This document shows, in pieces, positions 1 through 64,000 of a DNA stretch of 64,000 bases (its first letter is position 1; each line of letters opens with the position of its first letter). The stretch is taken from assembly GCA_028342535.1 (NCBI GenBank), contig JAOLWQ010000006.1:1-64000 (forward strand), in the 5' to 3' direction. The notes under the pieces are model-generated. The model saw nothing but the letters and a program-made list of their open reading frames with translations, was not told the origin of the DNA and ran no database searches. The DNA is from Methylophilaceae bacterium. Its GTDB lineage: Bacteria > Pseudomonadota > Gammaproteobacteria > Burkholderiales > Methylophilaceae. A program made the translations under genes and the position numbers.

Positions 1-1179
1 TATAGTTTCCTCGCCTACTTTTAAACAAACTATATCTCCGGAAGCGCTCATTAAAAAAAGTAATGAATCATCTACTTCAATTATATTATTCAATAATTGA
101 GAATCGTTTAATTTTATTCTTGCTAGAATTGCTCCATTTGTAGCGCTCAAAAAATGAAGGTATCCGTCGTAGTCTCCAAAGACAATATAATCTTTAATGA
201 GTGTTCCAACTCTAATTTTTCTATACTTCAAAGCAGGTTGACGCCATTCTATTTCACCGTTATCTCTATTTAAAGAATAAACCGAGCCAGTATCATGTGT
301 AACGAATAAATTAAAGCCATTAAAAGCCATGCCATAAAAACTAGATAATGACTGAGTCCAAATAGTTTTCCCATTTCTTCGATTTAAAGCTGAAATATCA
401 CCATTCGTAGTAACTCCATAGATCACTGGTCCATCAATAACTGGATGACTTGTCATGTCATTAGCTCTCTCAATATCTGTAGCACCTTTGGGGCGTGATA
501 TATTTGATTCCCAAACCAAGCCACCGGTAGGGCTATCGATTGCAATCATTTTCCCGCCAGGTAATCCAAGGTATATAACATTATTTGATTGAGTTAATTT
601 TCCTTCAGACTTAAAGGTTAAAGGTGGAATTGCTGCTTGATATTTCCATATAACAGAACCATCTTTTATATTAAGTTGAATAATTTTGTAACTATTAAGT
701 TTTAAAGTAATTTTTGAATCAAAAATGATTGGTAATGAATTAACTGCACCATCAAGTAAAGTTTTCCAAATTAGTTCTCCATTATGATCCATAGACCATA
801 AAAATCCATCTATACTTGAAAAAATTAAATTTTCATCATCCCCAGAGACGCCAGAAGTAATAGTAGATTCAATATTTTTTTCCCACAATATGTCGCCCGT
901 ATTTTTATTTATTTTTTTTACTGTTCCGTCAGATGTAGCAGCAAATAAAAAATCATCATGAATAAATATATCAAAATTACTTCCATCATGCTCACCAATA
1001 TTGCTTTGCCATACCATTTCAAGATCTAAAGAAATATTACTTTTTAAATCAGTTAAAGGTGTGGGAAGATCTATAAAATCATTCCCAAAGTAAGTTTCTT
1101 CAATCTGGTCATGAAGCTCTTGAACAGGCCCAAAGAAACAGCCATTTAAAAGAAAAGAAATTAAAAAAACATATTTCAT
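1..1179 (-). CDS. bamB: Outer membrane assembly lipoprotein BamB, 3' end cut by window edge
   Basis: This is the beta-propeller lipoprotein of the BAM complex, which helps insert beta-barrel proteins into the outer membrane from the periplasmic side. The frame stays open from the ATG at 1179 to base 1 (393 codons; the E. coli protein has 392 residues, so only the tail should be missing). The N-terminus, MKYVFLISFLLNGC, is a lipoprotein signal with the lipidated cysteine at residue 14. The body has the repeated Gly-, Asp- and Trp-rich strands of a PQQ-type propeller, for example LMSASGDIVCLKVG near the edge. The start overlaps the yfgM stop (ATGA), the usual yfgM-bamB coupling. The identification rests on lipobox, propeller character and synteny together. 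Confidence 0.9.
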   Translation of the reverse strand, partial: MKYVFLISFLLNGCFFGPVQELHDQIEETYFGNDFIDLPTPLTDLKSNISLDLEMVWQSNIGEHDGSNFDIFIHDDFLFAATSDGTVKKINKNTGDILWEKNIESTITSGVSGDDENLIFSSIDGFLWSMDHNGELIWKTLLDGAVNSLPIIFDSKITLKLNSYKIIQLNIKDGSVIWKYQAAIPPLTFKSEGKLTQSNNVIYLGLPGGKMIAIDSPTGGLVWESNISRPKGATDIERANDMTSHPVIDGPVIYGVTTNGDISALNRRNGKTIWTQSLSSFYGMAFNGFNLFVTHDTGSVYSLNRDNGEIEWRQPALKYRKIRVGTLIKDYIVFGDYDGYLHFLSATNGAILARIKLNDSQLLNNIIEVDDSLLFLMSASGDIVCLKVGEETI

Positions 1180-1799
1180 TGACCAATAGAATCTATTTTG
1201 TTTTGTAATATTTTACTAAAATCACTTTGTCCTTTATTAAATTTTAACCCCTCAATGTATGATTTTTTTGCTTCTTCTTTATTACCCTGCTTTAAGTAAA
1301 TATCACCGATAATATCTTTGGCTAAAGCCTGAAAACCAATTGTGTTTATTTTTTTAGCTGACCCCATTGCTTGATCAAGTTCACCAGTAACGAAATATAC
1401 ATTTGCTAAATGGTAATATGCCATTGATTGAATTGATTCTTCAGTTGCGTTTTCCGCTGCCCAAACTAACTCATTAATAGCTTCTTCATTGCTACCTTCC
1501 TGGGAATATAATTTGGCAATATACATAGCAGATCTTGCAGCGTATGGTGTACCTCTTGAATTATTTTTTAATAAATCAACTTTTTCTTTAATTAAATTTA
1601 TATCTAATTTTTTTTCAACTAATATTTCTTGGTATAACTGGGAGGCCTGTTCTGAATTTTTAATTTTCTTGTCTGCATAATAATTATAAGCAAAATAAAT
1701 TCCCAATAAAACTCCAATTAAAATAATAATTAATTTTTTATATGCATTCCAAAAATTTTGGATTTTTTCGACCTGCTCTTCTTCTGTATCTAAAGCCAT
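1176..1799 (-). CDS. yfgM: YfgM-like TPR protein, ancillary SecYEG/BamB partner
   Basis: A 207-residue single-pass membrane protein. A short cytoplasmic N-terminus (ALDTEEEQVEKIQNFW) precedes one transmembrane helix at about residues 22-41 (LIIILIGVLLGIYFAYNYYA). The rest is a periplasmic tetratricopeptide-like domain, with helical pairs such as GSNEEAINELVWAAEN and GNKEEAKKSYIEGLKF. In E. coli, YfgM associates with the Sec translocon and the PpiD chaperone. It sits directly before bamB with a 4-base overlap, as in most beta- and gammaproteobacteria. Here it follows two ABC ATPase genes instead of hisS directly. Family assignment is firm; the molecular role is taken from the E. coli homologue. 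Confidence 0.85.
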   Translation of the reverse strand: MALDTEEEQVEKIQNFWNAYKKLIIILIGVLLGIYFAYNYYADKKIKNSEQASQLYQEILVEKKLDINLIKEKVDLLKNNSRGTPYAARSAMYIAKLYSQEGSNEEAINELVWAAENATEESIQSMAYYHLANVYFVTGELDQAMGSAKKINTIGFQALAKDIIGDIYLKQGNKEEAKKSYIEGLKFNKGQSDFSKILQNKIDSIGQ

Positions 1800-1800
1800 T

Positions 1801-2601
1801 TTATTTCCTCTTTAATAAATTTCCTGGGATTGAAGCTAATAATTCTTTTGTATATTTAGTTTTTGGGCTGCCAAAAATTATATCAGTTTTTCCTTGCTCA
1901 ATAAGTTTTCCATCCTTCATCACAATAACTTCATTTGCAATATGCCGAACTATTCTTAAATCATGGGTTATAAATAGATAAGTTAAGCCAAACTCCACTT
2001 GCAGTGATTTAAGAAGTTGAATAATCTGTGCTTGAACTGAAACATCAAGAGCTGAAACTGGTTCATCGCATATAACTAATTCAGGTTCTAAAATAAGAGC
2101 ACGGGCAATTCCAATTCTTTGTCTTTGGCCTCCTGAAAATTGATGTGGGTATTTCAAAAGGTCTCTTTCCTCAAGTCCTACTCTTTTAATCATACTCAAG
2201 ATTTTAGAATATTGAGTTGTGGAGTTTCCAATAGCATGAATTTTTAAGGGCTCTTCCATGATTTTTATTATCTTCATTCTTGGATTCAATGAAGCATAGG
2301 GATCTTGGAAAATCATTTGTATATTCTTTCTAGTTACTTTCAGTTCATCACCACTGATTTGCCTCATATTTTTATTTTTAAACTTAATCGAACCCTTATC
2401 AAGTTCTATTAAGCGAATTAAGCTTTTTGCTAATGTAGATTTTCCACTTCCTGACTCACCAACAACGGCAAGCGTAATACCTCTCTTTATATTTATAGAT
2501 AGATTATCTAGCGCCTTAATTGAAGTTCTTGTCCTAGAAAAAAATCCTGTTGTTTTAATATATTCTTTGGATAGGTTTTTTGCTTCTAATAAAATTTTCA
2601 T
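1801..2601 (-). CDS. Peptide/oligopeptide-type ABC transporter ATPase (OppF/DppF-like)
   Basis: A 266-residue nucleotide-binding subunit of the Opp/Dpp/Yej class, which powers uptake of peptides or similar solutes at the inner membrane. Walker A is GESGSGKST (about residues 48-56), the Q-loop is IFQDPYASLNP, the signature is FSGGQRQRIGIARAL, Walker B is ELVICDEPVSALD, and the switch histidine is in FITHDLRIV. It is one base from yfgM and eight bases from the second ATPase gene. No permease or binding-protein gene is present in the window, so the substrate cannot be inferred. The two adjacent genes could together correspond to the fused double ATPase YejF. Residues for ATP binding and hydrolysis all look intact. 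Confidence 0.85.
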   Translation of the reverse strand: MKILLEAKNLSKEYIKTTGFFSRTRTSIKALDNLSINIKRGITLAVVGESGSGKSTLAKSLIRLIELDKGSIKFKNKNMRQISGDELKVTRKNIQMIFQDPYASLNPRMKIIKIMEEPLKIHAIGNSTTQYSKILSMIKRVGLEERDLLKYPHQFSGGQRQRIGIARALILEPELVICDEPVSALDVSVQAQIIQLLKSLQVEFGLTYLFITHDLRIVRHIANEVIVMKDGKLIEQGKTDIIFGSPKTKYTKELLASIPGNLLKRK

Positions 2602-2608
2602 TTGCCTA

Positions 2609-3442
2609 TTATCCGATTGCTTTTTTTAAAGCAGAGTAATCAATTGGATTTAAATCTTTTTTGCCTTGTGGATCTGGAACGCAAGCTAATAATGCTTTAG
2701 TGTATGGATGCATTGGCTTTTTTAATACTTTTAAAACTGTTCCTTGTTCAACAATTTCTCCTTGGTACATAACGACTACATCATCAGCAATATCTTCAAC
2801 AACACCGAAATCATGAGTAATAAAAAGCATAGTCATTTCAAATTTTATTTTCAAACTATTTAAAAGATCTAAAATTTGAGCTTGGACTGTAACATCTAAT
2901 GCTGTAGTTGGTTCATCAGCAATTAACAATCTTGGTGAACATGAAATTGCCATAGCAATCATAACTCTTTGTCTTTGGCCTCCTGAAAGCTCATCTGGAT
3001 AGCTATTTATTCGATCTGTTGGTATACCTACAATATTAAGCAGCTCCTCCACGCGTTTATTTAATTCAGCTTTGAGTAAGTTATTATGAACCTTAATTGC
3101 TTCCTCTATTTGGTACCCAATTGTAAGAACCGGATTAAGCGAAGTCATGGGTTCTTGAAAGATCATTGCAACATCTTTCCCTCTCCTCTTCCTAATATCT
3201 TCTTTAGTTAAATTTACCAAATTAACACCTTCAAAAACTATACTTCCAGACATATTTAGCTGGGATGAAAGAAGTTGCATAATTGATAAAGCAGTTAAAC
3301 TTTTACCACTTCCTGATTCACCAACAATACATGTAGTTTTTCCTTTTTTCAGACTTAAAGAAATGTTTTTTACTAAATTTAATCTAGGATTGTTATTAGG
3401 AAAAACTTTTAACTTATTGATTTTTAATATATTATTTTTCAA
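2609..3442 (-). CDS. Peptide/oligopeptide-type ABC transporter ATPase (OppD/DppD-like)
   Basis: A 277-residue partner of the preceding ATPase. Walker A is GESGSGKSL, the Q-loop is IFQEPMTSLNPV, the signature is LSGGQRQRVMIAMAI, Walker B is RLLIADEPTTALD, and the H-loop is FITHDFGVV. The C-terminal stretch KPMHPYTKALLACVPDPQGK is the Opp/Dpp-type extension, which in the family carries cysteine or basic residues. The start overlaps the end of hisS by 11 bases, so translation is probably coupled to it. Opp/Dpp importers use two different ATPases, which fits the pair found here. Substrate unknown because the membrane subunits are elsewhere. Confidence 0.85.
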   Translation of the reverse strand: MKNNILKINKLKVFPNNNPRLNLVKNISLSLKKGKTTCIVGESGSGKSLTALSIMQLLSSQLNMSGSIVFEGVNLVNLTKEDIRKRRGKDVAMIFQEPMTSLNPVLTIGYQIEEAIKVHNNLLKAELNKRVEELLNIVGIPTDRINSYPDELSGGQRQRVMIAMAISCSPRLLIADEPTTALDVTVQAQILDLLNSLKIKFEMTMLFITHDFGVVEDIADDVVVMYQGEIVEQGTVLKVLKKPMHPYTKALLACVPDPQGKKDLNPIDYSALKKAIG

Positions 3443-4709
3443 AATTTATTTTATCTTTAATATATAAGGATATATTTTTCTCTTTGACACTTGTTTGTAT
3501 TCCATCATCACGAATAAGCTTTACCTGAATTATTTTATTTTCTGCTTCCTGATCCCCAATTATCAAAGCAACTTTTGCGCCACTTTTATCAGCTTTTTTC
3601 ATTTGAGATTTAAAACTAGATCCTTCAATATTTAAACTTACCTTTAATCCTTCATTTCTTAATTTTTCAGCAGTAGCAAAGGCAAAAGGTCTTGCTATAT
3701 CTCCAAGATTTACAATATAAATATCAGGTAATACATTGTTATTCTTTTTATTTAAATCTTCAAGTAGTAGGATTATCCTTTCTATTCCAATTGCAAAACC
3801 GCATGCTGAAGTTGGTTTTCCTCCAACTCTTTCAACTAGGAAGTCATACCTACCTCCACCTGCAATAGTACCTTGACTTCCTAAATCATTTGATACCCAT
3901 TCAAAAACGGTACGATTATAATAATCTAAACCTCTTACAAGTCTCGTATTTATTTTAAATTCCAAATCATGCTCTTTAAGAATGCTGCAAAGATCCTCAA
4001 AATGTTGCTTTGCATCATTTGATAAATAATCTATTAACTTTGGAGCAGAATTTAGCATAGACTGCATTTTTTTATTTTTGCTATCTAATATTCTTAAAGG
4101 ATTTTCGTATAAGCGTCTTAATGCATCTTCATCCAAGACCTCTTTATTATCTTCAAAATAGGTAATTAACTTTTTTCTATAAACAATTCTGTCATTTGGG
4201 TCTCCAATTGAGTTCAACTCTAGAGTGATATTCTTAAGACCTAATGAATTCCATAATCTTGCTAATAATAAAATTTGCTCTGCGTCAGACTCTGGCTTTT
4301 CAAGACCAAAAGCCTCAACACCTACCTGATGAAATTGCCTTTGCCTACCCTTCTGAACATTTTCATGTCTAAACATTGCACCGCGATAAAATAACTTAAC
4401 AGCTCCATTGTAAGTAAGGCTATTTTCAATAATTGCCCTCACACATCCTGCTGTACCTTCTGGCCTCAAGGTTAATTTATCTTTATTTAAATGATCTTCC
4501 CAACTATACATTTCTTTTTCTACGATATCAGTGAGTGAGCCTACACTTTCAATAAATAACCCAGTTGGCTCAACCAAAGGAAGACCGATCTCTTGATAAT
4601 GATATTGATCTAAAATACATAATATTTTCTCTTCAAAATATCGCCATAGCCGCTGCCTTTCTGGCAAAACGTCGTAAAAACCTTTCAATGTTTGAAATTT
4701 TTTTGTCAT
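3432..4709 (-). CDS. hisS: Histidyl-tRNA synthetase
   Basis: A class II aminoacyl-tRNA synthetase that charges tRNA-His in the cytoplasm; 425 residues against 424 in E. coli. Visible landmarks are the class II motif 2 region (FYRGAMFRHENVQKGRQRQF), the histidine-specific motifs LVRGLDYYNRTVFEW and the glycine-rich motif 3 (SACGFAIGIERI). The C-terminal anticodon-binding domain starts near residue 325 (LPDIYIVNLGD). The gene lies three bases after ispG, as usual in proteobacteria, and its 3' end overlaps the OppD-like gene. Nothing unusual in the catalytic core. Confidence 0.97.
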   Translation of the reverse strand: MTKKFQTLKGFYDVLPERQRLWRYFEEKILCILDQYHYQEIGLPLVEPTGLFIESVGSLTDIVEKEMYSWEDHLNKDKLTLRPEGTAGCVRAIIENSLTYNGAVKLFYRGAMFRHENVQKGRQRQFHQVGVEAFGLEKPESDAEQILLLARLWNSLGLKNITLELNSIGDPNDRIVYRKKLITYFEDNKEVLDEDALRRLYENPLRILDSKNKKMQSMLNSAPKLIDYLSNDAKQHFEDLCSILKEHDLEFKINTRLVRGLDYYNRTVFEWVSNDLGSQGTIAGGGRYDFLVERVGGKPTSACGFAIGIERIILLLEDLNKKNNNVLPDIYIVNLGDIARPFAFATAEKLRNEGLKVSLNIEGSSFKSQMKKADKSGAKVALIIGDQEAENKIIQVKLIRDDGIQTSVKEKNISLYIKDKINFEK

Positions 4710-4711
4710 TG

Positions 4712-5935
4712 TTAGTTTTTCTTATTTACCTGATAATTTTTTTCAACGTAAATATTAATTATATTTATAAAATCAATTCCGATATTATCACCTTTTAATG
4801 TAACTGTTTTCTTTCCATCTTCATATACTGGAGCAACAGGTATCTCACCAGTTCCAGGCAGGCTTATTCCTAGATTTGCCATTTTCGACTCTCCAGGTCC
4901 ATTTACTACGCAACCCATTACAGCAACAGTCATCTCTTCAACTCCTTTATATTTTTGCTTCCATCCAGGCATACTTTCTCTTAGATAAATTTGAATATCT
5001 CCAGCTAATTTTTGAAAAAAAGTTGAAGTAGTTCTTCCGCATCCAGGACAAGCTATTACAATTGGTGAAAAGGCTCTAATACCCATCGTTTGAAGCAATT
5101 CTTGAGCAACAATTACTTCTTTTGCTCTAGATTCATTAGGTTCTGGAGTTAGCGATATGCGAATAGTATCACCAATACCATTTTGGAGTAGGTATCCCAT
5201 TGATGCTGCTGAAGCAACAATTCCTTTTGTGCCTATCCCTGCCTCAGTCAGCCCAAGATGAAGTGGATAGCTACATCGTTTAGAAAGGTCTGTATAAACC
5301 TCGATTAGATCTTGAACATCGCTTACCTTGCAAGATACAATTATTTTATTTTTTGGTAGTCCTAAATTTTCAGCGTGGTTAGCACTATCAAGCACAGATC
5401 GGATAAGCGCTTCTTTCATTATGGATTTTGCTGATAGAGGTTGATTTAAAAGGCCATTATTATCCATCAACGTTTTAAGCATTTCTTGATCCAAGCTACC
5501 CCAATTTACACCAATCCTTATAGGTTTATTATGATCAATTGCTATTTTAATCATTATCGCGAATTGATCATCTCTTTTACTTCCCTTCCCGACATTTCCA
5601 GGATTAATTCTGTATTTATCTAAAGCAGCAGCACAATCAGAGAACTTTTTTAAAAGTTTATGTCCGTTATAATGAAAATCTCCTATTAATGGTACATTAC
5701 AACCCATAGCTAAAAGCTCTTGCTTAATACCATAAACCTCTTTGGCAGCTTCTTCATTGTTTACAGTAATTCTTACTAACTCAGAGCCTGCTTTCCATAA
5801 TTCATTTATTTGATTAACAGTAGACGTTCGATTAGCAGTATCAGTATTTGTCATTGATTGAACAACAGTTGGAGCCCCTCCTCCAATAGCCACTCCACCA
5901 ACAAGTACTTGTAATCTATTTTTATTTATTTTCAT
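4712..5935 (-). CDS. ispG: 4-hydroxy-3-methylbut-2-enyl diphosphate synthase
   Basis: The iron-sulfur enzyme of the penultimate step of the MEP isoprenoid pathway, converting MEcPP to HMBPP. It has 407 residues, typical for the two-domain bacterial form. The [4Fe-4S] ligands are visible in the C-terminal domain: [11 protein letters not shown] supplies two cysteines and [12 protein letters not shown] the third, with the conserved glutamate in NGPGES. The N-terminal TIM-barrel domain begins VQSMTNTDT. It follows rlmN by five bases and precedes hisS by two, so it is part of the ndk-rlmN-ispG-hisS operon. Confidence 0.97.
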
Positions 5936-5940
5936 TTGAC

Positions 5941-7041
5941 TTAATTATTACTTACAAAAGATATTTTCTGGCTTCTTTTAGTTTTATCTTGCACCTGTCC
6001 AGCTAATTGGCCACAAGCTGCAGCAATATCATCGCCTCGAGTTTTTCTTATAGTAGTTATAATACCCTCATCAGCCAAAACCTCTTTAAATATAGACATT
6101 GTGCCTCTATCAGAACATTTATAACCGCTATTTGGAAAAGAATTAAAGGGAATCAGATTAAACTTACAAGGAATATCTTTTACCAGATTAATTAATTCTT
6201 TTGCTTGAGTTACAGAGTCATTAACTCCTTTAAGCATGACATATTCAAAAGTAACAAAATCTCGAGGAGCAAATTCAATGTAGCGCAAACATGCGGACAT
6301 TAAATCTTTTAAAGGGTATTTTTTGTTTATTGGGACAATTTGATCTCGTAAATTATTGTTTGGAGCATGAAGAGAAACCGCCAAAGCTACTGGGCAATCT
6401 ATCCTAAGCTTATCCATTGCAGGTACAAGACCACTTGTAGAAAGAGTAACTTTTCTTCGACTAAGACCATAAACTTGATCATCAAGCATCATCTCTAATG
6501 AATGAACCACATTTTTATAATTAGTCAAAGGCTCACCCATTCCCATCATAACTACATTTGAAATAATACGTTTTTCAAGATTTACATGACTATAATTTTC
6601 TTGCTTTCTAAGAAGTTTATTGGCTAGCCATAATTGGCCAATAATTTCTCCCGAAGTAAGGTTTCTGTTAAAACCTTGCCTACCTGTAGAGCAAAAAGTA
6701 CATTCTAAGGCGCAACCTACCTGAGATGAAATACAAAGGGTTCCGCGATCTTCTTCAGGAATAAAAACAGCTTCAATTCCATTGCTTACCCCAACATTTA
6801 ACAACCATTTTCTCGTGCCATCTAGAGATAGCTCGTCAGAAATTATTTCGGGGGTCTGTATATTAGCGTTATTTGTAAGTGTGCTTTGAAATGATCTTGC
6901 AACATCTGTCATTGCTTCAAAATTATTTTCATTGAAATAATATATCCAACGCAAGAGTTGTTTGGCACGATAGGGTTTGTGACCAAACCCTTCAATATAT
7001 TTAGTTAATTGTTCCCGATTAAATTCAAGTAAATTATCCAA
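5941..7041 (-). CDS. rlmN: Dual-specificity 23S rRNA/tRNA adenine C2-methyltransferase RlmN
   Basis: A radical SAM methyltransferase acting on A2503 of 23S rRNA and A37 of some tRNAs; 366 residues. The CxxxCxxC cluster motif is in [12 protein letters not shown] (about residues 108-119), followed by the [13 protein letters not shown] block. The resolving cysteine region of the family appears near the end as [19 protein letters not shown]. Each turnover of this enzyme releases 5'-deoxyadenosine, a possible substrate source for the mtnA/aldolase pair at 57.3-59.0 kb (inference). It is nine bases after ndk and five before ispG; pilW and rodZ, often between rlmN and ispG, are not there. Confidence 0.96.
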
Positions 7042-7049
7042 GAATTATT

Positions 7050-7454
7050 TTAACCAAAAAAATAATCGATCTCGATAGCGGCATTCTCTAATGAATCAGA
7101 GCCATGGACAGCATTAGCATCGATACTATCTGCAAAATCTGCTCTAATGGTTCCTTCATCTGCTTCTTTTGGATTGGTTGCCCCCATTAATTCACGATTC
7201 AAAGAAACAGCATTTTCTCCTTGAAGCACCTGAATCATAACTGGTCCTGAGATCATAAAGCCAACGAGGTCTTTAAAAAAGGGTCTTTCTTTGTGAACTT
7301 CATAGAATCCCTCTGCTTCTTCTTGGGTTAGGGAGATCATTTGAGCTTGCACAATTTTTAATCCTGCCTTTTCAAATCGACTGTAAATTTCACCAATAAC
7401 ATTTTTCTTCACTGCATCTGGCTTAATAATTGATAAAGTTTTTTCGATTGTCAT
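7050..7454 (-). CDS. ndk: Nucleoside diphosphate kinase
   Basis: Transfers the gamma phosphate between nucleoside di- and triphosphates through a phosphohistidine; 134 residues, slightly shorter than the 143 of E. coli. The phosphorylated histidine is in [12 protein letters not shown] (about residue 115), and the N-terminus [13 protein letters not shown] is typical. It is the first gene of the leftward operon. The 149-base gap upstream, shared with the divergent trhO, should hold both promoters. That gap contains an 8-bp inverted repeat (7473-7480 / 7498-7505). Confidence 0.97.
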
Positions 7455-7603
7455 ACTAAATTCTCCATTGAGTTATTTTACATCTTATAAAGAGCGTTAA
7501 AATAACATTTTTTACCAATAAAATAAATGGCTTAGGCTCTTATTAACCCTGCATTTGATTTAAACATAGAATACAATATTAAATTATTTTATATAGTTAA
7601 GTT

Positions 7604-8539
7604 ATGGCCTCTTTTTTCATTACAGCGTTTTATCATTTTGTTGCTCTAAATGATATCAAAAGTATACAACCTATTATTCAAGATTATTGTGATAAAAATT
7701 CAATTAAAGGCACTATACTTATTGCTAACGAGGGAATTAATGGAACTATCTCGGGCGAAGAAAAAAATATTTTAGATTTTCATGCATTTATTAAAAATGA
7801 TTTAATATTTTCAAAAGCCTTTGATGGTATAGATTATAAGGGGTCTTGGTCAAAAAAAAATCCTTTTTATAGGATGAAGGTTAGACTAAAAAAAGAAATA
7901 GTAACATTAGGAATTCCAGAGGTTAGTCCTACTAAAAAAGTAGGTATTTACGTAAAGCCTGAGGACTGGAACAAATTAATTAACGACCCTGATATTACCC
8001 TCATTGATACAAGGAATGGCTATGAAGTTGATATAGGGACTTTTAAAAATGCAATAAATCCCAATACATCTTCCTTTAGAGAGCTGCCAAAATATATTAA
8101 AAAAAATCTAAGTCCAAAAAAAAATAAAAAGGTAGCAATGTTTTGCACTGGTGGAATTCGCTGTGAAAAAGCGAGCGCATATATGCTAAAAGAAGGTTTT
8201 AATGAGGTATACCACCTTCAAGGGGGTATTCTAAAATACCTTGAAATAATTCCAGAAGCAGAAAGCTTATGGCAAGGGGAATGCTTTGTATTTGATCAAA
8301 GAGTTGCTGTCACAAATGAATTAAAACAAGGAAAATATAATCAATGTTTCGCTTGCCGCCACCCGCTATCATTAGAAGAAATTCAATCTAAGGACTACTC
8401 TGAAGGAGTCTCATGTTCTTATTGTATTAGTAAAATTTCTGAAGAAAAAAAAGCTAACTTAAAAGAAAGGCAAAAACAAATTAATCTAGCAAAGTCTAGA
8501 GGAGAAGATCACATCGGGAAAGTCATTAAAAAAAAATAA
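7604..8539 (+). CDS. trhO: tRNA uridine hydroxylase TrhO (rhodanese-domain, YceA family)
   Basis: A 311-residue protein of the YceA/TrhO family, which performs oxygen-dependent hydroxylation at U34 of certain tRNAs (5-hydroxyuridine). It has an N-terminal acylphosphatase-like domain (GTILIANEGINGTISG, about residues 34-51). A rhodanese domain follows, with the catalytic cysteine in FCTGGIRCEKAS (about residue 181). The C-terminus carries a zinc-binding CFACRHPL...CSYC pair. It is transcribed divergently from ndk. The function comes from work on E. coli and Bacillus homologues; no residue looks missing. Confidence 0.92.
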   Translation: MASFFITAFYHFVALNDIKSIQPIIQDYCDKNSIKGTILIANEGINGTISGEEKNILDFHAFIKNDLIFSKAFDGIDYKGSWSKKNPFYRMKVRLKKEIVTLGIPEVSPTKKVGIYVKPEDWNKLINDPDITLIDTRNGYEVDIGTFKNAINPNTSSFRELPKYIKKNLSPKKNKKVAMFCTGGIRCEKASAYMLKEGFNEVYHLQGGILKYLEIIPEAESLWQGECFVFDQRVAVTNELKQGKYNQCFACRHPLSLEEIQSKDYSEGVSCSYCISKISEEKKANLKERQKQINLAKSRGEDHIGKVIKKK

Positions 8540-8554
8540 GTGTTTGAGATTTAC

Positions 8555-9706
8555 CTATAATTTATAATTTTCATTTAGACTCTCTTTGTTGAATTCAGAA
8601 CCATCAGTGAGATTATATAAATCTGTGTTTGATAATTTAACTGCCTCTTCAGGTGGAAGATTATGTCTATTAGAATATACTAAAGCATCCGAATGAGGTA
8701 ATAACTGGTCACATTGGTCACAGTAAGGGAATATATTAAAAAGCCCTACCGCATGAGCATACCGCAACAATCTATATTTTTTTTCATTAAGAATTTCAAG
8801 AACTGGCTGTTCAAATCCGTTACCCAAAACTATTTTATTATTATAGTCATAACAACAAGGAACGATTTCGCCATTCCATTGTATTTGAAGTGGGCCCGAT
8901 TCAGGTCTGCCGCATGATGTTTTAACTTCCATCCCTACTTTGGCATTACGATCACGATAGTCTCGACCATCACCATAGTTGTGTGGCCTCCAAATCTCAA
9001 TAGCATCTACCAAAGGTTCCCAGAATTCTCGGAAATTCTGCTCATCTTTTTCATTTTCAGGAAGGGTTAAATAAGAAATCTGTATTTTTGTCTTAAAGTT
9101 ATTATCATTTCTTAATTTTATAAATTTCAAAAGAGCATCTCTTGTCTTCTCAAAATCTAGGCCCTGCATTACAGTGTTATAAGTATCTTTACTCATACCA
9201 TAAAAACTGATTCGAATTTCATCTAACCCTGCTTCTAATAATTTTTTTGAGCGATTACTAGTAAGGGCAGAACCATTTGATATTGTATAAGTGGATAAAC
9301 CTTTATTTTTAGCGTAAATTATTTTTGCTTCTAAGTTCTTATCAAGCATAGGTTCGCCAAATCCTTGTAAAACAACTTGCTTAGCTCCCAAAGCTACTAC
9401 TTCGTCAATACTTTTTTCATATTTATCTTGATCCATAATTCCATGATCACGGCCATGTTCATGTTCATCTCTGGGGCACATAATGCATGATGCATTGCAG
9501 TGATCCGTAACTTCGTATCGAACTTCTGGATGTAAAAGTTTAGTTATTGGTTTATCTGCAGGTAATTTTTTAAGTAATGCATCTAAATTATCATCATCGA
9601 AATTGATACTGCCATCAGTTAAAAGGTTGTCTTGGAGAATTCTAAGATTTTCATCAAGATTTCTGATTGGTATTATTACTTTAGCGCTCTTTATAGCTTT
9701 TTTCAT
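8555..9706 (-). CDS. Radical SAM / SPASM-domain protein, unknown substrate
   Basis: A 383-residue radical SAM enzyme. The cluster motif is in CNASCIMCPRDEHEHG (about residues 69-84), followed by the family GEPML-type glycine motif (LQGFGEPMLD). A SPASM-type auxiliary cluster region lies at about residues 265-320: CGRPESG, VPCCYDYNN and a final CDQCDQ. Such C-terminal clusters occur in enzymes that modify peptides, sugars or cyclitols, so family membership does not give a substrate. The gene is divergent from a Gfo/Idh/MocA oxidoreductase gene plus HAD phosphatase and ends near trhO. No ribosomal peptide precursor is evident nearby. A role in sugar or surface modification is possible but only inferred from the adjacent polysaccharide locus. 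Confidence 0.85.
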   Translation of the reverse strand: MKKAIKSAKVIIPIRNLDENLRILQDNLLTDGSINFDDDNLDALLKKLPADKPITKLLHPEVRYEVTDHCNASCIMCPRDEHEHGRDHGIMDQDKYEKSIDEVVALGAKQVVLQGFGEPMLDKNLEAKIIYAKNKGLSTYTISNGSALTSNRSKKLLEAGLDEIRISFYGMSKDTYNTVMQGLDFEKTRDALLKFIKLRNDNNFKTKIQISYLTLPENEKDEQNFREFWEPLVDAIEIWRPHNYGDGRDYRDRNAKVGMEVKTSCGRPESGPLQIQWNGEIVPCCYDYNNKIVLGNGFEQPVLEILNEKKYRLLRYAHAVGLFNIFPYCDQCDQLLPHSDALVYSNRHNLPPEEAVKLSNTDLYNLTDGSEFNKESLNENYKL

Positions 9707-9784
9707 AGGCTTATATTACCTTAATTTTTCCATACCTTAGTAATACCATTATAATAATTAAAATAATTAAAATAATTAATAAAT

Positions 9785-10789
9785 ATGAAAAAAATAAAAT
9801 GGGCAATTTTAGGTGCTGCAAGAGTTAATGAAAGGCTTATTCCTGCAATTATTAATAGTAACCAAGGAGAGTTAGTTGCCATCGGCAGTCGTAGAAAAGA
9901 TTCAGCAAAAGAATGCATTCAAAAGTATGCTCAGGAGCATACAAAAAGTATAGCCTCTCATATGGGTTTTGATTTGATTCTAGATGATAAAGAAATAGAT
10001 GCCATTTATATACCACTATCAAATGAAGAACATACGCAGGTTGCTTTAAAAGCAATTAGAAATAAAAAACATGTGCTTATCGAAAAACCAATGGCAATTA
10101 AATCTCAAGAGGTTCAGCTTCTTATAAGTGAGGCAAAAAAAAATAATGTAAAAATTATGGAAGGTTTTATGTATGTATTTCACCCGCAATTTGATCGCAT
10201 TCAAAGCATTATTAATTCTAAAATACTAGGAGAAATAAACTACGCACACTCAATGTTCTCATTTCCTATTAAGCCTGAGAGATATTACCGAATCAATCGG
10301 GCAATGACTAACGGTGGAGGCGCCCTTTGGGACATAGGCCCTTATGCAATTCATACAATACGAAGTTGCTTTAAAGAAAATCCTATACGTGTATATGGAC
10401 AATCCAACCTAAATGAGCACGGTGCAGATATATCAACTACAGGAATGATTGATTTTGGCTCAAATAAGAAAGCAACATTTAATATTAGTTTTGAGTGTGT
10501 ACGGCGTTCTGAATTTGAAATATTTGGTCTTAATGGAAGATTAAAATGTCCTCTAGTCTGGCAGCCAGATAATTCGCCTGCAAAAATTATATACTCAACA
10601 GAAAAGTTAGGACTTAAAGAAGAGGTAGTTCCAACTGCAAACCATTTTGATTTAGAAATAGATCATTTTAATGAGTCTATTAATCAAGATAAAAATGTAA
10701 AACTAAATGGTGAAGATGCAATATGGAACTCAAAAACACTTGAAGCCATTCAAAAAAGTATTATAGATAATAAATGGGTAACACTCTAA
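9785..10789 (+). CDS. Gfo/Idh/MocA-family NAD(P)-dependent oxidoreductase
   Basis: A 334-residue sugar-type dehydrogenase. The N-terminal Rossmann fold begins KIKWAILGAARVNERL. The family EKP motif is in HVLIEKPMAI (about residue 98), and the C-terminal domain carries GGGALWDIGPYAIH, where the Asp/His pair acts in hydride transfer. The sequence most resembles the glucose-fructose oxidoreductase / dihydrodiol- or xylose-dehydrogenase branch, but the substrate cannot be read from it. Its stop codon is directly followed by the HAD gene start, so the two form a two-gene operon. The upstream gap contains a TATAAT element and an AT-only 9-bp direct repeat. Confidence 0.85.
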   Translation: MKKIKWAILGAARVNERLIPAIINSNQGELVAIGSRRKDSAKECIQKYAQEHTKSIASHMGFDLILDDKEIDAIYIPLSNEEHTQVALKAIRNKKHVLIEKPMAIKSQEVQLLISEAKKNNVKIMEGFMYVFHPQFDRIQSIINSKILGEINYAHSMFSFPIKPERYYRINRAMTNGGGALWDIGPYAIHTIRSCFKENPIRVYGQSNLNEHGADISTTGMIDFGSNKKATFNISFECVRRSEFEIFGLNGRLKCPLVWQPDNSPAKIIYSTEKLGLKEEVVPTANHFDLEIDHFNESINQDKNVKLNGEDAIWNSKTLEAIQKSIIDNKWVTL

Positions 10790-11428
10790 ATGGGCAAATA
10801 TTGGATATTTGATTTTGATGGCACATTAGTTGATTCTGAAAAACCCATTAAAAAATGCTACGAAAAGGTAGCTAAAGAGATAGTTCCATCCAGATTAAAA
10901 ACTGCTGAAAAAATCTTAATAGGTCCAACATTGCAAGACACAACAAAATTGATATTAGGTACAGAGAATTTACATAAATATGAAAAATTTATAATGTTAT
11001 TTAAAAAAGAATATGATGAAAATTTGTTATTAGATACAAGACCATACTTGGGTGTATCAGAAACATTAAAACAATTAGTCACCCGTGGAGACAAATTAGC
11101 AATTGCGACAAACAAAAGACAAGCAGCAACCCTAAAACTTATTAATCATTATGGCTGGCATGATTACTTTCAATGGATTGCTTGTACTGACGAAAAAATA
11201 CATGAAATAAGAAATAAAAATAAATTAGTTACATTTTTCATTAAGAATAATCCTGAATTTTCAAATGCTTATTTTGTTGGCGATACAGAAAATGATGGAT
11301 CTGCTGCGACACATAATAAACTTAAATTTATTAAAGTAAAATATGGTTATGGAAAAAATCAAAATTGGATTAATTTTGATATTTATAACTCTATCAATAA
11401 TTTTAACGAATTAATAAATATAAATTAA
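10790..11428 (+). CDS. HAD-superfamily hydrolase (phosphoglycolate phosphatase-like)
   Basis: A 212-residue HAD phosphatase of the Gph/beta-phosphoglucomutase-like subclass. Motif I is DFDGTLVDS at residues 8-16 (nucleophile and acid/base aspartates both present), motif II is IATNKR, and motif IV is VGDTENDG. An alpha-helical cap occupies about residues 20-85. It starts immediately after the stop of the oxidoreductase gene and converges on the polysaccharide operon. Candidate substrates are phosphoglycolate or a sugar phosphate; I cannot choose between them. Confidence 0.8.
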   Translation: MGKYWIFDFDGTLVDSEKPIKKCYEKVAKEIVPSRLKTAEKILIGPTLQDTTKLILGTENLHKYEKFIMLFKKEYDENLLLDTRPYLGVSETLKQLVTRGDKLAIATNKRQAATLKLINHYGWHDYFQWIACTDEKIHEIRNKNKLVTFFIKNNPEFSNAYFVGDTENDGSAATHNKLKFIKVKYGYGKNQNWINFDIYNSINNFNELININ

Positions 11429-11488
11429 ATATTATGAATTGGCTATTAATTCAAACTAAGTCCATTGAGGAAAAAATTAATAAAAAAA

Positions 11489-13336
11489 TTATCTAGTACT
11501 TTTATAATCTTTAACCCAACGTTTCAATTCTTTTTTTATCTTAGCCTCATTCATATCTGATGAATAATTAATCCATTTAATAATAGCTTTATTTGAAAAC
11601 TTTTGTTTTAATTTTGTTGTCACAGCTATTCTTATTTTTTTATGTTTTGTTGGTTTAGTAAACTCATGATTAGCTAGCAACTCCTCAAAAAGCTTCTCTC
11701 CAGGTCGTAATCCGGTAAAAATTATTTTAATTTCATCTTTGTGAAGGCCTGATAATTTAATCATATCTTTAGCTAAATCTAAAATTTTAATTGGCTTACC
11801 CATTTCCAGAACAAATATTTCACCTCCTAATCCCATCATACTTGCTTGTAAAACAAGTTGAGAAGCTTCAGGGATTGACATAAAATATCTAGTTATATCT
11901 CTATGAGTCACAGTAACGGGTCCTCCCATTTCAATTTGTTTTTTAAATAAAGGAATCACACTTCCGCTACTACCAAGAACATTTCCAAACCTTACTATGA
12001 TAAATTCTGTTCCAGTTTTAGATTGAAGAGTTTGACATAAAATTTCTGCTAAGCGCTTACTTGCGCCCATCACATTTGTCGGATTGATTGCTTTATCAGT
12101 TGATATTAAAACAAACTTATTAACATTCAACGATTTACATATCTTGGCAAGTAAAAAAGTACCTTTAGCATTATTTATTAATACTTCTGCCACATTCTCA
12201 GTTTCCATAAGGGGTACATGTTTATAGGCTGCCGCATGCAAAACTACGCTAGGTTTATTTCTACCTAATAAATCTTTCATACGCTTTTCATTTTTTATAT
12301 CAGCAACAACAAATAAAATTTTTGTTTTAGATGGGTCGTGAATTGACTGCTCTAGCTGATATAAAGCAGCTTCTGAAATATCAACGCATAAAGCAATCTT
12401 TGGTTTAAATTTTAGGACTTGACGAGTAAGCTCTGATCCGATTGATCCCCCTGCCCCAGAAATCATGACGATATCATTTTGGATTAATTTTTTAAGATCA
12501 GAATTATCTAAATTAACTGCATCTCTTCCGAGTAGATCCTCAACATCAACTTGTCTAATTTGTGAAACACTTAGTCGTCCGCTACTTAAGTCTTCAAAAT
12601 TTGGAATAGTTAATAACTCAAGATCTAGGTTCTTAATTATATTTAAAGCAATTCTTCTTTCTTCGAAATCAGAAGATGGCATTGCTATTATTGCTGTCTC
12701 AATTTTTAATTTTTTATATAGTTTAGGAAGCAACTCAATAGCACCTAGGATTTTTACCCCAGATACCTCCCTACCCTTTAATGAAATATCGCTACCCAAT
12801 AGCCCAAGAATCCTCCAATTTGGGTTTCTGGAAAGAGTTTTAACTAAAGATACCCCTTCTTTACTAGTGCCCAAAATAATAGCGTTTTTAGGTTTAATTG
12901 AAGAAAAGTCATATTCTTTATATTCCCTTAAGCCTCTATATATAATACGACTTCCGAACATAAATAATATTAGAAGTAGGGGATTTAAAAGAATAATTGA
13001 ACGGGGAATTACAGGTTGGTGATCATAATAAAAAGTAAAATATCCAGCGAGCACTAGAGTTGAATAAAATACTCCTGCGGAGATTGTTCTTATATCAATA
13101 ATGCTTGAATGTCTCCATGATGCCCTATGAATTCTTAAGTATAGAAACAATATTGCTTGAACAAAGACTACTGTGCCCAAATTGCTAATCATTGAAATAA
13201 ATTGATCTTCGGGAACTACAAAATTAAACCTAATAATATAAGCAGATATCCAAGCTGAGCAAATTACAAATAAATCATGAGTAAAAACAATTAAATTCCT
13301 ATTATTTATTATTAAGTTTTTAATCTGCTTATTCAT
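11489..13336 (-). CDS. Membrane UDP-GlcNAc 4,6-dehydratase (WbpM/PglF/CapD family)
   Basis: A 615-residue nucleotide-sugar dehydratase of the large membrane type. Four transmembrane helices span about residues 15-125. A first Rossmann-like domain (AIILGTSKEGVSLV) is followed by the catalytic SDR domain starting at MISGAGGSIGSELT (about residue 292). The SDR part has the sub-family motif ISTDKAINPTNVMGASKR, where Met replaces the usual catalytic Tyr, as in WbpM and FlmA relatives. These enzymes make UDP-4-keto-6-deoxy-GlcNAc, the precursor of QuiNAc/FucNAc-type sugars. It overlaps the WbpL-like transferase gene by one base; the pair resembles wbpL-wbpM at the end of Pseudomonas O-antigen loci. 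Last gene of the operon. Confidence 0.9.
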   Translation of the reverse strand: MNKQIKNLIINNRNLIVFTHDLFVICSAWISAYIIRFNFVVPEDQFISMISNLGTVVFVQAILFLYLRIHRASWRHSSIIDIRTISAGVFYSTLVLAGYFTFYYDHQPVIPRSIILLNPLLLILFMFGSRIIYRGLREYKEYDFSSIKPKNAIILGTSKEGVSLVKTLSRNPNWRILGLLGSDISLKGREVSGVKILGAIELLPKLYKKLKIETAIIAMPSSDFEERRIALNIIKNLDLELLTIPNFEDLSSGRLSVSQIRQVDVEDLLGRDAVNLDNSDLKKLIQNDIVMISGAGGSIGSELTRQVLKFKPKIALCVDISEAALYQLEQSIHDPSKTKILFVVADIKNEKRMKDLLGRNKPSVVLHAAAYKHVPLMETENVAEVLINNAKGTFLLAKICKSLNVNKFVLISTDKAINPTNVMGASKRLAEILCQTLQSKTGTEFIIVRFGNVLGSSGSVIPLFKKQIEMGGPVTVTHRDITRYFMSIPEASQLVLQASMMGLGGEIFVLEMGKPIKILDLAKDMIKLSGLHKDEIKIIFTGLRPGEKLFEELLANHEFTKPTKHKKIRIAVTTKLKQKFSNKAIIKWINYSSDMNEAKIKKELKRWVKDYKSTR

Positions 13337-14352
13337 TATTTATTCTTTTTAAGTAAATGCTTAGCCCACATTATATCTACAAATCGCATCATTAAAACAA
13401 AGGATGAGAATAATAAAATAATCATAATGATGATAATTTCTTGGGTATTTATTACTGCTGCTAGAATTCCAATGATTCCTACACAAATCATTAATCCATA
13501 AGAAAATAGCGCTACTTGTTTGTGAGAATAACCTACAAGTATAGCTCTTTGATAATAATGACTTCTATGAGCCTTAAGCAAAGACTCTTTTTTTAGAACT
13601 CGCTTTACTAAAGTAACACCTGAATCTAATATAAATGGAGAAAAAATAACTAATGGAAACCATAATGGCCATAAAGTTTTGTACCAACCAATTACACCCA
13701 AGGCTCCACATAAAAAACCTAATGGAATAGATCCAGTATCCCCCATGAATATTTTAGCAGGAGGGAAATTAAAAAATAAAAAACCAATACAAGAAGCAAT
13801 TATAATAATATTAAATATTGCAAAGCTTATATCGCCTAAAATAATAGATAAAATTGCATAGCAACTAAAACCAATTATAGACATACCTGAGGCTAATCCA
13901 TCTGATCCATCCATGAAGTTGTATAAATTTAACACCCACACAAGATAAAATAATAAAATAATAAAAAATATATAGCTAATATGTAAATCTAAAGTGAAGA
14001 GAAATATTAGAGCAGTTAAAAAATGAATAGCTAAACGAATAAGTGGTTTAATACCTATAAGGTCATCGAAGAAAGATAAAGCAATTAAAACCAATAAAAA
14101 AGGAAGTAGGAATAGTAACTCCGTACAATATAGAATAGTTGAGAAAATAATTGAATTCATAACGGCAAGGCCACCGAGCCTTGGTATTGGTTTAACATGT
14201 AATGATCGCTGATTAGGGATATCAAGAAACTTATTGAGACTTTTTGAATTCAAGATATACCAAGTAGATGAAGTTACAACTAATAGCGTTGTAAAAAATG
14301 CTAAAAGAAATTGTTTAGCATAAAAAAAGTTGAGGGATATAATAAAATCCAT
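13336..14352 (-). CDS. Polyprenyl-phosphate sugar-1-phosphate transferase (WecA/WbpL/MraY family)
   Basis: A 338-residue polytopic membrane protein with about ten hydrophobic helices. Family motifs are FFDDLIGI (the aspartate pair), NLYNFMDGSDGLASG and FMGDTGSIPLGF. These enzymes attach the first sugar phosphate to undecaprenyl phosphate to start O-antigen repeat assembly. The RSLHVKPIPRLGGLA stretch near residue 45 is also typical. Its position next to the WbpM-like dehydratase suggests the primer sugar is a 6-deoxy-HexNAc such as QuiNAc or FucNAc (inference by analogy to WbpL). One-base overlap with the downstream gene. Confidence 0.9.
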   Translation of the reverse strand: MDFIISLNFFYAKQFLLAFFTTLLVVTSSTWYILNSKSLNKFLDIPNQRSLHVKPIPRLGGLAVMNSIIFSTILYCTELLFLLPFLLVLIALSFFDDLIGIKPLIRLAIHFLTALIFLFTLDLHISYIFFIILLFYLVWVLNLYNFMDGSDGLASGMSIIGFSCYAILSIILGDISFAIFNIIIIASCIGFLFFNFPPAKIFMGDTGSIPLGFLCGALGVIGWYKTLWPLWFPLVIFSPFILDSGVTLVKRVLKKESLLKAHRSHYYQRAILVGYSHKQVALFSYGLMICVGIIGILAAVINTQEIIIIMIILLFSSFVLMMRFVDIMWAKHLLKKNK

Positions 14353-14408
14353 TTAGTTATTTTATCAGAGGAATCAAGACAATGGATTAAGGGTGACTTA
14401 GAAATTAG

Positions 14409-15533
14409 CTAGGTTAATTTATGACTATAAAAATCTTTCCAGTATTTAACTAATATTTTTGAATCGAATTCGCTTATTGCTCTTTTTTTTGCAGCATCAC
14501 CAAGATTAGTAACTAACTTTCTATCCTTAAATAAAGCTATCATTAATCTCACAATTTCTTCCACATCGCTTGGTTCATGAACCATACCAGTTTTATTTTT
14601 AACTATTGCATCAGTTAATCCATATATATTTGAAACAATTGATGGCACTCCAGTTGCAGCAGCCTCAATAACAACATTTCCAAATCCTTCACGATAACTT
14701 GGCAAACAAAGTACATCAGATATGGCTAAAAAATCTTGAGGGGATGAAGTTATGTCAGAAAATATAATATTTGATTGCTTTCCTTTAAATTTATATGCAA
14801 CATCTTCCTCATCAGGCCCAATTAAAAGTAAATATGCAGATTTTAAATCTGCTAATATAAATGAATTAATTAAATCATATATACCCTTGTCAGAATTTAA
14901 TCGGCCGAGAAATACAAAAACAAAAGAATTGGGTGATATTTTAAGTTTCTTACGTAACGATAGCTTTACTTTTCTATTTGGTTTAAATTTTCCTAGATCA
15001 ACACCAGATACTGAACCGCTTCCAAAAACTAAAGACTTATCTTTATGTAAAATATTTTCTTTAACAAGGAAATTATATTGAGATTTGCTATCAATAATAT
15101 TGTGAGTTGATAAAGTACCAATTATTTTATCAATTAACTTTAATAGTAATCGAGATAGTCCTGATTTAGTTGCCCATACTTGACCAGTAAAACAATGTAC
15201 CCTGACAGGGATGAACGTTACAAATGAAGCAACCATAGCCAATAATCCTGCTTTTGGTGTGATTGAATGTACAGCGTCGTATCTTTTAATAATAAATAAA
15301 TATACTAACTGAGTAATAGAAATTAAATCTGAAACAATATTCACGTCTCTTGAAAAATTAATATTTACTAAATTAATATCTAATTTTTTATCAATTAAAA
15401 ATTTAGGATTTTTAAGATTAACAATAACTGTCAAATCATAATATTTGGATAGTTCTTTTAAATGGCTTAATAAGAATGCGCTCACTGCAAATTCAACTGT
15501 AGCTACAAAACATATAGACTTTCTATTTATCAT
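14409..15533 (-). CDS. Glycosyltransferase family 4 protein
   Basis: A 374-residue GT-B glycosyltransferase. The N-terminal domain begins KSICFVATVEFAVSAFLLSH. The donor-binding C-terminal domain holds FVFLGRLNSDKGIYDLI and the GT4 Glu-x7-Glu motif in YREGFGNVVIEAAATGVPS. It sits between colD and the WbpL-like gene, so it probably adds the second residue to the lipid-linked primer or links one of the sugars made by this operon. It is the only recognisable glycosyltransferase in the cluster; no Wzx flippase, Wzy polymerase or further transferases are present in the window, so the locus must be completed elsewhere. Confidence 0.88.
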   Translation of the reverse strand: MINRKSICFVATVEFAVSAFLLSHLKELSKYYDLTVIVNLKNPKFLIDKKLDINLVNINFSRDVNIVSDLISITQLVYLFIIKRYDAVHSITPKAGLLAMVASFVTFIPVRVHCFTGQVWATKSGLSRLLLKLIDKIIGTLSTHNIIDSKSQYNFLVKENILHKDKSLVFGSGSVSGVDLGKFKPNRKVKLSLRKKLKISPNSFVFVFLGRLNSDKGIYDLINSFILADLKSAYLLLIGPDEEDVAYKFKGKQSNIIFSDITSSPQDFLAISDVLCLPSYREGFGNVVIEAAATGVPSIVSNIYGLTDAIVKNKTGMVHEPSDVEEIVRLMIALFKDRKLVTNLGDAAKKRAISEFDSKILVKYWKDFYSHKLT

Positions 15534-15570
15534 AAATTATTCTTTGCAATAAAGTAATTCTTTATAATTT

Positions 15571-16737
15571 TCAAAAGCTTAATAAAGCCTCAAAAGCTTT
15601 AGGTATAGGGTAATGGTGATTACCTATAAATAATCCATTCTTATCAAGATATTCTGCATTTTTTAAACTATCATGAACTGTGTAATCAAAAAACTTGATA
15701 ACTTCATTTTTCAGAAAATTTCCAGTAACAATTGGTCTTAGTTCGAAGCCTAATTGATTTAACTTATTAACTAATTCTTTTCTTGTTAAATCACTACCCG
15801 GCCTAATGATGATACTAAAACCGAACCAACTACTGGCCCCAACTTCTTTTTGAATTAGTAAGTCAGGGTGATTTGACAAAGTGTCTGAAAATAATTTAGC
15901 ATTTTTACGACGTTCAGAAATGATCATAGGTAATTTTTTTACTTGCTCAACACCCAATGCTCCTTCAAGCTCCAATGGTCGAACGTTATAGCCAGGCAGA
16001 ACAAATCGAAAAGATTCTTCTAATAAATCATCGCTTTTATCGCCGCAAATTAAATTTTTAACTGGTAAATCGCGGGTCCATCCATGCGACCTTAGAGAGA
16101 TTAATATTTGCTGTATCTCTTCATCATCAGTAACTATTAGCCCACCCTCCATCGTTGAAATATGGTGACTATAAAACGAACTAAATGTCCCCATCACCCC
16201 AAAAGTTCCAGCCTTTTTATTGTTGAATGTTGCACCCATTGATTCGCAATTATCTTCTAATAAAATAATTTTTTTATCTTGAATTATCTTATCAATAAAA
16301 TCAAAATCATTTGGATTTCCAAGTAAATTAACAGCTAAAACTACTCGTGTTTTATTTGATATTGCTGACTCTAATTGAGCTAAATCATAATTAAGTGTTT
16401 CTATGTCAATATCAACAAACTTAATTTTTAACCCGTATTGATAAAGAGGATAATAAGTAGTGCTCCATGATACTGCTGGGACAATCACCTCGTCCCCTCT
16501 TTTAAGTTTTAATTTTGGATTCTTACTATAAAAAAGAGCACCAATCATTAATAAGTTTGCAGATGATCCAGAATTTACCATTACAGCATGCTGACTTCCA
16601 ATATACTTTGCGAATTCCCTTTCAAACAAGCGTACATTTTCTCCCATAGTAAAATTACCTGATGCAATAACTTTTTGCATTGCATCAATTTCTTTTTGAT
16701 CCCAAGTTGCTGTAGCTAGTGGATATTTAAAGGTCAT
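15571..16737 (-). CDS. colD: GDP-4-keto-6-deoxy-D-mannose 3-dehydratase (ColD)
   Basis: A 388-residue PLP enzyme of the DegT/DnrJ/EryC1/StrS fold. Where aminotransferases of this fold have the PLP-binding lysine, this one has histidine: the segment is FSSFYSHHISTMEGGL, residues about 183-198. That substitution is the hallmark of ColD, which removes the C3 hydroxyl of GDP-4-keto-6-deoxymannose using PLP and glutamate. Other stretches match my memory of E. coli/Salmonella ColD closely, such as YPLATATWDQKE, FTMGENVRLFE, SWSTTYYPLYQYGL, LPGYNVRPLE and PIVTGNFLKNEV. It overlaps colC by four bases and shares an operon with manC and gmd, exactly the colitose set. The family is certain; the activity is inferred. 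Confidence 0.92.
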   Translation of the reverse strand: MTFKYPLATATWDQKEIDAMQKVIASGNFTMGENVRLFEREFAKYIGSQHAVMVNSGSSANLLMIGALFYSKNPKLKLKRGDEVIVPAVSWSTTYYPLYQYGLKIKFVDIDIETLNYDLAQLESAISNKTRVVLAVNLLGNPNDFDFIDKIIQDKKIILLEDNCESMGATFNNKKAGTFGVMGTFSSFYSHHISTMEGGLIVTDDEEIQQILISLRSHGWTRDLPVKNLICGDKSDDLLEESFRFVLPGYNVRPLELEGALGVEQVKKLPMIISERRKNAKLFSDTLSNHPDLLIQKEVGASSWFGFSIIIRPGSDLTRKELVNKLNQLGFELRPIVTGNFLKNEVIKFFDYTVHDSLKNAEYLDKNGLFIGNHHYPIPKAFEALLSF

Positions 16738-17666
16738 TTAGCTATCTCTTTTAAATAAAATTCATATGTTTTTTTTAATCCAACTTCAATACTTATTTTT
16801 GGTTGCCATCCTAGCTTAGTTTGAAGATCTGTATTAACTAACTTACGAATCATCCCAACTGGTTTTGTTTTATCATAAGTAAAATTTCCAGTAAATCCAA
16901 TAATTTTTGCGATTTTTCTATAGTATTCATCAATTGTCATATCAATACCTAAGCCAATATTCATATATTTAGGAAGTTCATCAAAATGATTAATAGACCA
17001 TATTATTGCTTCAGCCAGATCGCCAGAATACATAAATTCTCGCCGAGCCATTCCGTCGCCCCAGATTTCAACTTCATTTTCATTATTATTTTTTGCCTGA
17101 TGAATCTTATGAATTACAGCTGCAATTAAATGTGAATAATCAGTTTTAAATTTATCAAATTTCCCATAAAGGTTGCATGGGATTAAAGTCTTATAACTAA
17201 AACTGTTATCTTCTTTCGTCACATACTCACATAATCGTGCTGTAGCTAATTTTGCAATTGCATATCCTTCATTAGTTTCTTCAAGCCTACCCGAAAGAAG
17301 CATGTCTTCTGTGAGAGGTTTAGTTATATTAGCTGGGTACATACAAGAGCTACCAATATTAATTAACTTTTTTATTCCAGACTTATAAGCACCCATAATA
17401 ATATTCTTACCCATATCTAAATTATCTACTAAAAAACTTACGGGCTCCCTCATATTTGCATGAATACCCCCTATTTTTCCAGCTGCATGAATTATCATTT
17501 CAGGCTTATATTTTAAAAGATAATTTTCTACCTGTTCAAAATCGCGAAGATCTAACTCACTTGATCTTGGTGACAAGATATCGTAGAAAGATATATCTGG
17601 ATGTTCAAGTAAATTCTTTCCCACCATCCCGCCTGAACCAGTTAATAAAATAGTTTTCTTAGTCAT
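16734..17666 (-). CDS. colC: GDP-sugar epimerase/reductase: GDP-L-colitose synthase (ColC) or GDP-L-fucose synthase
   Basis: A 310-residue SDR protein of the Fcl/WcaG family. Its dinucleotide site is TGSGGMVGKNL (residues 9-19). The catalytic Ser is in NIGSSCMYP, and the Tyr-x3-Lys is in EGYAIAKLATARLCEY. Family members epimerise C5 (and C3 for fucose) and then reduce the 4-keto group. Next to ColD, the expected substrate is GDP-4-keto-3,6-dideoxymannose and the product GDP-L-colitose. Sequence alone does not separate ColC from fucose synthase, so the choice rests on the 4-base overlap with colD and on gmd/manC nearby. Confidence 0.85.
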   Translation of the reverse strand: MTKKTILLTGSGGMVGKNLLEHPDISFYDILSPRSSELDLRDFEQVENYLLKYKPEMIIHAAGKIGGIHANMREPVSFLVDNLDMGKNIIMGAYKSGIKKLINIGSSCMYPANITKPLTEDMLLSGRLEETNEGYAIAKLATARLCEYVTKEDNSFSYKTLIPCNLYGKFDKFKTDYSHLIAAVIHKIHQAKNNNENEVEIWGDGMARREFMYSGDLAEAIIWSINHFDELPKYMNIGLGIDMTIDEYYRKIAKIIGFTGNFTYDKTKPVGMIRKLVNTDLQTKLGWQPKISIEVGLKKTYEFYLKEIAK

Positions 17667-17674
17667 ACAAAAAA

Positions 17675-18760
17675 TTACTCATTGTAATTAGGAGTTTTAT
17701 AGCCGTGTTTTTTAGTTAACTCATCTCGCTGAGCTGTACTAAGGTCCTCTCGAACCATCTCTGAAACTAGTGCATTAAAATCAATTTTTGGTTTCCAGCC
17801 TAATTTTTCCATCGCTTTTGATGCATCTCCAAGAAGTGTTTCAACCTCAGTTGGCCGGTAATATCTTGAGTCAACGGAAACTATTATTTTTCCAGATGAA
17901 TCATAGCCTTTTTCATCTTTACCTTTTCCTTTCCAGGTCATTTTGATGTCAAGTTCTTTTGCTGCAGCATTTACAAAATCACGAACACTATACTGAGATC
18001 CAGTTGCAATAACAAAATCTTCAGGTTTATCTTGTTGTAGCATTAACCATTGCATTTCAACATAATCTTTTGCGTGACCCCAGTCTCTTAATGCATTCAT
18101 ATTTCCAAGATATAAACAATCTTGAAGTCCTAATTTAATCCTGGCCAAAGCTCGAGTTATTTTTCGAGTTACGAATGTTTCACCTCTTATTGGGCTCTCA
18201 TGATTAAATAAAATACCGTTACAGGCAAAAATACCATACGCTTCTCTATAATTTATTGTAATCCAATGCGCATAGAGTTTAGCTGCCGCATAAGGGCTCC
18301 TTGGGTAAAATGGTGTTGTTTCTTTTTGTGGTGTTTCTTGAACTAATCCATATAATTCAGATGTTGAGGCTTGATAAAATTTAGTCTTTTTTTCTAAACC
18401 TAGAATACGGATCGCCTCAAGTATTCGAAGAGGGCCTAAGGCATCTGAGTTAGCAGTATATTCTGGTTCTTCAAACGATACAGCAACATGACTTTGCGCT
18501 GCTAAATTATAAATCTCATCTGGTTTTACCTTTTGGATAATTTGAGTAAGGCTCAATGAGTCTGTCATATCTCCATGATGAAGATGAAATGGTCTTCCTT
18601 GTTCATGTGGATCATGAAATAAATGATCGATTCTTGAGGTATTGAAAGATGAGCTTCGACGTTTCATACCATGAACTTCATAACCTTTATCAAGTAAAAA
18701 TTCAGATAGATATGCTCCATCTTGTCCAGTTACACCAGTAATTAATGCTATTTTATTCAT
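17675..18760 (-). CDS. gmd: GDP-mannose 4,6-dehydratase
   Basis: Converts GDP-D-mannose to GDP-4-keto-6-deoxy-D-mannose; 361 residues. The NADP site is [18 protein letters not shown] at the N-terminus with the [14 protein letters not shown] block that follows. The catalytic TxE...YxxxK set is visible in [14 protein letters not shown] and [15 protein letters not shown], and [18 protein letters not shown] is a Gmd signature. It overlaps manC by eight bases and precedes colC by eight. Its product feeds ColD here, making this the branch-point enzyme of the presumed colitose pathway. Confidence 0.96.
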
Positions 18761-20213
18761 TTATCTTCCTTCCATAATTGTCTTCTATACGCTCTATGTC
18801 ATCCTCACCTAAATACTCGCCTGATTGCACCTCAATTATTTCCAAAGTTGTATCATTAGGATTAGATAATCGATGTAATTCTCCTAGCGGAATAAAAGTA
18901 GACTCATTTTCTATCAATACAATCTCTTGATCTCCACGTTCCACTCTAGCAGTGCCTTTAACAACTACCCAATGTTCGGCTCGTTTCGAATGCTTTTGAA
19001 GGCTTAAGCTTGCCCCTGGATTAACCTGAATCCTTTTAACCTTAAAGTTTTTTCCTTCATCAATTGTTATATACCAACCCCATGGCCGATGAACTTTTGA
19101 ATGTTCAGTCCCCTCAGTTCTTTTTTTTATATCAAGTTTAGCAACTATGGCTTTAATGCCTTGACTATTTTTTCGATTTGCTACCAAAACTGCATCAGGA
19201 GTTTCTACAATGACAATATTCTCTACTCCAACTGCCCCTACCAATCTGTGAGTTGAATGAATTAATGAATTTTTGGTATTTTCAGTAAATACATCTCCAT
19301 AAGTCACATTTCCTTTTTCATTTTTTTCCTCAAAAGACCATAGTGAGTCCCATGAGCCTAAATCATTCCATCCAGCATCTAAAGGTATTACTTTGAGAGC
19401 AATATCAGCATCTGTACACTTCTCAATTACTGCATAATCTATTGACTCACTTGGGATTTTAGAGAAAGTTTCTTTGTCAGATCTAATAAACTGATTATCA
19501 TTTTTATTTTTTTTAAAAGCTTTTAAGGTTGCCTCAAAAATATCTAATCTAAAATGCTTTATGGTATTTAACCAAATACTAGCTTTAACTACAAAAATAC
19601 CACTGTTCCATAAATAGTCTTTAGATTTGATATATTGCTCTGCTTTTTCTAATGAAGGCTTCTCTATGAACTGCTCAACATTATATTCATTAAAATTTCC
19701 TGCACTTAAATTGTGTTTAATATAGCCATATCCCGTTTCAGCCTTATTTGGAGTAATGCCCATTATCACAATTGATTCTTGATTCGCGGCTTCAATACAA
19801 CTACATAGAGTTTGTTCAAAAATATCAGGTTCACGAATAATATGATCTGACGGAGTCACAACTAAAATTGGATCTTTGTCGTCTTGCTCAGCTAACAGCG
19901 CCGCCATTGTTAGAGCAGGAGCAGTATTTTTTCCAATAGGCTCTAAGAATAGCTTTGCTGAAGTATTATCTAATTGCTGTAACTGCTCTAAAGCAATAAA
20001 CCTATGTTCTTCATTTGTTACCACTAAAGTATCATTAATATTAAAATTTACTGCTTTTACTTGATTTACTCTCATTACTGCTTGCTGGAATAAGCTTTCG
20101 GAACCAGCAAGAGTTATAAATTGTTTTGGGTAAGCTAATCTTGATAAAGGCCAAAGCCTTGTCCCTGTGCCGCCACATAAAATTACTGGGGTGATATTAA
20201 TATCATTATTCAT
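18753..20213 (-). CDS. manC: Mannose-1-phosphate guanylyltransferase / mannose-6-phosphate isomerase (ManC)
   Basis: A bifunctional type II enzyme with an N-terminal nucleotidyltransferase domain ([17 protein letters not shown], then [11 protein letters not shown] and [10 protein letters not shown]) and a C-terminal cupin isomerase domain ([36 protein letters not shown]). It makes GDP-mannose for Gmd. I chose the ATG at 20213, giving 486 residues, because TAAGG lies eight bases before it; an in-frame ATG at 20231 would add six residues and overlap the preceding small ORF. The phosphomannomutase at 63.2 kb is the likely supplier of mannose-1-phosphate. The 3' end overlaps gmd. Confidence 0.94.
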
Positions 20214-20223
20214 ATAGCTAGCC

Positions 20224-20370
20224 TTAGTCATTTCCTAGGAATTTCTGCACCAAATTTATGTCACTTTTAAGCGCTTCGTTTTCTAGCTTTTTTCTATTTA
20301 AAAACTCAACAATTAGATTAGCTTTCTCCAGCAGTCTTATGTTTGTTAATAAATAAAGGTATCCTAACAT
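20224..20370 (-). CDS. Small 48-residue ORF translationally coupled between rfbC and manC, unknown
   Basis: An ORF too short for ordinary gene calling. Its ATG overlaps the rfbC stop as TAATG, and its TAA overlaps the upstream in-frame ATG of manC. It fills almost all of the only sizeable gap in the operon. The predicted protein begins MLGYLYLLTNIRLLEK and continues with a charged amphipathic helix (FLNRKKLENEALKSDI), ending KFLGND. It could be a peripheral-membrane or coiled-coil peptide. There is no Shine-Dalgarno; expression would depend on re-initiation after rfbC. I recognise no family. The alternative is that it is only a spacer kept open by chance, but exact abutment on both sides argues for translation. 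Confidence 0.55.
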   Translation of the reverse strand: MLGYLYLLTNIRLLEKANLIVEFLNRKKLENEALKSDINLVQKFLGND

Positions 20371-20924
20371 TAAAATTCACTAAAGAAATCTGCATCTAAG
20401 AAGGAGGAACCCTTTTTATCTTTATCGGATAATAAAATATCAGAGTGGTTTGGCCAGTTAATTGATAAATCTGAATCACTCCAAATAATAGTTCTTTCTA
20501 AATTTGAATTGTAAAAATTAGTTGTTTTATACATAACTTCTGCAAAATCAGAAGTAACTAAAAATCCATGAGCAAATCCCTTTGGAATCCAGAGTTGCTT
20601 TTTTGTTAGCGCATTTAATTCCTGACAAACAAAATCTCCAAATGTTTTGGATGACTTTCTTAAATCAACAACGACATCGAATATTTCACCCTGTAAAACA
20701 CTCACCAACTTTCCTTGAGCCATAGGAGATAACTGATAATGTAGGCCTCTTAGGGTGTTTTTTTTTGATTTTGAATAATTATCCTGAACAAAAGAAATTT
20801 TTTTTCCAGTTACCTTATCAAACTTATCTTGATTAAAGGATTCATAAAAAAATCCTCTTTCATCTTTAAAGATATCTGGTTCAAGCAATAAAACTTCTGG
20901 GAACCTTAACTTAGTACTTTTCAT
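20370..20924 (-). CDS. rfbC: dTDP-4-dehydrorhamnose 3,5-epimerase
   Basis: Third enzyme of dTDP-L-rhamnose synthesis; 184 residues, normal length. The catalytic histidine is in TLRGLHYQLSP (about residue 62) with the paired aspartate in VVDLRKSSKTFG. The C-terminal part (WIPKGFAHGFLV) is also characteristic. It is directly adjacent to the end of rfbA, and its stop overlaps the start of the 48-residue ORF. The order rfbB-rfbD-rfbA-rfbC is one of the common arrangements. Confidence 0.96.
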   Translation of the reverse strand: MKSTKLRFPEVLLLEPDIFKDERGFFYESFNQDKFDKVTGKKISFVQDNYSKSKKNTLRGLHYQLSPMAQGKLVSVLQGEIFDVVVDLRKSSKTFGDFVCQELNALTKKQLWIPKGFAHGFLVTSDFAEVMYKTTNFYNSNLERTIIWSDSDLSINWPNHSDILLSDKDKKGSSFLDADFFSEF

Positions 20925-21800
20925 TTAATCTATTAAACCTTTGAGATATTCTCGATAATTATTATTGTACTTTTCTTCAGCCAATTGAAGCAAATTATCT
21001 TTTGTTATCCAACCCTTCCTAAAAGAAATTTCTTCAATACATGCAATTTTTTGGCCCTGCCGATTTTCTACAGTAGCAATGTATTGATTGGCTTCTAATA
21101 ATGATTCGTGAGTTCCTGAATCTAGCCATGCAAAACCTCGATTCAAAATCTCAACATTTAATTTATCTTCATTCATATATATTCTATTTAGATCAGTTAT
21201 TTCTAGCTCCCCTCTATTAGAAGGTTGAAGACTTTTTGCCAATTCAACTACTTTATTATCATAAAAATATAGTCCTGTTACCGCATAATTAGATTTAGGT
21301 ATTATAGGTTTTTCTTCAATTGTGATAGCTTTCTGGTTAGTATCAAATTCTACAACACCATATCTTTCAGGATCTGATACATGATATGCAAATATAGTTG
21401 CGTCTTCATTGCTTGAAGCGCTTGAAAGAAGATTGCTTATATTATTTCCATGAAATATATTATCTCCCAAAATTAAGGCAGAAGAATTATCTCCAATAAA
21501 ATCTTCAGCCAAAATAAAAGCTTGGGCTAATCCATCTGGAGATGGTTGCACTTGATATGAAATATCTATTCCCCATGTATGACCATCTCCAAGTAAAGCT
21601 TTGTATTGAGAGATGTCTTGTGGTGTTGATATTAGTAATATTTCCTTAATACCTGCTGTCATTAATGTTGCAAGTGGGTAATAAATCATAGGCTTATCAA
21701 AAACTGGAAGAAGCTGTTTTGAAATAACTTTTGTTAATGGATAAAGTCTCGAGCCAGTTCCGCCTGCAAGAATTATCCCTTTTCGCTTATTGGTCGTCAT
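20925..21800 (-). CDS. rfbA: Glucose-1-phosphate thymidylyltransferase
   Basis: Forms dTDP-glucose, the entry step to dTDP-L-rhamnose; 291 residues. The nucleotide-binding signature is [16 protein letters not shown] near the N-terminus, followed by [15 protein letters not shown]. The metal/active-site aspartate is in [13 protein letters not shown], and the substrate-specificity segment is [15 protein letters not shown]. It lies 11 bases after rfbD and abuts rfbC. All catalytic segments are intact. Confidence 0.96.
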
Positions 21801-21811
21801 CCTTTATTCTC

Positions 21812-22696
21812 CTAGGGTTTATCGCTCATTATTAATTTCAACTCATTTTGCCATTCTGGGCAATGTATTTCAAAGGTTTTTGCTAGCTTATGATTGTTTA
21901 ATATAGAATTTTCCGGTCTAGATGCAAGAGTAGTGAAATCAGCTGTTTTAATTGGATTAATATTTTCTGGTTTAGATTTAAGGCTTATTCCTTCTTCTTG
22001 TGCATATAAAATTATTGTCTTAGCAAACTCAAACCAGTTAGTAACTCCTGAGCAAGTTAAGTGATAAATGCCATATAAATTATTTTTTTCAATTTGTTCT
22101 AGTTTTTTTGTTATATCAACTATTGTATTTGCAATAAATATTGCAGATGTGGGGGAGCCTATTTGATCAAAAACAATATCAAATGATTCTTTATTCTTTG
22201 CCAGATCAAGAATTGTTGTTAAAAAATTTTTTCCTCTTAAGCTATACACCCAGCTAGTTCTTAAAATAATATGCTTTGAATTACTTTCCTGGATTGCAGT
22301 CTCTGCATCATATTTAGATTTTCCATATACAGATTGAGGATTGGCTTTATCAATCTCAGTATATGCTCCTTTCTTCAGCCCATCAAAAACATAATCTGTT
22401 GACAATTGTATCAATGGAATACCAAGCTTTTCTGATTTTTCAGCTAAAAATTTAGTACCTACAACATTTGTTTTAAAAACAAGGTCTGGCTCTTTTTCTG
22501 CTTTATCTACATAAGTGTAAGCAGCAGGATTTATTATTAAGCTTGGACTTAGCTCATCAATTACACTCTCCATCTGATCTATATTGGTAAGGTCAAAACT
22601 ATCTCGCGTCCCCTCAAAAACATTATAAAAGGGAGATAACTTTTTATTAAGGTAGTAGCCAACTTGACCATTTATTCCGGTAAGTAGTATGTTCAT
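21812..22696 (-). CDS. rfbD: dTDP-4-dehydrorhamnose reductase
   Basis: Last enzyme of dTDP-L-rhamnose synthesis, reducing the 4-keto group with NAD(P)H; 294 residues. The cofactor site is LLTGINGQVGYYL, and the catalytic Tyr-x3-Lys is in QSVYGKSKYDAE, with STDYVFDG upstream. The C-terminal substrate region includes RPENSILNNHKL. It overlaps rfbB by four bases (ATGA), indicating coupled translation. Confidence 0.95.
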   Translation of the reverse strand: MNILLTGINGQVGYYLNKKLSPFYNVFEGTRDSFDLTNIDQMESVIDELSPSLIINPAAYTYVDKAEKEPDLVFKTNVVGTKFLAEKSEKLGIPLIQLSTDYVFDGLKKGAYTEIDKANPQSVYGKSKYDAETAIQESNSKHIILRTSWVYSLRGKNFLTTILDLAKNKESFDIVFDQIGSPTSAIFIANTIVDITKKLEQIEKNNLYGIYHLTCSGVTNWFEFAKTIILYAQEEGISLKSKPENINPIKTADFTTLASRPENSILNNHKLAKTFEIHCPEWQNELKLIMSDKP

Positions 22697-23751
22697 AAAT
22701 AGTGGTTATCAATCCATTTTTTATAATCGCCACTAATGATATTTTTTACCCATTCTTCATGGTCTAGATACCATTCAATAGTTTTAACCATTCCTGACTC
22801 AAAGGTTTCCTTTGGATGCCAACCAAGTTCTTTCTGAATTTTAGAGGAATCTATTGCGTATCTTCGATCATGTCCTTGACGATCTTTTACAAAAGAAATT
22901 TGCTGATCATAAGAAATCTTATCAGACCTTGGTTGAAGATTATCTAAAACTTTACATATTAAAAGAGCTACTTGAATATTAGTTTTTTCCGTATTGCCAC
23001 CAATGTTATATGTTTCTCCTATAGCTCCTTTTTTTAAAATAAGTCTTATTGCCTCACAATGGTCATCAACATAAAGCCAATCTCTAATCTGCTTGCCATC
23101 TCCATATAAAGGCAATGGCTTCTCATTTATTGCATTAATAATACACAAAGGAATTAATTTTTCTGGAAATTGAAAAGAGCCATAATTATTTGAACAATTA
23201 GTCGTTATAACTGGCAAGTTATATGTTTGATGCCAAGCCCTTACTAAATGGTCACTCGCGGCTTTGCTTGCACTATATGGGCTATTAGGTATGTAGCGAT
23301 TTTCTTCAGTAAATGGAGAATTATTTTTATCTAAATCTCCATAAACTTCGTCAGTAGAAATATGTATAAAACGAAAATCTTTTTTTTGTTTTTCTTTTAG
23401 CGTCCCCCAATAAGAAAGAGTGCTTTTTAAAAGCTTATAGGTGCCCAAAATATTAGTTTTTATAAAAGTATCAGGTGCAGATATTGATTTATCAACATGA
23501 CTTTCAGCAGCAAAATTTATAATTGCAGTTGGCTGGTATTTTTGAAGGGTCGAAGAAATTAATTCAGAATTGCCTATATCTCCTTTAACAAAATAATGCC
23601 TATTATTTTTAAGTAAAGAAGATAGGTTATCTAAATTACCTGCATACGTTAAATTGTCAAAAGAAATAACATCTTCCTTTTCTTTGTCAAACCAATTTAA
23701 AACAAAGTTTGATCCAATAAACCCTGCAGCCCCTGTAACTAAAATTGTCAT
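22693..23751 (-). CDS. rfbB: dTDP-glucose 4,6-dehydratase
   Basis: Second step of the dTDP-L-rhamnose route; 352 residues. The NAD site is ILVTGAAGFIGSNFVLNW at the N-terminus. The catalytic threonine/acid pair lies in HISTDEVYGDL, and the Tyr-x3-Lys in NSPYSASKAASDHLV. The nucleotide-sugar segment TNCSNNYGSFQFPEKLIP is typical of RmlB. It follows gmhA by 20 bases and overlaps rfbD by four. Confidence 0.96.
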   Translation of the reverse strand: MTILVTGAAGFIGSNFVLNWFDKEKEDVISFDNLTYAGNLDNLSSLLKNNRHYFVKGDIGNSELISSTLQKYQPTAIINFAAESHVDKSISAPDTFIKTNILGTYKLLKSTLSYWGTLKEKQKKDFRFIHISTDEVYGDLDKNNSPFTEENRYIPNSPYSASKAASDHLVRAWHQTYNLPVITTNCSNNYGSFQFPEKLIPLCIINAINEKPLPLYGDGKQIRDWLYVDDHCEAIRLILKKGAIGETYNIGGNTEKTNIQVALLICKVLDNLQPRSDKISYDQQISFVKDRQGHDRRYAIDSSKIQKELGWHPKETFESGMVKTIEWYLDHEEWVKNIISGDYKKWIDNHYL

Positions 23752-23771
23752 ATTAGGTCTTAGATTTATTT

Positions 23772-24344
23772 TTAAACAAGGTGAAGCCTTTCTTCAATTA
23801 GTTCGCATAAAATATGTCCAATTAATATATGTGCTTCTTGTATGCGAGCTGTAGACTCTGAATCTACTATAATCGATTGATTTGAACATTTTTTTGCTGC
23901 GCCCCCATCTTTGCCAGTGAGGGCAATAGATGTAATTCCTAAATCTGAAGCAGCTTTAAAGGCATTTAAGATATTTTTACTATTACCAGAAGTAGAAATG
24001 CCAACTAAAATATCTCCAGAAGACCCCAAAGCTTGAAGTTGTCGAGAAAAAATTTCGTCAAAACCATAATCATTTCCTACGCTAGTTAAAATTGAAGTGT
24101 CAGTTGTTAATGCTATAGACTTTAAAGCACGTCGGTCTTTTCTAAAACGCCCCACTAATTCTGCTGCTATATGTTGACTATCAGAAGCACTCCCTCCATT
24201 CCCACACCAAAAAATTGTGCCTTTTTTTTCTAAGCAATTTGCTAGTATCTCCCCTACCAAATAAATAGAGTGAGCATTAGAATCCAAAACTTTACTAATT
24301 ACATCAAGATGATCAGAAAAATTTTTTTTTATAACGTCTGACAT
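23772..24344 (-). CDS. gmhA: Phosphoheptose isomerase (SIS-domain GmhA)
   Basis: Isomerises sedoheptulose-7-phosphate to D-glycero-manno-heptose-7-phosphate for the LPS inner core; 190 residues. The SIS signature is FWCGNGGSASDSQHIAAEL, then GISTSGNSKNIL, with the C-terminal IQEAHILIGHILCELIE helix carrying the active-site histidine. The close homologue DiaA shares this fold, so a DnaA-interacting role cannot be excluded, but leading a polysaccharide operon favours GmhA. It is the first gene of the roughly 12.8-kb leftward operon; the promoter should lie in 24345-24450. Confidence 0.85.
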   Translation of the reverse strand: MSDVIKKNFSDHLDVISKVLDSNAHSIYLVGEILANCLEKKGTIFWCGNGGSASDSQHIAAELVGRFRKDRRALKSIALTTDTSILTSVGNDYGFDEIFSRQLQALGSSGDILVGISTSGNSKNILNAFKAASDLGITSIALTGKDGGAAKKCSNQSIIVDSESTARIQEAHILIGHILCELIEERLHLV

Positions 24345-24450
24345 AATTTAGGCCCCTAAAACCTTAATTGTATAAAGTATAAGTAATTATTTTAACTCAT
24401 ATATTTAATATATTTAAATAAGCTTTCTGCGGAATAGGTTAATTTTTCCC

Positions 24451-24480
24451 AAAAAAAAACCGGCAGAGCCGGTTTTTTTA
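24451..24480. terminator. Bidirectional intrinsic terminator
   Basis: A perfect GC-rich hairpin, AAACCGGC-AGA-GCCGGTTT, flanked by an A-run on one side and a T-run on the other. It therefore works in either direction. It sits just downstream of the ydcH-like small gene (minus strand, ending at 24483) and before the promoter region of the polysaccharide operon, insulating the two. It is the clearest intrinsic terminator in the window. Confidence 0.9.
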
Positions 24481-24482
24481 GT

Positions 24483-24641
24483 TTAATGAGTTGTTTGATT
24501 TTCTTTATCTAAAAGCATTTTTATCCTCAACTTTTCTTTTTTATATAGCCTTAACCTTAAATCTGGAACATAATTTTTATAAGCCTGCCTAACAATATCT
24601 TTTAAAGCCTGATGTCTGTTCTTAAGTTCTTTGAGATTCAT
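24483..24641 (-). CDS. Small YdcH/DUF465-like protein
   Basis: A 52-residue ORF preceded by a strong ribosome-binding site (AAAAAGGAGCGGT, then ATG) and followed at once by the bidirectional terminator. Both features support a real gene. The predicted protein starts MNLKELKNRHQALKD and has a basic helical second half (LRLYKKEKLRIKMLL). This fits the DUF465/YdcH pattern: a short helical hairpin with a conserved His-x-x-Leu segment followed by LKKxKLxLKD. The function of the family is unknown. The assignment is by pattern and not certain. Confidence 0.75.
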   Translation of the reverse strand: MNLKELKNRHQALKDIVRQAYKNYVPDLRLRLYKKEKLRIKMLLDKENQTTH

Positions 24642-24813
24642 ACCGCTCCTTTTTAATTAAAATTTAAAAAAAATTGTATTTCTAACTCACGAAACTTTTG
24701 AGCAACTTCTCCTTTTATTGAAAATTATATTTTAACTTACACTAATAACTTTATACCTATTAAAAAAGAATTTCTAGTATTATTTATATTGAATAAATTT
24801 GATGTAAATCAAT

Positions 24814-25539
24814 ATGAGCTTGATTGAAAAAAATAGTTTAAAAGAAATTCAATTTTATATCACTACAAGATATTCTTGTGGCTATATAAATGGTCAAGAT
24901 GCTCAATCAATTGTTGCGACTCCCTATAAAAATATAAATAGTATAAATTTTAATAATCTCATGAGTAAGGGTTTTAGAAGGAGTGGGCAGTATGTATACA
25001 AGCCAAACTGCAAAAATTGTAATGCCTGCATACCAATTAGAATATTAGCATTAAATTTTAATGCCAGTAGATCACAAAAGCGATTAAAAAAATATCTCGA
25101 TAAGCTTTCAGTAAAATTATTACCCTTAACTTTTGATAAAGAACATTATAATTTATATGTTAATTATCAAAATAAAAGACATCAAAATAATGGTGAGGCT
25201 GAAAATAGCATAGATGACTATAATGAGTTTTTAATTAAAAGTAATGTTGATTCAAAGCTTGTAGAATTCAGATTAAATAATCAACTTAAAATGGTTACAA
25301 TTATCGACATCATGAATGATGGTATTTCTGCTGTATACACTTTTTACGATTGCAATGATCAAAAAATCAGTCTAGGCACAATGTCTATCATTTGGCTGCT
25401 TGAATTCTGTAAAAAAGAAAACCTTTCTTTTCTTTACCTTGGTTATTGGATTCATGAGAGTCAGAAAATGAAATATAAAACAAATTTTAAACCTTATGAG
25501 TTGATGATTGAGGGTGTTTGGCAAGAAGCAACAAGCTAG
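24814..25539 (+). CDS. bpt: Aspartate/glutamate leucyl- or arginyl-transferase (Bpt/Ate family)
   Basis: A 241-residue tRNA-dependent aminoacyl-protein transferase of the N-degron pathway, adding leucine (Bpt) or arginine to proteins with acidic N-termini so ClpS/ClpAP can degrade them. The N-terminal cysteine-rich part reads RYSCGYI then YKPNCKNCNACIPIRI. The GNAT-like catalytic domain includes YTFYDCNDQKISLGTMS and LYLGYWIHESQKMKYKTNF, a family signature. No good Shine-Dalgarno precedes the ATG. It lies 39 bases before tyrA and may share its transcript. Confidence 0.92.
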   Translation: MSLIEKNSLKEIQFYITTRYSCGYINGQDAQSIVATPYKNINSINFNNLMSKGFRRSGQYVYKPNCKNCNACIPIRILALNFNASRSQKRLKKYLDKLSVKLLPLTFDKEHYNLYVNYQNKRHQNNGEAENSIDDYNEFLIKSNVDSKLVEFRLNNQLKMVTIIDIMNDGISAVYTFYDCNDQKISLGTMSIIWLLEFCKKENLSFLYLGYWIHESQKMKYKTNFKPYELMIEGVWQEATS

Positions 25540-25578
25540 ATAGCGTGTTACAATTTTCCTTTTACCAAACTTTCGCTG

Positions 25579-26442
25579 ATGGAAAAATTATATATATTTG
25601 GTGTAGGTCTAATAGGTGGCTCAATAGCCCTTAAAGCCCGTAGTTTAAATATTTTTGATGAAATAGTTGGTATTGGACGATCTGGTGGTAATTCGTTAGA
25701 TAATCTAGTTGCAACTGGGACACTTGATTCCTCATCTTCAGAAATAGATAAAGATATAAATAAAGCAAGTCTAATTATTATTGCAACTCCAGTTGAACAA
25801 ACAAAACTTATTTTAAGAAAAATTGAGCCTTTCCTTGACGTAAATACAATTATAACTGATGTAGGAAGTACAAAATCCATTGTCATGATTGATGCACAGC
25901 TTGCTTTAAGAAATAAAGTTTCCCAATTTATTGGTTCCCATCCGATTGCAGGATCAGAAAAGCATGGAGCCTCAGCAGCAAAAAAAGATTTATTTGATGG
26001 TAAAAATATTATCCTAACTCCTAACAAGAATAATTCTTTAGAGCAAATAACGAAACTAACAAAATTTTGGGTATCTTTAGGAGGGGTAGTTACAAATATG
26101 AAAGCGGATGAACACGATCAAATATTCTCCACTATCAGTCACCTCCCTCACCTACTTGCTTTTAGTTTAGTAAATCTTATTAATAATAAAAAAAATAAAG
26201 ATACTTTGTTCAATTTTGCTGCAAGTGGATTTAGAGATTTCTCAAGAATTGCAGCAAGCTCTCCAGAGGTATGGAGGGATATATCGATTCAGAACCAAGA
26301 ATCAATAATTTCAGATCTAAAATTATTTCAAAAAGAAATAATTAAATTAACGAATTTTTTAGAAAGTAAAGATCAAAAATCATTGGAAGAATATTTAAAA
26401 TTAGCTAGTAACACAAGAAAAAACTGGGCTGAAGAAAATTAA
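25579..26442 (+). CDS. tyrA: Prephenate dehydrogenase
   Basis: NAD(P)-dependent oxidative decarboxylation of prephenate (or arogenate) toward tyrosine; 287 residues, monofunctional form without a chorismate mutase domain. The dinucleotide-binding motif is IFGVGLIGGSIALKAR. The catalytic histidine lies in SHPIAGSEKHGASAA, and TISHLPHLLAFSLV is also typical of the family. It is immediately followed by aroA with no gap. The tyrA-aroA-cmk-rpsA order is standard for betaproteobacteria. Confidence 0.95.
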   Translation: MEKLYIFGVGLIGGSIALKARSLNIFDEIVGIGRSGGNSLDNLVATGTLDSSSSEIDKDINKASLIIIATPVEQTKLILRKIEPFLDVNTIITDVGSTKSIVMIDAQLALRNKVSQFIGSHPIAGSEKHGASAAKKDLFDGKNIILTPNKNNSLEQITKLTKFWVSLGGVVTNMKADEHDQIFSTISHLPHLLAFSLVNLINNKKNKDTLFNFAASGFRDFSRIAASSPEVWRDISIQNQESIISDLKLFQKEIIKLTNFLESKDQKSLEEYLKLASNTRKNWAEEN

Positions 26443-27723
26443 GTGGAACAAAAAAAACTAATAGCATCACAAAGCGCCAATGGGGAAATTTTTCTACCAG
26501 GCTCAAAAAGTATTACCAATAGAGTTCTTTTAATGGCAGCTCTTTCTAATGGGGAGACCTTAGTCGAAAATTATCTTGATTCAGACGATACTCAGCAAAT
26601 GCTTAAAGCTTTAAAAATTTTAAAAGTTCAATACAAGGTTGTAAAAAATAAACATATTTTAATAAAAGGTTGTAATCATAATTTTCTGAATAAAAATGCT
26701 AATTTACTCTTAGGAAATGCTGGTACAGCATTTAGGCCACTTACAGCAGTCCTTGCAGTAATGGGTGGTAAATACCATCTCAAGGGTGTAAAAAGAATGC
26801 ATGAACGTCCTATTAAAGATTTGGTTGATGCTTTGACACAAATTGGCGCCAAAATTAATTACACAAATAATCTAGGTTATCCGCCACTTAATATATCTCC
26901 TGGAAATATTCAATGTAATAAAATTATTAAAATCAAAGGTGATGTGTCAAGCCAATTTTTAACTGCGCTTTTAATTGCCGGTCCTTTATGTAACCAAAAT
27001 ATAAAAATTCGTATAATTGGAAAGCTTATATCTAAGCCATACATTAATATTACTTTAAAGTTACTGTCTCAATTCGGAATAAAATACCAAAATGATGAAT
27101 GGAAAAATTTTATTTTAAAAGCCCCGTCAAGGTTTAAGAGTCCCAAACACATTCAAGTTGAGGGGGATGCCTCATCAGCATCTTATTTTTTTGCAGCAGG
27201 TGCTATAGCAGGATCAGTTGAGGTAGTTAATATCAATAAATCAAGCATTCAAGGAGATTTAGAATTTTTAAAAGTTATAAAAAAAATGGGTGCAAAAATC
27301 GAATACCTCTCAAATTCCATTAAAGTATCAAAAAACCATGGGCTAATTGGTATGACTATTGACTGTAAAAATATTCCTGATGCCGCAATGACCCTCGCAA
27401 TTTTAGCTTTGTTTGCAAAAGGAACAACAACTCTTACATCTATTGCAAGTTGGCGAGTTAAAGAAACTGACAGAATTCACGCAATGAAAACTGAATTAGA
27501 GAAATTGGGTGCTTTTGTTTCCACCTCAAAAAGTTCGATAACAATAATACCCCCAGAAGTGATCAATAATAATATTACAGTTGACACATATGATGATCAT
27601 AGAATGGCTATGTGTTTCTCTTTAGTATGCCTTTCGAATAAAAATATTATAATTAATGATCCGAAATGTACTAATAAGACCTATCCTAATTTTTTCAAAG
27701 ATCTTGGAGGTATTATTGCTTAA
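26443..27723 (+). CDS. aroA: 3-phosphoshikimate 1-carboxyvinyltransferase (EPSP synthase)
   Basis: Sixth step of the shikimate pathway; 426 residues. It starts with GTG directly after the tyrA stop, so translation is probably coupled. Motifs include PGSKSITNRVLLMAALS (phosphate and shikimate-3-phosphate binding), LLGNAGTAFRPLTA (PEP binding), GDVSSQFLTALL and RVKETDRIHAM. The LLGNAGTAFRPL loop resembles class I enzymes. The last eight bases overlap the TTG start chosen for cmk. Confidence 0.96.
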   Translation: MEQKKLIASQSANGEIFLPGSKSITNRVLLMAALSNGETLVENYLDSDDTQQMLKALKILKVQYKVVKNKHILIKGCNHNFLNKNANLLLGNAGTAFRPLTAVLAVMGGKYHLKGVKRMHERPIKDLVDALTQIGAKINYTNNLGYPPLNISPGNIQCNKIIKIKGDVSSQFLTALLIAGPLCNQNIKIRIIGKLISKPYINITLKLLSQFGIKYQNDEWKNFILKAPSRFKSPKHIQVEGDASSASYFFAAGAIAGSVEVVNINKSSIQGDLEFLKVIKKMGAKIEYLSNSIKVSKNHGLIGMTIDCKNIPDAAMTLAILALFAKGTTTLTSIASWRVKETDRIHAMKTELEKLGAFVSTSKSSITIIPPEVINNNITVDTYDDHRMAMCFSLVCLSNKNIIINDPKCTNKTYPNFFKDLGGIIA

Positions 27724-28381
27724 GAAAAAAAAGCCTTTTGTAATTGCTATCGATGGTCCAGCAGGTTCAGGAAAAGGTACAGTATCTCAAAAGTTATCTG
27801 CTAAGCTAAATTATCATTATCTTGATTCTGGATCAATTTATAGAGTAATTGCTTACGCAGCTCAGAAAGAAAATATCGAACCTGGATCTATTAATTCTTT
27901 GGTAGATTTGGTTGCTAATTCAAATATTAAGTTTACAGCAAAAAATATATGGCTCAATGGTGATCGAGTCTCAGATGAAATTAGAACTGAATTGATAAGC
28001 AAGTTCGCCTCTGAGATTGCAATACATGATAAATTAAGAACCGCTATTCTTGATTATCAAAGAAGTTTTTGTAAGCTGCCAGGTCTCGTCGCAGAAGGTA
28101 GGGATATGACAAGCATTGTTTTTCCTGATGCTGATTTAAAAATATACTTGAATGCAAGTGTTCATGAAAGAGCAAACAGAAGATATAAACAATTGATATC
28201 AAAAGGAAATGATGTTAATCTATCGGACCTTACTCGAGAAATTGTCAAAAGAGATTCAAGAGATAAGGATAGAGAGGTTTCCCCTCTTGTTATAGTTAAA
28301 GAAGCATGGGTTTTAGAAACAGACGATTTAAGTGAGAATCAAACAGTTGATAAAATCTTAGGCTTATTTAAAGGCATATAA
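27716..28381 (+). CDS. cmk: Cytidylate kinase
   Basis: Phosphorylates CMP and dCMP; 221 residues from the start chosen here. I chose the TTG at 27716 because GGAGG (27706-27710) lies five bases upstream and because the homologous part begins right after it (KKKKPFVIAIDGPAGSGKGT, with the P-loop GPAGSGKGT). An in-frame ATG at 27656 would add 20 hydrophobic residues lying wholly inside aroA and unlike other Cmk proteins. Other motifs: YLDSGSIYRV and VAEGRDMTSIVFPDADLKI, and the lid segment ERANRRYKQL. Confidence 0.95.
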   Translation: MLKKKKPFVIAIDGPAGSGKGTVSQKLSAKLNYHYLDSGSIYRVIAYAAQKENIEPGSINSLVDLVANSNIKFTAKNIWLNGDRVSDEIRTELISKFASEIAIHDKLRTAILDYQRSFCKLPGLVAEGRDMTSIVFPDADLKIYLNASVHERANRRYKQLISKGNDVNLSDLTREIVKRDSRDKDREVSPLVIVKEAWVLETDDLSENQTVDKILGLFKGI

Positions 28382-28464
28382 AATAGACCTGGTAACCCAA
28401 AATTATCAGAAAATTTAAATTTCCCCATCGCTAGTTGGGATTTCATAGTTAAGGTTAAAAATTA
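28382..28464 (+). promoter_or_regulatory. rpsA leader with weak hairpin and no strong Shine-Dalgarno
   Basis: The 83 bases before rpsA contain an imperfect stem, AAATTTCCCC (28417-28426) against GGGATTT (28437-28443). The only purine-rich element before the ATG is a weak AAGG about 11 bases away. In E. coli the rpsA leader likewise lacks a strong Shine-Dalgarno, relies on hairpins, and is repressed by S1 itself. Similar autoregulation here is a reasonable inference, but I did not recognise the E. coli structure specifically. Confidence 0.3.
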
Positions 28465-30009
28465 ATGACAGCCACAGATATTATAAAAGATACAAATCCA
28501 GAAAGTTTTGCAGCATTGTTTGAAGAAAGTATGGCGCTTAAAGAAATGCGTCAAGGTGAAATTATAACTGCTGAAGTTATTTCTGTAGAAAGTGATTTTG
28601 TTACGGTAAGTGCTGGACTTAAATCAGAAAGTATTATTAGAACAGAAGAATTTTTAGATGATAAAGGAAGTATTGAGGTTGTTTTAGGAGATCATGTAAA
28701 AGTTGCAATAGAAAAGATAGAAGATGGTTACGGCTCGACAATATTATCCAGAGTCAAAGCAAAACAAATGCAAGCATGGATTGACCTTGAAGATGCCATG
28801 AATGATGGAACAATTGTTAATGGTTTTGTAAGTACTAAAGTTAAAGGTGGTTTGAGAGTTACAGTAAATGGAATAATGGCATTTTTACCAGGCTCTTTAG
28901 TTGATGTAAGACCTGTAAAAGATACATCCCCTTTTGAAAATAAAGAATGCGAATTAAAAATAATAAAAATTGATCGAAAAAGAAATAATGTTGTAGTTTC
29001 CCGAAAAGCTGTTATTGAGGAACAATCTGGAACTAATACGGAAGCTGTTATCGCAACACTAGTGGAAGGTGCGAATATAAAAGGAATTGTAAAAAATATA
29101 ACTGATTACGGAGCATTTGTAGATCTGGGTGGTATTGATGGATTACTTCACATAACAGATCTAGCATGGAAACGTATTAAACACCCTTCAGAAATTTTAA
29201 ATGTTGGTGATGAGATTGAAGCTCGAGTCCTTAAGTATGATAAAGAAAAAAATAGAGTTTCTCTAGGTATGAAACAGCTAGATGATGATCCATGGGTTGG
29301 ATTAAATAAACGCTACCCAATAAATAGTAGAATATTTGGCACAGTATCAAATCTAACTGACTATGGTGCTTTTATTGAAATTGAAACTGGAATTGAAGGA
29401 TTAGTTCATGTTTCAGAAATGGATTGGACAAATAAAAATATACATCCATCGAAAGCAGTTCAATTGGGTGATGAAATAGAAATAATGATCCTTGAAATTG
29501 ATGAAAGTAGAAGAAGACTTTCTTTAGGTATGAAACAATGCAAACCAAATCCATGGGAAGATTTTGCTGCAGATCATAAAAATGAAGAAAAAATTACTGG
29601 CGATATTAAATCTATTACTGATTTTGGGATGTTTATTGGTTTAGAAGGTGGTATTGATGGGTTAATTCATCTTTCTGACATCTCATGGACCGAAACAAGT
29701 GAAGAAGCTGTAAAAAAATATAAAAAAGGCGATAGTGTTGAATCACTGATCATATCGATTGATGTTGATAAAGAAAGAATATCTCTTGGTATTAAGCAAC
29801 TAACAGATGACCCTAATCCTGAAGCAAAAACAGAAGCCAAAACAGAAGCCAAAACAGAAGCCAAAACAGAAGCCAAAACAGAAGCTGGTAAAAAACCAAC
29901 AAAACCAAAAACTTCGCCAAAAAAAGAAGCTGCCCCTAAAGACATTGAAAATGCAGGGACAACAAATTTAGGTGCTCTTCTAAAAGCAAAGCTTGATGAT
30001 GGAAAGTAA
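28465..30009 (+). CDS. rpsA: 30S ribosomal protein S1, five-domain form
   Basis: S1 binds mRNA to the 30S subunit and unfolds it for initiation. The protein is 514 residues against 557 in E. coli. I count five S1 OB-fold repeats, at about residues 20-90, 105-172, 190-258, 276-346 and 363-430. The last three carry the clear signature [20 protein letters not shown] or variants of it. The sixth repeat of enterobacterial S1 is missing; a Lys/Glu/Ala/Thr-rich disordered tail replaces it, including five EAKT units encoded by a 12-bp tandem repeat. The stop overlaps the ihfB start (TAATG), as usual for rpsA-ihfB. Confidence 0.95.
29821..29886 (+). repeat. 12-bp tandem repeat in the rpsA 3' region
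   Basis: Five head-to-tail copies of a 12-base unit, GAAGCCAAAACA (the first copy differs by one base), followed by a partial sixth. Each unit encodes Glu-Ala-Lys-Thr and keeps the frame, so copy-number change would lengthen or shorten the S1 tail by four residues without frameshift. Near-identity at the nucleotide level suggests recent expansion by slippage. Confidence 0.95.
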
Positions 30010-30287
30010 TGACTAAATCTAAACTTATTAATTTATTGGCGGCTAAATTCTCTCAGTTGGTTCATAAAGATGCAGAGATGTCAGTTAAGGTAATTTTAGA
30101 TGCAATGAGTGATTCTCTTAAAAAGAATAGTAGAATTGAGATAAGAGGATTTGGAAGTTTTAGTTTAAACTATCGTCCGGCACGTATAGGTAGAAATCCT
30201 AAAACGGGTGAAAAAGTAAACATATCCGAAAAAAATGTTCCACATTTTAAAGCAGGGAAAGAGCTAAGAAAACGTGTTGATAAATAA
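30009..30287 (+). CDS. ihfB: Integration host factor beta subunit
   Basis: A 92-residue DNA-bending protein of the HU/IHF family that pairs with IhfA. The beta-arm signature [20 protein letters not shown] is present, with the Pro that intercalates DNA in RNPKTGE. The position after rpsA, with start overlapping the rpsA stop, identifies it as IHF-beta and not HU. An A/T-rich hairpin follows at 30301. Confidence 0.95.
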
Positions 30288-30300
30288 AAATAATGAAATA

Positions 30301-30342
30301 AAAAAAGTATATTCTTAAATATTAGGATATGCTTTTTTTTTA
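30301..30342 (+). terminator. Intrinsic terminator-like hairpin after ihfB
   Basis: AAAAAAAGTATAT and ATATGCTTTTTTTT form a 13-pair stem (one G-U) around a ten-odd-base AT loop, followed by T's. It lies between ihfB and lapB, where lapA would usually be, and could attenuate rpsA-ihfB transcription before lapB. The stem is AU-rich, so termination efficiency is uncertain. Confidence 0.6.
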
Positions 30343-30365
30343 AACTTAAAAAGTAACACTACAAT

Positions 30366-31541
30366 ATGGTTGAATTTGAATTCTGGTGGCTGTTAGTAAT
30401 ACCTTTCTTCTTCGCACTAGGATGGCTAGCAGCAAGGGTTGATATCAAACAAATAATTTCTGAAAGTACAGACTTGCCTTCAGCATATTTTAAGGGGTTA
30501 CAGTGCTTAATTACAAATCAATACGATAAAGCTATAGAAGCATTTGATGATGCAATTAAGATAAATAATCAGTCTTTAGAATTGCATTTTGCTTTAGGAG
30601 CCCTTCTTAGAAGGACGGGGCAGATTGATAGAGCAATTAATCTTCATATTGACCTGCTTGAAAAAAGAGAACTGACACTCGAGCAACAAGATTCAGTAAA
30701 AGCAGAACTTGCGCAAGATTATTTTAAAGCCGGACTTTATGGTCGCTCTGAAGAGCTCCTGCTTCAACTAAATAAAGAGCGTTATTACCAATTCTCATTA
30801 AATACTTTGCTTGAAATTTATGTAAAAGAGCGTGACTGGAAAAAAGCTGTTGAAACTGCCACTGAATTAGAAAAAATATCCGGTGTCTCTTTTAGAGTTT
30901 CAATTAGCCATTATTATTGTGAGATTGCGGTCAATCAAATCTTAAATAAGAAATATTTGTTAGCAAAAAAATCATTAAATCAGGCTCTCGAAGAATGTAT
31001 GAACTGTATAAGAGCCAATATCCTCATGGGAGATATTTATGCTGAAGAAAAATTATATGAAGAGGCAATAGTTTATTGGAAAAAAATTGAATTTCAACAA
31101 CCAGAATATTTAGGATTGGTTGCTCCAAAAATTATTGCAGCTTTTCAAAATCTAAATAAGATTAATGAAGGACTATCAATCCTTGCAAGATTTTTTGATA
31201 TCTACAAACTAAAATCATTACTAAATATTTTATATAAAACTGTTCTTGAAAATGAAGGGCCAAGCCAAGCAGAAAATATAGCCAGGAAAGAATTAATACA
31301 AAGGCCAAGTCTTTCTGCCTTGGATCAATTATTTCAAGCCCAAGCGATAAGTAAAGTAAACAAAATTGGTAATATAGAGTTAATTCAACAAACAATTAAA
31401 AATGCCATAGGTGATAGAAGATTTTATATGTGCAATCAATGTGGATTTAAAGCACGACAATTCCATTGGCAGTGTCCGGCATGCAATGCTTGGGAATCTC
31501 TCCCATCTGAGCCTACTGATATTATTCTTGAGACCAAATAA
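30366..31541 (+). CDS. lapB: LPS assembly protein LapB (YciM)
   Basis: A 391-residue inner-membrane protein that, with FtsH, controls LpxC turnover and so LPS synthesis. An N-terminal transmembrane helix (WWLLVIPFFFALGWLAARV) is followed by TPR repeats over about residues 40-340 and a C-terminal rubredoxin-type metal site with CNQCGFK and CPACNAW. The cytoplasmic TPR domain and the metal site are both complete. Its stop overlaps the pyrF start (TAATG). The usual partner gene lapA is absent from the gap before it. Confidence 0.93.
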   Translation: MVEFEFWWLLVIPFFFALGWLAARVDIKQIISESTDLPSAYFKGLQCLITNQYDKAIEAFDDAIKINNQSLELHFALGALLRRTGQIDRAINLHIDLLEKRELTLEQQDSVKAELAQDYFKAGLYGRSEELLLQLNKERYYQFSLNTLLEIYVKERDWKKAVETATELEKISGVSFRVSISHYYCEIAVNQILNKKYLLAKKSLNQALEECMNCIRANILMGDIYAEEKLYEEAIVYWKKIEFQQPEYLGLVAPKIIAAFQNLNKINEGLSILARFFDIYKLKSLLNILYKTVLENEGPSQAENIARKELIQRPSLSALDQLFQAQAISKVNKIGNIELIQQTIKNAIGDRRFYMCNQCGFKARQFHWQCPACNAWESLPSEPTDIILETK

Positions 31542-32236
31542 TGAATACAGTCCCGAAATTATTTGTAGCAATAGATCAAAATGATATAAATACCGCAAAA
31601 AAATTAATCCAAAAGTTAACCCCAAAATTGTGTGGCATTAAAGTTGGTAAAGAATTATTTACAGCATGTGGTCCCGAAATTATTGAATGGATACAAGACA
31701 AAGGATTTAAAGTATTTCTAGATTTAAAATATCATGACATTCCGAGTACAGTAGAAAAAGCTTGTTTTGTAGCATCCCAAATGGGAGTGTCTATTGTAAA
31801 TCTTCATGCTCTGGGCGGCAAAGATATGATGCTTGCAGCAAAAGAAGGTATTGATAAATCAAATAATAACCCATATATCATTGCAGTAACCTTGCTAACA
31901 AGTATGGATTCAAATGCGCTTAAAGGAATTGGGTTCACCTCTTCAATGAATGATCAAATTCTTAATTTAGCAAAAAGTGCAAGTCAGGCCAACTTAGACG
32001 GTATTGTATGCTCAGCTAGAGATATTAGAAATATAAGAGATTTTCTGCCAGAAAATTTTTTATATGTGACACCTGGTATTCGACTATACAATAAGGACAA
32101 AGATGATCAAAAAAGAGTATCGACTCCATTAGAAGCAATAAAAATGGGGTCGGATGTTATTGTCATCGGTCGATCAATAACAGAAGCAGAACACCCAGAA
32201 GCAGTTCTTAATCAAATTTATGATGAAATTACCTAA
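31541..32236 (+). CDS. pyrF: Orotidine 5'-phosphate decarboxylase
   Basis: Final step of UMP synthesis; 231 residues. The catalytic lysine/aspartate array is in VFLDLKYHDIPSTV (DxKxxD), and the phosphate-binding loop is in YVTPGIRL plus IVIGRSITEAEHP. Overlaps lapB by one base. Converges on metG, with 19 bases between stops. Confidence 0.96.
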   Translation: MNTVPKLFVAIDQNDINTAKKLIQKLTPKLCGIKVGKELFTACGPEIIEWIQDKGFKVFLDLKYHDIPSTVEKACFVASQMGVSIVNLHALGGKDMMLAAKEGIDKSNNNPYIIAVTLLTSMDSNALKGIGFTSSMNDQILNLAKSASQANLDGIVCSARDIRNIRDFLPENFLYVTPGIRLYNKDKDDQKRVSTPLEAIKMGSDVIVIGRSITEAEHPEAVLNQIYDEIT

Positions 32237-32255
32237 CCACCGCCAGAATCAAATG

Positions 32256-33911
32256 TTATCTACTATTATCCACCATCGATTCAATATCTTTAAAATCTAA
32301 CCTTTGAATTAAATGCTCGTACTTATTAATTTCAATTGCCTCTATATTAATATTTGAAAAAGATTCATAAGGAGATTCTTTAAAAAGATAAGCAATTTTT
32401 TCTGCCAATTCTGGAATAATAGGAGTTAAATAAATACTAATTAATCTAAAAGCATGGAGACAGGTAGAGCAAATCTGATGTAAGTCTGAATTAATATTAT
32501 GTTGATCTTCATTTTTTGCAAGAACCCATGGTTCCATATGACTAACAAATTCATTAACAACTTCAACTTGACTCATAAGGAGTTTAATTAGCTTACTAAA
32601 CAGCCTTGCCTCGTAATACTCCAAAACTAAATCTTTCATAGTAATAATTTCTAAAATTAATTTTTTTGCTTTCTCATTTTCAATGCTGGCAATTGGAACA
32701 AGTTTATTTTCAAAATACTTACTAATAAAGCCAGATGTTCTACTGGGAATATTTATAAATTTACCAACAAGATCGCTATTAACTTTTGCTGAAAAATCTT
32801 CTAAATTTAAATCAATATCTTCCATTGAGTCGTTTAATTTTGACGCGTAGTAATACCTTAAAAAATTTGGATTTTTAATATTATCCAAATAACTTCTTGC
32901 TGTTATAAATGTGCCCCTAGATTTAGACATTTTCTCGCCATTAACTGTTAAGAAACCATGTGCGTAAATTTTACTTGGCTTTCTGTAACCTGAATATTCT
33001 AATGTAGCAGGCCAAAATAAGGCATGAAAATATAAAATATCTTTACCGATAAAGTGCACTAATTCAGCTTCGCTATTATTTTTCCAGAAGTCATCAAAAG
33101 ATAAATTATTTAATTTAGCAAAATTCTTAAAGCTAGCCATATATCCTATGGGGGCATCAAGCCATACATAGAAAAACTTTCCTGATGCGCCAGGAATTTC
33201 AAATCCAAAATAAGGGGCATCCCTAGAAATATCCCAGTCTGTGAGGCCTGATTTAAACCATTCTTCTAGTTTGTTACTCGCTTCTTTTTGCAAAGTTCCA
33301 GATTTAGTCCATTTTGATAAAAAATCAGAGCACTCTGAAAGTTTAAAGAAGTAATGTGTAGTTTTCTTTTTAATAGGAGATGACCCAGTTAAAACTGAAT
33401 ATGGATTAATTAAATCTGTCGGATTATATGTTGCTCCGCATGACTCACATGAGTCACCATATTGTTCTTTTGTTTTGCATTTAGGACATTCACCTTTAAT
33501 GAACCGATCTGGCAAAAACATTTTTTTTTCAGGATCGTAATATTGCTCAATCTCTTTTTCAAGAATTTTATTATTTTTAACAAGAGCTTTATATATATCT
33601 TCTGATAGGTTCTTATTTTCTGATGAATTAGTAGAGTAGAAATTATCAAAATTAACATGGAAATCTTCGAAATCTTTCGAATGTTCTTTGTGAATTTTTT
33701 CAACTAATTCATCTGGGGTAACATTTTCCTGCTCTGCCATTAGCATTATTGGGGTGCCGTGTGTGTCATCCGCACAAATGTAATACGTAAGGTTGCCTTT
33801 CATTTTTTGAAATCTTACCCAAATGTCAGTTTGGATATATTCTACAAGGTGCCCAAGGTGTATACTTCCATTAGCATATGGTAGAGCTGATGTTACAAGA
33901 ATTTTACGCAT
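32256..33911 (-). CDS. metG: Methionyl-tRNA synthetase, short form without C-terminal dimerisation domain
   Basis: A class I synthetase charging tRNA-Met. The HIGH motif appears as YANGSIHLGHL near the N-terminus, the zinc knuckle as CPKC...CESC (about residues 140-160), and the KMSKS loop as GEKMSKSRGTF. I start it at the ATG at 33911 (551 residues); a TTG at 33926 would add five residues before the conserved MRKILVTSALPY. The protein stops where the catalytic and anticodon-binding body ends. The roughly 120-residue EMAP/Trbp111-like C-terminal domain of E. coli MetG (677 residues) is missing. E. coli enzymes truncated this way are active monomers, so function should be kept. Confidence 0.95.
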   Translation of the reverse strand: MRKILVTSALPYANGSIHLGHLVEYIQTDIWVRFQKMKGNLTYYICADDTHGTPIMLMAEQENVTPDELVEKIHKEHSKDFEDFHVNFDNFYSTNSSENKNLSEDIYKALVKNNKILEKEIEQYYDPEKKMFLPDRFIKGECPKCKTKEQYGDSCESCGATYNPTDLINPYSVLTGSSPIKKKTTHYFFKLSECSDFLSKWTKSGTLQKEASNKLEEWFKSGLTDWDISRDAPYFGFEIPGASGKFFYVWLDAPIGYMASFKNFAKLNNLSFDDFWKNNSEAELVHFIGKDILYFHALFWPATLEYSGYRKPSKIYAHGFLTVNGEKMSKSRGTFITARSYLDNIKNPNFLRYYYASKLNDSMEDIDLNLEDFSAKVNSDLVGKFINIPSRTSGFISKYFENKLVPIASIENEKAKKLILEIITMKDLVLEYYEARLFSKLIKLLMSQVEVVNEFVSHMEPWVLAKNEDQHNINSDLHQICSTCLHAFRLISIYLTPIIPELAEKIAYLFKESPYESFSNINIEAIEINKYEHLIQRLDFKDIESMVDNSR

Positions 33912-34008
33912 TAAATAATCAGACAATTGGGTAAATATAAAGTACTATTCTATCAAATACGACCTTTAATCACATTAGAAATATTTTTTTAATATATAAA
34001 AGCTAAAA

Positions 34009-35085
34009 ATGAAAAATAAAATACAAGAATATCTTTTGCAACTGCAGCATCCAGAATTAGATCAAAAATTCATCTCAGAGAAAAATATTAAGCAAATTCA
34101 TATAGAAGAAAATAAAATTAACTTATCGATTGAGCTAAATTTTCCATTTAAAAGTCAATCTACCTTGTATGAAAATATTATTAAAGATGGACTTAAAAAA
34201 ATAACAGATTTAGATATTACTGTGAAATTAACACTAAAAATATTAACTAGACAGGTCCAAAGAGGCGTTAATTCAATTAAAGGGATTAAAAATGTTATTG
34301 CTATTGCATCAGGTAAAGGTGGAGTTGGTAAATCATCTACAGCTGCTAATTTAGCATTAGCTTTATCTTATGAAGGGGCTAATGTTGGCATTCTAGATGC
34401 AGACATCTATGGGCCTAGTCAGCCACAAATGCTAGGAATTTCTCAGAAACCAAATAGCAAGGATGGTAAATCAATGGACCCTTTAATTGCCCATGGAATT
34501 CAGGCAATGTCTATTGGATTTTTAGTTGATCAAGAGACACCCATGGTATGGAGAGGCCCTATGGTTACAAGTACTTTAGAGCAACTACTGAAAGAAACTA
34601 ATTGGGATAATTTAGATTATTTAATAATTGATCTACCCCCAGGTACAGGTGATATTCAATTAACACTTGCCCAAAAAATTCCTGTTACTGGTGCAATAAT
34701 TGTAACCACCCCTCAAGATATAGCTCTCCTTGATGCGAGAAGAGGTCTTAAAATGTTCGAAAAAGTAAATATCCCAATTCTCGGCATTGTTGAAAATATG
34801 TCTACGCATATTTGTTCAAATTGTGGGCATGAAGAACATATATTTGGCAAAGATGGTGGAATAAAAATGTGTTCAGATTACAATACAGAGCTTCTTGGAA
34901 GTTTACCATTAGATGTTAATATTAGAGAAGATCTTGATAAAGGAACACCTTCCGTTATAAGCAATCCAGATAGTGAAATATCAGAAACATATAGATTAAT
35001 TGCACGAAAATCTGCATTAAAAGTTGCAGGGCTAGCTGAAGATCACTCTAGTAAGTTTCCAAATATTGTTATACAACAAAGTTAA
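34009..35085 (+). CDS. apbC: Iron-sulfur cluster carrier ATPase ApbC/Mrp
   Basis: A 358-residue P-loop protein that holds and delivers Fe-S clusters. The N-terminal MIP18/DUF59-like domain (about residues 1-85) precedes the deviant Walker A SGKGGVGKSSTAANL. The C-terminal CxxC cluster site is ICSNCGHEEHIFGKDGG. Divergent from metG, the usual arrangement in betaproteobacteria. Its 3' end abuts the stop of pgl, which converges on it. Confidence 0.94.
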   Translation: MKNKIQEYLLQLQHPELDQKFISEKNIKQIHIEENKINLSIELNFPFKSQSTLYENIIKDGLKKITDLDITVKLTLKILTRQVQRGVNSIKGIKNVIAIASGKGGVGKSSTAANLALALSYEGANVGILDADIYGPSQPQMLGISQKPNSKDGKSMDPLIAHGIQAMSIGFLVDQETPMVWRGPMVTSTLEQLLKETNWDNLDYLIIDLPPGTGDIQLTLAQKIPVTGAIIVTTPQDIALLDARRGLKMFEKVNIPILGIVENMSTHICSNCGHEEHIFGKDGGIKMCSDYNTELLGSLPLDVNIREDLDKGTPSVISNPDSEISETYRLIARKSALKVAGLAEDHSSKFPNIVIQQS

Positions 35086-35763
35086 TTAGAAAATATCGAA
35101 AGCCATAATTGATATTTGATTTTTAGCAGATATTAAATTTGCAGGTAAATCACCCCCCTCTTTCCATCGATTAAATGCATGGGCCTTATTTTTGCCACTA
35201 ATAAGAAATAATACTTCTTCTGTATTACTCAATCTGCTCAGTGTTAAAGATATTCTATCAGATGGGGCTTTAGGTGAATTTGAAACGGAAATAACTTGCT
35301 TGGTGTTTTCCCATTGATGATTAGGAAATAGGCTTGCAATGTGCCCATCGTCTCCAAGTCCAAGTATAACTAAATCAAAAGATTTATTTTTATCAAGTAT
35401 TTTTTCATATGCAAGAGAGCCATCTTTATTACCTAACTCAGCAGGTATTATAAAAATGTTAGATTTTGGAATATTTACTTTTGAGAGCCATATCAATTCT
35501 GCAACATTACTATTTCTCTCTAAGTGATTTAAAGGGAAGCACCTCTCATCCCCAAAATAAATATACCATTTCTCAAAGTTGACTTGCTCTTTAGCTAATA
35601 ATTTATAAACATTGACTGGCGTTGTTCCACCAGAAAGAACAAGAGAAAAGCTTCCTTTTTCATTGATAGCAATCTTCGCTTTTTCAATGATAAATTGAGC
35701 GGCATTTCGATCTAACTCTTCTTGAGAGTTGAATAATGAAAAAATTGAGTTTTTTTGAAGCAT
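35086..35763 (-). CDS. pgl: 6-phosphogluconolactonase
   Basis: Hydrolyses 6-phosphogluconolactone; 225 residues, DevB/SOL type. Typical blocks are FSLVLSGGTTPVNVYKLLA near residue 40, WYIYFGDERCFPLNH and LVILGLGDDGHIASLFP, the last containing the catalytic histidine segment. It is divergent from gnd-zwf over a 136-base intergenic region. The three genes complete the oxidative branch from glucose-6-phosphate to ribulose-5-phosphate. In RuMP methylotrophs this is the dissimilatory cycle that oxidises formaldehyde to CO2. Confidence 0.93.
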   Translation of the reverse strand: MLQKNSIFSLFNSQEELDRNAAQFIIEKAKIAINEKGSFSLVLSGGTTPVNVYKLLAKEQVNFEKWYIYFGDERCFPLNHLERNSNVAELIWLSKVNIPKSNIFIIPAELGNKDGSLAYEKILDKNKSFDLVILGLGDDGHIASLFPNHQWENTKQVISVSNSPKAPSDRISLTLSRLSNTEEVLFLISGKNKAHAFNRWKEGGDLPANLISAKNQISIMAFDIF

Positions 35764-35819
35764 AATATCTTTCTTAAATAAAATTTCAATAATTATTAGT
35801 ATAAGTGATTGAAGGTATT

Positions 35820-35870
35820 TGCTATAATGCTGGCATCATAACTCAAAAAAAAATAATCCAAAAGATTATT
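35820..35870 (+). promoter_or_regulatory. Extended -10 promoter and 5'-UTR hairpin upstream of gnd-zwf
   Basis: TGCTATAAT at 35820-35828 is a consensus extended -10 element; no good -35 is visible, as expected for this class. A perfect 7-bp inverted repeat, AATAATC-CAAAA-GATTATT (35852-35870), falls in the predicted untranslated leader. A ribosome-binding site, AAAGGA, precedes the gnd ATG. The hairpin could be an mRNA stabiliser or an operator. Confidence 0.55.
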
Positions 35871-35899
35871 CAATATTAAACCTCATAAAAGGAAAAAAT

Positions 35900-36814
35900 A
35901 TGAAAATTGCAATGCTTGGCCTCGGGAAGATGGGCGGTAATATGGCTACTAGACTAATAAGAAATGGTCATGAAGTAGTTGGATATGACACTAGTCCAGA
36001 AGTTGTATCTAAATTAGAAGAAACAGAAAAATTAATTCCTTCATCTTCGGTAAAGGAAGCTATATCAAAGCTAGAGGGTCAAAAAATAGTATGGATGATG
36101 CTACCTGCAGGCGAAATTACAAAAAAACAAATTGCTGACCTAATTCCTCTTCTCAACAATGGCGATATTATAGTTGACGGGGGAAACTCAAATTTTAAAC
36201 ATAGCGTTAAGATGGGTAGCATGCTTGAAGAATATGATATTGGATTTATGGATTGTGGAACATCTGGCGGTGTTTGGGGATTAAGTGAAGGATATTGCTT
36301 AATGGTAGGTGCTTCACTTGAGGTTGCGAAAGCAGTTGAACCCGTGCTAAAGGCATTAGCTCCAACACCAAAAACGGGATGGCTACACGTGGGTCCGGTT
36401 GGTTCAGGACATTTTACTAAAATGATTCATAATGGAATTGAATATGGGATGATGGAATCTTTTGCTGAAGGACTTGAGCTTTTAAAAGGTAGGCAAGAAT
36501 ATGCAATTGATGTAGCTGAAGTAACTGAACTTTGGAGGCATGGGTCAGTTGTAAGAAGTTGGTTATTAGATTTAACTGCTGAAGCACTTAAAGGAGATCA
36601 AGATTTAGAAAAGATAGAGCCATTTGTTGCGGACTCTGGTGAAGGAAGATGGACAGCTGTTGAAGCAATTGAGCAAGGCATTCCTGCACCAGTTTTAACA
36701 CAGGCACTTCAGGTAAGATTTAGAAGTCAAGAAAAATCTAAAGGGTATGGATATAAAATACTTTCAATTATGAGAAACGCTTTTGGTGGTCACGTTATGA
36801 AAAAGAAAGGATAA
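35900..36814 (+). CDS. gnd: 6-phosphogluconate dehydrogenase, short (approx. 300 aa) decarboxylating form
   Basis: Oxidatively decarboxylates 6-phosphogluconate to ribulose-5-phosphate. The N-terminal Rossmann motif is IAMLGLGKMGGNMATRL; the substrate loop is DGGNSNFKHS and the catalytic segment GSGHFTKMIHNGIEYGMM, with Lys and the following His/Asn. At 304 residues it belongs to the short YqeC/GndA-type, often NAD-preferring, not the 470-residue type. It precedes zwf by eight bases. In Methylophilaceae such enzymes act in the cyclic RuMP oxidation of formaldehyde (family and lineage knowledge). Confidence 0.93.
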   Translation: MKIAMLGLGKMGGNMATRLIRNGHEVVGYDTSPEVVSKLEETEKLIPSSSVKEAISKLEGQKIVWMMLPAGEITKKQIADLIPLLNNGDIIVDGGNSNFKHSVKMGSMLEEYDIGFMDCGTSGGVWGLSEGYCLMVGASLEVAKAVEPVLKALAPTPKTGWLHVGPVGSGHFTKMIHNGIEYGMMESFAEGLELLKGRQEYAIDVAEVTELWRHGSVVRSWLLDLTAEALKGDQDLEKIEPFVADSGEGRWTAVEAIEQGIPAPVLTQALQVRFRSQEKSKGYGYKILSIMRNAFGGHVMKKKG

Positions 36815-36822
36815 GATAATAA

Positions 36823-38274
36823 ATGGCTGATAACTCAACTTTAGTTTTATTTGGAGCAAGAGGTAATTTATCTCGCATCAAGCTTATACCTGGATTATTT
36901 CATCTTGATGAATCAGGAAAGCTTTCTGAAAAAATGAAAATTGTATCTGTTGGAAGACAAAACATATCTCAAAATGAATGGGAAAATGAAATAAAAGATA
37001 TGCTTGAAAAGAAATTTAACAAAAAATATGATTTAAAAGTTTTTGACCGCTTTATAAAGAGAAATATTTATCATTCTACATTACCAGACGATCCTGATGC
37101 ATTTAAAAAATTCTCTAAACTTCTCTTAAATGATTCTAGATTTCCTAAAAACTTTGCATTCTTTTTATCTGTAAGGCCTTCTGATTTTGCAAAAATAGTT
37201 GACCAATTAGCTGAGGAAAATTTACTCAATGAAGATAAGTATTGGAGAAGAGTGCTAATTGAAAAACCTTTTGGGACTAATTTAAAAAGTGCTATCAATT
37301 TGCAAGCATCTATATCCAAACATCTTAAAGAAACTCAGATCTATAGAATAGATCATTATTTGGGTAAGTCAGCTTTACAAAATATCTTATGGACTAGATT
37401 CTCAAATAGTATCTTTGAACATATGTGGAATAATGAGCATATAGACCATATACAAATAACCAATCATGAAACCTTAGGTGTTGGAGAGCGGACAGAGTTT
37501 TATGATGCAACTGGTGCGTTAAGAGATATGACTCAAAGTCACCTTTTGCAAATGTTGGCACTTACAACAATGGAAAAACCAAAATCATTTTCACCTGATG
37601 ACATTAGGGTTGAAAAAATAAAGTTACTCAAATCAATTAGACCTATACCGATAAATAAAATTCACAAGTACGCTTTTAGAGCTCAGTATAAATCAGGTAA
37701 TATTGAAAAAGAAGGCCATGTTAAGGGCTATCTTGAAGAGCTAGAAAATGATAAAAGCGTTGTAGAAACATATGCAGCAATAAAGATATTTCTTGACACA
37801 CCGAGATGGAAAAATATCCCTATTTATTTAAGAACAGCCAAAAGATTAAACCAAAGTGGCACTTTTATCTCAATAAAATTTAAAAACAATCAAGACAACA
37901 AAAAATTAGCTGATAATTGGTTAGTATTTAGTATTCAACCGAAAGAAAGTACTTATTTTGAAATTCAAACAAAAGTTCCTGGTCTTAATAAAGTTGACTT
38001 AAGGAGTACTAAACTAGAAGGAATGAATAGACTAGAACAAGATGATAAAATTGATGCCTATGAGACATTAATGCTCGACCTAATCGAAGGAAATCAATCA
38101 AGGTTTCTTCATATAGATGAAGTTAAGGCTGCATGGTCACTGATTGATCCTATAATTGAAAATTGGACAAACAACAAAGAAAAAATTCATCAATACACTG
38201 CTGGAACTTTAGATCCAAAAGAATCAGAAATTATATTTGAAAATCAAAGCCAATTTTGGCGAGAGGGGAATTAA
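36823..38274 (+). CDS. zwf: Glucose-6-phosphate 1-dehydrogenase
   Basis: Oxidises glucose-6-phosphate to the lactone; 483 residues. The coenzyme motif [19 protein letters not shown] is a slightly altered GxxGDLAxRKL form. The active-site motif is [19 protein letters not shown], and the EKPFGTNL proline segment is present. Cofactor preference (NAD or NADP) cannot be read with confidence; the usual GDLA is GNLS here. Its stop overlaps the dcd start (TAATG). Confidence 0.95.
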
Positions 38275-38840
38275 TGACTATAAAATCTGATAAATGGATA
38301 AGAAAAATGTCAGAAGAACATGCAATGATTAGTCCTTTTGAGCCAAATATGATTCGCGAAAAAGAAGGTAAAAAAATTGTTTCGTACGGAACATCAAGTT
38401 ATGGATATGATATTAGATGTGCCCCTGAGTTTAAGGTTTTTACCAATATAAATAGTACAATTGTTGACCCTAAAGCATTTGATCCAAATTCATTTGTCGA
38501 ATTTAATGCTGATCATTGCATTATCCCTCCAAATTCTTTTGCTCTTGCAAGAACAGTAGAATTTTTTAAAATTCCAAGAAACGTCTTAACAATATGCGTT
38601 GGTAAATCAACTTACGCTCGCTGTGGCATTATTGTGAATGTCACACCATTTGAACCGGAGTGGGAAGGCTATGTCACTTTAGAATTCAGTAATACAACTC
38701 CATTGCCAGCAAAAATTTATGCTGGGGAAGGCTGTGCACAAGTTTTATTCTTTGAGTCTGATGAAATTTGTGAGACATCTTATAAAGATCGTGGTGGCAA
38801 GTACCAAGGGCAAAGTGGAGTAACTTTACCTAAAATCTAA
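38274..38840 (+). CDS. dcd: dCTP deaminase
   Basis: Deaminates dCTP to dUTP for thymidylate synthesis; 188 residues from the ATG at 38274, which overlaps the zwf TAA. A TTG at 38256 would extend it by six residues into zwf and is unlikely. The beta-helical trimer signature is [21 protein letters not shown]-like (38601 onward), with the catalytic glutamate in [12 protein letters not shown]. The ordinary neighbour of metG/apbC in betaproteobacteria; here the RuMP genes lie between apbC and dcd. Confidence 0.94.
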
Positions 38841-38919
38841 TGCCCTAAAAATAATTTACTCAAATCTAAAAATTTCAAATATAATCCTTTTTTTTAATTT
38901 TATGTAAGGAGCAATCGCA

Positions 38920-39279
38920 TTGGAATATTGGGGATATCATCTTATATTAGATTGTAAAAATGGAAATTTAAAAAAAGTAAAATCAGCTGATACTATTAAA
39001 AGCTTTGTTCAAGAGCTAGTTAAAGAAATAGATATGGTAGCTTCTGGTGAACCCAACATAAAGCATTTTGCAACTCATAATGAGGATGCTGCTGGCTATA
39101 GCCTAGTGCAATTAATCGAAACATCTTCAATAACTGGTCATTTTGTAGATAAAAATGGTGATTGTTATATTGATATCTTTAGCTGTAAAGCTTTTAATAT
39201 TGAAACTGCTAAAACAGTTGTTAATAAATACTTCTCACCAGAACAAATAAAGGTTACTTACCTTACAAGACAAGCTTAA
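38920..39279 (+). CDS. speD: S-adenosylmethionine decarboxylase proenzyme (SpeD-like)
   Basis: A 119-residue pyruvoyl-dependent decarboxylase precursor that self-cleaves at a serine. Aligned by eye with the Thermotoga/Bacillus type, the SSITGH segment keeps the cleavage serine (near residue 71), the histidine five residues on, and the cysteine 15 residues after that (FSCK). The residue before the serine is Thr, not Glu. The start is TTG at 38920 with AAGGAG at 38906-38911; no ATG is suitably placed. The product would serve spermidine synthesis, or another amine, since relatives of SpeD with changed substrates exist. No speE in the window. Confidence 0.82.
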   Translation: MEYWGYHLILDCKNGNLKKVKSADTIKSFVQELVKEIDMVASGEPNIKHFATHNEDAAGYSLVQLIETSSITGHFVDKNGDCYIDIFSCKAFNIETAKTVVNKYFSPEQIKVTYLTRQA

Positions 39280-39282
39280 TAA

Positions 39283-39768
39283 TTAAATAATCTTCTCGTA
39301 TTCAAGGAAGGAATAATTTAAATTATTTTCTGAGATTAAATCTTCTCGGGCTACCTCCCTCCATTCGTTCTGAATGAAGTTCGGAAAGAATGCATCTCCT
39401 TTATAATTACCATTAACTTTTGTAACATATAAACGAGTTGCTAAAGGTAGCGAGATTGTATAAATTTGCTCTCCACCAATAATAAATATTTCAGATGAAT
39501 CGTCAACTATAGAGATTGCTTTATCCAAAGAATTTACAACCTCTACACCATTAATTAATAAAGAATTATTTCTACTAATGACTATATTTCTTCTATCTTT
39601 TAGAGGTTTACCAATTGAATCATAGGTCTTTCTACCCATGATTACGCAATGATTTAAAGTTATTTTTTTAAAATTTTGAAGGTCCTCTGAGATGTGCCAA
39701 GGTAACTGATTATTCAAACCAATCACAAAATTTTGAGACATAGCTACGATAATTGATATTTTCGACAT
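39283..39768 (-). CDS. folA: Dihydrofolate reductase
   Basis: Reduces dihydrofolate to tetrahydrofolate; 161 residues. The N-terminus KISIIVAMSQNFVIGLNNQLPWHISEDL carries the substrate residues, with Asp in place of E. coli Asp27 (SEDL). CVIMGRKTYDSIG and IFIIGGEQIY are the NADPH segments. Start overlaps the thyA stop (TGATG), so the two are translated together, which suits regeneration of the folate that ThyA oxidises. Confidence 0.96.
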   Translation of the reverse strand: MSKISIIVAMSQNFVIGLNNQLPWHISEDLQNFKKITLNHCVIMGRKTYDSIGKPLKDRRNIVISRNNSLLINGVEVVNSLDKAISIVDDSSEIFIIGGEQIYTISLPLATRLYVTKVNGNYKGDAFFPNFIQNEWREVAREDLISENNLNYSFLEYEKII

Positions 39769-40562
39769 CAGACAGCGACAGGCGCTTTAATTAATGGATC
39801 TGGATTATAGTTAATCAATTCAAAATCTTCAAACTTAAATTCAAATATATCTTTTATTGAAGAGTTAATCTTCATTATAGGTAATTTTTTTGGGGATCTA
39901 CTCAACTGTTCATTTACTTGATCAATATGGTTTAAATATATGTGCGCATCCCCCAGAGTGTGGACAAAATCACCACACTTTAAACCACAAACCTGGGCAA
40001 TCATTTTAGTTAAAAGCGCATAAGATGCAATATTAAAAGGAACCCCCAGGAATATATCAGCGCTTCTTTGGTATAACTGGCATGATAATTTATTATCTGC
40101 AACATAAAATTGAAAAAAAGCATGGCATGGAGGTAATTTCATATTATCAATTTCTGCGACATTCCAAGCTGAAACAATTAGCCTTCTAGAATTAGGATTA
40201 TTTTTTATCCCTTCAATCAAATTTTTAATTTGATCAATAGATTGGCCATCAGAGGTAGGCCAACTTCTCCACTGAGATCCATAAACAGGGCCTAAATCTC
40301 CATTTTCATCAGCCCATTCATCCCATATAGAAACACCATGATCTTTTAAATACTTAATATTAGTGTTGCCTGTAAGAAACCATAAAAGCTCATGAATTAC
40401 AGATTTTAAATGTATTTTTTTTGTAGTTAGTAAGGGAAAATTACTCTCTAGGTTAAATCTCAACTGATAGCCAAAGATTGATAAAGTTCCAGTACCTGTC
40501 CTATCTTCTTTTTTAATGCCGTTATCTTTTACATAACTTAAAAGGTCTAAATATTCTTTCAT
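39768..40562 (-). CDS. thyA: Thymidylate synthase (ThyA)
   Basis: Methylates dUMP to dTMP using methylene-tetrahydrofolate; 264 residues, identical to the E. coli length. The catalytic cysteine is in [12 protein letters not shown], and [13 protein letters not shown] and [19 protein letters not shown] are the phosphate and folate segments. The C-terminus KAPVAV is the conserved closing tail. ATGA overlap with thrC upstream and with folA downstream. Confidence 0.97.
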
Positions 40563-41989
40563 ATTATATTGTTTGCTAAAATGAAATCTTTGACTGATGA
40601 AGTTTTGTTATCAAAAACTTCAAATCTCTGATCTATTTTTTCTAAATCAACTAAGGCATCAGGTCTAACTGGTCTTTTACCAATTGCTTCAAAAACTGAC
40701 TTTTCAAACTTAATTGGTAAAGCTGTTTCTAAAACCAGCATTGGGGTATCTTCTGATAAATGATCAATTGAGGCCTTAACACCATCTGCTGTATGAGTAT
40801 CAATAATGACATCATATTCGTCATAAAACTTTTTAATTAGGTTAATTCTATTTTTATGCTTACTTGAGGAAGAAGTAAAACCAAAGTCCAAAACTTTACC
40901 CATAATTTCTTTATTAAGCTCAAAAGATCTTCCATTATCTATTTGTTGCCAATAACTTCTGAGCACAGAACTATCTCGCCCTATTAAATCAAAAATAAAT
41001 CTCTCAAAATTGGATGCTTTTGAAATATCCATTGATGGGCTAGAGGTTTGGAATGTATTTTCAGAAGTTCTTGGATAATACTTTCCAGTTTGAAAAAATT
41101 CATCAAGAACATCGTTTTCATTAGTTGCAACAACTAACTTCCTTATAGGTAGGCCCATCATTCTTGCAATATGACCAGCACAGATATTTCCAAAGTTTCC
41201 GGTAGGTACTGTAAAGTCTACAACTTCTTTACTATCTTTAGTTACTGCTAGATACCCTTTAAAGTAATAGACAATCTGAGCTAGAATTCGTCCCCAGTTA
41301 ATTGAGTTTACAGCTCCAATATTATTATCTTCTTTAAAGTGTAGGTCATTTGAGACTGCTTTCACAATATCCTGACAATCGTCAAATACTCCCTTAACAG
41401 CGATATTGTAAATGTTTTCATCGCCCAAGCTAAACATTTGAGCAGCCTGAAATGGACTCATTGTGCCATAAGGGGAAAGCATGAATACATTAATACCTTT
41501 TTTACCCTTCATTGCATATTCTGCAGCTGGTCCTGTATCACCAGATGTGGCTCCCAAAATATTTAACGTCTTATTTTTCTTAGCTAGTACATATTCAAAA
41601 ATGTGCCCTAAAAACTGCATAGCGATATCTTTAAAAGCTAATGTTGGTCCATTTGAAAGTGATAATAGATATAAGTTATCCTTCAGCTTTAATGTTGGAG
41701 TTATATCATCAGGGTTCTGATTGGGGCGATTATATCCAAATACATCTGCAGTATAAGTTTTATTTATAATTTCCATTAAGTCATCTGCAGGGATGTCATC
41801 AATAAATTTGTCAAAAATAGAAAATGCGAGATCTTGATAAGACATGGACCTCATAAGATCTAAATCATTTTTTGTGAATTTTGGATAGGCTTTAGGGAGA
41901 TACAAACCTCCATCAGGTGCAAGGCCGCCCAACAAAACATCACAAAAATTTAATTCTGGAGACTTCCCTCTTGTAGAAATATACTTCAT
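40559..41989 (-). CDS. thrC: Threonine synthase
   Basis: PLP enzyme making threonine from O-phosphohomoserine; 476 residues, the longer type. The PLP lysine is in [17 protein letters not shown] (about residue 112), and the phosphate-binding loop is [15 protein letters not shown]. It follows hom by seven bases in the order alaA-hom-thrC, which is characteristic of betaproteobacteria, then runs into thyA-folA. Confidence 0.96.
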
Positions 41990-41996
41990 ATTTTAA

Positions 41997-43313
41997 CTAT
42001 TTATTTAATTGTTCGATTCTTAGTTTAACTGCTTTATTATTGTTTTCAGGTAACGCCTCAATTTCATTAATTATGTTGTTAACTTCTTTTTCTATAATAT
42101 TAGTTGTGACTAAAATAATATCTACTATCTCATCATCTTCTTGAATCTCTTTTTGAACCATTGCATCTATCGAAATAGAATGTTGCGCAAAAATCTGAGT
42201 GATTTTTGCTAACACTCCTGATTCATTTTTCATTGAAAGTCTTAAATAAAACTCAGAAGTTATATCTTCAATTAAAAGAATTTTCTTTTCTTTAATTTCA
42301 TCTTTAATGAATCCTAAAATAGGGATTGTAGTTGTATTATTTGATTCTAAATTTCTAGCTAAATCAACAATATCAGCCACAACAGCGCTAGCTGTAGGTT
42401 CTGATCCGGCTCCAGCACCATAATATAATGTTGGCCCAACCATATTGCCCTGAACTAATACAGCATTCATAGGACCATCTACATTCGCTACTAATCTTTT
42501 TTCTGGAATTAAGGTAGGGTGAACCCTTAATTCAACAGAATCTTTCATACATTTTGTTATGCCCAATAATTTAATTTTATAACCAAGTTCCTCAGCGTAC
42601 AGAATATCTTTTTGATTTAAATTACTTATACCTTCGATATGAACTGCATCAAAATTAATAGGAATTCCAAAAGCTATTGATGCCAAAATTGTTATTTTAT
42701 GCGCAGCATCTACTCCCTCTATATCAAATGTTGGATCTGCTTCAGCAAAACCTAATTCCTGAGCTTGTTTAAGCGCAACATCAAATGTTAAATTATTTTC
42801 TTTCATTTCAGTAAGAATGTAGTTTGTAGTTCCATTTAGAATTCCAACAACCCACTCTACCTTGTTTCCAACCAAACCTTCTCTTAAAGACTTAATAATT
42901 GGTATTCCGCCAGCAACTGCTGCTTCATAAGCTAAATTAACATTATATTTATTGGCTAAACTAACTAACTCTTTTCCATGGATGGCCATTAGGGCTTTAT
43001 TTGCTGTAACAACATGCTTGTTATTTTTAATTGCTTCTTCAACTAAGTCCTTGGAAATTCCGGTACCGCCAATCAATTCAACTACAATATGAATATTTTC
43101 ATCTTTAACAAGGTCGAAAGCATCTTCATAAATTTTAGTTTTTTCGTCAACAACCTCTCTTGCTCTATTTAAATCTTTTTCAGCTAATGCAGAAACAACT
43201 ATCTCCATTCCAGTTTTTCGAAAAATTTCAGAGAAATTTTCTTTTAGAATTTTATATGTGCCGCCGCCTACTGTTCCGGCACCAATTAAACCAACATTTA
43301 TTTTATTTTGCAT
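41997..43313 (-). CDS. hom: Homoserine dehydrogenase
   Basis: NAD(P)-dependent reduction of aspartate semialdehyde to homoserine; 438 residues, monofunctional with a C-terminal ACT domain (about residues 350-425) that likely gives threonine feedback. The N-terminal site is VGLIGAGTVGGGTYKIL, and the catalytic Lys/Asp segment is GFAEADPTFDIEGVDAAHKI. Six bases after alaA and seven before thrC, so the three form one unit. Confidence 0.96.
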   Translation of the reverse strand: MQNKINVGLIGAGTVGGGTYKILKENFSEIFRKTGMEIVVSALAEKDLNRAREVVDEKTKIYEDAFDLVKDENIHIVVELIGGTGISKDLVEEAIKNNKHVVTANKALMAIHGKELVSLANKYNVNLAYEAAVAGGIPIIKSLREGLVGNKVEWVVGILNGTTNYILTEMKENNLTFDVALKQAQELGFAEADPTFDIEGVDAAHKITILASIAFGIPINFDAVHIEGISNLNQKDILYAEELGYKIKLLGITKCMKDSVELRVHPTLIPEKRLVANVDGPMNAVLVQGNMVGPTLYYGAGAGSEPTASAVVADIVDLARNLESNNTTTIPILGFIKDEIKEKKILLIEDITSEFYLRLSMKNESGVLAKITQIFAQHSISIDAMVQKEIQEDDEIVDIILVTTNIIEKEVNNIINEIEALPENNNKAVKLRIEQLNK

Positions 43314-43319
43314 TTTTTT

Positions 43320-44534
43320 TTACTTTCTATAATCTGTTAAATATTCTGAAAATCTATCTATCGCTATCTTTAACTCATCCTCATTTGGAAGAAATACCAT
43401 TCGAATATGGTTATGATCATGCCAATTAAAGCCACTTCCCTGAACCATTAATACCTTTTTTTTCTTTAAGACATCAAGTACAAATTCTTGATCATCTTTT
43501 ATTGGGTATATTTTTTGATCTAGTTTGAAAAATAAATACATTGCTGCTGCAGGCTTAACACAAGTTACCCCAGGAATATTCGTTATCATTTCGTATGCTA
43601 ACGCTCTCTGTTTAAATAGGCGACCTGATGAAGAAACCAAATCGTTTATGCTTTGATAACCCCCTAAAGCAGTTTGAATTGCCAACTGACCTGGAACATT
43701 GGCACATAATCGCATAGATGCCAATATATTAAGGCCTTCTAAATAATCTTTTCCTTGAATTTTATTACCAGAAACTACAAGCCAACCAGCACGATAACCA
43801 CAAGCCCTATAATTTTTAGACAAGCCGTTTAATGTCACAAATAGAATATCGTCTGCTAATGACGCAATGGATGTATGCTTATTTTCATCATACAAAACTT
43901 TATCGTATATTTCATCAGCAAATATGATCAAATTATTTGTTCTTGCTACTTCTATTATTTGTTCTAATAATTCATCAGAATATAATGCACCAGTTGGATT
44001 GTTTGGATTTATAACTAATATTGCTCTCGTTTTTGATGTAATTTTACTTTTAATATCGTTAATATCAGGAAACCAATTTGCTGATTCATCACAAGTATAA
44101 TGAATAGGACTCCCTCCCGCCAGTGTAACTGCAGCTGTCCACAATGGATAATCAGGTTTGGGGATAAGAACTTCATCATCATTATTAATAAGACCCTGCA
44201 TAGCCATAACAATTAACTCTGAAACTCCGTTTCCCAAGATGATATCGTCTACTTCTACATTTTTAATTAATTTTTGTTGGGTGTAATGCATGATTGCTTT
44301 CCTAGGCTCAAAAAGTCCATAACTTTCTGTATACCCAGAAGATTTATTAATATTTCTGACAACATCCTGTGTGATTTCATCTGGAGCCTCGAAACCAAAC
44401 TCCGCAGGGTTACCAATATTTAATTTAATAATACGATGGCCTTCTTCTTCCATTTTTTTTGCATGCGCTAAAATGGGGCCACGAATGTCATAACAAACAT
44501 TATCAAGCTTTTTAGATTTTAAAACAGGGGACAA
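43320..44534 (-). CDS. alaA: Glutamate-pyruvate/alanine aminotransferase (AlaA-type class I)
   Basis: A 404-residue class I/II PLP aminotransferase. The PLP lysine is in LNGLSKNYRACGYRAGW (Ser-Lys), with NPNNPTGALY and FADEIYDKVLY as binding segments. The N-terminus (IRGPILAHAKKMEEEGHRI) resembles E. coli AlaA (YfbQ). Association with hom-thrC is a common betaproteobacterial layout, often annotated simply as aspartate/alanine aminotransferase. Substrate is therefore probable, not certain. Confidence 0.88.
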   Translation of the reverse strand: MSPVLKSKKLDNVCYDIRGPILAHAKKMEEEGHRIIKLNIGNPAEFGFEAPDEITQDVVRNINKSSGYTESYGLFEPRKAIMHYTQQKLIKNVEVDDIILGNGVSELIVMAMQGLINNDDEVLIPKPDYPLWTAAVTLAGGSPIHYTCDESANWFPDINDIKSKITSKTRAILVINPNNPTGALYSDELLEQIIEVARTNNLIIFADEIYDKVLYDENKHTSIASLADDILFVTLNGLSKNYRACGYRAGWLVVSGNKIQGKDYLEGLNILASMRLCANVPGQLAIQTALGGYQSINDLVSSSGRLFKQRALAYEMITNIPGVTCVKPAAAMYLFFKLDQKIYPIKDDQEFVLDVLKKKKVLMVQGSGFNWHDHNHIRMVFLPNEDELKIAIDRFSEYLTDYRK

Positions 44535-44718
44535 ATTATTGTTATCTCGATTGTTAAAAATTAATTGTTATCTTACCTTTCTATTAGAATTAAGCCAATG
44601 ATAGAGCGTAAAAAAATAGCTGAATTAAAGTAAAATCTTATCTAATTAAAACTAATTTATTATAATTTACAAACATATAAAGGGATGATTGAATTGACTT
44701 AAGTAGTTTTACTAAAAA
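44535..44718. other. Non-coding gap between fabB and alaA
   Basis: About 184 AT-rich bases on the minus-strand side upstream of alaA and downstream of fabB. An 8-bp inverted repeat (ACTAAAAA 44711-44718, TTTTTAGT 44726-44733) straddles the fabB stop and may act as a weak terminator. I see no ORF or riboswitch-like structure in the rest. Confidence 0.4.
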
Positions 44719-45942
44719 TTATAAGTTTTTAGTAGAGAAAACTAAGCTTGCATTTGTTCCACCAAAACCAAAACTGTTAGACATTGCAGTTTTTACTTTT
44801 TGGTTTAACTTCTTTCTGACAATTGGAAGCCCTTCAGCGGCTGGATCAAGTTCCTCTATATTGGCTGATGCCGCTATAAAGTCATTTTCCATCATAATTA
44901 AACTATAAATCGCCTCATTAACTCCAGCAGCACCTAAAGCATGGCCTGATAAAGATTTTGTAGATGCTATATTTGGAATTGCTCCAAATTTTCCATCCTT
45001 AAAAACAGATTTAATTGCTTCAAGCTCTTTTGCATCTCCCACAGGGGTGCTTGTTCCATGAGTATTAATATAATCAACTGAGTCCGTTGCTTCTAAAGCT
45101 AAATTCATACAACGCTGAGCCCCTTCACCACTTGGTGCAACCATATCAAAACCGTCTGAAGTTGCCCCGTATCCAGTTACTTCAGCATATATCTTTGCAC
45201 CTCGACTAATAGCATGCTCATACTCTTCCAAGACTAAAATACCTCCACCGCCAGAAATAACAAAACCATCTCGTTTTACATCAAATGTTCTTGATGCCTG
45301 CTCAGGTGTTTCATTAAAATTTGATGACATTGCCCCCATAGCATCAAATAAAAAACTCATTGTCCAATGCTCTTCTTCAGCCCCTCCAGCAAAAATAATA
45401 TCTTGTTTACCCATCTGAATTTGTTCATAAGCGTTACCAATACAGTGCGCACTGGTAGAACAGGCAGAGCTAATACTATAATTAATTCCTTTAATTTTTG
45501 CTCCAGTAGCTAAGCAAGCCGTAACACCATTAGACATAGTTTTAACAACCATATAAGGACCTACTCGTCGAATACCTTTTTCTTTTAAAATATCGGTACT
45601 ATTAAGCATGCTTTCGGTTGAGGTTCCACCTGCTCCTACAATTAAACCTGTGCGGATATTTGAGACTTGATTTTCATTTAATTTTGCGTCAGCGATAGCT
45701 TCTTGCATCGCTAGCCATGCATAAGCATGGCCATCAGCCATAAATCTGAATAACTTTCGATCAATTAATTCTTGTGTATTAAGATTAATAGAGCCAGCTA
45801 CTTGAGATCTTAAACCTTTATTCTTATATTCTTCTTGAAATGTAATACCAGATTTTGAATTTTTCAAACTCTCAGAAACTTCGTTAACATCATTTCCTAA
45901 ACTAGAAACAATGCCCATTCCAGTAATGACAACCCTTCTCAT
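44719..45942 (-). CDS. fabB: 3-oxoacyl-ACP synthase I
   Basis: Condensing enzyme of fatty-acid elongation; 407 residues. The Cys-His-His triad is visible in [28 protein letters not shown] and [14 protein letters not shown]. It is needed to elongate the unsaturated intermediate made by FabA; the gene lies 15 bases after fabA, the classic pairing. Start at ATG 45942. Confidence 0.96.
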
Positions 45943-45957
45943 ATCGATTTCCTTAGC

Positions 45958-46470
45958 CTAAAAATTATCTGTGCGTGTAAATAATCCAACCTTAAGATCA
46001 TTTGCTTCGTAAATAACTCTCCCATCAACTTCCATTATTGCATCAGCTATCCCCATAACCAATTTTCTCATCATAACTCTTTTAAGATCAATGGAATATG
46101 TTATTTTTTTTGCTGTTGGCAAAACTTGTCCTGCAAATTTAACTTTACCACTACCTAAGGCTCTCCCTTTCCCTAAGCCACCCTTCCAGCCCAAATAAAA
46201 TCCTAATAACTGCCACATAGCATCCAAACCAAGGCAACCGGGCATTACAGGGTCTGATTCAAAATGGCATTGAAAAAACCATAGGTCTTTATGTATATCC
46301 ATTTCTGCAATAATTTGACCGTTATTATATTTTCCACCTTCTTCAGTAATGGCCATAATCCTATCAAACATAAGCATTGGAGGTAAAGGTAATCTAGCAT
46401 TACCCTCTCCGAATAATTCACCACGGCCACATGCTAATAATTCTTCATTTGTATAACTGTCTTTCTTCAT
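45958..46470 (-). CDS. fabA: 3-hydroxydecanoyl-ACP dehydratase/isomerase
   Basis: Introduces the double bond for unsaturated fatty acids. I start it at the ATG at 46470 (170 residues; E. coli 172), preceded by AAGGG; an in-frame upstream extension to 46548 has no homology and runs through the promoter region. The catalytic histidine is in [20 protein letters not shown], together with the Asp of that helix. Conserved [17 protein letters not shown] at the N-terminus confirms the start. Confidence 0.95.
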
Positions 46471-46583
46471 AAAGCCCTTAAAATTTAATGATATTAATGA
46501 TTCTGTTAACACACAATTAGTTAGATAATATGTTAAGTTAACGTCCATACGTTTACAGAAATAACTACTAGGAATATATCACA
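46471..46583. promoter_or_regulatory. Divergent promoter region fabA / mxaR with two GTTAAC palindromes
   Basis: The 113 bases between the two starts must hold both promoters. Two copies of the palindrome GTTAAC (46505-46510 and 46537-46542) lie 32 bases apart, about three helical turns. AGGA about ten bases before the mxaR ATG is its likely ribosome-binding site. A regulator has not been identified. Confidence 0.35.
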
Positions 46584-47600
46584 ATGAGCGATCAAAAACT
46601 TACGGATTGGCGAAAACTTGCCACAACCTTAGAGGGTGAAATTAACAAAGTTATAGTTGGCCAGGAAGGTCCTATTAGACTTATAACTAATGCTATATTT
46701 TCTAGAGGTCACGTACTACTTGAAGGAGATGTTGGAGTTGGCAAAACAACTTTACTTAAAGCTTTTGCAAGAGCAATAGGTGGTGGCTACCAAAGAATAG
46801 AAGGCACAATTGACTTAATGCCAAATGATTTGATTTACCACACTTATCTAGGAGAGGATGGGAAGCCGCATGTCAGCGAAGGCCCTATTCTAAAATCTGG
46901 AGAGGATCTTTCAATATTCTTTTTTAATGAAATAAATCGGGCAAGGCCACAAGTTCACTCATTGCTTTTAAGAATAATGGCAGAAAAAACTTTATCAGCT
47001 TTTAATAAAGAATTTTACTTTCCGCACTTAATTGTTTTTGCAGACAGAAATCAAGTGGAAAGAGAGGAAACATTTGAGATACCTTCTGCAGCTAGAGATA
47101 GATTTATGATGGAAATACCAATTATTATTCCTCCAGAAGATCAAATCATGACCAACTTAATATTTGATACAAAATTCCATGATGGAGATAAGTTAATTGA
47201 GACTGTTCCATCAAATTTAATTCAGTTTGATGAATTAAATGATTTATCACATACTATACAAAGCAGCATCAAAGCATCCAAGTCTTTGGAGGAGTACACA
47301 TTAAATTTATGGAAAGCAACAAAAAATCCAGAAGAATATAATATTAAAATTAGTGGTATTGATATACAGCTACTAATAATATCTGGGGCAAGTCCAAGAG
47401 GTATTAGTATGATGATGAAAACGGCTCGAGTTAATGCTTGGCTTAATAACAGAACTTCAGTACTTCCAGAAGATATTCATGCTATTTTTCATGAAACAAT
47501 GGCCCATAGACTTGTTTTCAATCCAGTTTATGAGCTCAGGAGAACTGAAATAGCTCGAGAACTTTCAAATGAAATACTGAATAAAGTCTCTGCTCCCTAA
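46584..47600 (+). CDS. mxaR: MoxR-type AAA+ ATPase MxaR
   Basis: A 338-residue AAA+ ATPase of the MoxR family, first gene of an mxaR-S-A-C-K-L cluster. In classical methylotrophs these proteins are needed to assemble active methanol dehydrogenase, apparently including metal insertion. Walker A is LLEGDVGVGKTTLLKAF (residues 50-66). The Walker B segment reads FFFNEINRARPQ, with Asn where most MoxR proteins have Asp. Sensor segments include FADRNQVEREET, and a lid domain follows (GASPRGISMMMKTARVNAW). Its stop overlaps the mxaS start (TAATG). Confidence 0.9.
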   Translation: MSDQKLTDWRKLATTLEGEINKVIVGQEGPIRLITNAIFSRGHVLLEGDVGVGKTTLLKAFARAIGGGYQRIEGTIDLMPNDLIYHTYLGEDGKPHVSEGPILKSGEDLSIFFFNEINRARPQVHSLLLRIMAEKTLSAFNKEFYFPHLIVFADRNQVEREETFEIPSAARDRFMMEIPIIIPPEDQIMTNLIFDTKFHDGDKLIETVPSNLIQFDELNDLSHTIQSSIKASKSLEEYTLNLWKATKNPEEYNIKISGIDIQLLIISGASPRGISMMMKTARVNAWLNNRTSVLPEDIHAIFHETMAHRLVFNPVYELRRTEIARELSNEILNKVSAP

Positions 47601-48460
47601 TGGGATTTCAAACAGATACATTTGATTATCATATAAGCTGGAAAACCAGAGGACATCATCCTGGCCAACATAAAAGTGATCAAAGAGGTATGGGCATCGA
47701 ATTCGCTGGCCATTCAAATCTACTTGATTACCCGGACCCAAGGAGAATTGATTTAAGGCAAACTATAAGGGACCCATTAGAGCAAATATATGTCAGAATA
47801 TTTAACCAAAGAAGCTCTACTCCAGTCATGATAGCTTCTGACCTTTCGTCAAGTATGAATTTCGGTCTAGAAAAATCAAAACTTCGTTTTGCTTCAGAAA
47901 TATCGACAGTTATATCTAACTCTGTCTCAACAAGAAGTGATGCTATTGGATTCATTGGTTTTAATGACCAAACTGAGACTAAGTGGTGGGCTCCAATTTC
48001 TTATAGGCCCCATAGAACTAATTTGCTTATTGATAAACTTAAAAACTACCATCCAAAAAATTCTAGTCACAAAGGCATTAAAAGAGTTTTCAAAGTTCTG
48101 CCAAAAGACCATACATTAGTATTTCTAATGTCGGACTTCCATATGCCAATTAAAGATATTGAAGAATGTCTATCAAAACTAACTAAGCATACTATTGTGC
48201 CAATAGTTATTTGGAGTAAAGCTGAATATCAGGATTTGCCAAATTTTGGAATTATGAATTTAAATGATCCGGAAACAGGTAAGAATACAACTCTTTTTCT
48301 AAGAAAAAAACTAAAAGAAAAAATTATTGGTAATTTTGAAAAAAGAAAAGTTGAGCTTAAAAATATATTTTTAAAATACAATTCTCCGCCTTTTTTTGTA
48401 GAAGACAAATTTGACCCTTTAGACATGTCTCAATACTTCAACGAGTATTTTTATGCATAA
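47600..48460 (+). CDS. mxaS: DUF58 / VWA-like protein MxaS
   Basis: A 286-residue soluble DUF58 protein. The conserved DUF58 segment is GMGIEFAGHSNLLDYPDPRRIDLR in two parts (start near residue 30), and a von Willebrand A-like MIDAS follows as IASDLSSSMNFG (Asp-x-Ser-x-Ser intact). DUF58 proteins pair with MoxR ATPases as substrate or adaptor partners. It overlaps mxaR by one base and mxaA by eight. Confidence 0.88.
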   Translation: MGFQTDTFDYHISWKTRGHHPGQHKSDQRGMGIEFAGHSNLLDYPDPRRIDLRQTIRDPLEQIYVRIFNQRSSTPVMIASDLSSSMNFGLEKSKLRFASEISTVISNSVSTRSDAIGFIGFNDQTETKWWAPISYRPHRTNLLIDKLKNYHPKNSSHKGIKRVFKVLPKDHTLVFLMSDFHMPIKDIEECLSKLTKHTIVPIVIWSKAEYQDLPNFGIMNLNDPETGKNTTLFLRKKLKEKIIGNFEKRKVELKNIFLKYNSPPFFVEDKFDPLDMSQYFNEYFYA

Positions 48461-49445
48461 ATATCTCTTAATATTTTTTTTAGTGACTTTATCACCAACC
48501 ATTTTTGCTTATGAAGATCCAACAAAATACAAAGATATCGACCCTAGCTTTATTCAATTAATAATTAAAGATCCAAAACAAAAAGTGGGCTATACAGTTG
48601 GTGACAAAATTTTAAGGGAGATAAAATTTACTGTAAAAAAACCTTACCAACTTGTGGAAGAATCTTTACCTATTGAAGGTTATGAAAAAAGGTATCGCGG
48701 CCAAAAATTAGGAATAGTCCTTCAAAATAAAAAATTTACCAAAAAAATTGAAAAGCAAGAAGTGAGGTATAAAATTAAACTTATTTATCAAATTTTTACT
48801 AAAAATGTGGTTGCTAAGCCGGCATCTGTTACGGCCGATTACTATCGCTTAATTAATCCTGCCGACCCAGAGAATATTTTAAAATATAGAATTCCTTCGT
48901 TTACATTTGCCATTTCTCCAATAGCAACTTTTGGGGCCGTTAAAATTGAAGATGATATGAGTCCTTATAGAGGACCTTTTTATAAAAATATTAATAACGA
49001 AAAAAAGTTTCTTAAAAGAGCTATTTTCGGGTTTGTTTTAATTCTACTTATCTTTGGATATATTTGGGGTCGTTTTACATGGATTCCTGGCCAAAATAAA
49101 ATTTTTAGCACCATCTACAAAAGTAATAAAAAAGCATCCTCTACCCAAAAAAATATTAAAATTTTTATATCTGATTTACATTCTGGATTTGATAAAACAA
49201 TTAATCAGTCTTTGTTCGAGGGTAATCTTGAGATTCTTTTTAAAAAAAATAAAAGCTTTATTAATATTAAACAGGAATTACATATCTTTTTTGATATTTC
49301 AAGATCTATTTTTTTTGAAAATTCAAAATCTATTAACTATGAAAAAACTCTTTCTTGGCTTAAATCATTTTCTTTGCATTGTAGAATGTGTGAAAGAAAG
49401 CTAATAGTTGACCCAAAAGACGTTGTTAGTAAAAACCCGAAATGA
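48453..49445 (+). CDS. mxaA: MxaA-like methanol dehydrogenase maturation protein
   Basis: A 330-residue protein with a signal peptide or N-terminal anchor (HKYLLIFFLVTLSPTIFA, likely cleaved after residue 19), a periplasmic region to about residue 190, one transmembrane helix (AIFGFVLILLIFGYIWG) and a cytoplasmic tail. MxaA mutants of methylotrophs make methanol dehydrogenase lacking its calcium. I assign it by position and topology; the sequence itself is weakly conserved. Overlaps mxaS by eight bases and mxaC by four. Confidence 0.78.
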   Translation: MHKYLLIFFLVTLSPTIFAYEDPTKYKDIDPSFIQLIIKDPKQKVGYTVGDKILREIKFTVKKPYQLVEESLPIEGYEKRYRGQKLGIVLQNKKFTKKIEKQEVRYKIKLIYQIFTKNVVAKPASVTADYYRLINPADPENILKYRIPSFTFAISPIATFGAVKIEDDMSPYRGPFYKNINNEKKFLKRAIFGFVLILLIFGYIWGRFTWIPGQNKIFSTIYKSNKKASSTQKNIKIFISDLHSGFDKTINQSLFEGNLEILFKKNKSFINIKQELHIFFDISRSIFFENSKSINYEKTLSWLKSFSLHCRMCERKLIVDPKDVVSKNPK

Positions 49446-50422
49446 ATTTTGTAAATTCATGGGTATTATTTTTTCTCCCTCTTTCTCTTATTCCACTTTT
49501 AATTAGGCAAAAAAATTCAAATTCTTACACTTGGAATAAGATGTTTCCTGCCGACCCCTTATCAGAAGTTATTGGATTTTTATTAAAAATCTTGGGGACT
49601 TTGATTATTATTTTTATTATTATCACCATCAGTGAGCCATTTGCTAACCAAAGTACAGTAACTAAAGTTGGTAAAGGGGCACAAATTGGCCTTGTTTTAG
49701 ATAGAAGTGCATCAATGGATGATCCTTTTTCAGGTGGAGATTCAGATAAAAAAGCAGGAGAAACAAAATCAGCTGCAGCCAGTAGACTGATTGTTGATTT
49801 TTTTAATTCGAGAACTAATGATATGGTGGGTGTGATTACTTTTAGTAATTCTTCAATGTTTGTATTACCTCTAACTCAAAATAAGGAAGCAATCAAAGCT
49901 GCAGTAAATGCAACAGCGGGTAATTCTTTATTTCAAACAAATATTGGGGCAGGTTTAACTACTAGTGCAGAGTTATTTTCAAACGTTGAGGATTCTGGCT
50001 CTAGAGCAGTCATTCTTCTGTCTGATGGTGGTGGACGTATTGATGAAAAAACACAACAAAGTATCAAGGATTGGTTTTATCAGTATCAAATTGCTTTATA
50101 TTGGATTGTAATTAGGCAGCCTGGCGGAATCAGTATTTTTGACGAAAAATTTGTTGCAAGAGATGAGTCACAGCCGCCGCCTCAAATTGAATTATTTGAT
50201 TACTTTAATACATTTAAATCTCCTTTCCAGGCATACGAAGCTGAAGACCCGAAATCTCTTGAGAAAGCAATTAAGGATATTAATCTAAAAGAAAAAAAAT
50301 CAATTACATACAAAGAACAAATTCCTGGCAAGCAATATTCTACATTCAGTTTAATAATTGCTCTTTTATTAACATTAACATTACTTATTCTTAAGGCACT
50401 TGAGGTAAAATCTTTAAGATGA
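49442..50422 (+). CDS. mxaC: VWA-domain membrane protein MxaC (BatA-like)
   Basis: A 326-residue protein with two N-terminal helices (about residues 5-20 and 38-60), a von Willebrand A domain, and a C-terminal helix (STFSLIIALLLTLTLLI). The metal-ion-dependent adhesion site is complete: LVLDRSASMDDPF gives Asp-x-Ser-x-Ser, and LLSDGGGRID supplies the second aspartate. Such proteins are thought to present or deliver metal to methanol dehydrogenase in the periplasm. Overlaps mxaA and mxaK by four bases each. Confidence 0.85.
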   Translation: MNFVNSWVLFFLPLSLIPLLIRQKNSNSYTWNKMFPADPLSEVIGFLLKILGTLIIIFIIITISEPFANQSTVTKVGKGAQIGLVLDRSASMDDPFSGGDSDKKAGETKSAAASRLIVDFFNSRTNDMVGVITFSNSSMFVLPLTQNKEAIKAAVNATAGNSLFQTNIGAGLTTSAELFSNVEDSGSRAVILLSDGGGRIDEKTQQSIKDWFYQYQIALYWIVIRQPGGISIFDEKFVARDESQPPPQIELFDYFNTFKSPFQAYEAEDPKSLEKAIKDINLKEKKSITYKEQIPGKQYSTFSLIIALLLTLTLLILKALEVKSLR

Positions 50423-50973
50423 TTTTAAACAAAGTTTTTAATGTGAAAAAAGTATCCTATACGTTATTGGTGATTGGAGTAGTTCTTTTAATGTTTATTT
50501 CTAGCTCTATCTTTAAAATTAATCAAATAAACTTTTTTAATGAATTTATTAAAGTTGGCGAGACTCCAGATATCTACTCACAAAGCTATGAAGCAAGGTT
50601 TTCTGCAGCATTTAGATTAGCAGAAAAAGAATACTACAAAGAGGCGACAAATCTTTTTAATAACTTAGTAAGTGAGGGGTCCGATAATCAAAAATCTGCA
50701 GTTCATTATAATATTGGTAATATATTTTTTAAAAGAGGGTTGTTTATCTATGGAACAAGCAACGATAGCAAAGTTGCAGCAGAGGCTGAATATCTTTTCA
50801 GGCAAGCAAAAAAAGCATATGAGCAATCATTAAAGTACGATAATACTCATTGGGATACTAAACATAATTTAGATAGGCTTCTCACTCTTCTTCCTTCTGA
50901 ACCAACTCCTGGAGTTGGTGATTCAGATTCTCCTGGACTCATTATGGGAAATATCCCAGTGGGTCTTCCATAA
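50419..50973 (+). CDS. mxaK: MxaK-like membrane-anchored helical-repeat protein
   Basis: A 184-residue protein with an N-terminal transmembrane helix (SYTLLVIGVVLLMFISSSIF) and a TPR-like helical domain: AEKEYYKEATNLFNNLV, SAVHYNIGNIFFKRG and AKKAYEQSLKYDNTHWDTKHN. It matches MxaK/BatC-type partners of VWA proteins. Overlaps mxaC by four bases and is followed four bases later by the chosen mxaL start. Confidence 0.8.
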   Translation: MILNKVFNVKKVSYTLLVIGVVLLMFISSSIFKINQINFFNEFIKVGETPDIYSQSYEARFSAAFRLAEKEYYKEATNLFNNLVSEGSDNQKSAVHYNIGNIFFKRGLFIYGTSNDSKVAAEAEYLFRQAKKAYEQSLKYDNTHWDTKHNLDRLLTLLPSEPTPGVGDSDSPGLIMGNIPVGLP

Positions 50974-50977
50974 GCCT

Positions 50978-51946
50978 ATGGATGAATATATTAAAAAAAT
51001 TAAGGGCAATAAAAATTTTATATACTTATCCTTAGCATTCATATTTTTAGTTATAGCTTTTATTAATCCTAAATTAACAATGAAAAAAGATATCTCTAAC
51101 TATATTTTTGTAGTTGATATCACTCAAAGTATGTTGACACAAGATGCACTTCTTAATGGTAAAAAAGTTTCTAGATTAAAATATGCTAAAGATATATCTC
51201 AAAAAGTACTGGAGCAATTACCATGTAAAACGAAAGTAAGTATCGGGATGTTTGCTGGGGTAAGTGTTGCGGCAACATACACACCAATTGAGGTATGTGA
51301 GAATTTTAGTGCAATTAATGAAACTATTGAAAGACTTGATTGGCGATCTGTTTGGGCTGGAAACACTCGATTAAGAGCATCTATGATTAATTTAGCCCGT
51401 TTAATTAGAAGCTTTCCTGAATCAGCCCAAGTAGTTTACTTTACTGATGGTGAAGAAGCTCCAAAATTACATGCTTTTAACACCGAAGATCTTAATCAGT
51501 TTCAAGGTGCAAACAATTGGCTGTTTGTAGGAATTGGGTCCGATGAAGGCACGCCCATTCCAAAATATGATAATAAAAATCAACTTATTGGCTATTGGTC
51601 AAATGAAAGCTTTGCATTGCAGCCGGGAGTTGCTCAGATATCAGCACAAAATGCTGGCGGGCGAGACAATAATGTCTCAAGTGCAAGTTATGACCGTTAC
51701 CTATCAAGGCTGGATGAGAAGTATTTAAAATCACTAGCGCAAGAAGTTAAGGGTAATTATGTTAATGGAAGCGATTTAAAGGAAATATTGAGCGCAATGG
51801 AGAAACAACCCTCTGCATGGCGAGATAACACTGAGGTTCAATTACGAAATATTTTTTCTTTTTTTGCTCTATTATTTTTTATAATGCAGTTTTTTTCAAT
51901 CAACGGGGTTAAATCATTACTAAAAATTAAATATGGCAAATCCTGA
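50978..51946 (+). CDS. mxaL: VWA-domain membrane protein MxaL (BatB-like)
   Basis: A 322-residue protein with an N-terminal helix (FIYLSLAFIFLVIAFI), a von Willebrand A domain and a C-terminal helix (FFALLFFIMQFFSI). The adhesion site reads VVDITQSMLTQD, so the first serine of Asp-x-Ser-x-Ser is threonine. I start it at the ATG at 50978, just after the mxaK stop; an in-frame ATG at 50915 would add 21 residues lying inside mxaK. Overlaps ygfZ by 14 bases. No mxaD or mxaF follows. Confidence 0.82.
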   Translation: MDEYIKKIKGNKNFIYLSLAFIFLVIAFINPKLTMKKDISNYIFVVDITQSMLTQDALLNGKKVSRLKYAKDISQKVLEQLPCKTKVSIGMFAGVSVAATYTPIEVCENFSAINETIERLDWRSVWAGNTRLRASMINLARLIRSFPESAQVVYFTDGEEAPKLHAFNTEDLNQFQGANNWLFVGIGSDEGTPIPKYDNKNQLIGYWSNESFALQPGVAQISAQNAGGRDNNVSSASYDRYLSRLDEKYLKSLAQEVKGNYVNGSDLKEILSAMEKQPSAWRDNTEVQLRNIFSFFALLFFIMQFFSINGVKSLLKIKYGKS

Positions 51947-52865
51947 ATTAAAAATCACTAATCTTGATGTTATCGTTATTAAAGGTAAGGATGCAGAAAC
52001 CTTCCTTCAAGGTCAAATTACAAACGATATAAAGCTTATAAAAGATGAAGAAAAAGCAATCTATGCTGGCTACTGCAGCCCAAAAGGTCGCTTGATAGCA
52101 TTCTTTTTAATTATTAAAGTTTGGGATAACTATTTTCTTTTTTGCCCTACATCAATTAGTGATGAAATAAGCAAAAAACTCTCTATGTATATTTTAAGAT
52201 CAAAAGTAGAGCTTGAGAAGACTCCAGATAATACCTCATATTTTATTTTTTATGGCGGCACTAACTCGGAAGAAGTATTCAAAAATATTTGGGGTAATGT
52301 GCCCTACCCAACAAAAATAATGGAAACAACGCAACACCCAAATGAACAAAATACAACGGGGCTTTTATCTATAACCAAATTACCAGACGAGAAGGGTCGA
52401 TTTTTAGTAGTAGGTGAATCTAAAACTATTAAGATGATATATGATGAAATTTTTCCAAATTTGGATGGTACTGATTCAAACTCATGGAATGCTTCCGACA
52501 TTGAAGCCAAAATACCAAATGTTTTTAAAGAAACTCAAGAAAAATTTATACCTCAATCACTAAATCTTGATTTAATAAATGCAATAAATTTTAAAAAAGG
52601 TTGTTATACAGGTCAGGAGATTGTTGCTAGAACTCACTACCTTGGAAAACCCAAAAGAAGAATGTATTTAGGTAGCATTATCACTGACAAACCACCTAAA
52701 CTTGCTGATGAAATTTTTGTTGAGACTAGTAAAGTTGGTCAAATAATAAACTTTTACAAAAAAGGTAAAAATTATTACAGAATACTGTTTGAAATTCTTA
52801 TTGAAACATTAGATTTAGATTTAATGCTTCACAATAATAAAATTAAAATAAAAGAGATAAGCTAA
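51933..52865 (+). CDS. ygfZ: Folate-binding Fe-S/tRNA-modification protein YgfZ
   Basis: A 310-residue GcvT-like protein acting with folate in maintenance of certain Fe-S enzymes such as MiaB. The family fingerprint KGCYTGQEIVARTHYLGK is complete, with its functional cysteine. The N-terminal FLQGQITNDIKLI and GYCSPKGRLIAFFLI blocks are typical. Its start lies inside the mxaL 3' end, so it is co-transcribed with the mxa genes, and a terminator hairpin follows. Confidence 0.93.
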   Translation: MANPELKITNLDVIVIKGKDAETFLQGQITNDIKLIKDEEKAIYAGYCSPKGRLIAFFLIIKVWDNYFLFCPTSISDEISKKLSMYILRSKVELEKTPDNTSYFIFYGGTNSEEVFKNIWGNVPYPTKIMETTQHPNEQNTTGLLSITKLPDEKGRFLVVGESKTIKMIYDEIFPNLDGTDSNSWNASDIEAKIPNVFKETQEKFIPQSLNLDLINAINFKKGCYTGQEIVARTHYLGKPKRRMYLGSIITDKPPKLADEIFVETSKVGQIINFYKKGKNYYRILFEILIETLDLDLMLHNNKIKIKEIS

Positions 52866-52888
52866 ATTTAAATTTTATGTTTATAAAA

Positions 52889-52930
52889 AAAACCAGTCAT
52901 ATCTTTTAAAGAATAGACTGGTATAAAAAA
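52889..52930. terminator. Bidirectional terminator-like hairpin after ygfZ
   Basis: ACCAGTC (52892-52898) pairs with GACTGGT (52916-52922), with partial pairing of the inner TATCTT/AAGAATA. A-rich sequence lies on the left and AAAAAA/T-rich sequence to the right. It lies between the convergent ygfZ and the small Fur-box ORF and can serve both. Confidence 0.65.
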
Positions 52931-52959
52931 ATATTAGGAGTATTTTTTTATTTCTTGTT

Positions 52960-53160
52960 TTAATTACTTCTTTTTGATTTATGCTTTATCAAATCTAAAG
53001 CCGAACAAATTAAACCAAACCATTGGTGATATGCTTCCACATCCATTTCATTTTTTGTCATTTTCTCAGCCATAATGTCGAGATCATCAGTAACCTCTTT
53101 TACATACCTCTGAAGATATTCATTACTTTGTTGGCTTAATTGTATTTTTTTATTTAACAT
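52960..53160 (-). CDS. Small protein under a Fur-type promoter, unknown function
   Basis: A 66-residue ORF starting at the ATG at 53160 (MLNKKIQLSQQSNEYLQRYV). It is acidic and helical in the middle (KEVTDDLDIMAEKMTKNE) with a distinct YHQWFGLICSALDLIKHK C-terminal helix and basic end. It has no signal peptide or transmembrane segment. An in-frame ATG at 53190 would overlap the promoter, so the shorter start is preferred. There is no Shine-Dalgarno: the -10 element ends six bases before the ATG, predicting a leaderless transcript. I recognise no family. It is flanked by the ygfZ terminator and ftsB. Confidence 0.65.
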   Translation of the reverse strand: MLNKKIQLSQQSNEYLQRYVKEVTDDLDIMAEKMTKNEMDVEAYHQWFGLICSALDLIKHKSKRSN

Positions 53161-53166
53161 TTGGTA

Positions 53167-53195
53167 ATTGTAAATGAGAATCATTCGCATTGCAA
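53167..53195 (-). promoter_or_regulatory. Sigma-70 promoter with embedded Fur box
   Basis: On the minus strand, TTGCAA (53190-53195) and TACAAT (53167-53172) are spaced by exactly 17 bases. The spacer is filled by a Fur-type 7-1-7 site: plus-strand TGAGAAT-C-ATTCGCA (53175-53189), mismatching perfect symmetry at one position. The wider AATGAGAATCATTCGCATT resembles Fur boxes of proteobacterial iron genes. Bound Fur would block RNA polymerase directly, so iron limitation should induce the 66-residue ORF starting at 53160. Confidence 0.8.
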
Positions 53196-53215
53196 CATAA
53201 AACTAAATTTTATAT

Positions 53216-53494
53216 TCATTTTTTTTTATTAATTATTTGAAAAAAAATCTCCCCTTTTTTAATCATATTTAACTCTCCCCTTGCTCTTTCTTCAATAGCT
53301 TTAGTCCCTTTCTTCAAATCATTAACCTCCGCAATCAAGGCTCCATTCTCCTTTTTTAATATTGAATTAATTTTTTGTTGCAATTTAATTTGTTTATTTT
53401 TTTCTACAATATTAAGGAAGCCTCCGTCAGCGAGCCAAAGAGGGTATTGAATCAAAATAATTAAAAGAAAAAAAATTAAGGTAAGTTTATTCAA
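53216..53494 (-). CDS. ftsB: Cell division protein FtsB
   Basis: A 92-residue bitopic divisome protein. One N-terminal transmembrane helix (LTLIFFLLIILIQYPLWLA) is followed by a leucine-zipper-like coiled coil (about residues 30-70) and the conserved GTKAIEERARGELNMIKKGE segment that contacts FtsQ/FtsL. It abuts eno, the canonical kdsA-eno-ftsB arrangement. A signal-anchor but no cleavage site is expected. Confidence 0.93.
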   Translation of the reverse strand: MNKLTLIFFLLIILIQYPLWLADGGFLNIVEKNKQIKLQQKINSILKKENGALIAEVNDLKKGTKAIEERARGELNMIKKGEIFFQIINKKK

Positions 53495-54775
53495 TTATTT
53501 TTTATGAAAAGGAGATAGTCCAGAGTATTTTGCCTTATCACCTAATAACTCCTCGATTCTTAGTAGTTGATTGTATTTTGATATTCTTTCAGATCTAGAC
53601 ATTGATCCAGCTTTAATTTGCATGGCGTTAAAAGCAACTGCGATATCTGCTATCATTGTATCTTCAGTTTCACCCGATCTATGTGAAATCACAGTTGAAT
53701 ATCTAGCATTTTTTGCTATATTTATTGTTTTAAATGTCTCTGTTAACGTACCTATTTGATTAACTTTTATTAAAACTGAATTTGCAATTTTTTTATCAAT
53801 GCCCTGTTGAAGTATTTTAGGATTTGTTACAAATAAATCGTCACCTACAAGTTGAATGTTTTTGCCTAATTTCTTAGTAATTTCTGCCCAGCCAACCCAA
53901 TCATCCTCACTCATACCGTCTTCAATACTAATAATTGGATATTTATTACACAAAGTACTCAGATATTCTGTCATCTGGTTTGAATTTAAAATAAGGTTTT
54001 CAGAATATAAATGGTAAGAATCATTTTGATAATATTCAGTGCTTGCACAATCTAGCCCTAAAAAAACATCCTTTCCTGCTTCGTAGCCAGCACTTTCAAT
54101 TGATTCCATAATTAGTTGTAAAGCTTCATCGTTTGAAGTTAAATTAGGAGCAAAACCACCTTCATCCCCAACAGTAGTTGCTAAATTTTTTTTAGTTAAA
54201 TTAGCTTTAAGGGAGTGAAAAATTTCTACTCCACAACGAATTGCTTCAGAAAAATTGGGTCTTCCAGCAGGAATTATCATAAATTCTTGAATATCAATAT
54301 TATTATCTGCATGTGCTCCTCCATTAATAATATTCATCATTGGTGTTGGCAATGAATATGGACCTTTAGGATTTAGATATTCGAATAGATTTTTCTTTTG
54401 GCTGTTCGCAGCAGCTTGAGCTACCGACATAGATACAGCAAGAATTGCATTAGCCCCTAAATTTTCTTTATTATCACTCCCATCAATTAAAATCATTTTT
54501 TCATCTATACTGGTCTGGTCTTCAGCTTCCATACCTTGGATTTCTTTTGCAATTATTTCATTAATATTATTAGCTGCTTTTAAAACACCCTTACCAAAAT
54601 ATTTATTCTTATTGCCATCTCTTAATTCAATTGCCTCTTTGCTTCCAGTAGATGCTCCAGAAGGGACTGACGCCCTTCCCAGTGCGCCGTCATGCAGAGT
54701 GACATCAGCTTCAATGGTAGGGTTACCTCTTGAATCAATAATCATACGGCCATGAATCTTTTTTATTTTACTCAT
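53495..54775 (-). CDS. eno: Enolase
   Basis: Interconverts 2-phosphoglycerate and phosphoenolpyruvate; 426 residues. Magnesium and catalytic segments are seen in [28 protein letters not shown]-like ([11 protein letters not shown]), [35 protein letters not shown] and [11 protein letters not shown]. Lies 11 bases after kdsA; PEP is also the co-substrate of KdsA. Confidence 0.97.
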
Positions 54776-54786
54776 GTCGGTTATCT

Positions 54787-55614
54787 TTAAAAAGTACCTT
54801 TAGATTTAACAATCTGATCAAGCTCTTTTAGGGTCTCTAAAAGATTATTCATCTCATTTAGGGGTACCGCATTGGGTCCATCAGATAATGCTTCTTTTGG
54901 ATTAGGATGTGTCTCCATAAAAATACCAGAAATTCCACAAGAAACTGCAGCTCTTGCAAGAAGTGGAACGAATTCACTTTGGCCCCCACTTCTGTCACCC
55001 TTTCCACCCGGTTGCTGAACTGAGTGAGTAGCATCAAAAACAACTGGGCAATGAGTGCCCCGCATAATTGACAAGCTTCGCATATCTGATACTAGAGTAT
55101 TGTATCCAAACGAGGCTCCTCGCTCACAAACCATAATATTATCAAGCCCTCCATTAGCATCTTTAGCTTTTTTTACAACTTGAAGCATGTCTTCTGGCGC
55201 CAAGAATTGGCCTTTTTTTATATTCACAGGCTTACCTGATCTTGCCACGGCTGCAATAAAATCTGTTTGTCTGCATAAAAAAGCAGGTGTTTGTAATACG
55301 TCTACAATTTCTGCAACAGGTTTAACCTGAGATTCAGTATGAATATCAGTTAATACTGGCACATCTAATTGTTTTTTAACTGCCTCTAAAATTCTTAAGC
55401 CTTCCTCCAAACCAAACCCTCTAAATGTTTTATTGGAGCTCCTATTAGCTTTATCAAAAGAAGATTTAAAAATAAATGGAATTTGTAATTTATCCGTCAT
55501 TTCTTTTAATTGTCCTGCAACATCAATAGTCATATCCTCAGATTCAATGACGCATGGTCCTGCAATTAAAAAGAGTGGTTGGTCCAAGCCTGCTTTAAAG
55601 TTGCATAATTTCAT
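54787..55614 (-). CDS. kdsA: KDO-8-phosphate synthase
   Basis: Condenses PEP with arabinose-5-phosphate for the LPS inner-core sugar KDO; 275 residues. Motifs include [40 protein letters not shown] and [13 protein letters not shown]. Whether it is the metal-dependent class is not clear by eye: FLCRQTD is shared by both. Abuts pyrG. Confidence 0.96.
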
Positions 55615-57264
<1,650 letters not shown>

Positions 57265-57326
57265 TTAAAAAAATTACTGACGGGATATCATTTTACTTTA
57301 AACAGATTGGTCCCACAATGAATAGT

Positions 57327-57980
57327 TTAAACTTTTGTCCATCGACTATAAGTTTGGAAACGCTCAATTACCTCTGACATTTGTTTTTTACTTAACAAAT
57401 TAGGCTCTCCTAGCTTTCTTGCTTCAATATATAGTTGACTTAAATGCTCTATTTCTTCAGCAATTTCTAATGCTTCTTTTAAATTATCTCCGATAGCTAC
57501 TAAACCATGATTTGCAATTAAGCATGCTTTTCTATCTATTAATGCATTAATAATATTATCTGATAATTCCTGAGTTCCAAACATAGCGTAAGGTGCGCAT
57601 CGAACCGAGTCTCCTCCTGCAACTGCAATCATATAATGAAATGGAGGTAATTCACTCCCAAACAGGCTAACAGTACTGGCATAAATAGAATGCGTATGAA
57701 CAACTGCTCCCACTTCTTTTCTTTGAGACATAATGTCTTGATGAAATCGCCATTCACTTGAAGGCTTTAAATTAGAAATAGAATCAACAATATTGCCTGA
57801 AAAATTCATTCTGACAATTTTATCTTCTGATAAATTTTGTGTTTCAATACCGCTCGGAGTTATTAAGTATGTATCACCATCACGGCAACTACAATTACCT
57901 GTTGCCCCATGATTTAAACCTATTTGTTCAAGATAAATTGCAGCTTCTACAATAGATGTTAATTTTGTTTTTTTGCTCAT
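57327..57980 (-). CDS. Class II aldolase family protein (methylthioribulose-1-P aldolase or MtnB-like dehydratase)
   Basis: A 217-residue zinc enzyme of the fuculose-aldolase/MtnB fold. Zinc ligands are in VVHTHSIYAS and IANHGLVAIG; the phosphate loop is ATGNCSCRDGD, the catalytic acidic residue lies near PSSEWRFHQ. It overlaps mtnA by four bases, so both act on one intermediate. Two readings are possible: MtnB of the methionine salvage pathway, or the aldolase of the DHAP shunt, which splits 5-(methylthio)ribulose-1-phosphate or 5-deoxyribulose-1-phosphate to DHAP and an aldehyde. No mtnC, mtnD or other salvage gene is adjacent, which slightly favours the shunt. Confidence 0.82.
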   Translation of the reverse strand: MSKKTKLTSIVEAAIYLEQIGLNHGATGNCSCRDGDTYLITPSGIETQNLSEDKIVRMNFSGNIVDSISNLKPSSEWRFHQDIMSQRKEVGAVVHTHSIYASTVSLFGSELPPFHYMIAVAGGDSVRCAPYAMFGTQELSDNIINALIDRKACLIANHGLVAIGDNLKEALEIAEEIEHLSQLYIEARKLGEPNLLSKKQMSEVIERFQTYSRWTKV

Positions 57981-59035
57981 TTTAAAGCTTTCCCAATATC
58001 ACCCGGATTATAAATACCTTTTTCACAAATTATTTTACTGATGTATTTTGATGGTGTAATATCAAAAGCAGGATTATATGCTGAAGAGTAGCCTATTTGA
58101 ACCTCAGTAAGGTTATTTAAAGAATCCATACCTTTCACTCTTAAAATCTCGCTTTCATCTCTACACTCAATATCAAATAAATTATTCTCACCATGGTAAC
58201 TTAAATCTACCGAACTTAATGGTGCAGCGACATAAAAAGGTATTTTATGTGTTTTTGCAGCTAAGGCTTTTAAATAAGTTCCTATCTTATTACACACATT
58301 TCCATCTACAGAAACTCGATCTGCGCCAACAATCACAAAATCAACTTCACCTCTTTGCATTAATAAGCCGCCGGCATTATCGGTAATAATTGTATGAGGA
58401 ATGTTTGCTTGCCCCAGCTCCCAAGCAGTCAAATTCATTCCTTGGTTTCTTGGCCTGGTCTCATCAACCCATACATGAATATCTATCCCATCTTCAAAAG
58501 CTTTATAAATTGGACTTAGTGCTGTGCCATGATCAATTGTTGCAAGCCAGCCAGCATTACAATGTGTTAAAACGTTAATTCGGGATTTTTTAATTCCTTT
58601 AATCAATTTGAGCCCAAAATTTCCTATACTTTGATTAATTTTTACATCCTCATCTGCTAGTCTGTTCGCAAGTTTCCATGCCATTGATACCCTGCTAACC
58701 TCCGGCTCTTTTTTTAATTTGTCATATACAAGATTTACTGCCCAAGATAAATTAACAGCTGTTGGCCTAGATTCTATTAATATTTTTTTTGCGGCAATTA
58801 ATGATTCATCTGATTGATTTTCAGTTAACGAAATTGCTATTCCATAAGCAGCTGTAACTCCAATCAAAGGAGCTCCTCGAACCCTCATAGATTTAATAGC
58901 CTCTACAGCCTCATCTAGGGTGCTTAGTTGCCGTAATTTAAACTCAAAAGGGAGAAACGTCTGATCAATTATAGTAACTCCTGAGAGTCCCTTATTAGGC
59001 CAAATAGTCCTATAATGATTTCCCTCTACCAACAT
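57977..59035 (-). CDS. mtnA: Methylthioribose-1-phosphate isomerase
   Basis: Aldose-ketose isomerase acting on 5-(methylthio)ribose-1-phosphate, and in several bacteria on 5-deoxyribose-1-phosphate; 352 residues. The catalytic cysteine is in LTHCNAGWLATIDHGTA (about residue 160) and the aspartate in FVIVGADRVSVDGNV (about residue 240). The N-terminus RTIWPNKG and MRVRGAPLIGVTAAYG are typical of MtnA over eIF2B relatives. Overlaps the aldolase gene by four bases. An upstream phosphorylase or kinase would be needed; neither is in the window. Confidence 0.92.
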   Translation of the reverse strand: MLVEGNHYRTIWPNKGLSGVTIIDQTFLPFEFKLRQLSTLDEAVEAIKSMRVRGAPLIGVTAAYGIAISLTENQSDESLIAAKKILIESRPTAVNLSWAVNLVYDKLKKEPEVSRVSMAWKLANRLADEDVKINQSIGNFGLKLIKGIKKSRINVLTHCNAGWLATIDHGTALSPIYKAFEDGIDIHVWVDETRPRNQGMNLTAWELGQANIPHTIITDNAGGLLMQRGEVDFVIVGADRVSVDGNVCNKIGTYLKALAAKTHKIPFYVAAPLSSVDLSYHGENNLFDIECRDESEILRVKGMDSLNNLTEVQIGYSSAYNPAFDITPSKYISKIICEKGIYNPGDIGKALK

Positions 59036-59251
59036 GAATTAAATCTCCTAAAATTTAATAAAAAAGTGTCCACAAAATCTGTGGATAACATTGTGAATTA
59101 ATGTTGTTTAAAAATGCAACCTATGAATTTTAAAGGTTTTTTTTTAAACGCTTAATTTTTAATCGTAAAAAAAACCTAATAAAATCAATGGGTTATTTTA
59201 TGTCATTGAGAATGCTCATCTTTTTCAAAATAGTTAAAGTAACGAATGAGG
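59036..59251. other. Longest non-coding gap: DnaA-box-like inverted pair and A/T hairpins
   Basis: TGTGGATAA at 59080-59088 is a perfect DnaA box (TTATCCACA on the minus strand). A near-copy, TGTCCACA, lies in opposite orientation just before it, so TCCACA (59069-59074) and TGTGGA (59080-59085) form a 6-bp stem. Further right, AGGTTTTTTTT (59134-59145) and AAAAAAAACCT (59167-59177) can form a long hairpin, perhaps a terminator for tatD. I see no gene here. Confidence 0.5.
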
Positions 59252-60031
59252 TCATGTGTATAACTTAGCCAATTTTGGGATAGCCTCTATTGTATTGTTC
59301 CTTATTATATCAGCTGTTTTTGAAGGTTCTAAGCCTCTTAAGTTACAAAAAAATTCAGCGATTTTACTTAACTCTTTTGGTTGATTATTTTCTCCGTTAA
59401 CTAGCCATGCCGGCGACATATCTGGTGAATCTGTTTCCAAGACAATAGCTTCGATGGGGAGCTCTTTTGCAAGTTTTTGTATGTGCTTTGCTCTTGGATA
59501 AGTCATAGCTCCTCCAAATCCTAACTTAAAGCCTAATTCTATTAATTGATAGGCTTGTTGAAAGCTTCCATTGAATGCATGAGCAATCCCACCTCTAACT
59601 TTAATTTTTCTTAAGTTTTTTAAAGCTAAATCAATGGCCCCACGAATATGCATAATTACTGGTAAATCAAATTTGTTTGCTATTTTTAATTGGGCTAGAA
59701 ATACATCCTCCTGAAGAGATTGATTGTCTTTTCGGATAAAAAAATCTAGACCAATTTCACCCACAGCTACTGAATTGTTATTTAATAAATAGCACTCTAA
59801 CAACTCAAGGTCATTATCTTCAAAGCTGCTCAAATGCATTGGGTGAATGCCAAGAGCATAAACACATTGCTTAAACTTGCCAGCTAATTTAATAACATTA
59901 TCGAAATTATCCTTACTAACAGAAGGAATAATTATAAGGTCTACGCCTTCAGTTATAGATGCACTAATAATTTTTCTAGAATTTTGACATAACAGCTCGT
60001 TATCCATATGACAATGTGAATCAATCCACAT
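59252..60031 (-). CDS. tatD: TatD-family metal-dependent deoxyribonuclease
   Basis: A 259-residue amidohydrolase-fold nuclease. Metal ligands are visible in IDSHCHMDNELL (His-x-His), VAVGEIGLDFF, PVIMHIRGA and VLETDSPDM. I start it at the ATG at about 60031, immediately before WIDSHCHMD; the in-frame upstream extension lies within ribD. The usual ribE follows ribD in many relatives; here tatD takes that place with an 11-base overlap. Confidence 0.9.
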   Translation of the reverse strand: MWIDSHCHMDNELLCQNSRKIISASITEGVDLIIIPSVSKDNFDNVIKLAGKFKQCVYALGIHPMHLSSFEDNDLELLECYLLNNNSVAVGEIGLDFFIRKDNQSLQEDVFLAQLKIANKFDLPVIMHIRGAIDLALKNLRKIKVRGGIAHAFNGSFQQAYQLIELGFKLGFGGAMTYPRAKHIQKLAKELPIEAIVLETDSPDMSPAWLVNGENNQPKELSKIAEFFCNLRGLEPSKTADIIRNNTIEAIPKLAKLYT

Positions 60032-61121
60032 TGTCTTTACATACCTTGGCTTGAATGCGAACATCTTCGCCAATATTTCTACAATCTAGTACGAGAAGTT
60101 TAATTTTATCTTTCATTTTATCTAAGATTGGTGCGTCAAACATGCTATTAGCATTTCCTCCCAATATATATGGAGCAGTATAGGTAATTAATTCATCTAT
60201 AAGACCAAACTTCAATAATTCACCATTTAAAGCTGGTCCAGCCTCAACCCATAATTCATTTATTTCTAACTTATTTAAATAAATCATTAACTCTAATAGA
60301 TTAATTTTATTATCTGATAATTCCATCTTAATAAATTTTGCTTTAGTTTTTTTTAGCTTTGTAAGGTTCAAATTCTGATCTGTTCCATAAATAACTATTA
60401 CATTATTTTGTTGCAATATTTTTGATTCAACTTTAACTCTAAGATGACTATCTAAAATAATTCTTAATGGCTGATAGTTTGAAGGGTTATTCCTAATAGT
60501 TAAGCTAGGATTATCACTATTAATTGTTCCTTTACCAGTCAAAATAGCACATGATTTTAATCTCCAATTCTGAACATCCATACGAGATGCTTCGGAAGTT
60601 ATCCACTGACTTTGACCATTAAAAAGACTAGTTTTTCCATCTAATGATGTAGCAATTTTTGATCTAATATAAGGCTTAGAATTTATCATTCTATTTAAAA
60701 ATCCTAAGTTAAGCTTTTTAGCTTCTTCTTCCATAATTCCAGAAATGACATTAATTCCATTTCTTTGTAAATATTCAATCCCCAAACCATTGACTAATGG
60801 GTTTGGATCTTTCATTGCAATATATACATTGGAAATTCCTGCAGAAATGATGGCATTAGTACAAGGGGCCGTCTTGCCTTGATGGTTGCATGGTTCTAAA
60901 GTAACATATAAATCCGCATCTTTAGCTAATGATCCAGCGTCTTTAAGAGCAATTATTTCTGCATGATCTTTACCAGAAATCTCATGAAAGCCCTTACCTA
61001 CTATTTTATGCTGCTTTACTACTATTGCGCCTACAGAAGGGTTTGGTCGAACTCTACCATTTCGCTTCTTAGCAAGCGCTAAAGCCTGACTCATAAACTT
61101 AAAATTTAGCTTATCATTCAA
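60021..61121 (-). CDS. ribD: Bifunctional riboflavin biosynthesis deaminase/reductase
   Basis: Performs the second and third steps of riboflavin synthesis; 366 residues. The N-terminal deaminase has the zinc site HAEIIALKDAG and PCNHQGKTAPCTNAI (His-x-Glu plus two cysteines). The C-terminal reductase domain starts near residue 150 (RSKIATSLDGKTSL) and includes ELWVEAGPALNGELL. Lies three bases after nrdR in the glyA-nrdR-ribD order. Confidence 0.95.
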   Translation of the reverse strand: MNDKLNFKFMSQALALAKKRNGRVRPNPSVGAIVVKQHKIVGKGFHEISGKDHAEIIALKDAGSLAKDADLYVTLEPCNHQGKTAPCTNAIISAGISNVYIAMKDPNPLVNGLGIEYLQRNGINVISGIMEEEAKKLNLGFLNRMINSKPYIRSKIATSLDGKTSLFNGQSQWITSEASRMDVQNWRLKSCAILTGKGTINSDNPSLTIRNNPSNYQPLRIILDSHLRVKVESKILQQNNVIVIYGTDQNLNLTKLKKTKAKFIKMELSDNKINLLELMIYLNKLEINELWVEAGPALNGELLKFGLIDELITYTAPYILGGNANSMFDAPILDKMKDKIKLLVLDCRNIGEDVRIQAKVCKDNVD

Positions 61122-61124
61122 TCG

Positions 61125-61571
61125 TTAATTTAAATCTTTAATAGCTTCACTAAAATCTTCTACATCTGAGAAGCTCCTGTAAACAGATGCAAACCGAATA
61201 TAGGCAACTTTATCTAACTTTTTTAATTCATGCATAACGCTCTCTCCTAGATCTCTAGAGTTTATTTCTCTTTCACCTTTTGCTAGTAATTTTGATAAAA
61301 TATCTTCAACTGATTTATCAATATATTCAACAGGTACAGGTCTTTTATGAAGTGCACGAGTTAAAGAGTGTAGTAATTTTTCTTGGCTAAATTCTTCCCT
61401 CTTCCCATCTTGCTTAATTACATGAGGCAACGTTAGCTCTGCATGTTCATATGTAGTAAACCTTTTTTGACAGACTTTACATTCACGTCGACGACGTATT
61501 TTTCTTCCCTCATCAATTACGCGTGAATCAACAACCTGGGTATCATCATCTTTACAAAAAAGGCATTTCAT
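61125..61571 (-). CDS. nrdR: Transcriptional repressor NrdR
   Basis: A 148-residue ATP/dATP-sensing repressor of ribonucleotide reductase genes. An N-terminal zinc ribbon (CLFCKDD...CKVCQKRF) is followed by an ATP-cone domain ([17 protein letters not shown] through RFASVYRSF). Standard length and position between glyA and ribD. No NrdR box was looked for successfully within the window, since no nrd genes are present. Confidence 0.96.
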
Positions 61572-61577
61572 AAGGTA

Positions 61578-62825
61578 TTATTTGCCATAAACAGGGAAAG
61601 CTTTAGTTAAATCATTTACTTTGTTTTTAACTTTCTCAATAACTGTTTCATCTTCAGGGTTATCAAGAACATCGGCAATATATTCACCCACTAAGATAGA
61701 TTCTTTTTCTTTAAATCCTCTAGTCGTTATCGCTGGCGTTCCAAGTCTTATTCCAGATGTAACAAATGGACTTTCAGGGTCATCAGGAATTGAATTTTTA
61801 TTAATAGTAATATGAGCTTGGCCTAATAGGAGGTCTGCTGCTTTTCCAGTAAGCTTTTGTGGGCGCAAATCAACTAAAAAAACATGAGATTCAGTTCTTC
61901 CAGAAATAATTCTATAACCTCTGGATTGAAGTGAATTTACCATGGCTTGTGCATTTTTTATGACTTGAGCTTGGTATGTTTTAAATGCTGGTTTAAGTGC
62001 TTCACCAAATGCAACTGCTTTACCAGCAATTACATGCATTAAAGGGCCACCCTGAATTGCAGGAAAAACATATGAATTAATTATTTTTTCAAATTCGGGC
62101 TTGGCTATAATAAATCCACCTCGAGGGCCACGAAGTGACTTATGTGTTGTAGAGGTAACGAAATCTGCATAAGGCACTGGATTTGGATAAGCTCCTCCAG
62201 CAACTAAGCCAGAATAATGAGCAATATCCACCATAAAATAAGCGCCAACTTTCTTAGCAATTTGACTCATTCTCTTCCAATCAAAACGTAATGCGTACGC
62301 TGAAGCACCACCAATTATTAGCTGTGGTTTTGATTCAGTAGCTAATTTTTCCATCTCATCATAATCAATTTCTTCTTTATCATTAAGGCCGTAAGGAACA
62401 ACATTAAATAGTTTTCCTGATAAATTAGCTGGCGAACCATGTGTAAGATGACCTCCATGGCCTAAATTCATACCCATTATTGTGTCACCTGGTTTTAATA
62501 TAGCAAAATAAACTGCTTGATTAGCTTGACTCCCAGAATGTGGTTGGACATTCACATATTCGGCACCATAAAGTTTCTTTAGCCTATCTATAGCTAGCTG
62601 TTCAACTTCATCAATAAATTCACAACCACCATAAAACCTTTTCCCGATATATCCTTCTGCGTATTTATTGGTTAATTGAGAGCCTTGTGCCTCCATAACG
62701 GCAGGGCTTGTATAGTTTTCAGACGCAATTAATTCTATATGCTCTTCTTGTCGGCGACTCTCATTTACAATCTGTTTCCAAATTTCTGGGTCTACTTTAT
62801 CAAGTGAATTTAATTTATTAAACAT
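61578..62825 (-). CDS. glyA: Serine hydroxymethyltransferase
   Basis: PLP enzyme interconverting serine and glycine with folate one-carbon units; 415 residues from the ATG at 62825. A TTG at 62837 sits closer to the AGGAA element and would add four residues, so the start is uncertain. The PLP lysine is in [17 protein letters not shown], and [17 protein letters not shown] and [11 protein letters not shown] are conserved. No glycine-riboswitch-like structure was recognised upstream. Head of glyA-nrdR-ribD. Confidence 0.96.
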
Positions 62826-62939
62826 ATTAAATGGCAAATATTCCTAAATTTATATAGTTTTTTATTTTATCACGGCTAAGATTGTTTTTTTTGATTGTAG
62901 TTCCCAAAAAAACATTACGATACACTTTAACAGTTCCGT

Positions 62940-62971
62940 TATAATTTGATTAATGTAGTTTAAATATAGGA
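62940..62971 (+). promoter_or_regulatory. Promoter -10 and ribosome-binding site of iscX
   Basis: A consensus TATAAT lies at 62940-62945 with only a poor -35 candidate upstream. AGGA at 62968-62971 is seven bases from the iscX ATG. The region is divergent from glyA, so the same 140 bases must also contain the leftward glyA promoter. Confidence 0.45.
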
Positions 62972-62978
62972 AAATAAA

Positions 62979-63173
62979 ATGCTTTGGACAGATACTCTTG
63001 AAATTGCAGAAATACTTTATGACAATAACCCAGAAATTGATCCTAAGACAATAAGGTTTACAGATTTACGCCAATGGGTTTTAGATCTTGATAGTTTTGA
63101 TGACGACCCAAGCAAATGTGGGGAAAGAGTCTTGGAAGCAATACAGTTGGCATGGATAGATGAATACGAATAG
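62979..63173 (+). CDS. iscX: Iron-sulfur assembly protein IscX
   Basis: A 64-residue acidic protein that binds iron and the desulfurase IscS and modulates cluster assembly. The sequence closely follows E. coli Isc[35 protein letters not shown] and the acidic DSFDDDPSK with the C-terminal WIDEYE. In E. coli it ends the isc operon; here it stands alone and its last 14 bases overlap the phosphomannomutase gene. The remaining isc or suf genes are not in the window. Confidence 0.93.
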
Positions 63174-64000
63174 AGAACTTCCAGAAAAGAATATTTTTAA
63201 AGCTTATGACATTCGTGGGGTAGTTGGTAAAACTCTAAATGATAATTCAGTAATACAAATCGGCAAATCTATTGGGAGTGAAGCACTCCTTCAAAACCAA
63301 AAAGAAATTTATGTAGGTTACGATGGACGCCTTTCCAGTCCTAAGATGTATAAATTATTATCCAAAGGCTTGCTTTCTACCGGAATTAATGTGATTGCCA
63401 TTGGCTTGGTCACAACTCCTATGCTGTACTTCTGCACACATCAATACAATACACAATCTGGCATTATGATTACAGGCAGTCATAATCCTCCCGAATATAA
63501 CGGTTTTAAAATCGTAATCAATGACAAAGCTTTATCGAATGATGATATTCAAACTTTATACCAAAGAATTATCAACGAAGAATACTTGGTGGGTGATGGA
63601 AAAATAAGTAATTTAAATATCAAGCCTTCCTATCTTGAGAAAATTTATAATGATATAAAATTAGCAAGACCTATACGTATAGCGGTTGATTGTGGAAATG
63701 GTGCTGCGAGTGTTTGTGCTGAAGAATTATACAAAGGAATAGGCGCAATAGTGGAGCCACTTTTTTGTAACATTGATGGCAATTTTCCAAACCATCATCC
63801 AGACCCATCAAACTTAAATAATCTTATAAGCCTCCAAGAGGCCTTAGCTAATGGAAATAGTGAAATAGGGTTAGCATTTGATGGTGATGGTGATCGCTTA
63901 GGGGTAGTATCAAAAAAAGGAGAAGTCATATACCCAGACCGCCAGCTTTTATTATTTGCAGAAGATGTTTTAAAAAATAATCCAAATGCTTCAATAATAT
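63160..64000 (+). CDS. Phosphomannomutase/phosphoglucomutase, 3' part beyond window
   Basis: First 280 residues of an alpha-D-phosphohexomutase (ManB/AlgC type). The N-terminal [14 protein letters not shown], the catalytic phosphoserine loop [13 protein letters not shown] and the metal loop [12 protein letters not shown] are all present. It would convert mannose-6-P to mannose-1-P (and glucose phosphates) and so supply ManC, and possibly RfbA, of the polysaccharide operon. The ATG at 63160 lies inside the end of iscX, so the two are translationally coupled. Open to the last base of the window. Confidence 0.92.

Follow-up and report, generated by a model that had tools for sequence, protein, structure and literature searches.

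The window analysed here, the whole 64,000-nt stretch, belongs to a genome assembly of 1.19 Mb in 17 contigs and carries, between ftsB and ygfZ, a small gene on the minus strand (52960–53160; ATG at 53160, TAA at 52960) for an orphan protein of 66 aa. Ahead of this gene, on the same strand, the promoter scan placed a −35 hexamer, TTGCAA (53190–53195), and a −10 hexamer, TACAAT (53167–53172), which are separated by 17 nt and agree with the consensus at 9 of 12 positions. The spacer is occupied by a predicted Fur box (53173–53191; AATGCGAATGATTCTCATT when read on the minus strand), and its 7-1-7 core at 53175–53189, the 15-mer TGAGAATCATTCGCA on the plus strand, is a palindrome with one mismatch. 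Past the stop codon, an A/U hairpin with the loop CUCCUAA (52924–52950, minus strand) lies in the 3′ untranslated region, followed by an intrinsic-terminator-like hairpin (52885–52922, minus strand) with the stem ACCAGUC/GACUGGU at 52892–52922, then seven U at 52885–52891 (−12.3 kcal/mol, z −4.1). The preliminary description had reported a one-mismatch Fur-type palindrome filling a TTGCAA-17-TACAAT spacer and an ATG six bases past the −10 hexamer; the former was recovered on the minus strand and stands out from chance in pattern counts, and the latter holds to the base.

The hexamers alone are weak, with six promoter-like sites in 501 bp compared with a mean of 3.4 in shuffled sequences. The predicted Fur box exceeds chance expectation: the 19-mer pattern occurred exactly at 2 places in the 1,194,772 bases of the genome (0.0014 expected from base composition) and with at most one mismatch at 3 places (0.058 expected), part of this excess being post hoc because the degenerate pattern was derived from the window site itself, after that site had been seen. 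With at most one mismatch, the pattern was present in 28 of the 31 genomes of the genus, and its read-backwards control gave 0 in all 31. At three mismatches, 41 sites were found in the genome of the window compared with 30 in the control, and weak Fur-box sites therefore mean little.

Furthermore, we observed that a second genome, Methylophilaceae bacterium AH-578-O07 (L003), has at the corresponding location an identical 25-nt segment comprising the Fur box and the −10 hexamer, with TTGTAA as its −35 hexamer and an equal spacing between −10 and start codon (L079). The genome of the window holds one Fur-family place (PF01475, 150 bits), for which the nearest solved chains are Fur proteins. 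The shared box and −10, the Fur gene and a like promoter before the gene for the FTR1 iron permease support by comparison the Fur regulation that had been proposed, and from these features we infer Fur binding and iron induction at the window gene.

Between ftsB and ygfZ, L003 also carries an ORF 66% identical to that of the window. The two copies differ at 12/10/30 positions by codon position (pN/pS 0.255), and none of 2000 column shuffles gave a value as low; every comparison of the gene is pairwise because only two genomes carry it. This pN/pS is within the range of the neighbouring genes in the same genome pair (ygfZ 0.278, ftsB 0.169, eno 0.160 and kdsA 0.063). The constraint is concentrated in codons 20–66 (5/4/22), with codons 20–29 alone showing 2/1/6, and codons 2–19 are almost unconstrained (7/6/8, pN/pS 0.73). 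Codon-position constraint against the sister genome thus backs the earlier proposal of a 66-residue gene, and on this comparative evidence we take the ORF to be a real protein gene.

Could this gene be read from a leaderless mRNA? The −10 hexamer is followed by the ATG after six bases in both carriers, although the bases differ (TACCAA and ATAGTT), and the −10 element thus lies ~12 nt ahead of the start codon in both genomes. There is no ATG, GTG, TTG or CTG between M1 and M30 of the window gene (M29 in L003) and constraint is already visible at codons 20–29; therefore, translation begins either at M1 or within the Fur box. The simplest reading would be initiation at M1 on an mRNA with no leader or almost none, the exact 5′ end of which we infer from the promoter sequence. 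According to excerpts of PMC3160421, TANNNT about 12 bases before the start is a mark of leaderless (TA-led) bacterial genes. The window gene resembles these in having such a motif at that distance; it differs in that its 5′ end is predicted and that the 58 window ORFs of at least 120 aa give no general leaderless signal. Among these 58, −10-like hexamers were not enriched at the leaderless position (3 at offset 6 and 0–4 elsewhere, a window-only count of low power), and a Shine-Dalgarno-like motif preceded 16, compared with 3 at a control offset, so that many of the genes have none.

The feoA genes of the genus offer a comparison. Six of the 15 feoA loci have a Fur box that matches the pattern at 18 of 19 positions (L123–L128, at about 1460–1505), and their ATG lies 12, 13 or 16 bases past the box, each distance occurring at two loci. 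The other nine are without a box (best 12–14/19) and have lower PF04023 scores. In L123, the order TTGTAA-17-TAAAAT-6-ATG reproduces the geometry of the window gene, and in L125–L128 the −10 hexamers on the feoA strand are poor; the Fur-box feoA genes are possibly leaderless or very short-leadered, judging from these distances. The window gene is thus like the Fur-boxed feoA genes of its own genus in being a small gene with the box in the promoter spacer and, in L123, with the same geometry, but feoA encodes a known family (PF04023), to which the window protein has no match. The leaderless geometry that had been suggested is supported by this comparison, together with the six-base spacing kept in the sister. 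Matches to feoA and feoB occurred together in the same 15 of 31 genus genomes, and neither was found in the two carriers (93% and 81% complete), in which iron entry may rest on FTR1. The small protein was also considered as a FeoA substitute and given no membership: both feoA and feoB are without a match, and the protein is without a FeoA match.

Those same feoA distances bear on the possibility that the −10 hexamer is used but transcription starts a few bases off, giving a leader of 1–8 nt or placing the 5′ end slightly within the ORF. Since feoA starts at three distances from its box, the spacing evidently tolerates shifts. On the other hand, the six-base spacing is exact in both carriers even though the bases themselves have changed, and we consider a displaced start unlikely. 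Translation could also begin further upstream, as an in-frame ATG at 53190 lies inside the Fur box, the sequence of which itself spells ATG-CGA-ATG. Initiation at 53190 or 53184, on a transcript reading through from ftsB, would give the gene a leader and leave it under only partial Fur control. In both genomes the reading frame stays open upstream as far as the box, and this would yield MRMILIYN; however, this extension is spelled by the box itself, similar peptide starts occur at other Fur boxes (L067, L096 and L097), no Shine-Dalgarno sequence is visible ahead of the box ATGs, and the 25 nt are the same without a synonymous change, which fits constraint on the DNA. An upstream start is, in our judgement, quite improbable.

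The 3′ end raises another question, namely whether the RNA itself has a function. The terminator hairpin has a similar counterpart in L003 (−13.3 kcal/mol, z −3.4); terminator scans with a loop limit of 8 list none at the window gene. The 27 nt of the A/U hairpin are identical in the sister, where they begin with the stop codon, and fold as the same hairpin in both carriers (z −5.2 and −4.9 when taken with the terminator). One step further out, the window pairs A with U and L003 pairs C with G; both sides of the pair would have changed if these bases are homologous, the alignment having a gap there. The transcript might, then, be chiefly a Fur-repressed regulatory RNA (RyhB/FsrA-like), or have a dual function, with the CUCCUAA loop pairing to Shine-Dalgarno sequences. 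In favour of such a role are the short Fur-boxed unit with its terminator, the identical block and its shared hairpin with the A-U versus C-G outward pair, and the fact that an identical run of at least 25 was reached in only 43 of 5000 shuffles of the local alignment. Against it, long exact runs are common: runs of at least 27 shared with the sister genome occur in 7 of 25 noncoding window segments, the 3′ block included, one of these seven (62838–64000) probably being a cut-off gene and the long alignment to the sister beginning at 15555, so that earlier noncoding segments could not match.

Inexact near copies of the block number 24 in the genus (26 matches in all compared with 14 in the control); seven of the nine inspected lie in ORFs, and no Fur box occurs in any of the nine 3-kb loci, so that no Fur-linked second copy was seen among them. 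Rfam gave 0 covariance-model matches at gathering scores in the window, and the codon-position constraint shows a protein. A regulatory role of the transcript is possible but not likely, and as the main account of the locus we rate it very improbable. A pure sRNA was rejected because of the codon constraint on the frame. A leaderless, Fur-repressed transcript serving both purposes, that is, encoding a lineage-specific 66-aa iron-starvation protein and presenting CUCCUAA as an anti-Shine-Dalgarno seed loop, is just as doubtful; if true, it would mean that a single promoter equips a bacterium of small genome with a compact iron-sparing response.

How widely is the gene distributed? True matches were found in 2 of 101 relatives, 2 of the 31 genus genomes, 2 of 187 family genomes and, at the class level, 1 of 369 genomes (the window's own), many of these assemblies being incomplete. 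Short peptide patterns run against a collection of 84,980 species returned one locus, L003, in a search that could miss remote relatives, and viral contigs, phages and plasmids held no relative of the protein. A profile search of the genus gave 15 further weak matches (E 0.0155 and above), which are either short or fragments of longer frames, in part interrupted by stops; these were left out of the genus count, which remains 2 of 31, with several of the 29 genomes without a true match being incomplete.

We also read 29 ftsB loci, 27 of them besides the two carriers and 20 of these from the same genus. The gene search of the 29 returned only the carriers and a weak match in L015 (E 0.19), and no Fur box was found in the 320 nt past ftsB in the 20 same-genus non-carriers (best 10–14/19 compared with 16 in the carriers). 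Sixteen of the 20 have ygfZ next, in convergent orientation, and there no more than 88 nt separate the ftsB stop from the aligned end of ygfZ; the gap in the carriers is 350 bp (window) and 338 bp (L003). The ftsB sequences of the carriers are 80% identical to each other, and those of the other loci listed reach no more than 63%; the carriers therefore look like sister lineages, in which the unit was gained or outside which it was lost. Conservation in relatives, on which the preliminary description had staked its reading, thus holds in part: the Fur box and ORF are kept in one sister species, and 29 of the 31 genus genomes have no true match. By this distribution, the small gene is probably a lineage-restricted orphan in one branch of a Methylophilaceae genus. 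That it is a chance ORF beside a Fur box serving something else would suit a small orphan that has diverged more than the other four genes in the comparison, but purifying selection acts on the frame and the 20 same-genus loci without the ORF also have no box in the 320 nt past ftsB, so that we regard this as highly improbable.

We take the window to lie near OM43. Titles and abstract openings on iron, Fur and small proteins in Methylophilaceae and OM43 describe the gene nowhere among the matches listed, and no literature linking leaderless mRNA with Methylophilaceae was found. In the available text of PMC5120137, the transcript of a TonB-dependent siderophore receptor differs strongly between growth regimes in the OM43 strain NB0046.

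Which other genes have such promoters? In the genome of the window, boxes precede the genes for a 159-aa protein (L035, exact), a porin (L037, one mismatch) and, with two mismatches, the FTR1 iron permease (L039) and a ferritin-like protein (L041); among the five two-mismatch sites, only the last two precede iron genes. In other members of the genus, boxes lie, among the matches listed, before TonB-dependent receptors (L067 and L078; Pfam), ferritin-like genes (L115) and feoA, and several precede genes resembling the L037 porin; the only one of these searched against Pfam, L070, matched no family at E 0.001. The arrangement of a −35-like hexamer, a 17-nt spacer that is the box and a TANWAT hexamer recurs in 20 picked loci: 2 of 2 for the small gene, 8 of 8 for the 159-aa gene, 4 of 4 for FTR1 and 2 of 6 for feoA, the remaining four feoA loci passing only on the opposite strand. 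Separately, tandem Fur boxes starting 22–23 nt apart were seen in several relatives (L070, L071, L117 and others), some in divergent promoters, before outer-membrane-protein-like genes (labelled mostly by eye) and TonB-dependent receptors.

The 159-aa family, which in the genome of the window lies at L035:979–1458 (C2 near 33026), is an observation in its own right. Its genes follow a Fur promoter in eight or more genus genomes (the other loci being L081, L086, L087, L089, L111, L114 and L116), and its proteins have the recurring motifs W.LRH and EQH.LPD; one member gave no Pfam match at E 0.01 and two members gave no NCBIfam match at E 10. In L086, L087 and L114, the −35, box and −10 are the same as those of the sister's small gene, but the proteins show no similarity, and kinship of the 66-aa to the 159-aa protein was rejected on an hhalign probability of 0.2%. 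A profile search of 3087 frames of at least 40 aa from the collected loci returned only the copies of the small gene, the next match being at E 0.019. Capture of the promoter from the 159-aa gene was likewise set aside: the identity is no proof of capture because the shared stretch is nearly all motif.

What might the small protein do? The claim that it matches no family was confirmed in Pfam (0 at E 10), NCBIfam and PADLOC, with nothing convincing in PHROGs (one match, E 0.24), and among the sequences of solved structures the best chain had E 1.5. The protein has no proline, a basic tail and 10 K+R to 10 D+E (11 to 10 in the sister). Two stretches chosen by eye, at about residues 13–34 and 41–60, are amphipathic, with 12 and 45 of 2000 shuffles as amphipathic for the window protein and a modest 62 and 119 of 2000 for the sister. 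The most hydrophobic 18 residues (41–58) average 0.46 on the hydrophobicity scale applied (at most 0.33 in the sister), and the protein may contact the membrane. Our tentative guess is an adaptor-like helical hairpin that forms a dimer or binds to a partner protein. In excerpts of PMC7430163, FbpA, FbpB and FbpC of Bacillus subtilis are small, Fur-regulated proteins of an iron-sparing response, which the window protein resembles in size and in its predicted regulation. The Fbp proteins are, however, called basic there and act with the sRNA FsrA, whereas the window protein is charge-balanced, does not have the Fbp-type basic composition and is not known to work with an sRNA, a comparison by description and composition. 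By analogy, our best guess is that it would act as other small proteins under Fur control do, shifting metabolism when iron is low, without belonging to the Fbp group.

Taken as a whole, the observed sequence elements, sister-genome conservation and coding constraint are probably best explained by a Fur-repressed unit of one gene, leaderless or nearly so, for an iron-starvation protein. The gene would form a single-gene transcription unit between ftsB and ygfZ. When iron is sufficient, metal-bound Fur would occupy the box in the promoter spacer, blocking RNA polymerase; when iron is short, Fur would leave the box and transcription would begin on the A of the ATG at 53160 or no more than two bases away. 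The resulting mRNA of ~276 nt, leaderless or nearly so, would be translated from the very first codon, with no Shine-Dalgarno sequence, and would end past the hairpin at 52892–52922. Its 66-aa product, perhaps a helical hairpin as a dimer or bound to a partner, would tune metabolism to low iron.

If this is true, an orphan protein found in just two species is served by one of the two top-scoring Fur boxes (by a pattern taken from the window site) in a genome of ~1.2 Mb that encodes a single Fur protein and has few strong boxes. A lineage-specific gene would be wired directly into the iron regulon, and its small iron-starvation protein would have a findable partner. Fur-controlled small proteins are a kind already known; this one is lineage-restricted, and the window gene likely helps these bacteria, with their small genomes, to withstand a shortage of iron. 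Furthermore, in the Fur promoters of the genus, those of the small gene and of some feoA genes, the start codon is at or almost touching the expected start of transcription, which makes Fur-controlled leaderless translation testable in a small-genome bacterium.

Elsewhere in the window, at 59077–59178, two runs separated by a single base, 60 and 41 nt long, are identical to the sister and lie outside the simple-mask ORFs. The 60-nt run is the longest of its kind found; the region had no Rfam match at gathering scores and may contain a regulatory element or RNA that has escaped recognition.
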